NCBI GenBank assembly: GCA_010027845.1
Contig: RGUL01000014.1
Coordinates: forward strand, 1 to 40,408
Source: Gammaproteobacteria bacterium
GTDB taxonomy: Bacteria > Pseudomonadota > Gammaproteobacteria > Steroidobacterales > Steroidobacteraceae
Reading direction: 5' to 3'
DNA length: 40,408 nucleotides
Below are positions 1-40,408 of the stretch, piece after piece. The position numbers and the translations under genes are program-made. Every line of letters starts with the position of its first letter. Position 1 is the first letter of the stretch. The notes below the pieces were generated by a model, which made no database searches, was not told the origin of the DNA, and saw nothing but the letters and a program-made list of their open reading frames with translations.

Positions 1-75
1 CAAAAATACGCTGCTCGTGATGTCCGAGGGTATCGCATCGACCGTGTACGTCGGACGCTTCGGATCGGTGGCCAT
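1..75 (-). CDS. 5' end of an unidentified leftward gene (partial)
   Basis: An ATG on the minus strand at 75 opens a frame that stays open to the window edge and gives 25 residues beginning MATDPKRPTYTVDAIPSD. A GGAG Shine-Dalgarno sequence lies about eight bases upstream on that strand, which supports a real start. Too little is visible to name a family. It is divergent from acs, with about 110 bases between the two starts. An alternative ATG six bases upstream is in another frame and gives an Arg/Pro-rich sequence, so it was not chosen. Confidence 0.45.
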   Translation of the reverse strand, partial: MATDPKRPTYTVDAIPSDITSSVFL

Positions 76-161
76 GGCGGCATCTCCAAAGTAATCGTTG
101 AGGGCAGATGTTCGTCACCTTAGCCCGAGCCCGGTGCGTTGCGTAGCGCGGAATTGAGCAT

Positions 162-179
162 GACCGTAGGTCGGTGACC
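162..179. promoter_or_regulatory. Alternating GACC/GGTC/GACC half-sites before acs
   Basis: GACC-GTA-GGTC-GGT-GACC runs from 162 to 179, so complementary four-base half-sites alternate every seven bases and end eight bases before the acs ATG. It could be a small operator or form a hairpin in the leader. This is seen in the sequence; the function is a guess. Confidence 0.25.
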
Positions 180-186
180 GCAGTGT

Positions 187-2157
187 ATGATTTTCACCAT
201 GAACACCCCCGTCGTCGAATCCGTTCTCGATGAGCAACGCCGTTTTGCGCCGTCCGCTGAGTTTGCCGCCGCCGCGCGCGTCCGCGCCGCCGATCTCGAG
301 GCTTTGCGGACGCAGGCCGCCGCCGACCCCGAGGCCTTTTGGGCCGGGCTCGCACGCGCCGAGTTAGGTTGGAGGAAGTTGTTTACCCGGACCTTGGACG
401 CGACGGAGGCGCCGAACTTCCGTTGGTTCGTGGACGGCGAGTTGAACGTTTCTTGGAACTGTCTCGACGTGCACCTTGCCGAGCGTGGGCACAAGACCGC
501 AATCCTATTCGAAGGTGAGCCGGGCGATCGGCGTTGTCTGACCTATCGCGAATTGCACGGTGAGGTTTGTCGTTTCGCCAACGCCATGAAGGCGCGCGGC
601 ATCGGACGTGGTGATCGGGTCGTGATCTACATGCCGATGGTGCCCGAGGCGGTGGTGGCGATGCAGGCTTGCGCGCGCATCGGCGCGATCCATTCGGTCG
701 TGTTCGGCGGTTTTTCGGCGATTTCTTTGAAGGAGCGCATCGAGGATGCCGGGGCGCGTTGTCTCATCACCGCCGACGGAGGCCATCGCGGCGGCAATGT
801 CGTCGAGTTGAAGGCCGCGGCCGACAAGGCGCTCGCCGACGGGTGTGACACGATCGACACCGTGTTCGTGCTGCGGCGGACCGGTGCGCCGATCCAGATG
901 CGCGTCGATCGCGACGTATGGTGGCACGATGCAATCGCACTACAAGCAGACGATTGCGCCCCCGACTGGGTCGATGCCGAGCACCCGTTGTTTTTGCTTT
1001 ACACCTCGGGGTCTACCGGCAGACCCAAAGGCATTCAACACGCGAGCGCCGGATATTTGCTGGGCGCCAAACTCACGAGTCGCTGGGTCTTCGATCTGCG
1101 CGATGACGACGTCTTTTGGTGCACGGCGGACGTCGGTTGGGTCACCGGGCATAGCTACGTCGCCTATGGGCCGCTCGCCGCTGGTGCGACCATCGTGATG
1201 TACGAAGGTGCGCCGACGTTTCCCGATGGCGGACGCTTTTGGAGTATTTGCGAACGGCTCGGCGTGACGATTTTCTACACCGCACCGACGGCGATTCGCG
1301 CGCTCATGAAACTCGGTGACGACCTTCCCGCGCAGTACGATTTGTCGAAACTTCGTTTGCTCGGTAGTGTCGGCGAACCGATCAACCCCGAGGCATGGAT
1401 GTGGTATCACCGCGTGATCGGTCGCGAGCGATGTCCGATCGTCGACACGTGGTGGCAGACCGAAACGGGCGCCATCATGATCGCACCGCTGCCCGGGGTG
1501 ACGTCGACCAAGCCCGGCTCTTGCACCCAACCTTTGCCCGGCGTGTTTGCCGATATCGTCGATGAAGACGGTCATAGCGTCACGACTCCCGAGGCCGGCG
1601 GTTACCTCGTGATTCGTAAACCCTGGCCGTCGATGTTGCGCACTATCTGGGGCGACAACGCGCGCTATCTCGCCACTTACTGGGAAAAATTCCAGCAAAG
1701 ATTTTATGTCGCGGGCGACAGCGCACACCGCGATCGCGATGGATTTTTTTGGATCATGGGTCGTATCGACGACGTCTTGAACGTCGCCGGACATCGCCTC
1801 GGTACCATGGAGATCGAGTCGGCGCTCGTTGCGCATCCGCGCATTGCGGAGGCTGCCGTCGTTGGTCGCCCGCACGAGATCAAAGGCGAGTCGGTGTTCG
1901 CGTACGTGGTGTGTCGCGGTGCACGACCGGTGGGCGACGAGGCTGCGTCGCTGACGCGCGAACTGCGCGCTTGGGTGACCGAGCAGCTCGGCGCGATCGC
2001 TAAGCCAGACGACATTCGTTACACCGACAACTTACCGAAGACTCGCTCCGGAAAAATCATGCGACGTCTGTTGCGTGCCGTCGCGCGCGGCGAGGCGATC
2101 ACACAGGATATTTCGACGCTCGAAAACCCCGCGATCATCGATCAACTACGCGGCTGA
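187..2157 (+). CDS. acs: Acetyl-CoA synthetase (AMP-forming)
   Basis: Activates acetate through acetyl-AMP to acetyl-CoA in the cytoplasm. The 656-residue product has the usual Acs length. It contains the N-terminal ACAS segment, the P-loop-like motif [11 protein letters not shown], the GWVTGHSY segment, the adenylate motif [16 protein letters not shown], the [23 protein letters not shown] hinge region (in pieces) and the C-terminal [11 protein letters not shown]. In the last motif the acetylatable catalytic lysine is Lys623 counted from 187. The TETG and PLPG motifs fit acetyl- rather than propionyl-CoA synthetase. No clear Shine-Dalgarno precedes either in-frame ATG (187 or 199), so the start is uncertain by four codons. 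A DUF1838 gene follows after ten bases, probably co-transcribed. Confidence 0.93.
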
Positions 2158-2167
2158 GGACATTGCT

Positions 2168-3094
2168 ATGGCGAACGAGCTAACACGACGCGCGCTGCTC
2201 GGCACCGTTGCGGCAACCGCGATGACGGGCGCGATGACATCTTCGGGCGCAAGTCGGAAATCGGCGCGGAAGTCGCTCAATTTTTCCGATCCGATCGACA
2301 ACGTCACGGCATATTTGAAACTGCGTGCAGCCACCGAAACGCGTGACGTGTTCATGTGGTTCACGGGCACGTTAGATTTGGTCGTTCCAGGCGATCCCGT
2401 GCGTCCGATCATCGCGGTCGAAAGTTTGATCTTGCGACGCACCGAGCGACTTGCACCACTACAGTGGAACGTCACCGACTGGGAAGCCGCGCTCTATCGT
2501 CCGCTGGATTCCGATCGCTACCTTGAGCCTGGCGAGCGGATACGTAATCCGGTCACCGGGCGAGATGTCGAGCCATTTCACTACCGCGAAGGCCCAGTGC
2601 GTTTCCGTTTCAGCGATCGCGAACCGCGCATCGTCGGCTCGCGCGATATCCTGCCCGACACCGGCCGACCGTTTTCGTATCCGTGGCGCATCGTCAACGG
2701 TGATCTTTGGATGACGAAGTCGAGCTATATCCGAGCACCGAACTGGCTCACACCCGCCGAGTTTCCGGAAGAGTCGTCGGGGCCGCAAATCGTCGTCGCG
2801 ACGCATTCGTCGCTACGTGGTGCATTGGCTGAGGTTGAGGATCCGGCCGTCGATGCGGTACGTAGCGATTTCGCCTATACCGCAACCTCCGGCTGGTTGC
2901 CCTGGATGAAGATGGGTTCTGCGCCCGGTTTCGTTTCGTGGGCCGAGTCGGGTCGAAAACTTTTGGCGTTGGACGAGGCGCCGACCGCGCAACTCGCCGC
3001 GTTGCGGAGGCATCACGCCGAATGGTTCGCGCGTCCGGAGCCTTGGCCGGAATTCACCAACATGTATCTGCAATACAAAGCACGGCGCCGATAA
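2168..3094 (+). CDS. Tat-exported DUF1838 family protein (paralog 1)
   Basis: The 308-residue product has a twin-arginine leader (LTRRALLGTVAATA followed by a small-residue stretch), so export in folded form is likely. The mature part resembles DUF1838 (PF08894), a family of unknown function. It shares with the two other DUF1838-like proteins here the NPVTG motif near the middle and a C-terminal PWMKMGSAPG block. The start at 2168 is chosen over an upstream in-frame start inside acs because GAGGA sits seven bases before it and the Tat leader begins there. It lies ten bases after acs and its stop codon runs into a terminator. The link to acetate activation is unexplained. Family assignment is from recalled motifs, not a search. 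Confidence 0.75.
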   Translation: MANELTRRALLGTVAATAMTGAMTSSGASRKSARKSLNFSDPIDNVTAYLKLRAATETRDVFMWFTGTLDLVVPGDPVRPIIAVESLILRRTERLAPLQWNVTDWEAALYRPLDSDRYLEPGERIRNPVTGRDVEPFHYREGPVRFRFSDREPRIVGSRDILPDTGRPFSYPWRIVNGDLWMTKSSYIRAPNWLTPAEFPEESSGPQIVVATHSSLRGALAEVEDPAVDAVRSDFAYTATSGWLPWMKMGSAPGFVSWAESGRKLLALDEAPTAQLAALRRHHAEWFARPEPWPEFTNMYLQYKARRR

Positions 3095-3124
3095 AAAAAG
3101 CGGGCCGTGAGGCCCGCTTTTTTT
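3093..3124. terminator. Bidirectional Rho-independent terminator
   Basis: A perfect seven-base GC stem, GCGGGCC (3100-3106) and GGCCCGC (3111-3117), with a GTGA loop is flanked by seven A on the left and seven T on the right. It can end both the rightward acs/DUF1838 transcript and the leftward TonB receptor transcript whose stop is at 3147. It overlaps the last two bases of the DUF1838 stop codon. Confidence 0.95.
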
Positions 3125-3146
3125 GGTCATCGTGCCGCGGTGTCGA

Positions 3147-5636
3147 TCAGAACTTGTAGTTCGCAGAAATTCCGATCTGACGCGGGCGCGGTAAGGTGAT
3201 CGCGAAGGCCCGAGTTGTCAGCGCCGTCGCCGCCGTCGTGCCACGCGAATCGACATAGCGCAGGATGTCCAGCGGCGTGTCGTCGTTGCCGAGGTTCTTG
3301 CCCCACAAAGTCATGTTCCATCGATCGGTCTCGACGCCGATGCGCGCGCCGACGTACGTGCGAGCGCCGGTTTCGATCAAGTTGTGGACCTGTGCGTACT
3401 TCGAACCTTCGTACGTCACATCGCCACCGAGCACGAGGCGCATGTCGTCGGCCAACGGTTTGGTGTACTTGCCGACCACATAGCCGTTGAGCTTCGGTGA
3501 GCGCGGTGTGCGCTTACCGGCAACGTCACCGAACTGTTGGTTATCGAGCAGCCGCAACGCGGCGCAAGCGGCCGTGTTAGCTGCGACGCTCGCCCCGATC
3601 GTACCGCAACCACCCGGATTTGCCGCCGAGATCACGGTGAACGCGGTGGTGGGGCGATTGCTGTAGAGATCGGCTTGGTCGGAGTTCAAATATTGCTTGA
3701 TCTTGGCGTCGACATAAGCGCCGCCGAAGCTCAGATCGAAATTTTCGCTCACCCGCGCGGTCAACTCGAGTTCGAGTCCCTTCGAATTCGTGCGACCGAC
3801 GTTTTCGATGTACGAACCTTGCGCCACGGAACCGGTGGCCGACGTGTAGACGATGTTTTGCGTCAGCTGTTGGTTGGTGAGGTCGGTGTCGAATGCAGTC
3901 AACGAAACGAACGCACGGCCGTCGAACATCTTGAACTTGGCGCCGAGCTCGTAGTTCTTCGACTCTTCTTCGGAGTACGCGACCGGCTTGCCGACTTGCT
4001 GCAGACCGAACACGATCGTGCCCGAGTTGAAGCCGCCCGGTTTGTTGCCTTCGGCGACGTTGGCGAACAAGGTGAGATCCGGGTTCACCTTGTAGCGCAA
4101 GGTGAAGCGCGGCTTCTTGCTCTTGAACGTGCCGGCGAACGCATCGCCGGGCACTCGTGCCGTCGGGCTCGCCGTGGTGTATTGCGTGCTCGTCTGCGAT
4201 TTGTCTTCGGAGGCCGAGCGGTATTCGGCGGTAGCCGTCAGCGCATCGGTGAAGTCGTATTCGAGACCGGCGAAGACCGCGGTATTTTTGATATTGCGGT
4301 ACGTAACCGTCGCTGCGCCGTTCGGGACGATGCGGCCGTCGGGGAATACTTTGTCATCGGCGAGCGAATCGTCGTTACCTTTGAAGCGATAGCCACCCAA
4401 GGTCCAACGGAACGCCTTGTCCGACGGCGAGCGCAAACGAAGCTCGATCGACGTGTCGGAGCGACCTTCCTGTTGCATACGCCAGAAACTACCGGCGTTA
4501 CGGAACTGTCGTGTGACGTCGCCCGCAGGGCCAGCCGCGACGGCAGGCGTTGCCGGGTCGAGCACGGCATACGGGTCGTAGCCGGCATAGCTGACGTCGA
4601 GATTGTTCGCGTACTTCTCTTTGCTGTGTGCCACGGAGGTCACGATTTCATAGCCGGAGCTGAAATCGTATTTACCGGAGAACACGACGCGATCGCGGTC
4701 ACGGCGCACGCCACCGCCGTCCGGAAACAAATCGGTGCGCTGACCGACTACATATTGACTGATCGGTAACGCGACGCCGCAGTAATAGCCACGCGAGCGC
4801 GGCAGCGCGGTGCTGCGCAATTGGCAATTGTTGAACTCCCGACCTTGCAGACCGATCGGAATACCGCCGTCGTGATCACGCGAATGGGTCGCGAGTAAGC
4901 CGAACTCGAGGCCGTCCGTCGGAGTCAACAAGAACTTCAAAGTGCCGGAGTCGGTTCGCTCCGCGCCGAGATCCGAGCGCGAGTCGTACGGATTTTTGGC
5001 GACGCCGCCGTAGTTAGAGTGGCTAACAGCGGCGTAGTAGAACAACTTATCGGCGACGATCGGTCCCGAGACGTAGGCGGAGGCGTCGAGCTGTTGCTGC
5101 TGCCCTCCCGAAACGCTGACCTTGCCCTCGAATTCTTTGGCCGGTCGCTTGGTGACGTAGTTGATGGCGCCGGCGAAGGTCGCGCGGCCGTAGAGCGCAG
5201 CCTGCGGACCTTTGATGACTTCGATGCGCTCTAGGTTCGCAGTTTCGGTGTTGGTCGCGCTGCCGGAAATGTAGACGCCGTCGATGAAGTACGAAGCGTT
5301 CGGGTCGCCGAGGATGTTCGACTGTCCGCGGATCACCGGGCGTTCGGAGCTCGAGCGACCGAATGACGCGACGTTGGAGAAACCTGGCGTGTACAAAGCG
5401 AGATCGCGCGAGTCGCGGATCGCCAATTCTTCGATTTTGGCGGCAGACACGGCAGTGACGGTCAACGGCACGTCTTGCAGCGACTCTTCTTTTTTGCGCG
5501 CCGTCACAACGATTTCTTCGAGGGCGAGTGAGTCGCCGCTCTCGGTCTTGCCCTGCGCGCGCACATCTTGACCGGCGATCGCGGTGATCACTGCGATAGC
5601 GAGCGAACGCGCCACCAAGCTACGCTTAGAATTCAT
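3147..5636 (-). CDS. TonB-dependent outer-membrane receptor 1
   Basis: An 829-residue outer-membrane transporter that would import a bulky substrate using TonB energy. It has a signal peptide (MNSKRSLVARSLAIAVITA, cleavage near VRA-QG), then the plug-domain opening EEIVVTARKKEESLQDVP and the plug core with IEVIKGPQAALYGR and AGAINYVTKRP. The 22-strand barrel ends in the aromatic-terminated RQIGISANYKF typical of proteins inserted by BAM. A cysteine pair in a predicted loop near residues 690-705 may form a disulfide. A GGGGG ribosome-binding site precedes the ATG. The substrate cannot be read from the sequence. It stands alone between a terminator and a divergent small gene. Confidence 0.92.
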   Translation of the reverse strand: MNSKRSLVARSLAIAVITAIAGQDVRAQGKTESGDSLALEEIVVTARKKEESLQDVPLTVTAVSAAKIEELAIRDSRDLALYTPGFSNVASFGRSSSERPVIRGQSNILGDPNASYFIDGVYISGSATNTETANLERIEVIKGPQAALYGRATFAGAINYVTKRPAKEFEGKVSVSGGQQQQLDASAYVSGPIVADKLFYYAAVSHSNYGGVAKNPYDSRSDLGAERTDSGTLKFLLTPTDGLEFGLLATHSRDHDGGIPIGLQGREFNNCQLRSTALPRSRGYYCGVALPISQYVVGQRTDLFPDGGGVRRDRDRVVFSGKYDFSSGYEIVTSVAHSKEKYANNLDVSYAGYDPYAVLDPATPAVAAGPAGDVTRQFRNAGSFWRMQQEGRSDTSIELRLRSPSDKAFRWTLGGYRFKGNDDSLADDKVFPDGRIVPNGAATVTYRNIKNTAVFAGLEYDFTDALTATAEYRSASEDKSQTSTQYTTASPTARVPGDAFAGTFKSKKPRFTLRYKVNPDLTLFANVAEGNKPGGFNSGTIVFGLQQVGKPVAYSEEESKNYELGAKFKMFDGRAFVSLTAFDTDLTNQQLTQNIVYTSATGSVAQGSYIENVGRTNSKGLELELTARVSENFDLSFGGAYVDAKIKQYLNSDQADLYSNRPTTAFTVISAANPGGCGTIGASVAANTAACAALRLLDNQQFGDVAGKRTPRSPKLNGYVVGKYTKPLADDMRLVLGGDVTYEGSKYAQVHNLIETGARTYVGARIGVETDRWNMTLWGKNLGNDDTPLDILRYVDSRGTTAATALTTRAFAITLPRPRQIGISANYKF

Positions 5637-5723
5637 CGTGTCTACCCCCGTTTGACTGACTATTCTTTGTCGCCGACGGTCACTGTCCGACCGATTTTTC
5701 GGCGGCAGTCATCCTATCGGCAT

Positions 5724-5740
5724 AACCATTAAAAACCATT
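5724..5740 (-). promoter_or_regulatory. Direct repeat AATGGTT x2 upstream of TonB receptor 1
   Basis: On the minus strand AATGGTT occurs twice with starts ten bases apart (forward AACCATT at 5724-5730 and 5734-5740), about 90 bases before the receptor ATG. One helical turn between repeats is the usual geometry for a tandem regulator site. No regulator gene is nearby. Confidence 0.3.
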
Positions 5741-5828
5741 CTGGGGCGACTGCAAAGTCTGTTGCATGTCCGCCACAAATTTTCGTCGGTTTATTAAAGG
5801 GTTGCGCTCGGCGGCCGACTGCGGGGGC

Positions 5829-6038
5829 ATGGACATCAAGATCTTCAACCATGCCGTTGCACCATGGCACCCCAAGCAGGACGAGGCGCTGGGAAACTGG
5901 AAATGCAGCAAATGCCGCCGACCGGTGCGACGGGATGCGCGTGCGGTGGCTGCGGTGGTGGTTTGTGCGGCCTGCCAATCGGTCGATGCGCCGGTCGAGT
6001 CGAGCGCTCGTGCCCCGCGGCGCGAGTGGATCGCCTGA
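5829..6038 (+). CDS. Small zinc-ribbon protein (hypothetical)
   Basis: This 69-residue product has four cysteines spaced as Cys26-x2-Cys29-x16-Cys46-x2-Cys49, which fits a compact zinc ribbon, with basic residues between the two knuckles. Third codon positions are GC-rich like neighbouring genes. The ATG at 5829 follows GGGGGC closely; an upstream in-frame ATG at 5766 would add 21 residues but has no ribosome-binding site. It is divergent from TonB receptor 1 and convergent with the malic enzyme, 13 bases apart. The minus-strand frames here are Arg-rich and unconvincing. Function unknown; nucleic-acid or partner-protein binding is possible. Confidence 0.5.
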   Translation: MDIKIFNHAVAPWHPKQDEALGNWKCSKCRRPVRRDARAVAAVVVCAACQSVDAPVESSARAPRREWIA

Positions 6039-6051
6039 GCGACGTGCGCGA

Positions 6052-7305
6052 TCAAAGTTTCGGGTAGTGGACGGGGTAGGGTAGTCGAGCGACACCCGAA
6101 CGTACGGCAGCATCGGCCACCGCCGCAGCGACGCGATCGCGCAGTCGCGGATCCATGGGTTTCGGCAAAATGTACTCGGGGCCGAAATGCAGACTCGCGA
6201 CGTTCGGATAAGCGGCGAGAACTTCTGCGGGAACAGATTCTTTGGCGAGTTGCGCGATGGCGTGCGCAGCCGCGACCTTCATGCCGTCGTCGATCGTGCT
6301 GGCGCGTACATCTAGCGCGCCGCGGAAGATGAACGGAAAGCACAGCACGTTATTCACTTGATTCGGGAAATCTGATCGTCCGGTCGCGACGATTACGTCG
6401 TTTCGCACCGCGTGCGCGGCCTCGGGTCTGATTTCCGGGTCCGGATTCGCGAGCGCAAAGATCACTGGTTGAGGTGCCATAGACTTTAGCAGCGCGGGTT
6501 CTAGCAAGTTGGCGCCGGACACGCCTAAGAAAACGTCCGCTCCCCGCAGTGCATCGGTGAGCGTGCGCAGCTCGGTGTGGCGCGCGAATTCGGCTTTGTA
6601 GTCCGGCAAATTATCGCGTCCGGCGTGGATGACGCCTTGTCGATCGACTGCGGTCAAATGTTCGACCGGCGCACCCATCGCCCGTAACAAGCGCAAGGTC
6701 GCCGTACCCGCAGCGCCGCTGCCTAAGCAAACGACGCGCACGTCGGCGAGTTTTTTTCCTTGAATCTCGAGCGCGTTCAAAAGTCCGGCGACCACGCAAA
6801 TAGCCGTGCCGTGTTGGTCGTCGTGAAAAACGGGAACTTTGCAACGCGCACGCAGGGCCGCTTCGATTTCGAAACATTGGGGTGCGGCGACGTCTTCGAT
6901 ATTGATGCCGCCGAAGCTGTCGGCGATGCGCGCCACCGTGTCGATGAAATCTTTGGGGTCGCTCGCGTCGATTTCGATATCGACGCAGTCCAGATCGGCG
7001 AAGCGCTTAAAGAGCAGCGCCTTACCCTCCATCACGGGCTTACTGGCGAGCGGACCGAGATTGCCGAGACCTAAAATTGCCGAGCCGTCGGTAACGATAC
7101 CGATCAGATTGCCTTTGTTGGTGTAGCGATAGGCGGCTTCGGCGTCGGCCGCGATGGCGAGCACCGGTTCGGCGACACCAGGGCTATACGCGAGCGATAG
7201 ATCACGGCTCGACTCCGCCGGCTTGAAAACGTGCGTGCCGATTTTTCCGGGGCGCGGCGCGGCGTGATATTCCAAGGCCGCGCGACGCAGCGCTTCGTCC
7301 GACAT
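6052..7305 (-). CDS. Malic enzyme, short form (oxaloacetate-decarboxylating malate dehydrogenase)
   Basis: Oxidatively decarboxylates malate to pyruvate and CO2 with reduction of NAD(P)+. The 417 residues cover the malic N-terminal and NAD-binding domains only. The C-terminal phosphotransacetylase-like domain of MaeB-type enzymes is absent and the frame ends cleanly at PVHYPKL. Visible key residues are Tyr40 in AYSPGVAEP, Lys95 in PVMEGKALLFK, metal ligands Glu137/Asp138 in NIEDVAAP and Asp163 in FHDDQHGT, and the dinucleotide motif GSGAAG near residue 195. NAD versus NADP cannot be decided. The start is supported by AGGGGAAAG just upstream. It lies 38 bases downstream of flgE on the same strand, so read-through is possible. 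Confidence 0.92.
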   Translation of the reverse strand: MSDEALRRAALEYHAAPRPGKIGTHVFKPAESSRDLSLAYSPGVAEPVLAIAADAEAAYRYTNKGNLIGIVTDGSAILGLGNLGPLASKPVMEGKALLFKRFADLDCVDIEIDASDPKDFIDTVARIADSFGGINIEDVAAPQCFEIEAALRARCKVPVFHDDQHGTAICVVAGLLNALEIQGKKLADVRVVCLGSGAAGTATLRLLRAMGAPVEHLTAVDRQGVIHAGRDNLPDYKAEFARHTELRTLTDALRGADVFLGVSGANLLEPALLKSMAPQPVIFALANPDPEIRPEAAHAVRNDVIVATGRSDFPNQVNNVLCFPFIFRGALDVRASTIDDGMKVAAAHAIAQLAKESVPAEVLAAYPNVASLHFGPEYILPKPMDPRLRDRVAAAVADAAVRSGVARLPYPVHYPKL

Positions 7306-7343
7306 GTCTTTCCCCTACTTATTCAAAGGAAGACTATATCGCG

Positions 7344-8612
7344 TCAGGCTTGGTCGGCGAGATTCTTCTCCATGTCCGACATGGTTTGGATGGCTTTGGC
7401 GTTGGCAGAGAAATTCCGTTGCGTGGCGACGAGCGCGATCAATTCGTCGGTTAGTTCGACATTGGAGCGTTCGAGGGCCCCGGATTGCATAGCACCGAAG
7501 CCGCCTTGCCCTGCGACGCCGACCTCCGGCTTGCCGGAGTCGTTGGTAGCGAGAAATATTCCGTCACCGTCCGGCTTTAAGCCTGCCGGGTTACGGAATC
7601 GTGCAGTGCGAATCGTCGCCAGATCCACCGACCGTCCATTCGTCAACGCGAGTTTCAACACGCCGGCGTTATCCACCGACAATTGTTGAATCAGTCCGGG
7701 GCCGTACCCGTCCTGCGTGACGCCGCGCACCGAATAGCCGGTTGAAAATTGCGAAGTACCTTTGCCGAGATCTAGGCTCAGGACGAGCGGATCTACCTTG
7801 CCAGCCGCGTTGTCGAGCGCGAGCGGCTTGAATTTCAAAGGGCCGAGTGGCGACTGGAGTCGTCCAGCGGTATCGAACGACAGCGCACTACTTTGCTGGG
7901 GTTCGAGTTGTTTGCCGTCGACCAAAACATAGGTCTCCCATTTGTTGGTCGGCGCATCGGGGGTGGCGAGTGCGGTTTTACGGAAATAAAGTCCGGCGGT
8001 GTGCGTGCGGCCGAGCGAATCGTAGAGTTGCACCGAGGTCGATTGATTGAAGCTGGTCGGGTCGGCAGGATCGAACGGAGTCGTCGCTGTGATCGGTTTG
8101 ACCGTCGCATCGGAGGGCAGATTCACGTCGAGGCCGATATTCGACGAGGCGCGTGGCAAGCCGACGGAATTCGGTATGCGTACCAGCCCTTGTTCGGAGG
8201 TCGTATTCGCGTCCGTCTTCAAACGACGTCCCGACGTATCGACCAAATAACCGTCGGCATCAACCCGGAACGAACCGTTACGGGTGTAGCCGTCGAGAAA
8301 TCTTTTGGGATCTGCTGGCGAAGCCGCGCTCGTTTGCACGATGAAGAATCCGTCGCCCTCGAGTGCGAGATCGAGCGCGTTGCCGGTGGTGGTGAGACCG
8401 CCCTGCGAGAAATTCGCGGTGTTGCCTTGCAGAATCGCGCCGCGACCCGTGGCATTGGTCGGGCCGTCGGCGACCGAGTCGGCGACCAAGCTTGCGAAGT
8501 GCGCGGTCGATTTTTTGAACCCCATGGTGCTGGAGTTCGCGATGTTGTTGCTGCGCACGCCGAGTTCGGCGAGCGCGGCGTTCATGCCGGTGAGCGAAAT
8601 TCGAAAAGACAT
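7344..8612 (-). CDS. flgE: Flagellar hook protein FlgE
   Basis: Building block of the flagellar hook that joins basal body and filament, exported by the flagellar type III apparatus. The 422-residue product opens with the rod/hook N-terminal motif (LTGMNAALAELGVRSNNIAN, then TMGFK). The middle carries the FlgE-type segment with LYDSLGRTHTAGLYF, and it ends with the C-terminal helix (ALERSNVELTDELIALVATQ, then RNFSANAKAIQ). There is no cleavable signal, as expected. A GGGGAT ribosome-binding site and a sigma-54-like promoter lie upstream. No other flagellar gene is in the window; the neighbours are malic enzyme and a glycogen cluster, so flgE is detached from the usual flg operon here. Confidence 0.9.
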   Translation of the reverse strand: MSFRISLTGMNAALAELGVRSNNIANSSTMGFKKSTAHFASLVADSVADGPTNATGRGAILQGNTANFSQGGLTTTGNALDLALEGDGFFIVQTSAASPADPKRFLDGYTRNGSFRVDADGYLVDTSGRRLKTDANTTSEQGLVRIPNSVGLPRASSNIGLDVNLPSDATVKPITATTPFDPADPTSFNQSTSVQLYDSLGRTHTAGLYFRKTALATPDAPTNKWETYVLVDGKQLEPQQSSALSFDTAGRLQSPLGPLKFKPLALDNAAGKVDPLVLSLDLGKGTSQFSTGYSVRGVTQDGYGPGLIQQLSVDNAGVLKLALTNGRSVDLATIRTARFRNPAGLKPDGDGIFLATNDSGKPEVGVAGQGGFGAMQSGALERSNVELTDELIALVATQRNFSANAKAIQTMSDMEKNLADQA

Positions 8613-8650
8613 GCCGGAATCCCCGCAAGCTTGGGTCTACCCGGCAACCA

Positions 8651-8667
8651 GCAAGTTCGATGCCAGA
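8651..8667 (-). promoter_or_regulatory. Sigma-54 (RpoN) -24/-12 promoter for flgE
   Basis: On the minus strand the sequence reads CTGGCATCGAACTTGC. It has the invariant GG, exactly ten intervening bases, then the invariant GC, and differs from TGGCAC-N5-TTGC at one position. Transcription would start about 12 bases further on, giving a leader of roughly 25-30 bases before the flgE ATG at 8612. Hook genes of polarly flagellated gammaproteobacteria are commonly RpoN-controlled, which supports the call. Confidence 0.7.
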
Positions 8668-8772
8668 CCGCGCGCCGCACAGGGCGACGCGCGGTCTATA
8701 TCGATCAATGGGTTAGGCTATAAGTTACGTTGGGCTGGGCTGTCGAAAGATCGACGGCCTCGGCCCTTCGGC

Positions 8773-9066
8773 TCACATCCCCGGGCCGTTCGACGGTGCG
8801 CCGCCCGGCATGCCCATGTGGCCGTGTTTCGGGGGTGGCGTGCCAGTCGGTGGCGTGCCGGTGGGTGGAGTCCCGCGCGGCGGTCGCGAGCCGCTCGGCG
8901 GATCGACGTGGCCCGGCGGCGGACTGCCGGTCGGCGGTGCGCCCGTCGGGTGCGAGCCGGCATGCGGCGCTCCGCCCGGTCCAGTGGGATGTGAGTTTTG
9001 GGCGAGCGCGAGGCTGCCGGCGAGCGCGAGGCTAGCGGCGACCGTCAGGGACAAAAGAGTCTTCAT
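8773..9066 (-). CDS. Small exported Pro/Gly/Thr/His-rich repeat protein
   Basis: A 97-residue product with a clear signal peptide ([20 protein letters not shown], cleavage near LALA-Q). A low-complexity mature part follows, built of variants of P-P-T-G-T/S, with scattered histidines and a Met/Gly-rich tail. No family recognised; a flexible periplasmic or surface linker, or a metal-binding tail, is possible. The ATG at 9066 is chosen because GGAG lies seven bases upstream; another ATG at 9072 overlaps the ancestral glgA stop as ATGA. It sits directly downstream of glgA on the same strand, so it was probably once, or still is, co-transcribed with glgA. Confidence 0.65.
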
Positions 9067-9068
9067 GC

Positions 9069-10429
9069 TCATTCTCCGTACAGTGAGAGATATTGCGAGG
9101 CGGACGTCGACCAACCGTGATCGCGCCGCATCGCTTCGACCTGCATCGTGCGCCAGCGTTCGACGTTGCGATAGGTGTCGATTGAAATCCTACGGCCTCG
9201 TCGACCGAGTCTGCGAGCCCGCCGGTGCGGCGCACGATCGGCAACGTTCCGTACCGCAAGGCATATAGTTGCGTTAGACCGCAGGGCTCGAAGCGCGAGG
9301 GCACGAGCAACGCATCGGCACCCGCGATGATGCGATGCGCCAGCGATTCGTCGTAACCGACGCGCACGCCGATGCGACCAGGATGTTCGCGTGCTGCCGT
9401 GCGGAATGCATGTTCGAGATGCGGGTCGCCCGCGCCTAACATCACGAATTGTGCGCCACCGGCGAGCAGAGTCGGCAACGCGCCTAATACGAGATCTAAG
9501 CCTTTTTGATACGAAAACCGACTGACCACGGCGAACAACGGCGCACGAGCGTCTTGTTCGAGTTCGAATTCCTGCTGCAGAGCGAGTTTGCAGTGCGCTT
9601 TTCCGTCGCGCGCTTCGACGTCGAAAGGTGCTGCGCAGTGCGGATCGATCGCGGGATTCCAAAGATCTTGATCGATGCCGTTGAGGATGCCGCGAAGATC
9701 GCCACCGCGCTCGCGTAAAACGGCATCCAAGCTGCAGCCGAATTCAGCAGTGGTGATTTCCCGCGCGTAGGTCGGGCTGACGGTCGTGACGTGCTGCGCG
9801 AAGACGATGCCTGCTTTGATGAAGGAAACCTGTCGCCAAAACTCGAGCCCGCCGTGTGCGCGCATATAGTGTGCGGGCAGACCGAGTTTATGGAATTCGC
9901 CCTCCCAAAAATTTCCTTGGTAGGCGAGATTGTGGATGGTGAAAACCGATTTCGCGGCGTTCGAGGGCTCGGCGCGCATGTACGCCGGCGCTAGCCCTGC
10001 GTGCCAATCGTGTGCATGCACCACGTCGGCGCGCCACAGCGGATCGATTCCGGCGCCGAGCTTTGCTGCTGCGTAGCTCAGCAATGCGAAGCGTTGGAGA
10101 TTATCACCGTAGGCCCAGCCATCCGGAGCGTCGTACGGTCCGCCGGCGCGATCGTAGAGCGCGGGGGCGTCGACGACGTATGCGCCGGCGGTTACGCCAT
10201 CCAATCGTCCGAAACGTAGCGTGACGTGTGGTGCGCCGAAGATGGGGCCGAGTTCGGCAACCGTCGCAGCATCGTGCAAAGCGGTCAGCATCGCGGGATA
10301 TCCGGGTACGATCACACGAGCGTCTGCACCAATTCGAAGCAAGGCGGACGGCAGCGCACCGACGACATCGGCGAGTCCACCAGTTTTGACGAGCGGATAT
10401 AGTTCCGCAGCGGCATGAACGACCTTCAT
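9069..10429 (-). pseudogene. glgA: Glycogen synthase GlgA, disrupted near the C-terminus
   Basis: Would transfer glucose from ADP-glucose to a growing alpha-1,4-glucan (GT5). The first about 415 residues look normal: [20 protein letters not shown] with the ADP-glucose-binding [17 protein letters not shown], and the catalytic [15 protein letters not shown]. After [14 protein letters not shown] the frame is lost. The expected C-terminus ([18 protein letters not shown], ending [11 protein letters not shown]) continues in another frame from about 9182 and stops at 9069. From 10429 to that stop is 1361 bases, which is not a multiple of three, and about 24 codons of the usual linker are missing. 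A deletion of 3n+1 bases, near 73, would explain both. The unshifted frame instead runs on to 9032. A natural mutation and an assembly error cannot be separated here. The start at 10429 fits the family better than the ATG at 10453. Confidence 0.8.
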
Positions 10430-10455
10430 GCCGAGTATTTTCGCCGATATCATGC

Positions 10456-10469
10456 GTCACTGTCGTGAC
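10456..10469. promoter_or_regulatory. Inverted repeat GTCAC-N4-GTGAC between glgA and glgP
   Basis: A perfect five-base inverted repeat lies inside the roughly 50-base interval between the divergent glgA (10429) and glgP (10482) starts. Its position suits a shared operator for both genes. No regulator is visible nearby. Confidence 0.3.
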
Positions 10470-10481
10470 AAAATTTTCTCG

Positions 10482-12875
10482 ATGAAAGAACTGCTCGATC
10501 AGCGTCTGGTTTCCGAAGTCGGTGCCCATCCGTCCACGGCATCCAATCAGGAAATTTTCCGCGCACTCGCGGGCGTTGCGCGTGCCGAGCTCTCACGGCG
10601 CTGGGTGAATGCGCAGGCGCGGGAACGCGCGTCGCAGGCGCGACGTGTGCACTACTTGTCGATGGAGTTCTTGATCGGTCGCACGCTCGACGACACGTTG
10701 TCGGCGCTCGATTTGCGCGAGTCGGCAGCCGCGGCACTTGGCAACCACGCACGGCGCCTCGAGGACGTGCTCGCGACGGAACACGACCCGGGGCTCGGCA
10801 ACGGTGGTCTCGGCCGATTGGCCGCCTGCTTTCTCGACTCACTCGCGACACTAGGCGTGCCGGCGATCGGCTACGGCATTCGCTACGAATATGGAATGTT
10901 TCGCCAGCAAATCGAGGCGGGACGACAAGTCGAATACCCCGATGTTTGGCTCGCCGACGGGAACCCTTGGGAATTTCCGCGGCCCGCACTTGATCGCATC
11001 GTTTCGTTCGGTGGTCGAGTGGAGATGCACGGCGAGCGCGCAACTTGGCTCCCGGAATCTAGTGTGCTCGCCAAGGCCTATGATTTGATCGTGCCCGGAC
11101 ACGGTAGCGAGGACGTGGCCACTTTGCGATTGTGGCGCGCTGCGGCGCCGGAGCGCTTCGATCTCGCGGCGACCGGTGGCGGTGACTTCGCACGTGCCGC
11201 AGCGGTCAAAAACGAATTCGAAAAGATTTCTTGGGTTCTGTACCCGAACGACAGCACGGCCGCGGGGCGCGAACTGCGCCTACGACAGGAATATTTTTTC
11301 GCCGCCGCATCGTTACACGATATTTTCGCACGTCATCTGGCTGAGCACGGGTCGCTCGAGCGACTCGCCGAGCACACGGCGATTCATTTGAACGACACTC
11401 ATCCGGCGATCGCCGTTGCCGAGTCGATGCGCTTGCTGTGCGACGTCCATGGGTTAGGCTGGGATGAGGCGTGGGCCACCACCGTACGTTTGTTCTCGTA
11501 CACCAACCACACCTTGATGCAAGAAGCGCTCGAGAGCTGGCCGGTCGAGTTGGTGGAGCGTCTATTGCCGCGCCACATGCAGATCATCCGGCACGTCGAC
11601 TCGGCACTACGCGCACTCGCGACGCGCCGACGTCCGCACGACGTGGAGTTCGCCAGTAACGTTTCTTTGATCGACGAGCGACACGAGCCGCGAGTACGTA
11701 TGGCACATTTGTCCGTCGTCGGCAGTCATCACATCAATGGTGTGTCGGCGCTGCACTCGGATTTGATGACGCGCACGGTGTTCGCCGACCTCGCTGAATT
11801 GTTTCCAGCCCGCTTTACCAACGTGACTAACGGTGTCACGCCACGACGTTGGCTGGCAGATGCGAACCCGTCGCTCGCGCGATTGCTCGATGCGCGGATC
11901 GGCAAGGGGTGGCGAGTCGATCTCGATCGATTGAGCGCGCTCGCAGCGCTCGCGGATGACCAACACTTCTTGCACGAGTTCACCGCCATCAAGGCGGCGA
12001 ATAAGCGCCGTCTCGCACAGTGGCTCGGGGCTACGCTGAAGGTGTCGATCGACCCGCAAAGTTTGTTCGACGTACACATCAAGCGAATGCACGAGTACAA
12101 GCGTCAATTACTCAACCTGCTGCACGTCGTGACACGCTATCACGCTATTCTCGCCGATCCCGATGGCCCGTGGGTGCCGCGTACCGTGTTGTTCGCCGGT
12201 AAAGCGGCTTCGTCGTACGACATGGCTAAGCGCATCGTGCACCTGATCAACGATGTCGCCGCGACGATCAATGCCGATCCGCGCGTCGGCGAGTTGCTGC
12301 GCGTGGTGTTCGTGCCCAACTATGGCGTGTCGATCGCGGAACTCGTGATTCCGGCCGCCGACCTTTCCGAGCAAATTTCGACTGCGGGCACCGAAGCCTC
12401 CGGTACCGGCAACATGAAGTTCGCGATGAACGGAGCGCTGACCATCGGTACGCTCGACGGTGCCAACATCGAGATCAAAGACCGTGTCGGCACGGAAGAT
12501 ATTTTCATATTCGGTATGACGGCTACCGAGGTTACGCAACTAAGGTCCGACGGTTACCGACCGATCGATTTTCGCAATGGCGACGATGCCTTGCGCGCTG
12601 CGTTGGATGCGATCGCAAGCGGTGCGTTTTCTCCTGACGAGCCGCATCGGCACTCGCCGGTGGTCGAAGCCTTGCTCGATCGCGATCACTATATGCTGCT
12701 CGCCGATTACCGCGCGTACGTGAACGCGCAGCAGCGCGTCGATCGACGCTATCGCGATTCGGAAGCATGGGCTGCGTCGGCAGTTCGCAACGTCGCGGGC
12801 ATGGGCCCGTTTTCTTCTGATCGTGCGATTCGCGAGTATGCGAGTCGAATTTGGCAGGTGACGCCGAGGCGTTGA
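10482..12875 (+). CDS. glgP: Glycogen/alpha-glucan phosphorylase
   Basis: Releases glucose 1-phosphate from the non-reducing ends of glycogen by phosphorolysis (GT35, PLP-dependent). The 797-residue product has the usual length. Visible landmarks are the N-terminal YLSMEFLIGR, GNGGLGRLAACFLDS, the substrate-loop LNDTHPA, TNHTL, the PLP-phosphate region with GKAASSYDMAK, and the PLP-lysine signature EASGTGNMKFAMNGA with Lys646, then IGTLDGANIE. The start MKELLDQR at 10482 is preferred, although an in-frame ATG at 10452 is possible; neither has a strong Shine-Dalgarno. It is divergent from glgA and convergent with glgC, 20 bases from its end. Confidence 0.95.
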   Translation: MKELLDQRLVSEVGAHPSTASNQEIFRALAGVARAELSRRWVNAQARERASQARRVHYLSMEFLIGRTLDDTLSALDLRESAAAALGNHARRLEDVLATEHDPGLGNGGLGRLAACFLDSLATLGVPAIGYGIRYEYGMFRQQIEAGRQVEYPDVWLADGNPWEFPRPALDRIVSFGGRVEMHGERATWLPESSVLAKAYDLIVPGHGSEDVATLRLWRAAAPERFDLAATGGGDFARAAAVKNEFEKISWVLYPNDSTAAGRELRLRQEYFFAAASLHDIFARHLAEHGSLERLAEHTAIHLNDTHPAIAVAESMRLLCDVHGLGWDEAWATTVRLFSYTNHTLMQEALESWPVELVERLLPRHMQIIRHVDSALRALATRRRPHDVEFASNVSLIDERHEPRVRMAHLSVVGSHHINGVSALHSDLMTRTVFADLAELFPARFTNVTNGVTPRRWLADANPSLARLLDARIGKGWRVDLDRLSALAALADDQHFLHEFTAIKAANKRRLAQWLGATLKVSIDPQSLFDVHIKRMHEYKRQLLNLLHVVTRYHAILADPDGPWVPRTVLFAGKAASSYDMAKRIVHLINDVAATINADPRVGELLRVVFVPNYGVSIAELVIPAADLSEQISTAGTEASGTGNMKFAMNGALTIGTLDGANIEIKDRVGTEDIFIFGMTATEVTQLRSDGYRPIDFRNGDDALRAALDAIASGAFSPDEPHRHSPVVEALLDRDHYMLLADYRAYVNAQQRVDRRYRDSEAWAASAVRNVAGMGPFSSDRAIREYASRIWQVTPRR

Positions 12876-12895
12876 GCATCGACTTGCAGCGTCGC

Positions 12896-14161
12896 TCAGC
12901 CGAGCCGCTGCAACATCGAACGCGTGACGAGTGTGATGCCCGATTCGGTGCGATGGAATCGCTCGGCATCGGCCGCCGCGTCCTCGCCGATTACCATACC
13001 CGGCGGAATGCGGCACGACCGATCGAGGATCGCACGATGCACGCGAGCGCCGCGGCCGATCTCGACATCCGGCAGCACGACGCTCCATTCGGCTCGCGCA
13101 TGCGAGTGGACACGAACACCGGAGAACAGCACCGAGCGTTCGGCTTGACCCGAAACGATACAGCCACCGGACACTAAAGACTCGATCGCCATGCCGCGTC
13201 GATCGTCCTGGTTGTGTACGAATTTTGCCGGCGGTAGTTGTGGTTGGTGGGTCCAGATCGGCCAGCGATCGTCGTAGAGATCGAGCATCGGCACGGTCGC
13301 TGTCAGATCGATGTTCGCGTCCCAATAGGCATCGAGCGTACCGACGTCGCGCCAATATGGTGTGTTACTTTCGTTGCCACTGACGGCGCTCGCCGAGAAG
13401 TGGTGCGCGGCGGCATGTCCGTTGCGCACGGCATGCGGAATGATGTCTTTACCAAAGTCGTGCGTCGAATCGTTGTCACCGGCATCGCGGGCGAGTTCTG
13501 CCAACAAATACGCGGTGTCGAAAATATAGAGGCCCATGCTGGCCAGCGCCGAGTCGGGTTTGCCCGGCATCGCCGGCGGATCGTCCGGCTTTTCGACGAA
13601 CTCGACGATGCGATCGGAGTGGTCGATTTGCATCACGCCGAACGAACGCGCCTCGTGTCGCGGCACCTCGATGCACGCGACGGTGCAGGGCGCACCGCGT
13701 GCCACATGAGCGGCCAGTGCCGCAGCGTAATTCATTTTGTACACGTGATCGCCGGCGAGGATGACCACGTAGTCGGAGCGCAACGAGCGAATGATGTCGG
13801 CGTTGTGGTGTACGGCGTCGGCCGTGCCTTGATACCAAACGTCCCAGCCGGGTCTTTGGTGGGCCGGCATCACCTCGATGAATTCGTTGAGCTCACCGCG
13901 CAGAAAGCCCCAACCACGTTGGATGTGCCGCATCAGACTGTGACTGCGATACTGGGTGAGGACACCGATGCGGCGTATTCCCGAGTTGATGCAGTTCGAG
14001 AGCGCGAAGTCGACGATCCGAAACTTACCGCCGAAATAGACGGCGGGTTTGGCGCGCCGCTCGGTTAGTTGTAGCAAACGACTGCCGCGGCCGCCCGCGA
14101 GCACGAGTGCGAGCGTGCGCTTCGGTAAGTCGAGACGTCTCGACAACTCGCTTTCCGGCAC
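12896..14161 (-). CDS. glgC: Glucose-1-phosphate adenylyltransferase (ADP-glucose pyrophosphorylase)
   Basis: Makes ADP-glucose and pyrophosphate from glucose 1-phosphate and ATP, the committed step of glycogen synthesis. In the 421-residue product the nucleotide-binding opening ALVLAGGRGSRLLQLTE is followed by AKPAVYFGGKFRIVDFALSN and later by AGDHVYKMNY and FVEKPDDPP. A left-handed beta-helix tail follows, with SGGCIVSG and the hexapeptide-like VLPDVEIGRGARVHRAILD. Length and motifs match the bacterial enzyme. It is divergent from glgB with 54 bases between the starts, so the two probably share a control region containing a TATCAT element. Its product has no intact glgA partner in this window. 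Confidence 0.95.
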   Translation of the reverse strand: MPESELSRRLDLPKRTLALVLAGGRGSRLLQLTERRAKPAVYFGGKFRIVDFALSNCINSGIRRIGVLTQYRSHSLMRHIQRGWGFLRGELNEFIEVMPAHQRPGWDVWYQGTADAVHHNADIIRSLRSDYVVILAGDHVYKMNYAAALAAHVARGAPCTVACIEVPRHEARSFGVMQIDHSDRIVEFVEKPDDPPAMPGKPDSALASMGLYIFDTAYLLAELARDAGDNDSTHDFGKDIIPHAVRNGHAAAHHFSASAVSGNESNTPYWRDVGTLDAYWDANIDLTATVPMLDLYDDRWPIWTHQPQLPPAKFVHNQDDRRGMAIESLVSGGCIVSGQAERSVLFSGVRVHSHARAEWSVVLPDVEIGRGARVHRAILDRSCRIPPGMVIGEDAAADAERFHRTESGITLVTRSMLQRLG

Positions 14162-14215
14162 GTTTGCTTCCCTCCGCGGCAGCCCCCATCCTTATCATAG
14201 GCGTGCCGGAGGGCA

Positions 14216-16474
14216 GTGGATGAAAAACTTATCGACGAACTCGCGCTCGGCGGGTTCGACTTGAAACGCACGCGGTCGACACCAAAGTCCGCCCGTCTCG
14301 GCGCCTCGGCGTGCGAGGCATTGCTCGCTGCGCGGCACGCCCAGCCGTTCGCGGTGCTCGGGCCGCACACCGAGGCCGATGGCTCCTGCTCGATCGGAGT
14401 TTTGTTGCCCCACGCAACTTCGGTGCGCGCAATCGATCCGAGCGGTCAGCCGATCGGCGAGAGTTTCGTCCGGCTGCATCCCGGGGGAGTATTCGAGGGC
14501 GTAATTCCGCGCGCGCTCGCACGCTCCTATCGTCTCGAAATTCGTTGGGAGTCTGGTCTGAGCGACGTGCTCGAAGATCCGTATCGTTTCTTCCCGAGCG
14601 TCGGCGCCTATGATCTTTGGCTGCTAGGTGAGGGTCGACACGCGCGCCCGTTCGAGGTGCTCGGCGCAACGCCTTGCGAGCACGATGGTGTTGTCGGCAC
14701 GCGCTTCGTCGCCTGGGCGCCGAATGCGGCGCGGGTGAGCGTCGTCGGCGACTTCAATCATTGGGATGCCCGTCGTTATCCGATGCGCGCGCTCACCGCG
14801 CAGGGATTTTGGGAAATATTTTTGCCGGGCGTCGGCGTCGGCGCGCTATACAAATTCGCTATTCGTACTCGTGACGGACGCGAGTTGCCGCAGAAAGCCG
14901 ATCCGTATGCGCGACGATCCGAATTCCGTCCGGGTACGGCGAGCATCGTCGCGACCTTGCCGCCGCCGATGGCGATGAGCGACGCACGTCGACAAGCCAA
15001 CGCGTTGGGTGCGCCGTTGTTGATCTACGAGGTGCATCCGGGCTCTTGGCGTAGGCCGCATGATGGTGGTCGTGACTTTTTCGATTGGGACGAGTTCGGT
15101 GAACGACTCGCGCCCTATGTGGCCGAACTCGGGTTCACGCACGTCGAGCTGTTGCCGATCACCGAGCACCCGTTCGACGGCTCTTGGGGCTATCAACCGA
15201 CCGGCATGTACGCGGTCACAGCGCGGTTCGGCGAGCCAGTGGGTTTTCGTCGATTCGTCGAGCGCTTGCACGCTGCCGGGATCGGTGTTTTGGTCGACTG
15301 GGTGCCGGCGCATTTCCCCGCCGATGCGCACGGGCTCGCGCAATTCGACGGCGCGCCGTTATACGAGTACGGCGATCCGCGCGAAGGCGTGCATCGCGAC
15401 TGGAATACTTTGATCTACGACTGGCGGCGACCCGAGGTACGAAATTTTTTGATCGGTAGCGCACTCTATTGGATCGAGCGCTTCGGCGTAGACGGCCTGC
15501 GGGTCGATGCTGTGGCATCCATGCTGTATCGCGATTACAGCCGTCGGCCCGGTGAGTGGTTGCCGAACGAACACGGGGGTCACGAGAATCTCGAGGCGAT
15601 CGCGTTCCTGCGCGAGTTGAACACGGCGATCGGCACGGCTTGTCCCGGAGCATTGATGATCGCAGAGGAATCGACCTCGTTCCCGGCCGTGTCGCGTCCG
15701 CCGTGGATGAACGGTCTCGGCTTTCATTACAAATGGAACATCGGTTGGATGAACGATTCGCTGCGTTACATCGCGCGCGATCCCGCCGACCGCGCGCTCC
15801 ACTCGCGCGAATTGAGTTTTGGGCTCGTCTACGCGCACACCGAAAATTTCGTTCTTCCGGTGTCGCACGACGAGGTCGTGCACGGCAAGCGCTCGCTACT
15901 CGGTCGTATGCCGGGCGATCGTGGCGAGCGATTTGCGAACCTACGAGCGTATCTGGGTTTCATGTACGCGCACCCGGGAAAAAAACTTTTGTTCATGGGC
16001 AGCGAATTCGCGCAGGAGCGCGAGTGGGATCACGATCGCGAGCTCGACTGGAGCTTGCTCGAGGACTCGGCACACGCCGGCATTCAATCTTTGATTCGCG
16101 AGTTGAATCGCATGGTGCGTGAAAATTCTGCGCTCTATGCGTTCGACAACGAGCGTGAAGGCTTCGAATGGCTGGACGTCGCTACCCAACGATCGACCGC
16201 GTTCGCATTCCTGCGCCGCGGGCCCGACGACGTGATGCTCGTGATCGTCAACTTCGGACGCGAGACGCTGCGTAACTACCGGGTGGGGGTCCCGTTCCCG
16301 GGCCGTTGGCGGCTGCGATTGGATACCGCCGGGCCGGCCGGCCGCCGGTCTAAAAGCGAATTCGTTGCGCGACGATCGCCTTCCTGCGGTCAGGCCTGCT
16401 CGTTCGGGCTCGAAATCGGCCCGTTGCGCGCGGTGTTCCTCACCCACGAAGGCCAAAGCGCCATCTCAACCTAA
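14216..16474 (+). CDS. glgB: 1,4-alpha-glucan branching enzyme
   Basis: Introduces alpha-1,6 branches into glycogen (GH13, CBM48). The 752-residue product has an N-terminal extension and CBM48 region ([20 protein letters not shown] near residues 160-185). The GH13 barrel follows, with [31 protein letters not shown] with nucleophile Asp431, and [10 protein letters not shown] with acid/base Glu484. The spacing of 53 between Asp431 and Glu484 matches the Escherichia coli enzyme as I recall it. [11 protein letters not shown] and [12 protein letters not shown] follow. It begins with GTG; GGAGG lies three bases before it, which is tight. It heads a rightward run with a GH63 glucosidase, a glucose dehydrogenase and an MFS transporter. 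Confidence 0.95.
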
Positions 16475-16541
16475 CCTTCCCCTGCTAGGATCGGTATCGG
16501 GGAAAAAATGGCGCGCTGTCCGCGTCGTAAGGGAGGGGTCG

Positions 16542-19211
16542 ATGGCTTCGACGTCGGAACACGTGCGTCTTGCAGAAGCGCGCGATGGCAAAGAAAAGTG
16601 GTACCACTGGGGTCCGTATCTGAGCGAACGCTCGTGGGGTACGGTGCGTGAGGATTACAGCCCGGACGGTTCGGCGTGGGCTCATCTCACGCACGACATG
16701 TCGCGCAGTAAAGCGTATCGCTGGGGTGAAGACGGTCTCGCCGGGGTGTGCGACCGGTATCAGTTACTGTGTTTCTCGCTCGCGCTGTGGAACGGGCGTG
16801 ACCCGATCTTGAAGGAGCGTCCGTTCGGATTGATTCCGCAGGAGGGCAATCACGGCGAGGATTTGAAGGAGTACTACTTCTACCTCGACAGCACGCCGAC
16901 TCACAGCTACATGAAATATTTGTACAAGTACCCGCACGCCGAGTACCCGTACAAATGGTTGATCGACGAAAACGCGAGTCGGCACGGCCGCGGTCCGGAG
17001 TTCGAGTTGCTAGATACCGGGATCTTCGACGAAGACCGTTATCACGACGTGTTCGTCGAATACGCAAAGGGTGGCGCAGACGATCTTTGCATTCGTATCG
17101 AAGTGTTCAATCGCGGGCCTGAAGACGCCGAATTGCATCTTCTGCCGCAACTTTGGTTCCGCAATATTTGGGGTTGGGGTGAGCACCGCAAGCGCCCGCC
17201 GTCCATCACGCTCGGCAAGGCGGCGAAAGGTCAAGTGTGTCTGGTCGCGGACGACAGCAACGCCGATGGTCTTGATAACCTGCCATTCAAATATGCACTC
17301 GGGCAGTTGCAACTAGTCGCCGAGGGCGATTGCGAGCCGTTGTTCACGGATAACGAAACCAACGTACGGCGTTTGTATGGTGATGCGGCGGACGACGGCC
17401 GTCGTTACGTCAAAGATGCGTTCCATCGCTACGTGATTCACGGCGAGCATGATGCCGTCAATCACGAGCAACACGGCACCAAAGCGGCATTGCATTACAA
17501 ACGCGTCGTGCCCGCCGGTGGTTCGACGGTGATCACGCTGCGTTTGTCGCCGGCCGGCGTAAAAGTCGCAGGCGACGTCGAAAAAATCGTCAAGCAGCGC
17601 CGCAAGGACGCCGACGAGTTCTACGCGTCGATCCACCCGGCCGGCGCCAGCGAGGACGAGCGTCGTGTTCAACGCCAGGCATTTGCCGGCATGATGTGGT
17701 CGAAACAAAACTACATCTTCGATGTCGACAAGTGGCTGAGCGGTGACGATCCGCGTTTACCGCCGCCGCAATCACGACAGCACATACGCAACAAACATTG
17801 GCGGCATCTCAATTCGATGCGCGTGCTGTCGATGCCGGACAAATGGGAATACCCGTGGTTCGCAGCGTGGGACCTCGCTTTCCACACCGTCGCGATCGCG
17901 ATCATCGATCCGGATTTCGCCAAAGAGCAGCTTTGGTTCATGCTGTTCGAGCAGTTCCAACATCCGAACGGGCAGATTCCTGCTTACGAGTGGGAATTCT
18001 CCGATCTCAATCCTCCGGTGCATCCGTGGGCCGTCTGGCGTGTTTACAACATGGATCGCATACGCTCGGGTAAGGCCGATCGGGCGTTCCTAGAACGCTG
18101 CTTCCACAAATTGCTCATCAACTTCGCGTGGTGGGTCAACAAAGTCGACAGCAGCGGAAACAACGTGTTCGAGGGCGGTTTCTTAGGCCTCGACAACATT
18201 ACCTTGTTCGATCGTTCGGAAAAATTGCCGGGCGGCGCGGTGCTCGAGCAGTCCGACGCAACGGGCTGGATGGGTCTTTTCTGTCTCAACATGATGCGTA
18301 TCGCTCTCGAACTCTCGAAAGAGAATCGTACTTACGAGAGCATGGCGACCAAGTTCTTCCAGCACTACATCTATATCGGTGCGGCGATGAAGCGCATGGG
18401 CGGCAAGTCGCACGATCTTTGGGACGAAGAGGATGGCTTTTTCTACGACGTGCTGCGGTATCCCGACGGCCACTTCGAGAAGTTGCGTGTGCGTTCGATG
18501 GTGGGGTTGATTCCCCTCTATGCGGTCGAGCGTCTCGAGATGGATTGGGTGTCGAAATTCGGCGAGTTCACCAGCAACCTCAATTGGTTTTTGGAGAATC
18601 GCAAGGACATCGTTTCACGCTGCGTGAATCGTATTCCGGGCAAAAAGTCCGATACGCTCGCGCTCACCATCGTCGATCGTCATCAACTACAACGGGTGCT
18701 CGAGCGACTGGTCGATCCGGACGAGTTCATGTCGGATTTCGGTCTGCGTAGTTTGTCCCGCGTGCATTTGCACGCACCGTTCGTCCTCGGCGGTAATGCC
18801 GTGAACTACGAAGCGGGCGAGGCCGACTGCAAGATCAAAGGTGGCAACTCGAACTGGCGCGGACCGATCTGGTTCCCGACCGCTTTTTTGATGATCGAGT
18901 CGCTGCGTAAGCTCGCTAAAGCGTACGGCGACGACTTCACCGTCATCGACAAAACCGGCCGCACGTGGACGCTCGGAGAAATCGCGAAGATGCAGGCCGA
19001 TCGTCTGATTGCGATTTTCACGCGCGATGCGAGCGGTCGTCGGCCGGAGTACGGCAACATCACCAAGTTCCAGGAAGATCCGCACTGGCGGGACTACATT
19101 ACGTTCCACGAGTACTTCCACGGCGACACCGGCGTCGGCCTCGGTGCATCACATCAGACCGGCTGGACGGGTCTCGTCGCTTCGCTGATCGACGAGTGGC
19201 GTGCGGACTGA
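16542..19211 (+). CDS. GH63-like (alpha/alpha)6-barrel glucosidase
   Basis: An 889-residue cytoplasmic protein (no signal peptide) of the bacterial GH63/mannosyl-oligosaccharide-glucosidase-like group. It opens with [20 protein letters not shown]. The C-terminal barrel contains [11 protein letters not shown] with Asp444 as a likely catalytic carboxylate, [32 protein letters not shown] and [18 protein letters not shown] near residue 770. Members are generally alpha-glucosidases on short oligosaccharides; the exact substrate is unknown. The ATG at 16542 is preceded by GGGAGGGG and is preferred to an upstream in-frame start inside glgB. It lies 67 bases after glgB, so processing of glycogen-derived or related glucosides to glucose is likely. 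Confidence 0.85.
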
Positions 19212-19249
19212 GCGCGTCATCGACATTTAATAATCGAGAGGAAACCAAC

Positions 19250-20056
19250 ATGTCATATCAACCTTTGAAGGGTCAGACGGCGCTGGTCACGGGCGCGAGT
19301 TCGGGGATCGGCGCGGGCGTTGCACTAGCCCTCGCGGCTGCCGGTGCGGACGTGGTCGTCAACTACATCGCGAATCCGAAAGCAGCCGAAGACATCGTCG
19401 CCAAAATCGTCGCCGGCGGTACGCGCGGTCTCGCGCTGCAAGCGGACATCGGTGACGAGGCGCAGGTCGAGGCGATGTTCGACAAGATGATCGCGGCATG
19501 GGGTCGCTGCGACATCCTGGTCAACAACGCAGGTCTGCAGCAGGACGCGGCGTTCACCGACATGACGCTCGCGCAATGGAATCGCGTCATCAACACCAAT
19601 CTCACCGGAATGTTCCTGTGTTCGCGACGGGCGGTCAAAGAAATGCTGCGCGTCGGTCCGCGCCCCGACGTATCGGCGGCGACCGGTAAGGTTATTTGCA
19701 TGTCGTCGGTGCACGAAATCATCCCGTGGGCGGGACACGTCAATTACGCGGCGTCGAAGGGCGGCGTGAAGTTGTTCATGCAAAGCTTGTCGCAGGAACT
19801 TGCGCCGCAGAAGATCCGCGTGAATTCGATCGGTCCGGGCGCGATCCAGACCCCAATCAATCGTCCGGCTTGGGAAACCCCCGAGGCGCTCGAGAAATTG
19901 CTGGAATTGATTCCCTACGGCCGTATCGGTCAGCCGGCGGACATCGGCAAGGCGGCGGTTTGGCTGGCTTCGGACGACTCCGACTACGTCAACGGTCAGA
20001 CGATTTTCGTTTGTGGCGGCATGACGCTGTATCCGGAGTTCGCGGACGGCGGTTGA
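19250..20056 (+). CDS. Glucose 1-dehydrogenase (SDR family)
   Basis: Oxidises beta-D-glucose to gluconolactone with NAD(P)+. The 268-residue Rossmann protein has TGASSGIG near residue 14, NNAG at 92-95, catalytic Ser153, Tyr166 and Lys170 (YAASK) and the PGAIQTPIN segment. The blocks MSSVHEIIPW and the C-terminal GGMTLYPEF match Bacillus-type glucose 1-dehydrogenase unusually closely among SDRs, as recalled. A loop of about eight extra residues (VGPRPDVSAA) precedes the catalytic-serine strand. A GAGAGGA ribosome-binding site supports the start. It lies 38 bases after the glucosidase and 31 before an MFS gene, so glucose released by the former is the obvious substrate. Confidence 0.82.
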   Translation: MSYQPLKGQTALVTGASSGIGAGVALALAAAGADVVVNYIANPKAAEDIVAKIVAGGTRGLALQADIGDEAQVEAMFDKMIAAWGRCDILVNNAGLQQDAAFTDMTLAQWNRVINTNLTGMFLCSRRAVKEMLRVGPRPDVSAATGKVICMSSVHEIIPWAGHVNYAASKGGVKLFMQSLSQELAPQKIRVNSIGPGAIQTPINRPAWETPEALEKLLELIPYGRIGQPADIGKAAVWLASDDSDYVNGQTIFVCGGMTLYPEFADGG

Positions 20057-20087
20057 CGATGGCAGCCGGCGTGGCATCGTTGCGCGG

Positions 20088-21242
20088 GTGAGCTCGCGCA
20101 ACATCCCCGCCGGCATTTGGGTGCTCGGTTTCGTCAGTCTGTGCATGGACGTCTCTTCGGAGATGATCCATGCACTGCTGCCGGTGTTCATGATCACCTC
20201 GCTCGGTGCGAGCGCCTTCACGGTCGGCTTGCTGGAGGGTCTCGCGGAGTCGACCGCGCTACTCGTCAAAGTTTTCTCCGGTGTGTTGAGCGATGCGATC
20301 GGACGCCGAAAGCCGCTCGCATTGTTCGGCTACGGTCTCGGAGCCGCGACCAAGCCGTTCTTCGCGCTCGCCACCGCAAGCTCGACGATCTTTGCGGCGC
20401 GTCTGGTCGATCGCATCGGCAAGGGCGTGCGTGGTGCGCCGCGCGATGCGCTGGTGGCCGATCTGGCGCCGCCAGAGATTCGCGGCGCAGCTTTCGGCTT
20501 ACGCCAATCGCTCGATACCGTCGGCGCATTTTTGGGGCCGTTACTGGCCGTGGCACTGATGCTCGCCACGGGCGACGACTTTCGGGCGGTGTTTTGGTGG
20601 GCCGTCATTCCGGCGGTCTTGTCGGTCGCGTTGCTGGCGTTCGGTATTCGCGATACGCCGCCGTCGCGGATGATGCGTGCGAATCCTTTAGCGCGCGACA
20701 GTCTGCGCCGCTTAGGTCCGGCCTGTCACCGCATCGTATTGCTAGGCGCGGTTTTTTCTTTGGCGCGCTTCAGCGAGGCGTTTTTGGTACTGCGGGCGCA
20801 AACGATCGGCGTGCCGCTCGCATTCGTGCCGCTCGTGATGGTCGTCATGAACGTTGTCTACGCGAGTGCCGCGTACCCGTTCGGTAAATGGTCCGACCGA
20901 ATGGCAGCCCGAGATTTGCTCGCCGCGAGCCTCGTCGTGCTGGTCGTCGCCGATTTAGTGTTGGCGGTGGCGGATAGCCCTGCTGCACTCGCCGGTGGCG
21001 TCGTGCTGTGGGGCCTGCACATGGGGATGTCGCAGGGCTTGCTAGCGCGCATGGTTGCCGACGTCGCGCCACCGGAGTTGCGCGGTACCGCGTTCGGCGC
21101 GTTCAATTTTGCGAGTGGTCTCGCTTTGCTGGTCGCGAGTGGCCTCGCCGGATTTCTTTGGGAGGCGCACGGCCCGCAGGCGACGTTCATCGCCGGCGCG
21201 GGCTTCTCGGCGTCGACTTGGCTGTTACTCAGGCGATTTTGA
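20088..21242 (+). CDS. Major facilitator superfamily transporter
   Basis: A 384-residue integral membrane protein with about 12 hydrophobic helices. It has MFS loop motifs SGVLSDAIGRRKPLALFGYG between helices 2 and 3, VDRIGKGVRGAPRDALVADL after helix 4, and a weaker repeat GKWSDRMAARDLL in the second half. The start is a GTG at 20088 just before helix 1; no strong Shine-Dalgarno is seen. Its substrate is unknown, but co-direction with glucose dehydrogenase suggests a sugar or sugar acid. It is the last gene of the glgB-led run and its 3' end overlaps the convergent unknown gene by 14 bases. Confidence 0.85.
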   Translation: MSSRNIPAGIWVLGFVSLCMDVSSEMIHALLPVFMITSLGASAFTVGLLEGLAESTALLVKVFSGVLSDAIGRRKPLALFGYGLGAATKPFFALATASSTIFAARLVDRIGKGVRGAPRDALVADLAPPEIRGAAFGLRQSLDTVGAFLGPLLAVALMLATGDDFRAVFWWAVIPAVLSVALLAFGIRDTPPSRMMRANPLARDSLRRLGPACHRIVLLGAVFSLARFSEAFLVLRAQTIGVPLAFVPLVMVVMNVVYASAAYPFGKWSDRMAARDLLAASLVVLVVADLVLAVADSPAALAGGVVLWGLHMGMSQGLLARMVADVAPPELRGTAFGAFNFASGLALLVASGLAGFLWEAHGPQATFIAGAGFSASTWLLLRRF

Positions 21243-21939
21243 CGGTCACTTTACCGTCGGATCCGATGTCCGACACTTCGAGCGGTACGCCCATCGATTC
21301 GCCATAGGCGAGCAGTCGAGGTTTGAGCCATAAATCGTGTAGTTCTTGATCGGTGAGATCGAACTGGCCGATGCGGCGCGAAATCGCGAGCACGTGGGTG
21401 TACGGGAAGGTGAAGGTGCGCTTGCCGGGTGCGCTTTCGATGTCGAGGCAGAGTTGGTAGAGACAGGCGGTGCGCTCGAAGATCGCCACCAGCGCGATTT
21501 CTTTTTCACCCGATTTTTCGATCATGCCTTTCATGCGTTGCAACATGGGTTGCATCGCTTTGACGTCGTGTTCGACGTACTGTTTCGACAGACCTTGGTT
21601 CTTTGCGAACTGCACCGAGTTCAAATGCATCTTCACGAGCGCATCGTTCATCTCGTGCTGGTAGGGGATATTATCTTTGAGTGTGCGGATCGCGAGTGCG
21701 ACCGCTTGACCTAACGCCGCTTCGCGGCCCTCGAAGCCGCTGGTCGTCGCGAGCGCCGCGGCCATGCTGCCGCCTGCGCCTCCCGGGCCGCCAGCGCCCG
21801 ACGGGCCACCCGCCAACATCGCCTTCACCCATGGCGGCGGACCACCGCCGGCACCCGGCGCGCCGCCCGCGTTCGCCATCATCTTTTTCATCGCCCAAGA
21901 AATGATGCGTGATTTCAATCCGCCAGTCGCTTGCGCCAT
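21229..21939 (-). CDS. Unknown protein with Gly/Pro/Ala-rich linker and helical C-terminal domain
   Basis: A 236-residue product I do not recognise. Residues about 1-23 form a short amphipathic segment (KSRIISWAMKKMMANAG), residues about 24-60 a low-complexity Gly/Pro/Ala linker, and the rest a soluble, mostly helical domain (for example EMNDALVKMHLNSVQFAKNQ) ending in a short strand with SDIGSDGKVTVKIA. No signal peptide is apparent. The ATG at 21939 is chosen because GAGGA lies about eight bases upstream and an earlier in-frame start would read into the kef leader. It is divergent from the Kef antiporter (about 65 bases) and convergent with the MFS gene. Codon use matches its neighbours. 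Confidence 0.75.
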   Translation of the reverse strand: MAQATGGLKSRIISWAMKKMMANAGGAPGAGGGPPPWVKAMLAGGPSGAGGPGGAGGSMAAALATTSGFEGREAALGQAVALAIRTLKDNIPYQHEMNDALVKMHLNSVQFAKNQGLSKQYVEHDVKAMQPMLQRMKGMIEKSGEKEIALVAIFERTACLYQLCLDIESAPGKRTFTFPYTHVLAISRRIGQFDLTDQELHDLWLKPRLLAYGESMGVPLEVSDIGSDGKVTVKIA

Positions 21940-21971
21940 GTCGTGATCCTCATTAGCCGGTGCATTGAACT

Positions 21972-21977
21972 TATACT
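21972..21977 (+). promoter_or_regulatory. Possible -10 element for the Kef gene
   Basis: TATACT at 21972-21977 is a good -10 hexamer about 28 bases before the ATG at 22005. No convincing -35 is found at the right distance, so the call is tentative. Confidence 0.3.
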
Positions 21978-22004
21978 GTCGCGACCCAAAGGACCATCCT
22001 CGGC

Positions 22005-24008
22005 ATGACGGAAGATCCACTTGCGCTCGCTCTGATCCTGCTGGCCGCCACGGTGGTCGTGGTGACGCTTGCGCGCCGTGCGGGGCTGCCAGCCATCCTC
22101 GGCTATTTGTGCGTCGGTGCGCTGCTCGGCCCCTACGCGTTCGGTGCCGTCCGCAGCACCGAGACCACGCAGTTGCTGTCCGAGCTCGGCGTGGTGTTCC
22201 TGCTGTTCACGTTGGGACTCGAATTTTCTTGGCCGCGCATGGTGGCGATGCGCAGAGACGTGTTCGGCATCGGCACGGCGCAGGTCGTGCTCACCGCGAC
22301 GGCGGTGGCCGGCATCGCCTGGTTGCTCGGCACGGCGCCTTTGCCGGCGATCGCGATCGGCGGGGCGATCGCGATGAGTTCGACGGCGATCATCCTGCAG
22401 CAACTGACCGAACAATCCGAAATCAATCGCACCCACGGCCGCATCGCCTTCGGCGTGTTGTTGTTCCAAGACCTCGCTTTCGTGCCGTTTTTAGTGCTCG
22501 CAGGTGCGCTGACCGCCGGCGATTTGCAGTTCTCGCCGACGCGCATCGCCGCCTCGGTCGGCGTCGGTGCGCTCGCGGTCGCCGCTGTAGTTTTTGCCGG
22601 CCGATTTTTGTTGCGGCCGATGTTATACGAGATCGCGCACAGTCGGTTGCGCGAGCTGTTCACGCTCGCGGTGTTGATGGTCGCGCTGGGTGCGGCATGG
22701 GTATCGCATGCGGCCGGTGTGTCGATGGCGACCGGCGCCTTCCTCGCCGGGATGATGCTGTCGGAAACCGAATATCGACACCAGATCGAATCGGTCATCA
22801 AACCATTCCGGGATATTCTGCTCGGGCTCTTTTTCGTGTCGGTCGGGATGTTGCTCGACGGCGCCGTGTTGGCGCGCGAGTTTTGGCTGGTCGCTGCGCT
22901 ATTCGTCGGCATGCTGGCGATCAAAACCGCGAGTATGACCATCGCCGGACGCATCTTCGGCATGCCGACGTTCAAGGCGGTGCGCACTGGCCTCGTGCTC
23001 GCCGCAGGCGGCGAGTTCGGAATCGCGATCTTGACCATCCTGATCAAAGATCGAGTGCTAGACCCGGAATTTGCGCAACCGCTGTTGGTCGCGGTCGTAC
23101 TCAGCATGGTGGCGAGTCCGTTCATCTTGCGTCAGAACCGCACACTCGCGCGTCGCTTGTCGCGTGAGCCCGCGAACAACGATTCGGGATCGTCTGATGC
23201 TGCATCGTCGACCGGTGCGGCGGCCGTAGAGGATTTCGCGGTCGACGTTGCGAGTCGGGAACACGTGATCCTCTGCGGCTTCGGTCGCGTTGGTCAAAGC
23301 ATGAGTCGTGTGCTCGTCGAGCAAGGACACGAATTCGTCGCGGTCGATTTAGACCCGGCGCGGGTGCGTGCCGCGCGTGCCGCTGGCTTGCCGGTGTTGT
23401 ACGGTGATTCGTCCGACGAGGAGGTGCTCGATAAGATCGGTCTCGAGCATGCGAGCGTGGTCGTAATCACTTTTGCCGATCCGTCGGTTGCGATCGGCAT
23501 CGTGCAAGCGGTGCGCGCCTTGCGCGCCGATGTGCCGATTTTGGTGCGCGCCCAAGACGACACGCGTCTGCAAGATCTGCTCGCAGCCGGTGCGACGGAG
23601 GTCGTGCCGGAAACGTTCGAAGCCAGCGTGATGCTCGCGGCGCATGCGCTGTTGCTATTACGGCAACCGATGTCGCGGGTGATGCGCTTGCTTGGAGGCA
23701 TACGTCGTGAGCGGTACACGGCATTGCGCGGTTTGCTGCGTGGTGACCACGACTTGCCGGGAACGGAAAACGAATTTTCTGAAGAACTCAAATCGATCGT
23801 GCTGCCGCCGGGTGCGTGGGCGATCGGTCGGCGGCTCGACGAAGTCAAAAGTCGTGGTGCAGCGGTCTCTTTCGCAGCCGTGCGTCGTGGCAGCATCGTC
23901 GGTCGTGATCCGGGGCCCGAAACGATGTTGCGTCAAGGCGACGTCGTCGTGATCTACGGCACGCCGGAGGCACTTGAGCATGCGGAAACCGTATTGTTGA
24001 CGGGCTGA
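22005..24008 (+). CDS. Kef-type K+/H+ antiporter with TrkA-N and TrkA-C domains
   Basis: A 667-residue monovalent cation:proton antiporter-2 protein. Residues about 1-385 form the membrane domain (LGYLCVGALLGPYAFG, ELGVVFLLFTLGLEFSW, the AMSSTAIILQQL segment, FQDLAFVPFLV). Residues about 418-540 are a TrkA-N Rossmann domain with CGFGRVGQSM near 422 and the acidic VAVDLDP, and residues about 590-667 a TrkA-C domain ending in QGDVVVIYGTP. The full architecture matches KefB/KefC-like or YbaL-like proteins; glutathione gating cannot be confirmed. No KefF/KefG-type flavodoxin partner is adjacent. The ATG at 22005 is well placed just before helix 1. Confidence 0.92.
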   Translation: MTEDPLALALILLAATVVVVTLARRAGLPAILGYLCVGALLGPYAFGAVRSTETTQLLSELGVVFLLFTLGLEFSWPRMVAMRRDVFGIGTAQVVLTATAVAGIAWLLGTAPLPAIAIGGAIAMSSTAIILQQLTEQSEINRTHGRIAFGVLLFQDLAFVPFLVLAGALTAGDLQFSPTRIAASVGVGALAVAAVVFAGRFLLRPMLYEIAHSRLRELFTLAVLMVALGAAWVSHAAGVSMATGAFLAGMMLSETEYRHQIESVIKPFRDILLGLFFVSVGMLLDGAVLAREFWLVAALFVGMLAIKTASMTIAGRIFGMPTFKAVRTGLVLAAGGEFGIAILTILIKDRVLDPEFAQPLLVAVVLSMVASPFILRQNRTLARRLSREPANNDSGSSDAASSTGAAAVEDFAVDVASREHVILCGFGRVGQSMSRVLVEQGHEFVAVDLDPARVRAARAAGLPVLYGDSSDEEVLDKIGLEHASVVVITFADPSVAIGIVQAVRALRADVPILVRAQDDTRLQDLLAAGATEVVPETFEASVMLAAHALLLLRQPMSRVMRLLGGIRRERYTALRGLLRGDHDLPGTENEFSEELKSIVLPPGAWAIGRRLDEVKSRGAAVSFAAVRRGSIVGRDPGPETMLRQGDVVVIYGTPEALEHAETVLLTG

Positions 24009-24087
24009 GTAACGCGCAGGCTTCCCGCGCCGGACGAGGCGGAACTGAAAAGTGCTAGAGTGCGCGCCCCGTCGCGGAGAGGCCTGC

Positions 24088-24630
24088 ATGCCGAACCGAA
24101 AGCGCTTGCCCATACTGTTGTGCGTCGCCGCTGTAAGCAGCGCCTTGCAACCCGTGCGCGCCGAGTCGCTGGCTGGCGGTGATTTCGCTTCGGCGGAGGC
24201 GGCCGTTTTCGGCGGCGCGTCGTTCGTCGGGTCTTTCGAGGCGGCGTCCATCGTCGATCGTTTGATCGACAAGGCCGTGTCGCTCATCGGCACACCTTAT
24301 CGCTATGGTGGACGACGTCGTGATTCGGGTCTCGACTGCAGCGGTATGTTGCATCTCGTGTTCGCCGAAACTTTGGGTTTGCAGCTGCCGCATAACGCGG
24401 CGCAGATCGGCAAACTCGGCGAACCGGTGGCGAGCGAAGATTTAAAGCCTGGCGATCTGGTGTTCTTCAATACGCTCGGACGACCGTCGTCGCACGTTGG
24501 TCTATATATCGGCAACAACGAGTTCGTGCATGCCGGCTCGCGGGGAAAGCCGCGCGAGGTGCGCATCAATCGCCTCGACGAGACCTATTTCGCCCGTCGC
24601 TACGAGGGCGCGCGCCGCCTATTGCCTTGA
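24088..24630 (+). CDS. Exported NlpC/P60 (C40) peptidase
   Basis: A cell-wall peptidase expected to cut gamma-D-glutamyl-diaminopimelate-type links in peptidoglycan stem peptides. The 180-residue product has a signal peptide (MPNRKRLPILLCVAAVSSAL, cleavage near VRAES), then the C40 domain: GTPYRYGGRR, nucleophile Cys84 in LDCSGML, His136 in SSHVGLYIG and the third catalytic-site residue His148 in FVHAGS. The ATG at 24088 is preferred because GGAGAGG precedes it; a GTG at 24052 would add 12 residues before the signal peptide. It ends three bases from the convergent nhaA. No amidase or transglycosylase partner is nearby. Confidence 0.9.
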   Translation: MPNRKRLPILLCVAAVSSALQPVRAESLAGGDFASAEAAVFGGASFVGSFEAASIVDRLIDKAVSLIGTPYRYGGRRRDSGLDCSGMLHLVFAETLGLQLPHNAAQIGKLGEPVASEDLKPGDLVFFNTLGRPSSHVGLYIGNNEFVHAGSRGKPREVRINRLDETYFARRYEGARRLLP

Positions 24631-24633
24631 CCT

Positions 24634-25728
24634 TTACGAGCTGCGCCGCGGTCGCGCGAGCAGCCACACGACGCCTAGCACCGCCGAGCAGCACGAACCG
24701 ACGAGCACGCCGAGTCGAATCGCCACGCTGTACTCGTCCGTCGGGAAGGCTAGCGAACCGATGAAGAGGCTCATCGTGAAGCCGATACCGGTCAAAATCG
24801 CCACGCCGTGCAAGTCGCGCCAGTCGGCGCCGGTCGGCAACTTCGCCCAACCGAGGCGCACCGCCAACCAGCACGCCGCGAGCACGCCGAATTGTTTGCC
24901 GAGCAGCAACCCGAGCACGATTCCGAGCGTGATGGGGTTCGCGAGAGTGTGCCAGCCGGCACCGTCGAGTGACGCACCCGCGTTCGCGAAGGCGAAGACG
25001 GGTAACACCAACCACGTCACGAACGGATGCAGTGTGGCTTCGAGTTTTCGTCGAGACTCCCCCTGCGGAATCAGCAGTCCGAGCACCACGCCCGCCAGCG
25101 TGGCATGCACTCCGGACTTCAACACCGATAGCCATAAAAAAAATCCGATGCAAAGATAGGGCGTCAGCCGACGTACGTCGGCGCGGCGCAGCAAAGTCAA
25201 CGCCACGAGGCAGATGGCCGCACTGGCGAGCGCCGCGGCAGATAACTGGCCCGTGAACAAAATGGCGATCAGCACGATCGCGCCGAGATCGTCGATCACC
25301 GCAAGTCCGAGCAAAAAAATTCGCAGACCGGGTGCGAGTCGACTGCGTACCAAAGCGAACACCCCGAGCGCGAACGCGATGTCGGTTGCGGTCGGGATCG
25401 CAGCGCCTTCCAGTAGCGTGGCGTCGGCGTCGGTCACCCAAAGAAAAACACCCGCCGGTGCGAGCATGCCGCCGATCGCGCCGGCGATCGGCAACGCAGC
25501 CCGACGTAAATCTGCCAGTTCACCCTCTTGGGTCTCGCGTGCGATCTCTAGACCGACGAGCAAAAAGAACACGGCCATCAAGCCGTCGTTGATCCAGTGC
25601 AGGATCGATTTCGAGGCGATCGTCAGCGCGAGTACGTTCGAATATTCGCCGGCCCACGGGCCGTTGGCAACGCTCATTGCGAGCGCTGCAGCGAGCAGCA
25701 GCGCGAGTCCGGGCCCGAGATCTTTCAT
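24634..25728 (-). CDS. nhaA: Na+/H+ antiporter NhaA
   Basis: Exports Na+ in exchange for protons across the inner membrane, contributing to salt and alkaline pH tolerance. The 364-residue product is slightly short for the family. It contains IPTATDIAFALGV with Asp116 and LGLAVIDDLGAIVL with the essential pair Asp146/Asp147, plus about 12 helices and the C-terminal GIGFTMSLFIGSLAF. The ATG at 25728 follows AGGAGA and overlaps the stop codon of the upstream nickel/cobalt transporter as ATGA, so the two are probably translationally coupled. Upstream in-frame codons lie inside the transporter gene and were excluded. Confidence 0.93.
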   Translation of the reverse strand: MKDLGPGLALLLAAALAMSVANGPWAGEYSNVLALTIASKSILHWINDGLMAVFFLLVGLEIARETQEGELADLRRAALPIAGAIGGMLAPAGVFLWVTDADATLLEGAAIPTATDIAFALGVFALVRSRLAPGLRIFLLGLAVIDDLGAIVLIAILFTGQLSAAALASAAICLVALTLLRRADVRRLTPYLCIGFFLWLSVLKSGVHATLAGVVLGLLIPQGESRRKLEATLHPFVTWLVLPVFAFANAGASLDGAGWHTLANPITLGIVLGLLLGKQFGVLAACWLAVRLGWAKLPTGADWRDLHGVAILTGIGFTMSLFIGSLAFPTDEYSVAIRLGVLVGSCCSAVLGVVWLLARPRRSS

Positions 25729-26528
25729 CGCTCTCCTAGCGCGAGCCGACGTCCGAGCAAATAGCTGAGCAAGATTACGGCGACCACGGCGATGCCGAAG
25801 GCGATTTCTTTGCCTTGCGACCATTGGTCGACCGCGGGTAGGACTAGTTTAGCGAACGCGAAGCCGGCTACCAGAAGGCTAACGCCACCGACCGCGAGAC
25901 TCATGACCCGAGAAGCGACCCGTGCGAGCTCGTCGGCGCGTGCGATCAGTCGCGAGATCCATAGGCCGTTGATGCCGTCGGTGACGAGCATGCCGATGGT
26001 GAACAAACCGCCGAGCATCAACGCGGGCGCGAGCCCGCCGAATTGTTGGGCCGTCAGCGAGAACAACGCCGCCTGGCTAATCGTGTCGAAGGAGAGCGCG
26101 AACAGGGCGCCGATCAATGCGACGAGCCAGGGCGAGCGCGCCTCGCCGAGGCCGGTCAACCAGCGGCTTTTGAGGCCGACCAGTGGCACGACCTCCTCCG
26201 GTGCGGTGGTCAATGCGGCGCGGACGTTCACCGCACCGAGCAAGGTCAGAAAAATCAGCGAGATCCAGGCGCCGCTCGTTTGTAGCCATTGCGGCGTTTC
26301 CCAGTGCGTCGTCACGAGGCTCACGCCGATCGCGATCAACATCACGACGGCACCGTGCCCCAAAGAAAAGAGCGCGCCGCAGTAGCGTGCGAACGGTTGC
26401 CGCAGCCGCGTGTTGAGACGCGTCAGCCCGTCGATGGTCGCGAGATGATCGGCGTCGAAGCCGTGCTTGAGGCCGAGCAGGAAGACGACCGTCGCAAGTC
26501 CGGTCCAGTCGGACGGCAAATTGTCCAT
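25725..26528 (-). CDS. NiCoT-family nickel/cobalt transporter
   Basis: A 267-residue inner-membrane transporter resembling the HoxN/NixA family. The signature H-x4-DH is present in LKHGFDADHL (His22, Asp27, His28), followed by LFSLGHGAVVMLI, the LSFDTISQA segment in place of LGFDTATE, and GMLVTDGING. About seven to eight helices are predicted. Several secondary motifs deviate from classical NiCoTs, so the metal could be Ni2+, Co2+ or another. It lies five bases after the alpha/beta hydrolase and overlaps nhaA by four bases, forming a three-gene leftward unit. No urease, hydrogenase or cobalamin gene is near. Confidence 0.8.
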   Translation of the reverse strand: MDNLPSDWTGLATVVFLLGLKHGFDADHLATIDGLTRLNTRLRQPFARYCGALFSLGHGAVVMLIAIGVSLVTTHWETPQWLQTSGAWISLIFLTLLGAVNVRAALTTAPEEVVPLVGLKSRWLTGLGEARSPWLVALIGALFALSFDTISQAALFSLTAQQFGGLAPALMLGGLFTIGMLVTDGINGLWISRLIARADELARVASRVMSLAVGGVSLLVAGFAFAKLVLPAVDQWSQGKEIAFGIAVVAVILLSYLLGRRLALGER

Positions 26529-26533
26529 GACGG

Positions 26534-27448
26534 CTAACGAGTGGGTAACGACTGCACGAGCTGCCGCAACGCAGCGTTGAACTCTTCGGGCGAGTCGATG
26601 AACAGTGCGTGCCCGGCGCCTTCGAAGGTCTGTACGCTCGCTTTCGGCATACGCGCCGCAACGGCGCGAATCACGTCGTTCGGCTGCGAAAGGTCGCGCG
26701 TGCCGACGTGAAAGAATACGGGCGCCGTGATCTTTGTGACCATATCGTCGTTGGTCAGGGCGAGCGCTGACATCGCGCGACGCGCGTACGGTGGCATCAT
26801 CTGATTGGTCGCGAACATGATGTCTTGCATGTCCTGTGGCGCTGGCTTGGCCGTCATCAACGACACGAACTGCTTGCCGTTGCGCATTTGCAGTTCGATG
26901 TCGGGCGGCAACGTCTTGTTCGCCTCGCGTTGCGCAGCAAGTTTTGCAAGCGCCGCCGGATCGGTGGGCGCGGGCGGCAGGCCGGCGTTAGAACCGATGA
27001 GCACCAATGCCGCCGCGACGTCGTTGCCGTAGTGGCGCACGAAATCGACGGTCACGTAACCGCCGAAACTCCAACCGACGATGACCGGGCGCACGAGTTT
27101 GCGCGCGGCGATCACTGCGGCGACGTCGTCCGCCCAAATCTTGGTGCCTGCATAGGCGGCTTCGGACCACGGCTTGCCGGAGCAACCGTGACCTCGCAGA
27201 TCGAAGGCGACGATTCGAAAATCTTTGGCGAGATCCGATTCGAATTGTCGCTTGAACACCGCGTAGCTTTGCGAAAAACCGTGGATGAAAAGCAACGGCC
27301 GACCTTGCGGGTTACCGGTTTCGTAGACGCAAAGCGGCGTTCCGTCCGACGAGGCGATGTAGTCGAACGAGGCGGCACGAGCCGAGGGCAGTGCGGATAG
27401 CAGTGCCGCCAGCCCGAGCGCGACGATGGAGAATGTGCGGCGGATCAT
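26534..27448 (-). CDS. Exported alpha/beta hydrolase
   Basis: A 304-residue periplasmic hydrolase with signal peptide MIRRTFSIVALGLAALLSAL (cleavage near ARA-AS). The fold motifs are the oxyanion HG in LLFIHGFSQS, nucleophile Ser127 in VGWSFGGY, Asp252 in GTRDLS and His280 in GAGHALF, so the catalytic triad is complete. The cap region (about 155-230) is Met/Pro-rich. The substrate, an ester, lactone or epoxide/halide type, cannot be inferred. It heads the leftward unit with the metal transporter and nhaA. Confidence 0.88.
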   Translation of the reverse strand: MIRRTFSIVALGLAALLSALPSARAASFDYIASSDGTPLCVYETGNPQGRPLLFIHGFSQSYAVFKRQFESDLAKDFRIVAFDLRGHGCSGKPWSEAAYAGTKIWADDVAAVIAARKLVRPVIVGWSFGGYVTVDFVRHYGNDVAAALVLIGSNAGLPPAPTDPAALAKLAAQREANKTLPPDIELQMRNGKQFVSLMTAKPAPQDMQDIMFATNQMMPPYARRAMSALALTNDDMVTKITAPVFFHVGTRDLSQPNDVIRAVAARMPKASVQTFEGAGHALFIDSPEEFNAALRQLVQSLPTR

Positions 27449-27555
27449 GGTCGGAGTTTACCGGATCGATGTCCGCGCAACGTACACAGAGCGGTCAACG
27501 CTTGCGCGGTGACGGGCCGACGGTTACAAACCCGGAACCTTCAGGAGAATAGCCG

Positions 27556-28458
27556 ATGCCCCACCGCAACTTGACCCGTCGTAGCGCAATCACCGGTACC
27601 GCCGCGCTCGGTTCGGCCGGCTTGCTGCCGACCGCCGAGGCCGCCACGACGCCACCCACGTTGCGGCTCGAGGATCCGCGCGAGCGTGCCCGCATCCTCG
27701 CGAAGATCAAAGGCTCCTGCGGCGAGGAGACGGTTTACACGTTTTGCCGCCTGCACCTGTATCTTTATTTGAACGACGGTAATCTCAAGCCGATGGTCAC
27801 GATGCAGAACCTCAACGCATCGACCTGGAAGCCGCTGCCGAACGGCAACTACCAAGGCACGGTGCGCGAAGTCGGCGCCTACACGGCGTTCGATACCGAT
27901 GAATTGATCGACCACTGGGTCAACCCCGTGACCGGCGAGAAGCGCGAGGTGTGGCAGTTCTTCGGCGGGCCGTTGTCGGTGGAGATCGGTCCGGACGGTA
28001 TCGCCACCGGCCCGGAAGCGACGCTCAAACCCAAAGAAATGCGTATCGACGTGGTCGGCGACAAGATTTTGGTGGCGAATCAGTCGGCGTTCTCGTTTCC
28101 GAACCCCTTCAAAGAAGACAAGTGGCCGAAAGAGGCTGGCGCGCCGATGTTCTTTTGGGATTCACACTATTTCTTCTCGGCACCGCTCGCCGAGGTCGCT
28201 AACCCTAAGGTGACGAGCGTGAGCTCGACCGTGCAATTTCAAAACCTAGTGAGCTTCCACCCGTGGCTCGGCATGGGTAAGACGCCCGGGCGAACCTATG
28301 GCAAGGCGCTCGGTTCGAAGTTGCGCTCGCTCGACGATCTGCCGCGCGGTGCCCGCGCCGCACTCGAGAAGCGCACGCCGGAAATCTTTGATCTGAAGTC
28401 ATGGACCAAGCCGCGCATCGATTTCGCAGAGTTTATGCAGCAGCGCGGTCCGAAGTAG
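27556..28458 (+). CDS. Tat-exported DUF1838 family protein (paralog 2)
   Basis: A 300-residue protein with a twin-arginine leader (LTRRSAITGTAALGSAG) and a mature domain resembling DUF1838. The middle carries NPVTGEKREVW and the C-terminal part the block FHPWLGMGKTPG, both shared with the other two paralogs. AGGAGA precedes the ATG at good distance. Its last 26 bases overlap the convergent GPH symporter gene. No catalytic motif is obvious. The family often occurs beside TonB receptors and hydrolases in proteobacteria, to my recollection, but its function is unknown. Confidence 0.78.
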   Translation: MPHRNLTRRSAITGTAALGSAGLLPTAEAATTPPTLRLEDPRERARILAKIKGSCGEETVYTFCRLHLYLYLNDGNLKPMVTMQNLNASTWKPLPNGNYQGTVREVGAYTAFDTDELIDHWVNPVTGEKREVWQFFGGPLSVEIGPDGIATGPEATLKPKEMRIDVVGDKILVANQSAFSFPNPFKEDKWPKEAGAPMFFWDSHYFFSAPLAEVANPKVTSVSSTVQFQNLVSFHPWLGMGKTPGRTYGKALGSKLRSLDDLPRGARAALEKRTPEIFDLKSWTKPRIDFAEFMQQRGPK

Positions 28459-29791
28459 TGCGACCGAGATCGTCGGGCAGGCGATAAAACCAAAGAAACA
28501 GTAATCCCAGTCCGTACGCGAGCGCGGGGATACCAACCAGGCTCAGTGTCACCGCAAGCTCGGCGGTCGTCGGCTGCTTGTCGAGCGGTAAATTTTTGTC
28601 GAAGTGCATGAGTTGTAGCAGTTCGCCGAGCAATAGCGGCCCTAACGAATAACCGAGCCGCTCGATGAAGACGTAGATCGAGGTGTACATGCCTTCGCGT
28701 CGTAAGCCGGTGCGCTCCCGATCGTAGTCGATGGTGTCTAGCCACATCGCCTGGCCGTAGAGCAGGATGGCCGAGGAGAAGATGCCGGCGAGGATGCCTC
28801 GCGCGATGAAAAATGCGTCCGAATCTTCAGGGGTCGCCAGCAACCAAGTCAACGTCGCAAAGATTTCGCCGACGATGCCGATGGCTAGACCCGTGCGTTT
28901 GGTGACGTAACGACCGATCCAGCGGAAGAAGGGGATGAAGGCCACCGTGCTCACGATGGTCGCCGAGGCGAGTTTCGACATCAAAGAAAAGTCGTGCTTC
29001 AGCACCATCACCACGAAAAACGCCGTGGTCGCACCCGAGGCCGACAGGGCGACGAACTGCAAAACTTTGATGCCGACCATCATCATGAACGGTCGATTGC
29101 CGAGCACCGCGCCGATTTGCTCTCGTAGCGGCACACGTTGCGAGGTTTCATCGATTTCCGTCGCCCGCGCACCGCCGGTGCCGAGAAAGGTCGCCATCAT
29201 GATCAAAAACACCCAGGCGCCGTAGATTGCACCCAGGGTTTGATATGAGTCGGGATTTTGACGGCCGAGTTTCTCGACGATCAGCGGTGCGACGGCGCTC
29301 CCGACCACCGAACCGATCATCATGAACACCGAGCGGTAGCCCATGATGCCGAGTCGTTGCATACGATCGGCGGTCATTTCCACCGGCATGGTGAGATACG
29401 GGACGTTGAAGATCGTAAAACCGAGCGAGTAGAACACCAGTGCGGCGAGTGCCACCGGCACCGGGTCGAATACGCCGATCAGATGATGTTGTGCGTAGAC
29501 GAGCGGCAACGACACGGCGCAAACGATCGCGCCTAGCAACAGGTACGGGCGGCGACGGCCCCACCGGGTCTTCGTGCGATCGGTGATCCAGCCCATGACC
29601 GGGTCGCTGAACGCGTCAAAAATACGCGCGGCGAACACTAGCAGGCCGGCGACACCCGGTTCGATTTTCATCACGGTGGTCAAATAAACGAGTACCAGCG
29701 CCGTGACGACGTTGAGGTAGGAGATGGTGCCCAGCGAGCCGAGGCCCCACGAGAAACGTACCCTAAACGGGATTTCGACCGATGCGTTCAT
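28433..29791 (-). CDS. GPH-family (glycoside-pentoside-hexuronide:cation) MFS symporter
   Basis: A 452-residue inner-membrane transporter with about 12 helices. The hallmark is the loop DAFSDPVMGWITDRTKTRWG followed by RRRPYLL, typical of GPH symporters (MelB, XynP and relatives), and the second half shows SMLD-like remnants. Substrates in the family are glycosides or uronides, but proteobacterial members also sit in aromatic and terpenoid loci, so the cargo is open. It lies between two DUF1838 genes: it overlaps one convergently and is divergent from the other with 47 bases between starts, which suggests they serve the same pathway. Confidence 0.88.
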   Translation of the reverse strand: MNASVEIPFRVRFSWGLGSLGTISYLNVVTALVLVYLTTVMKIEPGVAGLLVFAARIFDAFSDPVMGWITDRTKTRWGRRRPYLLLGAIVCAVSLPLVYAQHHLIGVFDPVPVALAALVFYSLGFTIFNVPYLTMPVEMTADRMQRLGIMGYRSVFMMIGSVVGSAVAPLIVEKLGRQNPDSYQTLGAIYGAWVFLIMMATFLGTGGARATEIDETSQRVPLREQIGAVLGNRPFMMMVGIKVLQFVALSASGATTAFFVVMVLKHDFSLMSKLASATIVSTVAFIPFFRWIGRYVTKRTGLAIGIVGEIFATLTWLLATPEDSDAFFIARGILAGIFSSAILLYGQAMWLDTIDYDRERTGLRREGMYTSIYVFIERLGYSLGPLLLGELLQLMHFDKNLPLDKQPTTAELAVTLSLVGIPALAYGLGLLFLWFYRLPDDLGRTTSDRAAA

Positions 29792-29838
29792 GTCGGCACG
29801 ATAACGGATAGCGATGTGTGCATGCTATAAAACCGGCT

Positions 29839-30684
29839 ATGAACCGAGCGAAATTCGATCCGTTGCGCCGCGGTGTATCGATGGCGTTGTTGGCTGCCGG
29901 CTTTGCGTCGATCACGGAGGCCGCCGTCGTCGACACCCGCAACGTCGACGGCGATCCTGCCGCATTGCTGCGCGATTTCATTCGTTTGCGTACGGCACCC
30001 GGCGGCGAGCCGGTGATGTGGCGCTATGCGGGCATTTTGGTCGGCAAGCCCGAGGGCGAGATGGCGCGACCGCTGACGCGTATCGAAGGCGTGAGTTACA
30101 CGCAAGCGACGCCGCGAACCGACGGCAGCATCGATTGGCAACTCGAAGAAGTCGGTTATTACTGCGGACTCGATGACGGCTTGCCCCTCGCGACGTTAAA
30201 CAACCCGTTCACGGGCGTCGAGGTGAAGGTCGCGCACTATCGCTCACCACAAAAACTGCGCTTCGTCGGTAATCGCATCGAACCCGGACAGCCGTTACCG
30301 CCCGGCATCGAATTTCGCGGTGAAATTCGTCGTCTGGCGACGGTGGCGGGGCGCGTTGCGCTCACCGAAGACTTGTACGTTCGCATGCCGGCGACGCCCG
30401 CGAGCGAAACGCGGCCCGCACGGCCGGTGCGTTTCGCTAATTCGATGGCGACTTTTCATGCCGCGCAGAGCGATCTTGCGCCGCAAAACTCGAGCAAGTG
30501 GACGGCCTGCGAATTTTCCTACACGACGCTCAATTCTTTCGCGCCGTGGCTCGGCATGGAGGCGACGCCGGGCGTACAAGACATGCGCATCACCGGCGCA
30601 AAATGCCGTATCGACGATCGCAGTGCGCTCGACGGGTGGCTGCGCGCCCGCATCGCGCAGGACCACCCGAATTTTTTACGTTGA
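29839..30684 (+). CDS. DUF1838-like exported protein (paralog 3)
   Basis: A 281-residue product with an N-terminal export signal (LRRGVSMALLAAGFASITEA) whose paired arginines make Tat export possible. The mature part has NPFTGVEVKVAHY in the middle and FAPWLGMEATPG near the C-terminus, matching the other two DUF1838-like proteins in order and spacing. Overall similarity looks lower than between textbook orthologs, so it is a diverged paralog. The ATG at 29839 is preferred; a GTG at 29818 would add seven residues. It ends 15 bases from the convergent coiled-coil gene. Confidence 0.7.
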   Translation: MNRAKFDPLRRGVSMALLAAGFASITEAAVVDTRNVDGDPAALLRDFIRLRTAPGGEPVMWRYAGILVGKPEGEMARPLTRIEGVSYTQATPRTDGSIDWQLEEVGYYCGLDDGLPLATLNNPFTGVEVKVAHYRSPQKLRFVGNRIEPGQPLPPGIEFRGEIRRLATVAGRVALTEDLYVRMPATPASETRPARPVRFANSMATFHAAQSDLAPQNSSKWTACEFSYTTLNSFAPWLGMEATPGVQDMRITGAKCRIDDRSALDGWLRARIAQDHPNFLR

Positions 30685-30699
30685 CTAGGCCGGAGTCGA

Positions 30700-31008
30700 T
30701 CAGCCGATATCGGCTTGTTTGGCGAGCGTTTCGAAGTCGTAGGTTTTGGCGTGCGGTGCGCCGGCGACGCGCGTTACGAGCGCGTTGCGCTCGCGTTCGA
30801 GTTCCTGCGCGAGCTCACCTTGTGGCACGAAATCGGCGAGCGCCTTGCGATCGACAATCTTTTTCTCTTCGAGCATGTGCTCGAGCACGGTGACGCGGTC
30901 GCGTAAGATCCAAAGTTCGGCAAGCAGTTCGGTGTTCATGCGCATCACGTCGTCCAATTCCATTTGGCCGAGATAGGGACGCGCTGGTCGTTCGACGGTG
31001 CGTGACAT
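30700..31008 (-). CDS. Small coiled-coil protein (hypothetical)
   Basis: A 102-residue soluble protein. Residues about 15-50 (DDVMRMNTELLAELWILRDR, then VTVLEHMLEEKK) and about 65-80 are strongly heptad-like and predict a helical coiled coil; the tail AKTYDFETLAKQAD is acidic. No family recognised. It starts nine bases after the methyltransferase stop on the same strand, so it is the third gene of a hydrolase-methyltransferase-coiled-coil operon. A role as small partner subunit of the methyltransferase is possible but is inference from position only. Confidence 0.75.
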   Translation of the reverse strand: MSRTVERPARPYLGQMELDDVMRMNTELLAELWILRDRVTVLEHMLEEKKIVDRKALADFVPQGELAQELERERNALVTRVAGAPHAKTYDFETLAKQADIG

Positions 31009-31017
31009 GATCGTTCC

Positions 31018-32106
31018 TCAGGCCGGTTTGCGACCGCGCGTGACCCAAGGATAGCCACGCTTCTCGAGCGCGTATTCTTCGACGTCGACGAAGCCGATCT
31101 CGCGCATCATCTTGGCGAGATTGATGCTGGCAGCAGCGCTGAAGTAGGGCTCGGCGCGATTGTCAGTATCCCAATCGAGCGCCACCGCTTGCAGTGGATT
31201 GACGGCGCGGAACGGCGGCGGATCGTTGATCACCATCTCGCCACCCGGTGTGAGGATGCGGAACATCTCGCGCAGCGTCTTTTCGGTGACCGCCGGCGGC
31301 ATCTCGTGATGCAACGCATAAGAAATCACGCCATCGACGCTGTTGTCGCGCTCGGCAACTTTGGTGCAGTCCTCTTGCCGGAAGGTGATGTTGAGACCGA
31401 GCATTTCGCTCATGAAATGTCCGCCCCGCAGCAAGGCGGGCGAAAGGTCACCGCCGATTAACTCGGCATCCGGAAATTGTTGGCGACACACACCGAGGGT
31501 GGTCGCGCCACCGCACCCGGGTTCGTAAATGCGTTTGAGATCGCGTTTGCGGAACTGTTTGACGACCTCCGCGCGTTGCGCGCGAATATTGCAGTCGACG
31601 TCGACCGCGGCGTAGCCACCGAGTGCGAACACGAACGGCCCGATGCCGGCCATGAACATCGGTTGAGTGAGGTCGTAACCGTCCCAACCGCCGGGCTCGA
31701 GGTGCCACTCGACGCCGTCGTACCACGATGGCATTTCGAGTTCGGGGTTCAATTGCAGGCGCGAAGTATCTTTGGGTTTGTTTTTGGCGAGGAACGCTTG
31801 CCACTCGGTGCGGCGTTGTTCGGTGGCCGGAATCGCGCGGATGTAGTTTTGTTCGCCGACCCAGCGTTGATAGAAGCGGTTATAGCGATAGGCTTTGGAG
31901 CGCTCGACGACGTCGCGGGCGCGGCCGAGTCGCTCGCGCCATACGCTTGGCCCCACATCGGAGTCGAATTCTTTGGCGAGGCTTTCCGCTTCGGGTTGCG
32001 CGGCGAAGTCGGCTTCAGCCTGATCACGCAGCGTGGAGCTCGAGTAATGTTGCAAAGAACCTAAGAACTGCAGGCCGGCGCGGCCGCGTTGTTTGAGGGT
32101 GATCAT
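31018..32106 (-). CDS. SAM-dependent class I methyltransferase with a long N-terminal extension
   Basis: A 362-residue cytoplasmic protein. The C-terminal half is a class I methyltransferase: SAM motif I IYEPGCGGATTLG at 193-205, an acidic motif II region LIGGDLSP, the GVISYALHHEMP motif and LTPGGEMVINDPPP, most like UbiE/COQ5-type small-molecule methyltransferases. Residues 1-185 form an extension rich in aromatic residues (for example KAYRYNRFYQRW, WYDGVEWHLEPGGWDGYD) that I do not recognise. The start overlaps the upstream hydrolase stop as ATGA, so translation is coupled. A hydrophobic small-molecule acceptor is likely; identity unknown. Confidence 0.85.
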   Translation of the reverse strand: MITLKQRGRAGLQFLGSLQHYSSSTLRDQAEADFAAQPEAESLAKEFDSDVGPSVWRERLGRARDVVERSKAYRYNRFYQRWVGEQNYIRAIPATEQRRTEWQAFLAKNKPKDTSRLQLNPELEMPSWYDGVEWHLEPGGWDGYDLTQPMFMAGIGPFVFALGGYAAVDVDCNIRAQRAEVVKQFRKRDLKRIYEPGCGGATTLGVCRQQFPDAELIGGDLSPALLRGGHFMSEMLGLNITFRQEDCTKVAERDNSVDGVISYALHHEMPPAVTEKTLREMFRILTPGGEMVINDPPPFRAVNPLQAVALDWDTDNRAEPYFSAAASINLAKMMREIGFVDVEEYALEKRGYPWVTRGRKPA

Positions 32107-32984
32107 GGTTTCTTGCCTCCGTTATCGAGTTCCAGCCAAAAGTTTCGCAGCGCGTCGTTGAGTTGCGCCGGTGCCTCGAGCGGCAACAGCCTGCCCGCGG
32201 AGGCGAGTTCGATCACGCGACCGCTAGGGAACGTCGCAGCGATTTTTCGCGCCGTCGCGGGCGTGAGCACGGTGTCGCCCTGGCCGACGGGAATCATCAC
32301 CGGCATGGTCAGTTTGGGTGGTAGGTCGGCGGTGCTCGGCGTGTCGCTCGTCGTGAGGAACGCGACCAGCGTTTCGTAGGGCGTTTGACCGAGCATGGTT
32401 TTGTAGCGCGCGCGTGCGATGAGCGGCGCTTCCGGCGCGACGATGTATTCGTTGAAGCGCCGGAACAGCGTGTCTTTGCCTTCGATGACGACGGTGCGGG
32501 CGTTCTCGGCGCGATAGCGGATGCCTGCGGCATCGAGATTGGCGCTGCCGAGCACGGTACTGATGAGCGTCAACGAGCGGCAGCGCTGCGGCTGGCGTGC
32601 GCAGACGATCGCCGCGATGTTGCCGCCGGCACTGAGGCCGACGAAGTCTGCCTCGCGAACTTTAGTGGCATCGAGAAACGCAACGAGTTCGTCGGCGTAG
32701 CGTTGCATGTCGATCTTCGTTTGCGTCGACGGTGACGAGTAGCCGTGCCCGGATAGATCCGGCGCGAGACAGCGACGCGTATCGCAAACGCCGTCGAGTT
32801 GATCGAGCCACAAGCGCGAGTCGAGCAGGAGTGCGTGTACGAATACGACCGGCCGACCTTGGCCGCGCTCGCGATACGCGATTTGTGCGCGCTCAAGTTC
32901 GACGCTGCGCTGCGCGATCGGCGCGGCGCCGGCGAGCGTCGCTGCGCCGTAACCGAGGAGCAGCAGTGCGAGGTAGCGCTTCAT
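32103..32984 (-). CDS. Exported alpha/beta hydrolase lacking the usual catalytic histidine
   Basis: A 293-residue protein with signal peptide MKRYLALLLLGYGAATLAGA and an alpha/beta-hydrolase fold. Nucleophile Ser118 in VGLSAGGN and an Asp237 in PVGQGDTV are in place, but the usual GAGH block reads SAGRLLPLEAP, with Arg265 (codon AGG) where the catalytic His belongs. The oxyanion HG is also changed to HA (VFVHALLLDS). It may be inactive, a binding protein, or use another residue. The ATG at 32984 fits the signal peptide; an ATG at 33005 with GGGGG close by is the alternative. It leads the operon with the methyltransferase (4-base overlap). Confidence 0.82.
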   Translation of the reverse strand: MKRYLALLLLGYGAATLAGAAPIAQRSVELERAQIAYRERGQGRPVVFVHALLLDSRLWLDQLDGVCDTRRCLAPDLSGHGYSSPSTQTKIDMQRYADELVAFLDATKVREADFVGLSAGGNIAAIVCARQPQRCRSLTLISTVLGSANLDAAGIRYRAENARTVVIEGKDTLFRRFNEYIVAPEAPLIARARYKTMLGQTPYETLVAFLTTSDTPSTADLPPKLTMPVMIPVGQGDTVLTPATARKIAATFPSGRVIELASAGRLLPLEAPAQLNDALRNFWLELDNGGKKP

Positions 32985-33068
32985 ATCGTGATCGTAGCGC
33001 GGCATCACCCCCTCGTGGCACCCGTAATCGACCGTACCGCGAGCGTGCTCACCCATAGGCCTCATTTA

Positions 33069-33078
33069 TGGCATGCCA
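33069..33078. promoter_or_regulatory. Palindrome TGGCATGCCA upstream of TonB receptor 2
   Basis: A perfect ten-base palindrome lies between the divergent hydrolase and TonB receptor 2 genes, about 90 bases before the receptor ATG. It could be a dimeric-repressor site. Flanking bases do not extend the symmetry. Confidence 0.2.
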
Positions 33079-33170
33079 AGTAAAAGGTATTGCGAGCAAC
33101 GCAGGTAGCAGACGAACATCGGTAGATTCGCAACGAAGCGATCGATTCCGACACTTTAAAGGGGGTTCTC

Positions 33171-35669
33171 ATGGCTCGAAGTTCATCATCCCGCGTACTG
33201 CCGTTGGTCGTGGCAGCGGTCGCGGCAGCGGTAGCTGGCATCGCGAGCGCGCAAGTGCAACTCGAGGAAGTGACGGTCACCGCGCGTAAGCGCGCCGAAT
33301 CGTTGCAGGAGATTCCGATGTCGGTGACGGCGTTCACCGCCGAATCGATCGAAGCGCGCGGCATCCGCAACGTCCAAGACGTCATCAAGTACACCCCGGG
33401 GTTGAGTTTCGATAAAGGCTTCGCGCCGCAAGACACGCGCCCCAACATCCGTGGCTTGCCGACCACGCGCGGTCGTCCGCCGGTGGGCATGCTGCTCGAT
33501 GGCATCGACATTTCCTCCGAGTCGATCGCAACGGCAGGCGGCAGCAGCCTCATGAACTTGAAGTTGGTCGACGTCGAGCGCATCGAAGTCGTCAAAGGTC
33601 CGCAGAGCGCGCTGTATGGCCGCGTCGCGTTCGGTGGCGCCATCAACTACATCTCTAAGAAACCGCAGTTCGACAAGGTTGACGGTACCGCGTCACTCGA
33701 CGTCGCGACCGACGGACTCTACGAAGCGCGCGGCGCAGTGAATCTGCCCGTGTCGGATTCGGCTGCATGGCGCTTGAACGGCATCTACAGCAAGTTCGAC
33801 GGCTTCTTCAAAAATGAAATCTCGGGCGCGAAGTTGGGCGGCTGGGACACCAAAGGTGTTGCGGCGGCCTTGCGCTTCAAGCCGGCCGATGCTGCGGACT
33901 TCACGCTGCGTCTTTCTTATTCGGACGATAAGGCAGAGCCGCGTCCCTCGTTCTACTATGGTCAGGCTGTCGCTGGTCGCAACACCACGCTCAACTTGCC
34001 GGCGAACGCGGTCGGTTTGCGCTTGGGCGTCAATCAATCGGGCGCGCCGCTGCCGGCTTCGATTCGCTATCCGCAACTCGGCGAAGCGCAGAACGGCGGC
34101 AAAGTTTATTTGAGCGTCGATCCGCTTACGGGCAAAGATTACGAAGGCGGTAAACTCAAGACGACGATCGCGAGCCTGGTCGGTGACGTCGATCTCGGCT
34201 TCGCCAAACTTTCTTCCTGGACCGGCTATACCGATGCGACCGCCTTGAGCCGCGCCGACGCCGACTTTTACGCAGCGCCTGCGGCAGCGGTGAAAGTGCC
34301 GGTGGTGGGTAATTACGAGCCGCTGTCCGCCGCGCAAGTGACCGACATCGCAACCAAAGCCAAACAGCTCAGCCAAGAAATTCGTATCGGCCGACTCGAA
34401 GGCGAGGGCTTCCGTTGGGCGGTCGGTGCGCTTTATTGGAAAGAAGATTATTCCAGCGTCAACGCCTCGCTCTTCATCAGCGGTTTCTCGCGCAATGCGC
34501 CGATTCCGGCGGCGACGTTCCCAGCGGGATGGTCGGCGGCAGCGGAAATCGTCGCGCGTGGCACTATCCCGGGTGACCTCAACTACCGCAACACTCGGCA
34601 CACGTCGGGTTACCTGATCGCCGAATACGACATCACACCACAACTGCAGGCATCGGGCGAAATTCGCTACGGTCGCGAGAAGTTCGAGTACCTGTTCGGT
34701 CGCGCCGTCAGCCCCAACGTCTCGGCGACGGGCGCAGTGCTGCCGGCGACGCTGCCGGGCGTGACCTTCTCACCGAGCTCCTCGACCAACTATTCGGCGC
34801 CGAAGTTCACCTTGAACTACAAACCCGAAAAGGACTTCTTGCTCTACGGCTCGGTATCGAAGGGTGTGAAGCCGGCGGGCTTCCTGAACGTGGGCGTAGT
34901 GCTTGACGTCAACGATGCGAAGTACAAGCCCGAAATTCTTTGGAACTACGAGGGCGGGTTCAAAACTTCTTGGATGAACGATCGGTTGCGCTTGAACGGC
35001 GCGTACTTCCACATGAAGTACACGGACCGCATCAACCAATTGTTGGTCCCGGATTCGCGCAGCCCGCAGGGCACCTCGACGCTGGTCGTCAACACGGGTG
35101 AAGCGAAGGTCGATGGTTTCGAGCTCGAGATGGCGGCCGGCTTGACGGAGCACGTCACGTTGTCCGGCGCGTACACCTACCTCGATCCGAAGTTCGTCGA
35201 CTCGCGGGTACCTTCGGTGGCGCCGCTGACGATCGCGGGTTCTGGTAACTGCACCGTCGGCACGGTGGGCCCGCAGACGGTTTGCTTCACCGATACGAAC
35301 GGCAAGCAACTCGAGCAATCCGCGAAGAACGCACTCGTCGCGACGCTCGCCTACGACACCGAGTTGTCGGACGGTTGGCGCATGAACGGCGAGTTGTCGG
35401 CGCAATATCGCAGCAAGCGTTTCATTTCGCCCGATAACCGTATCTGGTTGCCGTCGATCACCAACGTCGATGCGCAAGTTCGTTTCAACAAAGACAATTA
35501 CGCGGTCACCGTGTATGTCACGAACTTGCTCGATCAAGACAAGGTGACCTCGGCGCAGAGCTACGGTGATCCGTTCATCGCGTTCCCGGTATCACCGCCG
35601 GTGCTGGCGTATACGACCTACCCGTCGGATCCGCGGCAGTTCGGTCTGCGTCTGAACTACAAGTTCTGA
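33171..35669 (+). CDS. TonB-dependent outer-membrane receptor 2
   Basis: An 832-residue outer-membrane transporter. It has a signal peptide (MARSSSSRVLPLVVAAVAAA, cleavage after SA-Q), plug-domain opening LEEVTVTARKRAESLQEIPM, IEVVKGPQSALYGRVAFGG and AINYISKKPQ, and a barrel ending in FGLRLNYKF. A cysteine pair (NCTVGTVGPQTVCF) marks a loop close to the position of a similar pair in TonB receptor 1; the two receptors are distant paralogs. The start has AAAGGGGG about nine bases upstream. The next gene begins at the base after its stop, and a strong terminator lies 44 bases further on. Neighbouring hydrolases suggest an ester- or lactone-bearing hydrophobic ligand rather than a siderophore, which is inference. 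Confidence 0.92.
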   Translation: MARSSSSRVLPLVVAAVAAAVAGIASAQVQLEEVTVTARKRAESLQEIPMSVTAFTAESIEARGIRNVQDVIKYTPGLSFDKGFAPQDTRPNIRGLPTTRGRPPVGMLLDGIDISSESIATAGGSSLMNLKLVDVERIEVVKGPQSALYGRVAFGGAINYISKKPQFDKVDGTASLDVATDGLYEARGAVNLPVSDSAAWRLNGIYSKFDGFFKNEISGAKLGGWDTKGVAAALRFKPADAADFTLRLSYSDDKAEPRPSFYYGQAVAGRNTTLNLPANAVGLRLGVNQSGAPLPASIRYPQLGEAQNGGKVYLSVDPLTGKDYEGGKLKTTIASLVGDVDLGFAKLSSWTGYTDATALSRADADFYAAPAAAVKVPVVGNYEPLSAAQVTDIATKAKQLSQEIRIGRLEGEGFRWAVGALYWKEDYSSVNASLFISGFSRNAPIPAATFPAGWSAAAEIVARGTIPGDLNYRNTRHTSGYLIAEYDITPQLQASGEIRYGREKFEYLFGRAVSPNVSATGAVLPATLPGVTFSPSSSTNYSAPKFTLNYKPEKDFLLYGSVSKGVKPAGFLNVGVVLDVNDAKYKPEILWNYEGGFKTSWMNDRLRLNGAYFHMKYTDRINQLLVPDSRSPQGTSTLVVNTGEAKVDGFELEMAAGLTEHVTLSGAYTYLDPKFVDSRVPSVAPLTIAGSGNCTVGTVGPQTVCFTDTNGKQLEQSAKNALVATLAYDTELSDGWRMNGELSAQYRSKRFISPDNRIWLPSITNVDAQVRFNKDNYAVTVYVTNLLDQDKVTSAQSYGDPFIAFPVSPPVLAYTTYPSDPRQFGLRLNYKF

Positions 35670-36665
35670 GTGATCGGCTTGCGTCCTCGATCGGGGGTTT
35701 TGAGAGGACGCGACAGGCTGGCGGGGTTACTCGCCAGCCTGTTTTTTTTGCTGCCGGCGTTCGGTGCGGCGCAAGATGCGCGGCTTTTCGACGACGCGTA
35801 TCTTGAACGAAAGTATGCGACCGCGCCGTCGAAGTTCGTCACCGTGGAAGGTGTTCGGTTCCACGTGCGCGACGAGGGCAAAGGGCCGGTACTGCTATTG
35901 CTCAACGGTCATCTCGGCAGTTTGCACATGTGGGATGCTTGGGTGCGCATCTTGTCGCCACAGTTGCGCATCGTGCGCATCGACTACGCGCCGTATGGCT
36001 TGAGTGGTCCGGATCCCAGCGGTGATTATTCGACCGAGCATGCCGTGCGACTCGTGCACGCACTCGTGCAGCGTCTGCGACTCGAAAAATTTAGTATCGG
36101 CGGCACGTCGAACGGGGCGCTGGTCGCGCTGTTCTATGCGATCGAGCATCCGGAGCGCGTCGAGCGCGTGGTCGTCTCGACCTTGCCGGCAGGTCGTCCG
36201 CCGCCGCGGAAGCCTAGCGATGCGATGCGCGCCGCGGCGGTTGAGGTCAAAGCGCAAGCCCCGTTTCAGCCGCGTGCATTTTGGGATGCGTTCTTGCACG
36301 ACATTATGGCCAACGATGCGGTGATCGACGACGTACTAGTCGATCGCTATTTCGAATTGAACAATCGTCGCGGTGCAAAAGCCTGGGTCGATGCCTACAT
36401 CGACACCCAATATCGTCTGTGGGACACCTTGGATGTCAAAGAAAAATTCGGGCGCTTGCGACGTCCGATTTTGCTGCAGTGGGGCGCCGACGGCGTCGTG
36501 CTGCCGGAGCAGATCGGTCACGATGTCGCCGATTTGCTGCGCGCTGCGCCGGTGACGCTGAAGCAATATCGAAACGCCGGGCACTTGCCGATGATCGAGC
36601 AGCCCGAAGCGACGGCCCGCGACGCGCTAGCGTTCTTGCGGGGCACGACGCTCGTTTCTGACTGA
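35670..36665 (+). CDS. Exported alpha/beta hydrolase abutting TonB receptor 2
   Basis: A 331-residue hydrolase if it starts at the GTG immediately after the receptor's TGA, or 321 if it starts at the TTG at 35700, which has GGGGG just upstream. Either way a signal peptide follows (RLAGLLASLFFLLPAFG, then AAQ). The domain has LLNGHLGSL in the oxyanion region, nucleophile Ser147 in GGTSNGA, a likely acidic residue in WGADGVVLP and His in NAGHLPMIEQP, so the triad is complete. The signal-peptide codons contain a perfect intrinsic terminator hairpin, so expression past the receptor should depend on read-through or translation. It ends 12 bases from the convergent aldo/keto reductase. Confidence 0.85.
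   Translation: MIGLRPRSGVLRGRDRLAGLLASLFFLLPAFGAAQDARLFDDAYLERKYATAPSKFVTVEGVRFHVRDEGKGPVLLLLNGHLGSLHMWDAWVRILSPQLRIVRIDYAPYGLSGPDPSGDYSTEHAVRLVHALVQRLRLEKFSIGGTSNGALVALFYAIEHPERVERVVVSTLPAGRPPPRKPSDAMRAAAVEVKAQAPFQPRAFWDAFLHDIMANDAVIDDVLVDRYFELNNRRGAKAWVDAYIDTQYRLWDTLDVKEKFGRLRRPILLQWGADGVVLPEQIGHDVADLLRAAPVTLKQYRNAGHLPMIEQPEATARDALAFLRGTTLVSD
35713..35749 (+). terminator. Rho-independent terminator inside a signal-peptide coding region
   Basis: ACAGGCTGGCG (35713-35723) and CGCCAGCCTGT (35732-35742) form a perfect 11-base stem with an eight-base loop, followed by a run of T ending at 35749. This is a textbook intrinsic terminator 44 bases after the TonB receptor 2 stop. It lies inside the reading frame of the following hydrolase, within the codons for the hydrophobic core of its signal peptide. 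Confidence 0.88.
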
Positions 36666-36682
36666 GTCGATCGAGTCTCAGT
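36661..36682. terminator. Weak hairpin between convergent genes
   Basis: ACTGAG (36661-36666) and CTCAGT (36677-36682) form a six-base stem around a loop containing TCGATCGA, between the hydrolase and aldo/keto reductase stops. There is no T-run, so it is at best a weak or Rho-assisted end. Confidence 0.2.
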
Positions 36683-37640
36683 TCGCGGAGGCCTGATTCA
36701 GCGCGGCGACTTCTTCGGTCGTGAGTTCTAGCGTCGCGCCCGACAATATTTCGCGCAATTGCGTGACGTTCGTCGCGCTGGCGATCGGGGCCGTGACGCC
36801 TCGCGCGATGAGCCAAGCGATCGCCACACACGCAGGCGTCGTGGCGTGCGCACGGGAGACTAGATCGAGCGCGGCGAGGATGCGTGAGCCGCGTGCATCG
36901 AGCATAGCCCCCATGCGCGCACCGCGCGGACTTTTGCCGAGATCTGCGGTGGTGCGATATTTGCCGGTCAAGAACCCCGAAGCGAGCGCGAAGTACGGAA
37001 TCACCCCGAGCGCTTCACGGGCGCACAACGGCGCCAACGCGGTTTCGAATTCTTTGCGCTGCACGAGGTTGTAGTGTGGTTGCAGACACTCGTAACGCGC
37101 GAGACCGTTTCCGGCACTGGTCGCAAGCGCCGCTTCGAGGCGCGACGCCGTGAAATTCGAGGCGCCGAGCACACGCACCTTGCCCGCACGCACCAAGTCG
37201 TCGAAGGCGCGGGCCGTTTCCTCGAGTGGTGTGTCGGGATCATCGCGGTGGGCTTGATAAAGGTCGATGTAATCGGTGCGTAAACGCTGCAACGAGCGAT
37301 CGACGGCGCGGTGGATATAGTCCCGCGAGAGACCGTTGTCGCCGGGTCCCATCTCTAGACCGACTTTCGTCGCCAGTACGATGCGGGCACGCATCGCGGA
37401 GCCGCGCGCGGCGAACCAGTTGCCGATGATGGTTTCGGATTCGCCGCCGACATTACCCGGGATGAAGCGCGAGTAGGCGTCCGCCGTGTCGATGAAATTG
37501 AAGCCGGCATCGACGAACGCATCGAGCAGTTCGAACGAGGTGCGTTCGTCGGCAGTCCAACCGAAGACGTTACCGCCGAAAGCGAACGGCGCGACGCGCA
37601 GCGTCGAGCGACCGATGGGGCGTGAGGCGAGCGTCGTCAT
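36678..37640 (-). CDS. Aldo/keto reductase
   Basis: A 320-residue cytoplasmic NAD(P)H-dependent oxidoreductase with the (beta/alpha)8 AKR fold. The tetrad is visible: Asp51 and Tyr56 in FIDTADAYS, Lys92 in LATKVG and His131 in YQAHRDD. The cofactor-binding end is IASATNVTQLREI. It resembles the YajO/Tas-like branch acting on small carbonyls. Its start overlaps the stop of the VOC gene as ATGA, so the pair is coupled. No signal peptide, in contrast to the upstream VOC protein. Confidence 0.9.
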   Translation of the reverse strand: MTTLASRPIGRSTLRVAPFAFGGNVFGWTADERTSFELLDAFVDAGFNFIDTADAYSRFIPGNVGGESETIIGNWFAARGSAMRARIVLATKVGLEMGPGDNGLSRDYIHRAVDRSLQRLRTDYIDLYQAHRDDPDTPLEETARAFDDLVRAGKVRVLGASNFTASRLEAALATSAGNGLARYECLQPHYNLVQRKEFETALAPLCAREALGVIPYFALASGFLTGKYRTTADLGKSPRGARMGAMLDARGSRILAALDLVSRAHATTPACVAIAWLIARGVTAPIASATNVTQLREILSGATLELTTEEVAALNQASAN

Positions 37641-38206
37641 GGTGAGGGTGCCTGTAGCAATTCGACGAGATAGCCGTCGGGGTCGTGGACATGAAAAACT
37701 TTGCCGCGCAGCGGCCGACCGTCGTCGGTCGTGCGTCGAGAGAGGTAAGTTTGCGGCGGCTCCAAAATTTTCGCTCCCGCTTGCGCCAAACGGGCGTGGA
37801 TGGCATCGGCATCGGCGACATCAAATACCAACACGACGTCGCCGCGACCGACACGTGAGGGGTCGATACGCGCCTCGGGCGGAGTCGGAGCGCCGAATTC
37901 GACCAAACCGATCTTGCCACCCGCGCCATTTGCACTCTGCAAAATCACGAGCCGCGTGCGAGTGGACGGTGCGTTGAGCGGAAAGGGGTTTTCTTTGGGA
38001 TTGCGCGGTGTCGTCGCGTCGGATTCGATCGTAAAACCGAGTAGGCGATAGAAATCGATCGAGGCGGAGGCGTCGCGCACGATGAGCGCGGCGCGCAGTA
38101 GCGTCGGATCAGCAGCGATCGCGACGTCTGCGGTGGTGAGCGCGAGTAAGGCGATTGCGATCCACAGGCCGCGAAGACGATTAACTACCTGATGGTTGGC
38201 TTGCAC
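37637..38206 (-). CDS. Exported VOC (glyoxalase/bleomycin-resistance fold) protein
   Basis: A 189-residue protein from a GTG at 38206, chosen because GAGGA lies eight bases upstream; an ATG at 38269 would add 21 residues. A signal peptide follows (RLRGLWIAIALLALTTADVA, then IAA), so it is probably periplasmic, unusual for VOC proteins. Two beta-alpha-beta-beta-beta modules are visible: LRAALIVRDASASIDFYRLL with GF, and VVLVFDVADADAIHARLAQA. It ends with HVHDPDGYLVELLQ, where Glu is the usual metal ligand. The first metal-ligand position is not His. The substrate is unknown. It is coupled to the aldo/keto reductase by a 4-base overlap. Confidence 0.82.
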   Translation of the reverse strand: MQANHQVVNRLRGLWIAIALLALTTADVAIAADPTLLRAALIVRDASASIDFYRLLGFTIESDATTPRNPKENPFPLNAPSTRTRLVILQSANGAGGKIGLVEFGAPTPPEARIDPSRVGRGDVVLVFDVADADAIHARLAQAGAKILEPPQTYLSRRTTDDGRPLRGKVFHVHDPDGYLVELLQAPSP

Positions 38207-38261
38207 TGCTGATGTCCTCTGGGTGCATCGTAACGATGCGTGCTGGGCGAGAATAACTCCG

Positions 38262-38945
38262 ATGACCATCGATTTTGCAATGTGGTATCCGATCGTTCGC
38301 GCCTTGCACGTGCTCGTGATGGGCTATTGGCTCGGTAGCGAGCTCGTGATCAACGCGCTCACGCATTACGTCGCCCGCACCACGACGCTGTCGGGCGTCG
38401 AGCGTATGCGCTTGTGGGATTTTTTGCTCGACGTCGATCAGCACGTGCGTAACGCGATGATCATGTCGGTGCCGCTCGGTTTCACGCTCGCCTCGATGCT
38501 CGGCCTCGTCACGATCCTAGGCGTCTGGATGTGGGCGCTCTGGATCGTATCGGCGGCGTGGTTCTGGTTCATGTGGCTGGTGCATTGGCGCCGCAAAGCG
38601 CCCGAGGGTGCGGCGCTTGCCCGCTGGGACTGGCGCTTCCGCTACCCGCTGATCGCATTTTTCTTCGGCTCGGGCGTGTGGTCCTTGGCGACCGGGTGGC
38701 CGTATCCGACCGTTTGGCTTGCGCTGAAGGTGACGTTGTTCGCCGGCGCGATGGTGTGCGGTATTTTCGTGCGCTATTGCATCCGCGAAGCTTATAAATC
38801 AGCCATTCCGGCGATCGCGGCCGATCGCGCGACCGATGCGGACAACGCCGAATTTCGCCTGTGGATGGTGCGCGGCACCTGGGCGTTGGTGGTGTTGTGG
38901 GTCATTCTGTTCACGATCGGTGCGCTCGGGGCGCTCAAGCCCTAA
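38262..38945 (+). CDS. Six-helix inner-membrane protein, family unknown
   Basis: A 227-residue polytopic protein. Hydrophobic segments are visible around residues 8-30 (RALHVLVMGYWLGSELVI), 65-87, 88-107 (Trp-rich WALWIVSAAWFWFMWLVHW), 125-145, 150-172 and 205-225. Histidines in the first helix (ALHVL) and before the second (DVDQHVRNAM) could bind heme or metal, and the opening helix recalls CopD-like proteins, but I cannot assign a family. The ATG at 38262 is divergent from the VOC gene with 55 bases between starts. The following lipoprotein gene begins nine bases after its stop. Confidence 0.78.
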   Translation: MTIDFAMWYPIVRALHVLVMGYWLGSELVINALTHYVARTTTLSGVERMRLWDFLLDVDQHVRNAMIMSVPLGFTLASMLGLVTILGVWMWALWIVSAAWFWFMWLVHWRRKAPEGAALARWDWRFRYPLIAFFFGSGVWSLATGWPYPTVWLALKVTLFAGAMVCGIFVRYCIREAYKSAIPAIAADRATDADNAEFRLWMVRGTWALVVLWVILFTIGALGALKP

Positions 38946-38954
38946 AATGGGCGG

Positions 38955-40408
38955 ATGACCTGCCGGAACCTGTTGCGCCTTATTCCCCGACTCGGGGTTC
39001 TGCTGACGACGCTCGCGCTGGCGAGTTGCTTGGGAGGGCCGGGGCCGGAGGCGCCGACCATCACCGATCAACCGAAAGACAAAGCGGTGTTCGTCTCGCA
39101 AACGGCGAATTTCGACATCGGTGTGACCGGCAAGCCGCCGTTCACCTTTCAATGGTATCGCAACGGGGTCGTGATCGACGGTGCGACCGCCGCGACCTAC
39201 ACCACCCCGAACGTGACTGCCGCCGACAGTGGCGCAAAGTTTTCGGTGAAGATCACGACGCCCTCGGGTTCGGTGACGAGCTCTCAGGCGGTGCTCACGG
39301 TCAAAGATAAACCGACCGTCACCACCGACCCCGTTTCGACCAGCGTCGCCGTCGGCGCTTCGGTGAGTTTGACGGTCGCAGGTTCGGGCGAGAGTCTCAC
39401 CTATCAATGGCTGCGCGACGAGTTGCCGATTACGGGCGCGACCTCAGCGACCTACACGTTTACCGCGGTCGCAGCCGACGACGGTGCGGTGTTTCGTGCC
39501 TACGTCGTGAACCCGGGTGGTTATGCGGTCAGTGCGCCAGCGACCGTCACCGTGAACGACGTGCCCGCGTTCGCGATCCAACCGTATACGCAAACCGTGG
39601 GTAACGGTGATCCGGTGGCGTTCACCGTGCTCGCGACCGGTGGCAACTTGAGCTATCAATGGCAACGCAACGGCGTGAACATCGCCGGTGCGACGAGTCG
39701 CACTTATGGCATCGCCGCTGCGACCGCCGCCGATAACGGCGCGAGTTTCAGCGTGAAAATCACCAACGCACAAGGCTCGGCGACGAGCGCGGTGGCCAAT
39801 TTGTCGGTGGTGGCCGCCACGGTGCGCGCCGTCGCGACGCCGGTCGCGGAGGTCGCGCTCTCGAAGAATGCGACCGCCGCGTACAACTTCACCTACGTGC
39901 GAAAATCGGACGGTAGCATCGCGAGCTTCGGCTACAACAGCGAAGGTGAGCGCGGCGATGGCACCGTCGCCGCTGCGAGCGATACAGCGGGTACCGTGAC
40001 TCTGCCGGTCGGTCGCAAGGCGCGACAAGTCGATGCCGGCAGCACTCACGGCATCGCTTTGCTCGACAACGGCGACGTGTATTCTTGGGGTCTCAACGAC
40101 GGCGGCCAACTCGGTCTCGGTGACACGGTCACTCGGTCGACACCGGCGAAGATTTCTTTGCCGCGGCCGGCGGTCTCGGTGGCGGCCGGGCGCAGTTTTT
40201 CGGTCGCCGTACTCAACGACGGCAGCGTCTACACTTTTGGCGCCAACGACATCGGGCAGCTCGGTAACGGCGGCCGCGATGTCTCCACGACTCCCGTGCT
40301 GGTCTCCGGCGTGAACAACGTCGTCGCCGTCGCGGCTGGCAATGCGCACGTGTTGGCGTTGCGTGGTGACGGCAGCGTTTGGGCGTGGGGCGCGAACGCT
40401 TCCGGTCA
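38955..40408 (+). CDS. Lipoprotein with three Ig-like domains and RCC1 repeats (3' end outside window)
   Basis: The frame is open from the ATG at 38955 to the window edge, at least 484 residues. A lipoprotein signal ends in the lipobox LASC (Cys25) followed by Leu, which predicts the outer membrane. Three Ig-like domains follow, each about 85 residues, each with YQW or FQW and a GAT-x-x-TY block (Trp codons near 39152, 39409 and 39660). From about residue 315 RCC1/ATS1 beta-propeller repeats appear (GDVYSWGLNDGGQLGLGD, GSVYTFGANDIGQLGNGG, GSVWAWGANASG), spaced about 53 residues. A surface binding or adhesion role is likely. Only a weak ribosome-binding site is seen. The number of RCC1 blades is unknown because the gene is cut. 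Confidence 0.85.
   Translation, partial: MTCRNLLRLIPRLGVLLTTLALASCLGGPGPEAPTITDQPKDKAVFVSQTANFDIGVTGKPPFTFQWYRNGVVIDGATAATYTTPNVTAADSGAKFSVKITTPSGSVTSSQAVLTVKDKPTVTTDPVSTSVAVGASVSLTVAGSGESLTYQWLRDELPITGATSATYTFTAVAADDGAVFRAYVVNPGGYAVSAPATVTVNDVPAFAIQPYTQTVGNGDPVAFTVLATGGNLSYQWQRNGVNIAGATSRTYGIAAATAADNGASFSVKITNAQGSATSAVANLSVVAATVRAVATPVAEVALSKNATAAYNFTYVRKSDGSIASFGYNSEGERGDGTVAAASDTAGTVTLPVGRKARQVDAGSTHGIALLDNGDVYSWGLNDGGQLGLGDTVTRSTPAKISLPRPAVSVAAGRSFSVAVLNDGSVYTFGANDIGQLGNGGRDVSTTPVLVSGVNNVVAVAAGNAHVLALRGDGSVWAWGANASG

Follow-up and report, generated by a model that had tools for sequence, protein, structure and literature searches.

Leaky intercistronic terminators occur in operons, where a partial terminator located between genes lowers the expression of the downstream gene. 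An intrinsic terminator can also be located within a coding region, as in arfA of E. coli, and pyrL of the same bacterium encodes a dispensable leader peptide upstream of its operon, with its own stop codon after the terminator. The pyrBI attenuator (pyrL) resembles the locus described here in that an intrinsic terminator lies inside an open reading frame (ORF) and could in principle be blocked by a close ribosome; the available excerpts of PMC4824070 and PMC5021804 report that at pyrBI tight coupling suppresses the terminator and that a pause restores the coupling. Experiments with brfA of B. subtilis demonstrated that an intrinsic terminator in the coding region results in non-stop mRNA (excerpts of PMC6881298). 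Nearly the same geometry as at our locus was built in the synthetic operon W48, where the terminator tR2 was placed 30 bp into the second ORF; according to the excerpts of PMC4824070, most of the efficiency was kept and non-stop messages were formed.

The locus differs from all of these systems. In contrast to pyrBI, the ORF encodes the enzyme itself, the terminator would belong to the preceding gene and its codons are those of a presumed signal peptide; no separate leader peptide with its own stop codon was found, and the ORF continues as a hydrolase. In brfA and arfA the terminator is located near the 3' end and the product is a tmRNA-responsive rescue factor, whereas here the terminator lies in the first codons of a putative exported enzyme. 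Leaky intercistronic terminators sit between genes, whereas this one is found inside the presumed translated N-terminus of the next gene. W48 is engineered and has no signal peptide, and the excerpts of PMC4824070 do not address natural recurrence. Our searches of the open-licence PMC literature gave no precedent for a signal-peptide-embedded attenuator.

The hairpin behind the receptor gene

The stretch of DNA analysed (the window, 40,408 nucleotides) is G000:C36 of a Steroidobacteraceae MAG with an assembly of 2.6 Mb, 91% complete, and a G+C content of 0.617 in sampled stretches. The features of the locus are as follows.

33171..35669, + strand: TonB-dependent receptor gene (ORF), matching PF00593 (E 7.1e-37) and PF07715 (E 2.3e-24), with its stop codon TGA at 35667-35669
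35670..36665, + strand: alpha/beta hydrolase ORF, matching PF00561 (E 2.6e-19), with the frame open across the hairpin
GTG 35670, TTG 35679 (best supported) and TTG 35700, + strand: candidate hydrolase starts, from start alignment with the orthologous locus L009
35682..35711, + strand: predicted upstream hairpin GCGTCCTC/GAGGACGC, its loop containing a G-run
35712..35749, + strand: intrinsic terminator with a 14-pair stem, a 4-nt loop and eight T, from sequence, folds, scans and orthologous hairpins
35679..35774, + strand: presumed signal-peptide coding region with the terminator inside, comprising a basic n-region, the hydrophobic core LAGLLASLFFLLPAFG and small residues at the likely cleavage site

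As the sequence-only reading had stated, the receptor TGA is followed at once by an in-frame GTG. The perfect 11-base stem with a T-run that it had placed inside the hydrolase ORF was confirmed as well: the hairpin at 35712-35743, whose stem begins 42 nt past the TGA, contains 11 Watson-Crick pairs (ACAGGCTGGCG/CGCCAGCCTGT), extends to 14 pairs once G.U is counted and has the G+C-rich stem directly followed by a T-run (eight T at 35742-35749) of an intrinsic terminator. Among the 28 terminator-like sites in 25000-40408, compared with a mean of 16.8 in shuffles, it has the longest stem. A separate scan of the whole window gave seven such sites, and the hairpin alone had the lowest energy of these (-27.7 kcal/mol). 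In 100 first-order Markov simulations, each of a single strand as long as the window, no sequence attained this value (best -26.4 kcal/mol). The 111-nt stretch with the hairpin showed a folding z of -4.6, and none of 200 shuffles folded as well. The stem occurs once in the window, and the hairpin is far beyond chance. A strong bidirectional terminator, with T-runs on both strands, was also observed at 3095-3122, after the window's other receptor (L074 stop side).

Start codons, signal-peptide features and in-frame labels were judged by eye or with simple scripts. TTG 35679 aligns with a GTG of L009 that is the only in-frame ATG, GTG or TTG before the hairpin in that locus, and both codons are located 33 nt from the stem; from this alignment TTG 35679 appears to be the best-supported start of the hydrolase. 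GTG 35670, beside the receptor TGA, was not conserved among the orthologues. A start at TTG 35748, after the hairpin, would leave the window protein without a signal peptide.

A message ended at the T-run has a candidate in-frame start and no stop, there being no in-frame stop from 35670 to 35749; this is the arrangement in which an ORF-internal terminator gives non-stop mRNA. Because they would carry an in-frame start without a stop, terminated messages should be non-stop and feed ribosome rescue. tmRNA was detected above the family cut-off in 12 of the 24 genus genomes. The window's own assembly, which is 91% complete, gave no tmRNA; a match below the cut-off was rejected as a tRNA.

Orthologous loci and constraint on the hairpin

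A close orthologue of the hydrolase (E<=1e-48) was found in 7 of the 24 genus genomes, the window's own counted; the named records that carry one are MAGs under the labels Steroidobacteraceae, Nevskiaceae, Gammaproteobacteria or proteobacterium. The receptor is located directly upstream in six of the seven (L001, L009, L010, L011, L012 and L038; in L011 the receptor lacks its end, through deletion or assembly), and all six receptor-hydrolase loci have a T-tailed hairpin in frame within the signal-peptide region. When read through the hairpin, each of the six orthologues shows, by eye, basic residues and a hydrophobic core, with small residues where cleavage would be likely. Hydropathy maxima were 2.5-3.4 in the four hydrolase loci passing the scan, and far relatives of the hydrolase also have a hydrophobic N-terminus. 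The in-frame overlap and these features, judged by eye, support the earlier claim that terminator and signal peptide share bases: the terminator and the presumed signal peptide are built from the same stretch, in which the G+C-rich stem and T-run, read in frame, would encode a basic or small stretch followed by Phe/Leu.

The hairpins are of type A in L001, L009 and L038, reading RLAxL..SLFF, and of type B in L010, L011 and L012, reading GWVTxVTxPFLF; the type B stem sequence bears no resemblance to that of type A. The start codon, the leader, the gap between receptor stop and stem (41-64 nt in the five measurable orthologues, 42 nt in the window and 43 nt in L012) and the frame relation between receptor and hydrolase all differ between orthologues. 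Receptor and hydrolase share one frame in the window and are in different frames in L009, L010, L012 and L038, the other orthologues with a visible receptor stop. Because these frames differ, the path of a ribosome 'continuing' through the TGA is not conserved, and stop-codon read-through was rejected as a conserved way into the hydrolase.

The sequence-only reading had proposed an alignment of orthologous loci to see whether the hairpin is kept with compensatory changes, and the presence of the hairpin at all six receptor loci, with some paired changes, agrees with that expectation. Stem pairs were compared by layout outward from the loop, with the arms entered by hand. All 14 pairs of type A are kept in the three sequences; both partners differ at pairs 3, 6 and 14, and one partner differs at pairs 1, 2 and 13. 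At pair 6, where G-C is replaced by A-U, neither codon changes its amino acid (AGG/AGA, AGC/AGT). The type B stem of L012 has U-A in place of U.G at pair 7 (Arg to His) and a broken pair 2, and its loop is GCAA in place of GCGA, both of them GNRA loops. Four-fold sites in the 69-nt type B block were identical at 15/15, 12/12 and 12/12 positions in three genome pairs; the corresponding counts for the mature gene were 83/153, 71/150 and 72/149 (Fisher p 2e-4 to 4e-4, with non-independent comparisons). For total nucleotide identity, one pair alone showed a significant excess of the block over the mature gene (p 0.03, 0.25, 0.31 for the three pairs), because several of the differences change amino acids. 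The differences in the type B T-run are all silent (TTT/TTC). The silent-site pattern of the block, its G-rich leader included, points to a constraint at the RNA or DNA level. Termination at the type B loci may be weak, since their T-run is broken up by other bases (TTCCTTTTC in L012).

The G-rich leader that separates receptor stop and terminator (GGGTCTGCCAGGGGGGAGRCCACGAG) hardly differs among the three species with L010, L011 and L012. A G-run is also present in the leaders of the window and L009, there within the loop of a predicted hairpin. An upstream helix comparable to that of the window was predicted in L009; predicted folds differ in the type B loci, where a short GGTCT/AGRCC helix was seen by eye only. 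The upstream hairpin at 35682..35711 is possibly a pause or leader structure. For type B, inspection by eye also raised a CsrA-type site and an internal GTG start, neither of which was retained.

In the seventh orthologue (G012) the hydrolase lies behind other genes with, by eye, no receptor directly upstream, and no terminator of <= -9 kcal/mol was detected in the interval that extends 400 nt upstream and 250 nt downstream of the hydrolase start. Two Rhodospirillaceae orthologues (53% identity) likewise had no terminator around the hydrolase start; in the 3 kb upstream of them, with one frame searched, an OprB porin was found at L044 and no family at L046. The genes placed directly before the hydrolase orthologue in G012 (L043/L013) are, by eye, relatives of the window's genes for a 320-aa hydrolase, a 362-aa and a 102-aa protein (30700-33065, minus strand), and no receptor lies between. 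This gene order points to a gain or loss of the receptor inside the cluster.

Receptor ends and a second receptor/enzyme pair

The window's own genome gave 32 PF00593 matches, from which 30 receptor loci were fetched, 28 of them with the stop in the locus. A terminator of <= -20 kcal/mol was located within 50 nt of the stop in 14 of these 28, and receptor genes in this genome often end in strong terminators. This count is one of the reasons for reading the hairpin as the receptor's own terminator.

A second receptor/exported-enzyme pair was found in the same genome (L067/L111; G000:C163:4585-7421). Here the receptor stop overlaps the ATG of a PF03372 (phosphatase-family) protein as TGATG, and GAGGGGCAGCTTCGGCTGCCCCTCTTTTTTTT lies inside the signal-peptide region of that protein. 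Of 396 genomes of the order, 28 have relatives at E<=1e-50, and 18 of these belong to the genus; the upstream receptor was identified by family search in some genomes and elsewhere from a receptor-like C-terminus. A strong terminator precedes the enzyme domain in 16 of the 18 genus loci and was not found there at L121 and L123. By starts called by eye or script, it is in frame as signal peptide in nine loci (L111-L114, L116, L124 and L126-L128), and in several of these a TTG inside the T-run or directly behind it is a possible alternative start. It lies ahead of the start in six others (L115, L117, L119, L120, L122 and L125), and the start call of L118 is ambiguous relative to the terminator. 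Outside the genus, no terminator was found in the 8 loci examined of 11. On a tree of 27 proteins the in-frame state required five changes, at least three of them on well-supported branches. At this pair the apparent overlap comes and goes and the predicted receptor terminator stays.

Across a sample of 117 distinct receptor ends from five genomes, a terminator lay within 110 nt of the stop in 47. The frame-picking script overlooks some downstream genes (e.g. after L062), and only its 10 INFRAME labels were used. Five clear in-frame cases were retained after inspection (L065, L207, L067, L196 and L205), all from the hydrolase and PF03372 pairs. The two weak ones, L182 (G016:C39, a DctQ-like gene) and L206 (G006:C23, a short, soluble-looking protein), have weaker hairpins with poor T-tracts in the N-terminus, behind receptors. 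The label at L078 was rejected as an ordinary later ATG, and those at L201 and L223 were rejected for lack of a credible gene.

Competing explanations and significance

On evidence drawn from one genus and from few, mutually dependent orthologues, we favour as fairly probable that the hairpin is the receptor's own terminator, absorbed into the hydrolase N-terminus, and that the hydrolase is expressed by read-through, which would set the ratio of the two products. A hydrolase start upstream of the receptor terminator would cause the terminator bases to be translated in frame, the stem supplying Arg/Gly/Ala/Leu codons close to where the basic region ends and the T-run supplying Phe/Leu codons of the hydrophobic core. 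Most transcripts would stop at the hairpin and serve the receptor; the hydrolase would be made from the read-through fraction, from a weak start just past the receptor stop, giving a high receptor:enzyme ratio. The constrained G-rich leader of type B, which a plain terminator does not account for, counts against this reading, as do the broken pair 2 of L012, the interrupted type B T-run and the total identity of the type B block. The excerpts of PMC4824070 report that in E. coli the terminator tR2 was maximal once it was >27 nt from the upstream stop, where the ribosome no longer represses it, that translation of an ORF lowers the efficiency of a terminator placed 30 bp into it by only about 10%, and that non-stop messages approximately halved expression of the upstream gene. 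In the window the stem is 42 nt past the receptor stop and 33 nt into the ORF from TTG 35679. Because this gap and early-ORF position resemble the E. coli cases that kept most of their activity in those excerpts, the first expectation would be that termination is efficient and that the hydrolase is expressed by read-through. The same values (a 42-nt gap, greater than 27 nt, and an early-ORF effect of about 10% in the excerpts of PMC4824070) leave the claim that translation of the receptor end prevents termination without support in the form in which it was made. The related proposal that the hairpin sets the receptor-to-hydrolase ratio would hold if the hairpin terminates; its ribosome-dependent part found no support as stated, since gap, start, leader and frame vary.

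A translation-coupled attenuator would require that the ribosome ending the receptor re-initiates, trails RNA polymerase into the hairpin and blocks it, with the hydrolase sensing translation or coupling as at pyrBI. Such control would fit the frame open across the hairpin in six of six loci, a hydrolase start that adjoins or closely follows the receptor stop, the upstream hairpin in L001 and L009 as a possible pause site, the constrained type B leader and the pyrBI precedent (excerpts of PMC4824070 and PMC5021804). However, little ribosome effect is predicted from the 42-nt gap and early-ORF position (excerpts of PMC4824070); start codon, gap and frame relation are unconserved; the PF03372 pair is labile, with the hairpin preceded by the start in some species and followed by it in the rest of those with a clear start call; and the predicted orthologue folds contain no conserved alternative antiterminator. 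We consider the attenuator unlikely, and leave it some weight because the upstream hairpin could be a pyrBI-like pause.

Less probable still is a plain intergenic terminator, with the hydrolase starting after the hairpin at TTG 35748 and not exported, and the upstream frame fortuitous. Six PF03372 loci do start after their terminator, and the upstream starts of the hydrolase are weak (GTG/TTG), but the protein started at 35748 would have no signal peptide, whereas the six orthologues look exported when read through the hairpin and far relatives share the hydrophobic N-terminus. The frame is also open in all six, with every type B T-run difference silent. In a G+C-rich genome some T-tailed hairpins are expected by chance, and the hairpin could be a coincidence or a palindromic repeat without termination function. 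We regard this as very improbable given the simulated energies, the single occurrence of the stem in the window, the hairpin at all six receptor-hydrolase loci and the type B block, which in the three of six searched genomes that hold it is found only at the hydrolase locus. An extra type B match in G010 was an overlapping contig end (124 bp, 100%), and a repeat element was rejected.

The overlap at the hydrolase, together with that at the PF03372 pair, provides a concrete and repeated case of one DNA stretch that seems to be under selection for two roles, RNA terminator and protein code. We propose, tentatively and with more doubt than confidence, that the genus repeatedly co-opts receptor terminators as ready-made signal peptides and that the overlap is kept since a single element connects the levels of receptor and exported enzyme with ribosome rescue. 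Orthologues that start ahead of the terminator can readily be compared with those that start behind it. The receptor genes are predicted to supply non-stop messages, and the loci suggest that a signal peptide could grow from an existing regulatory element.
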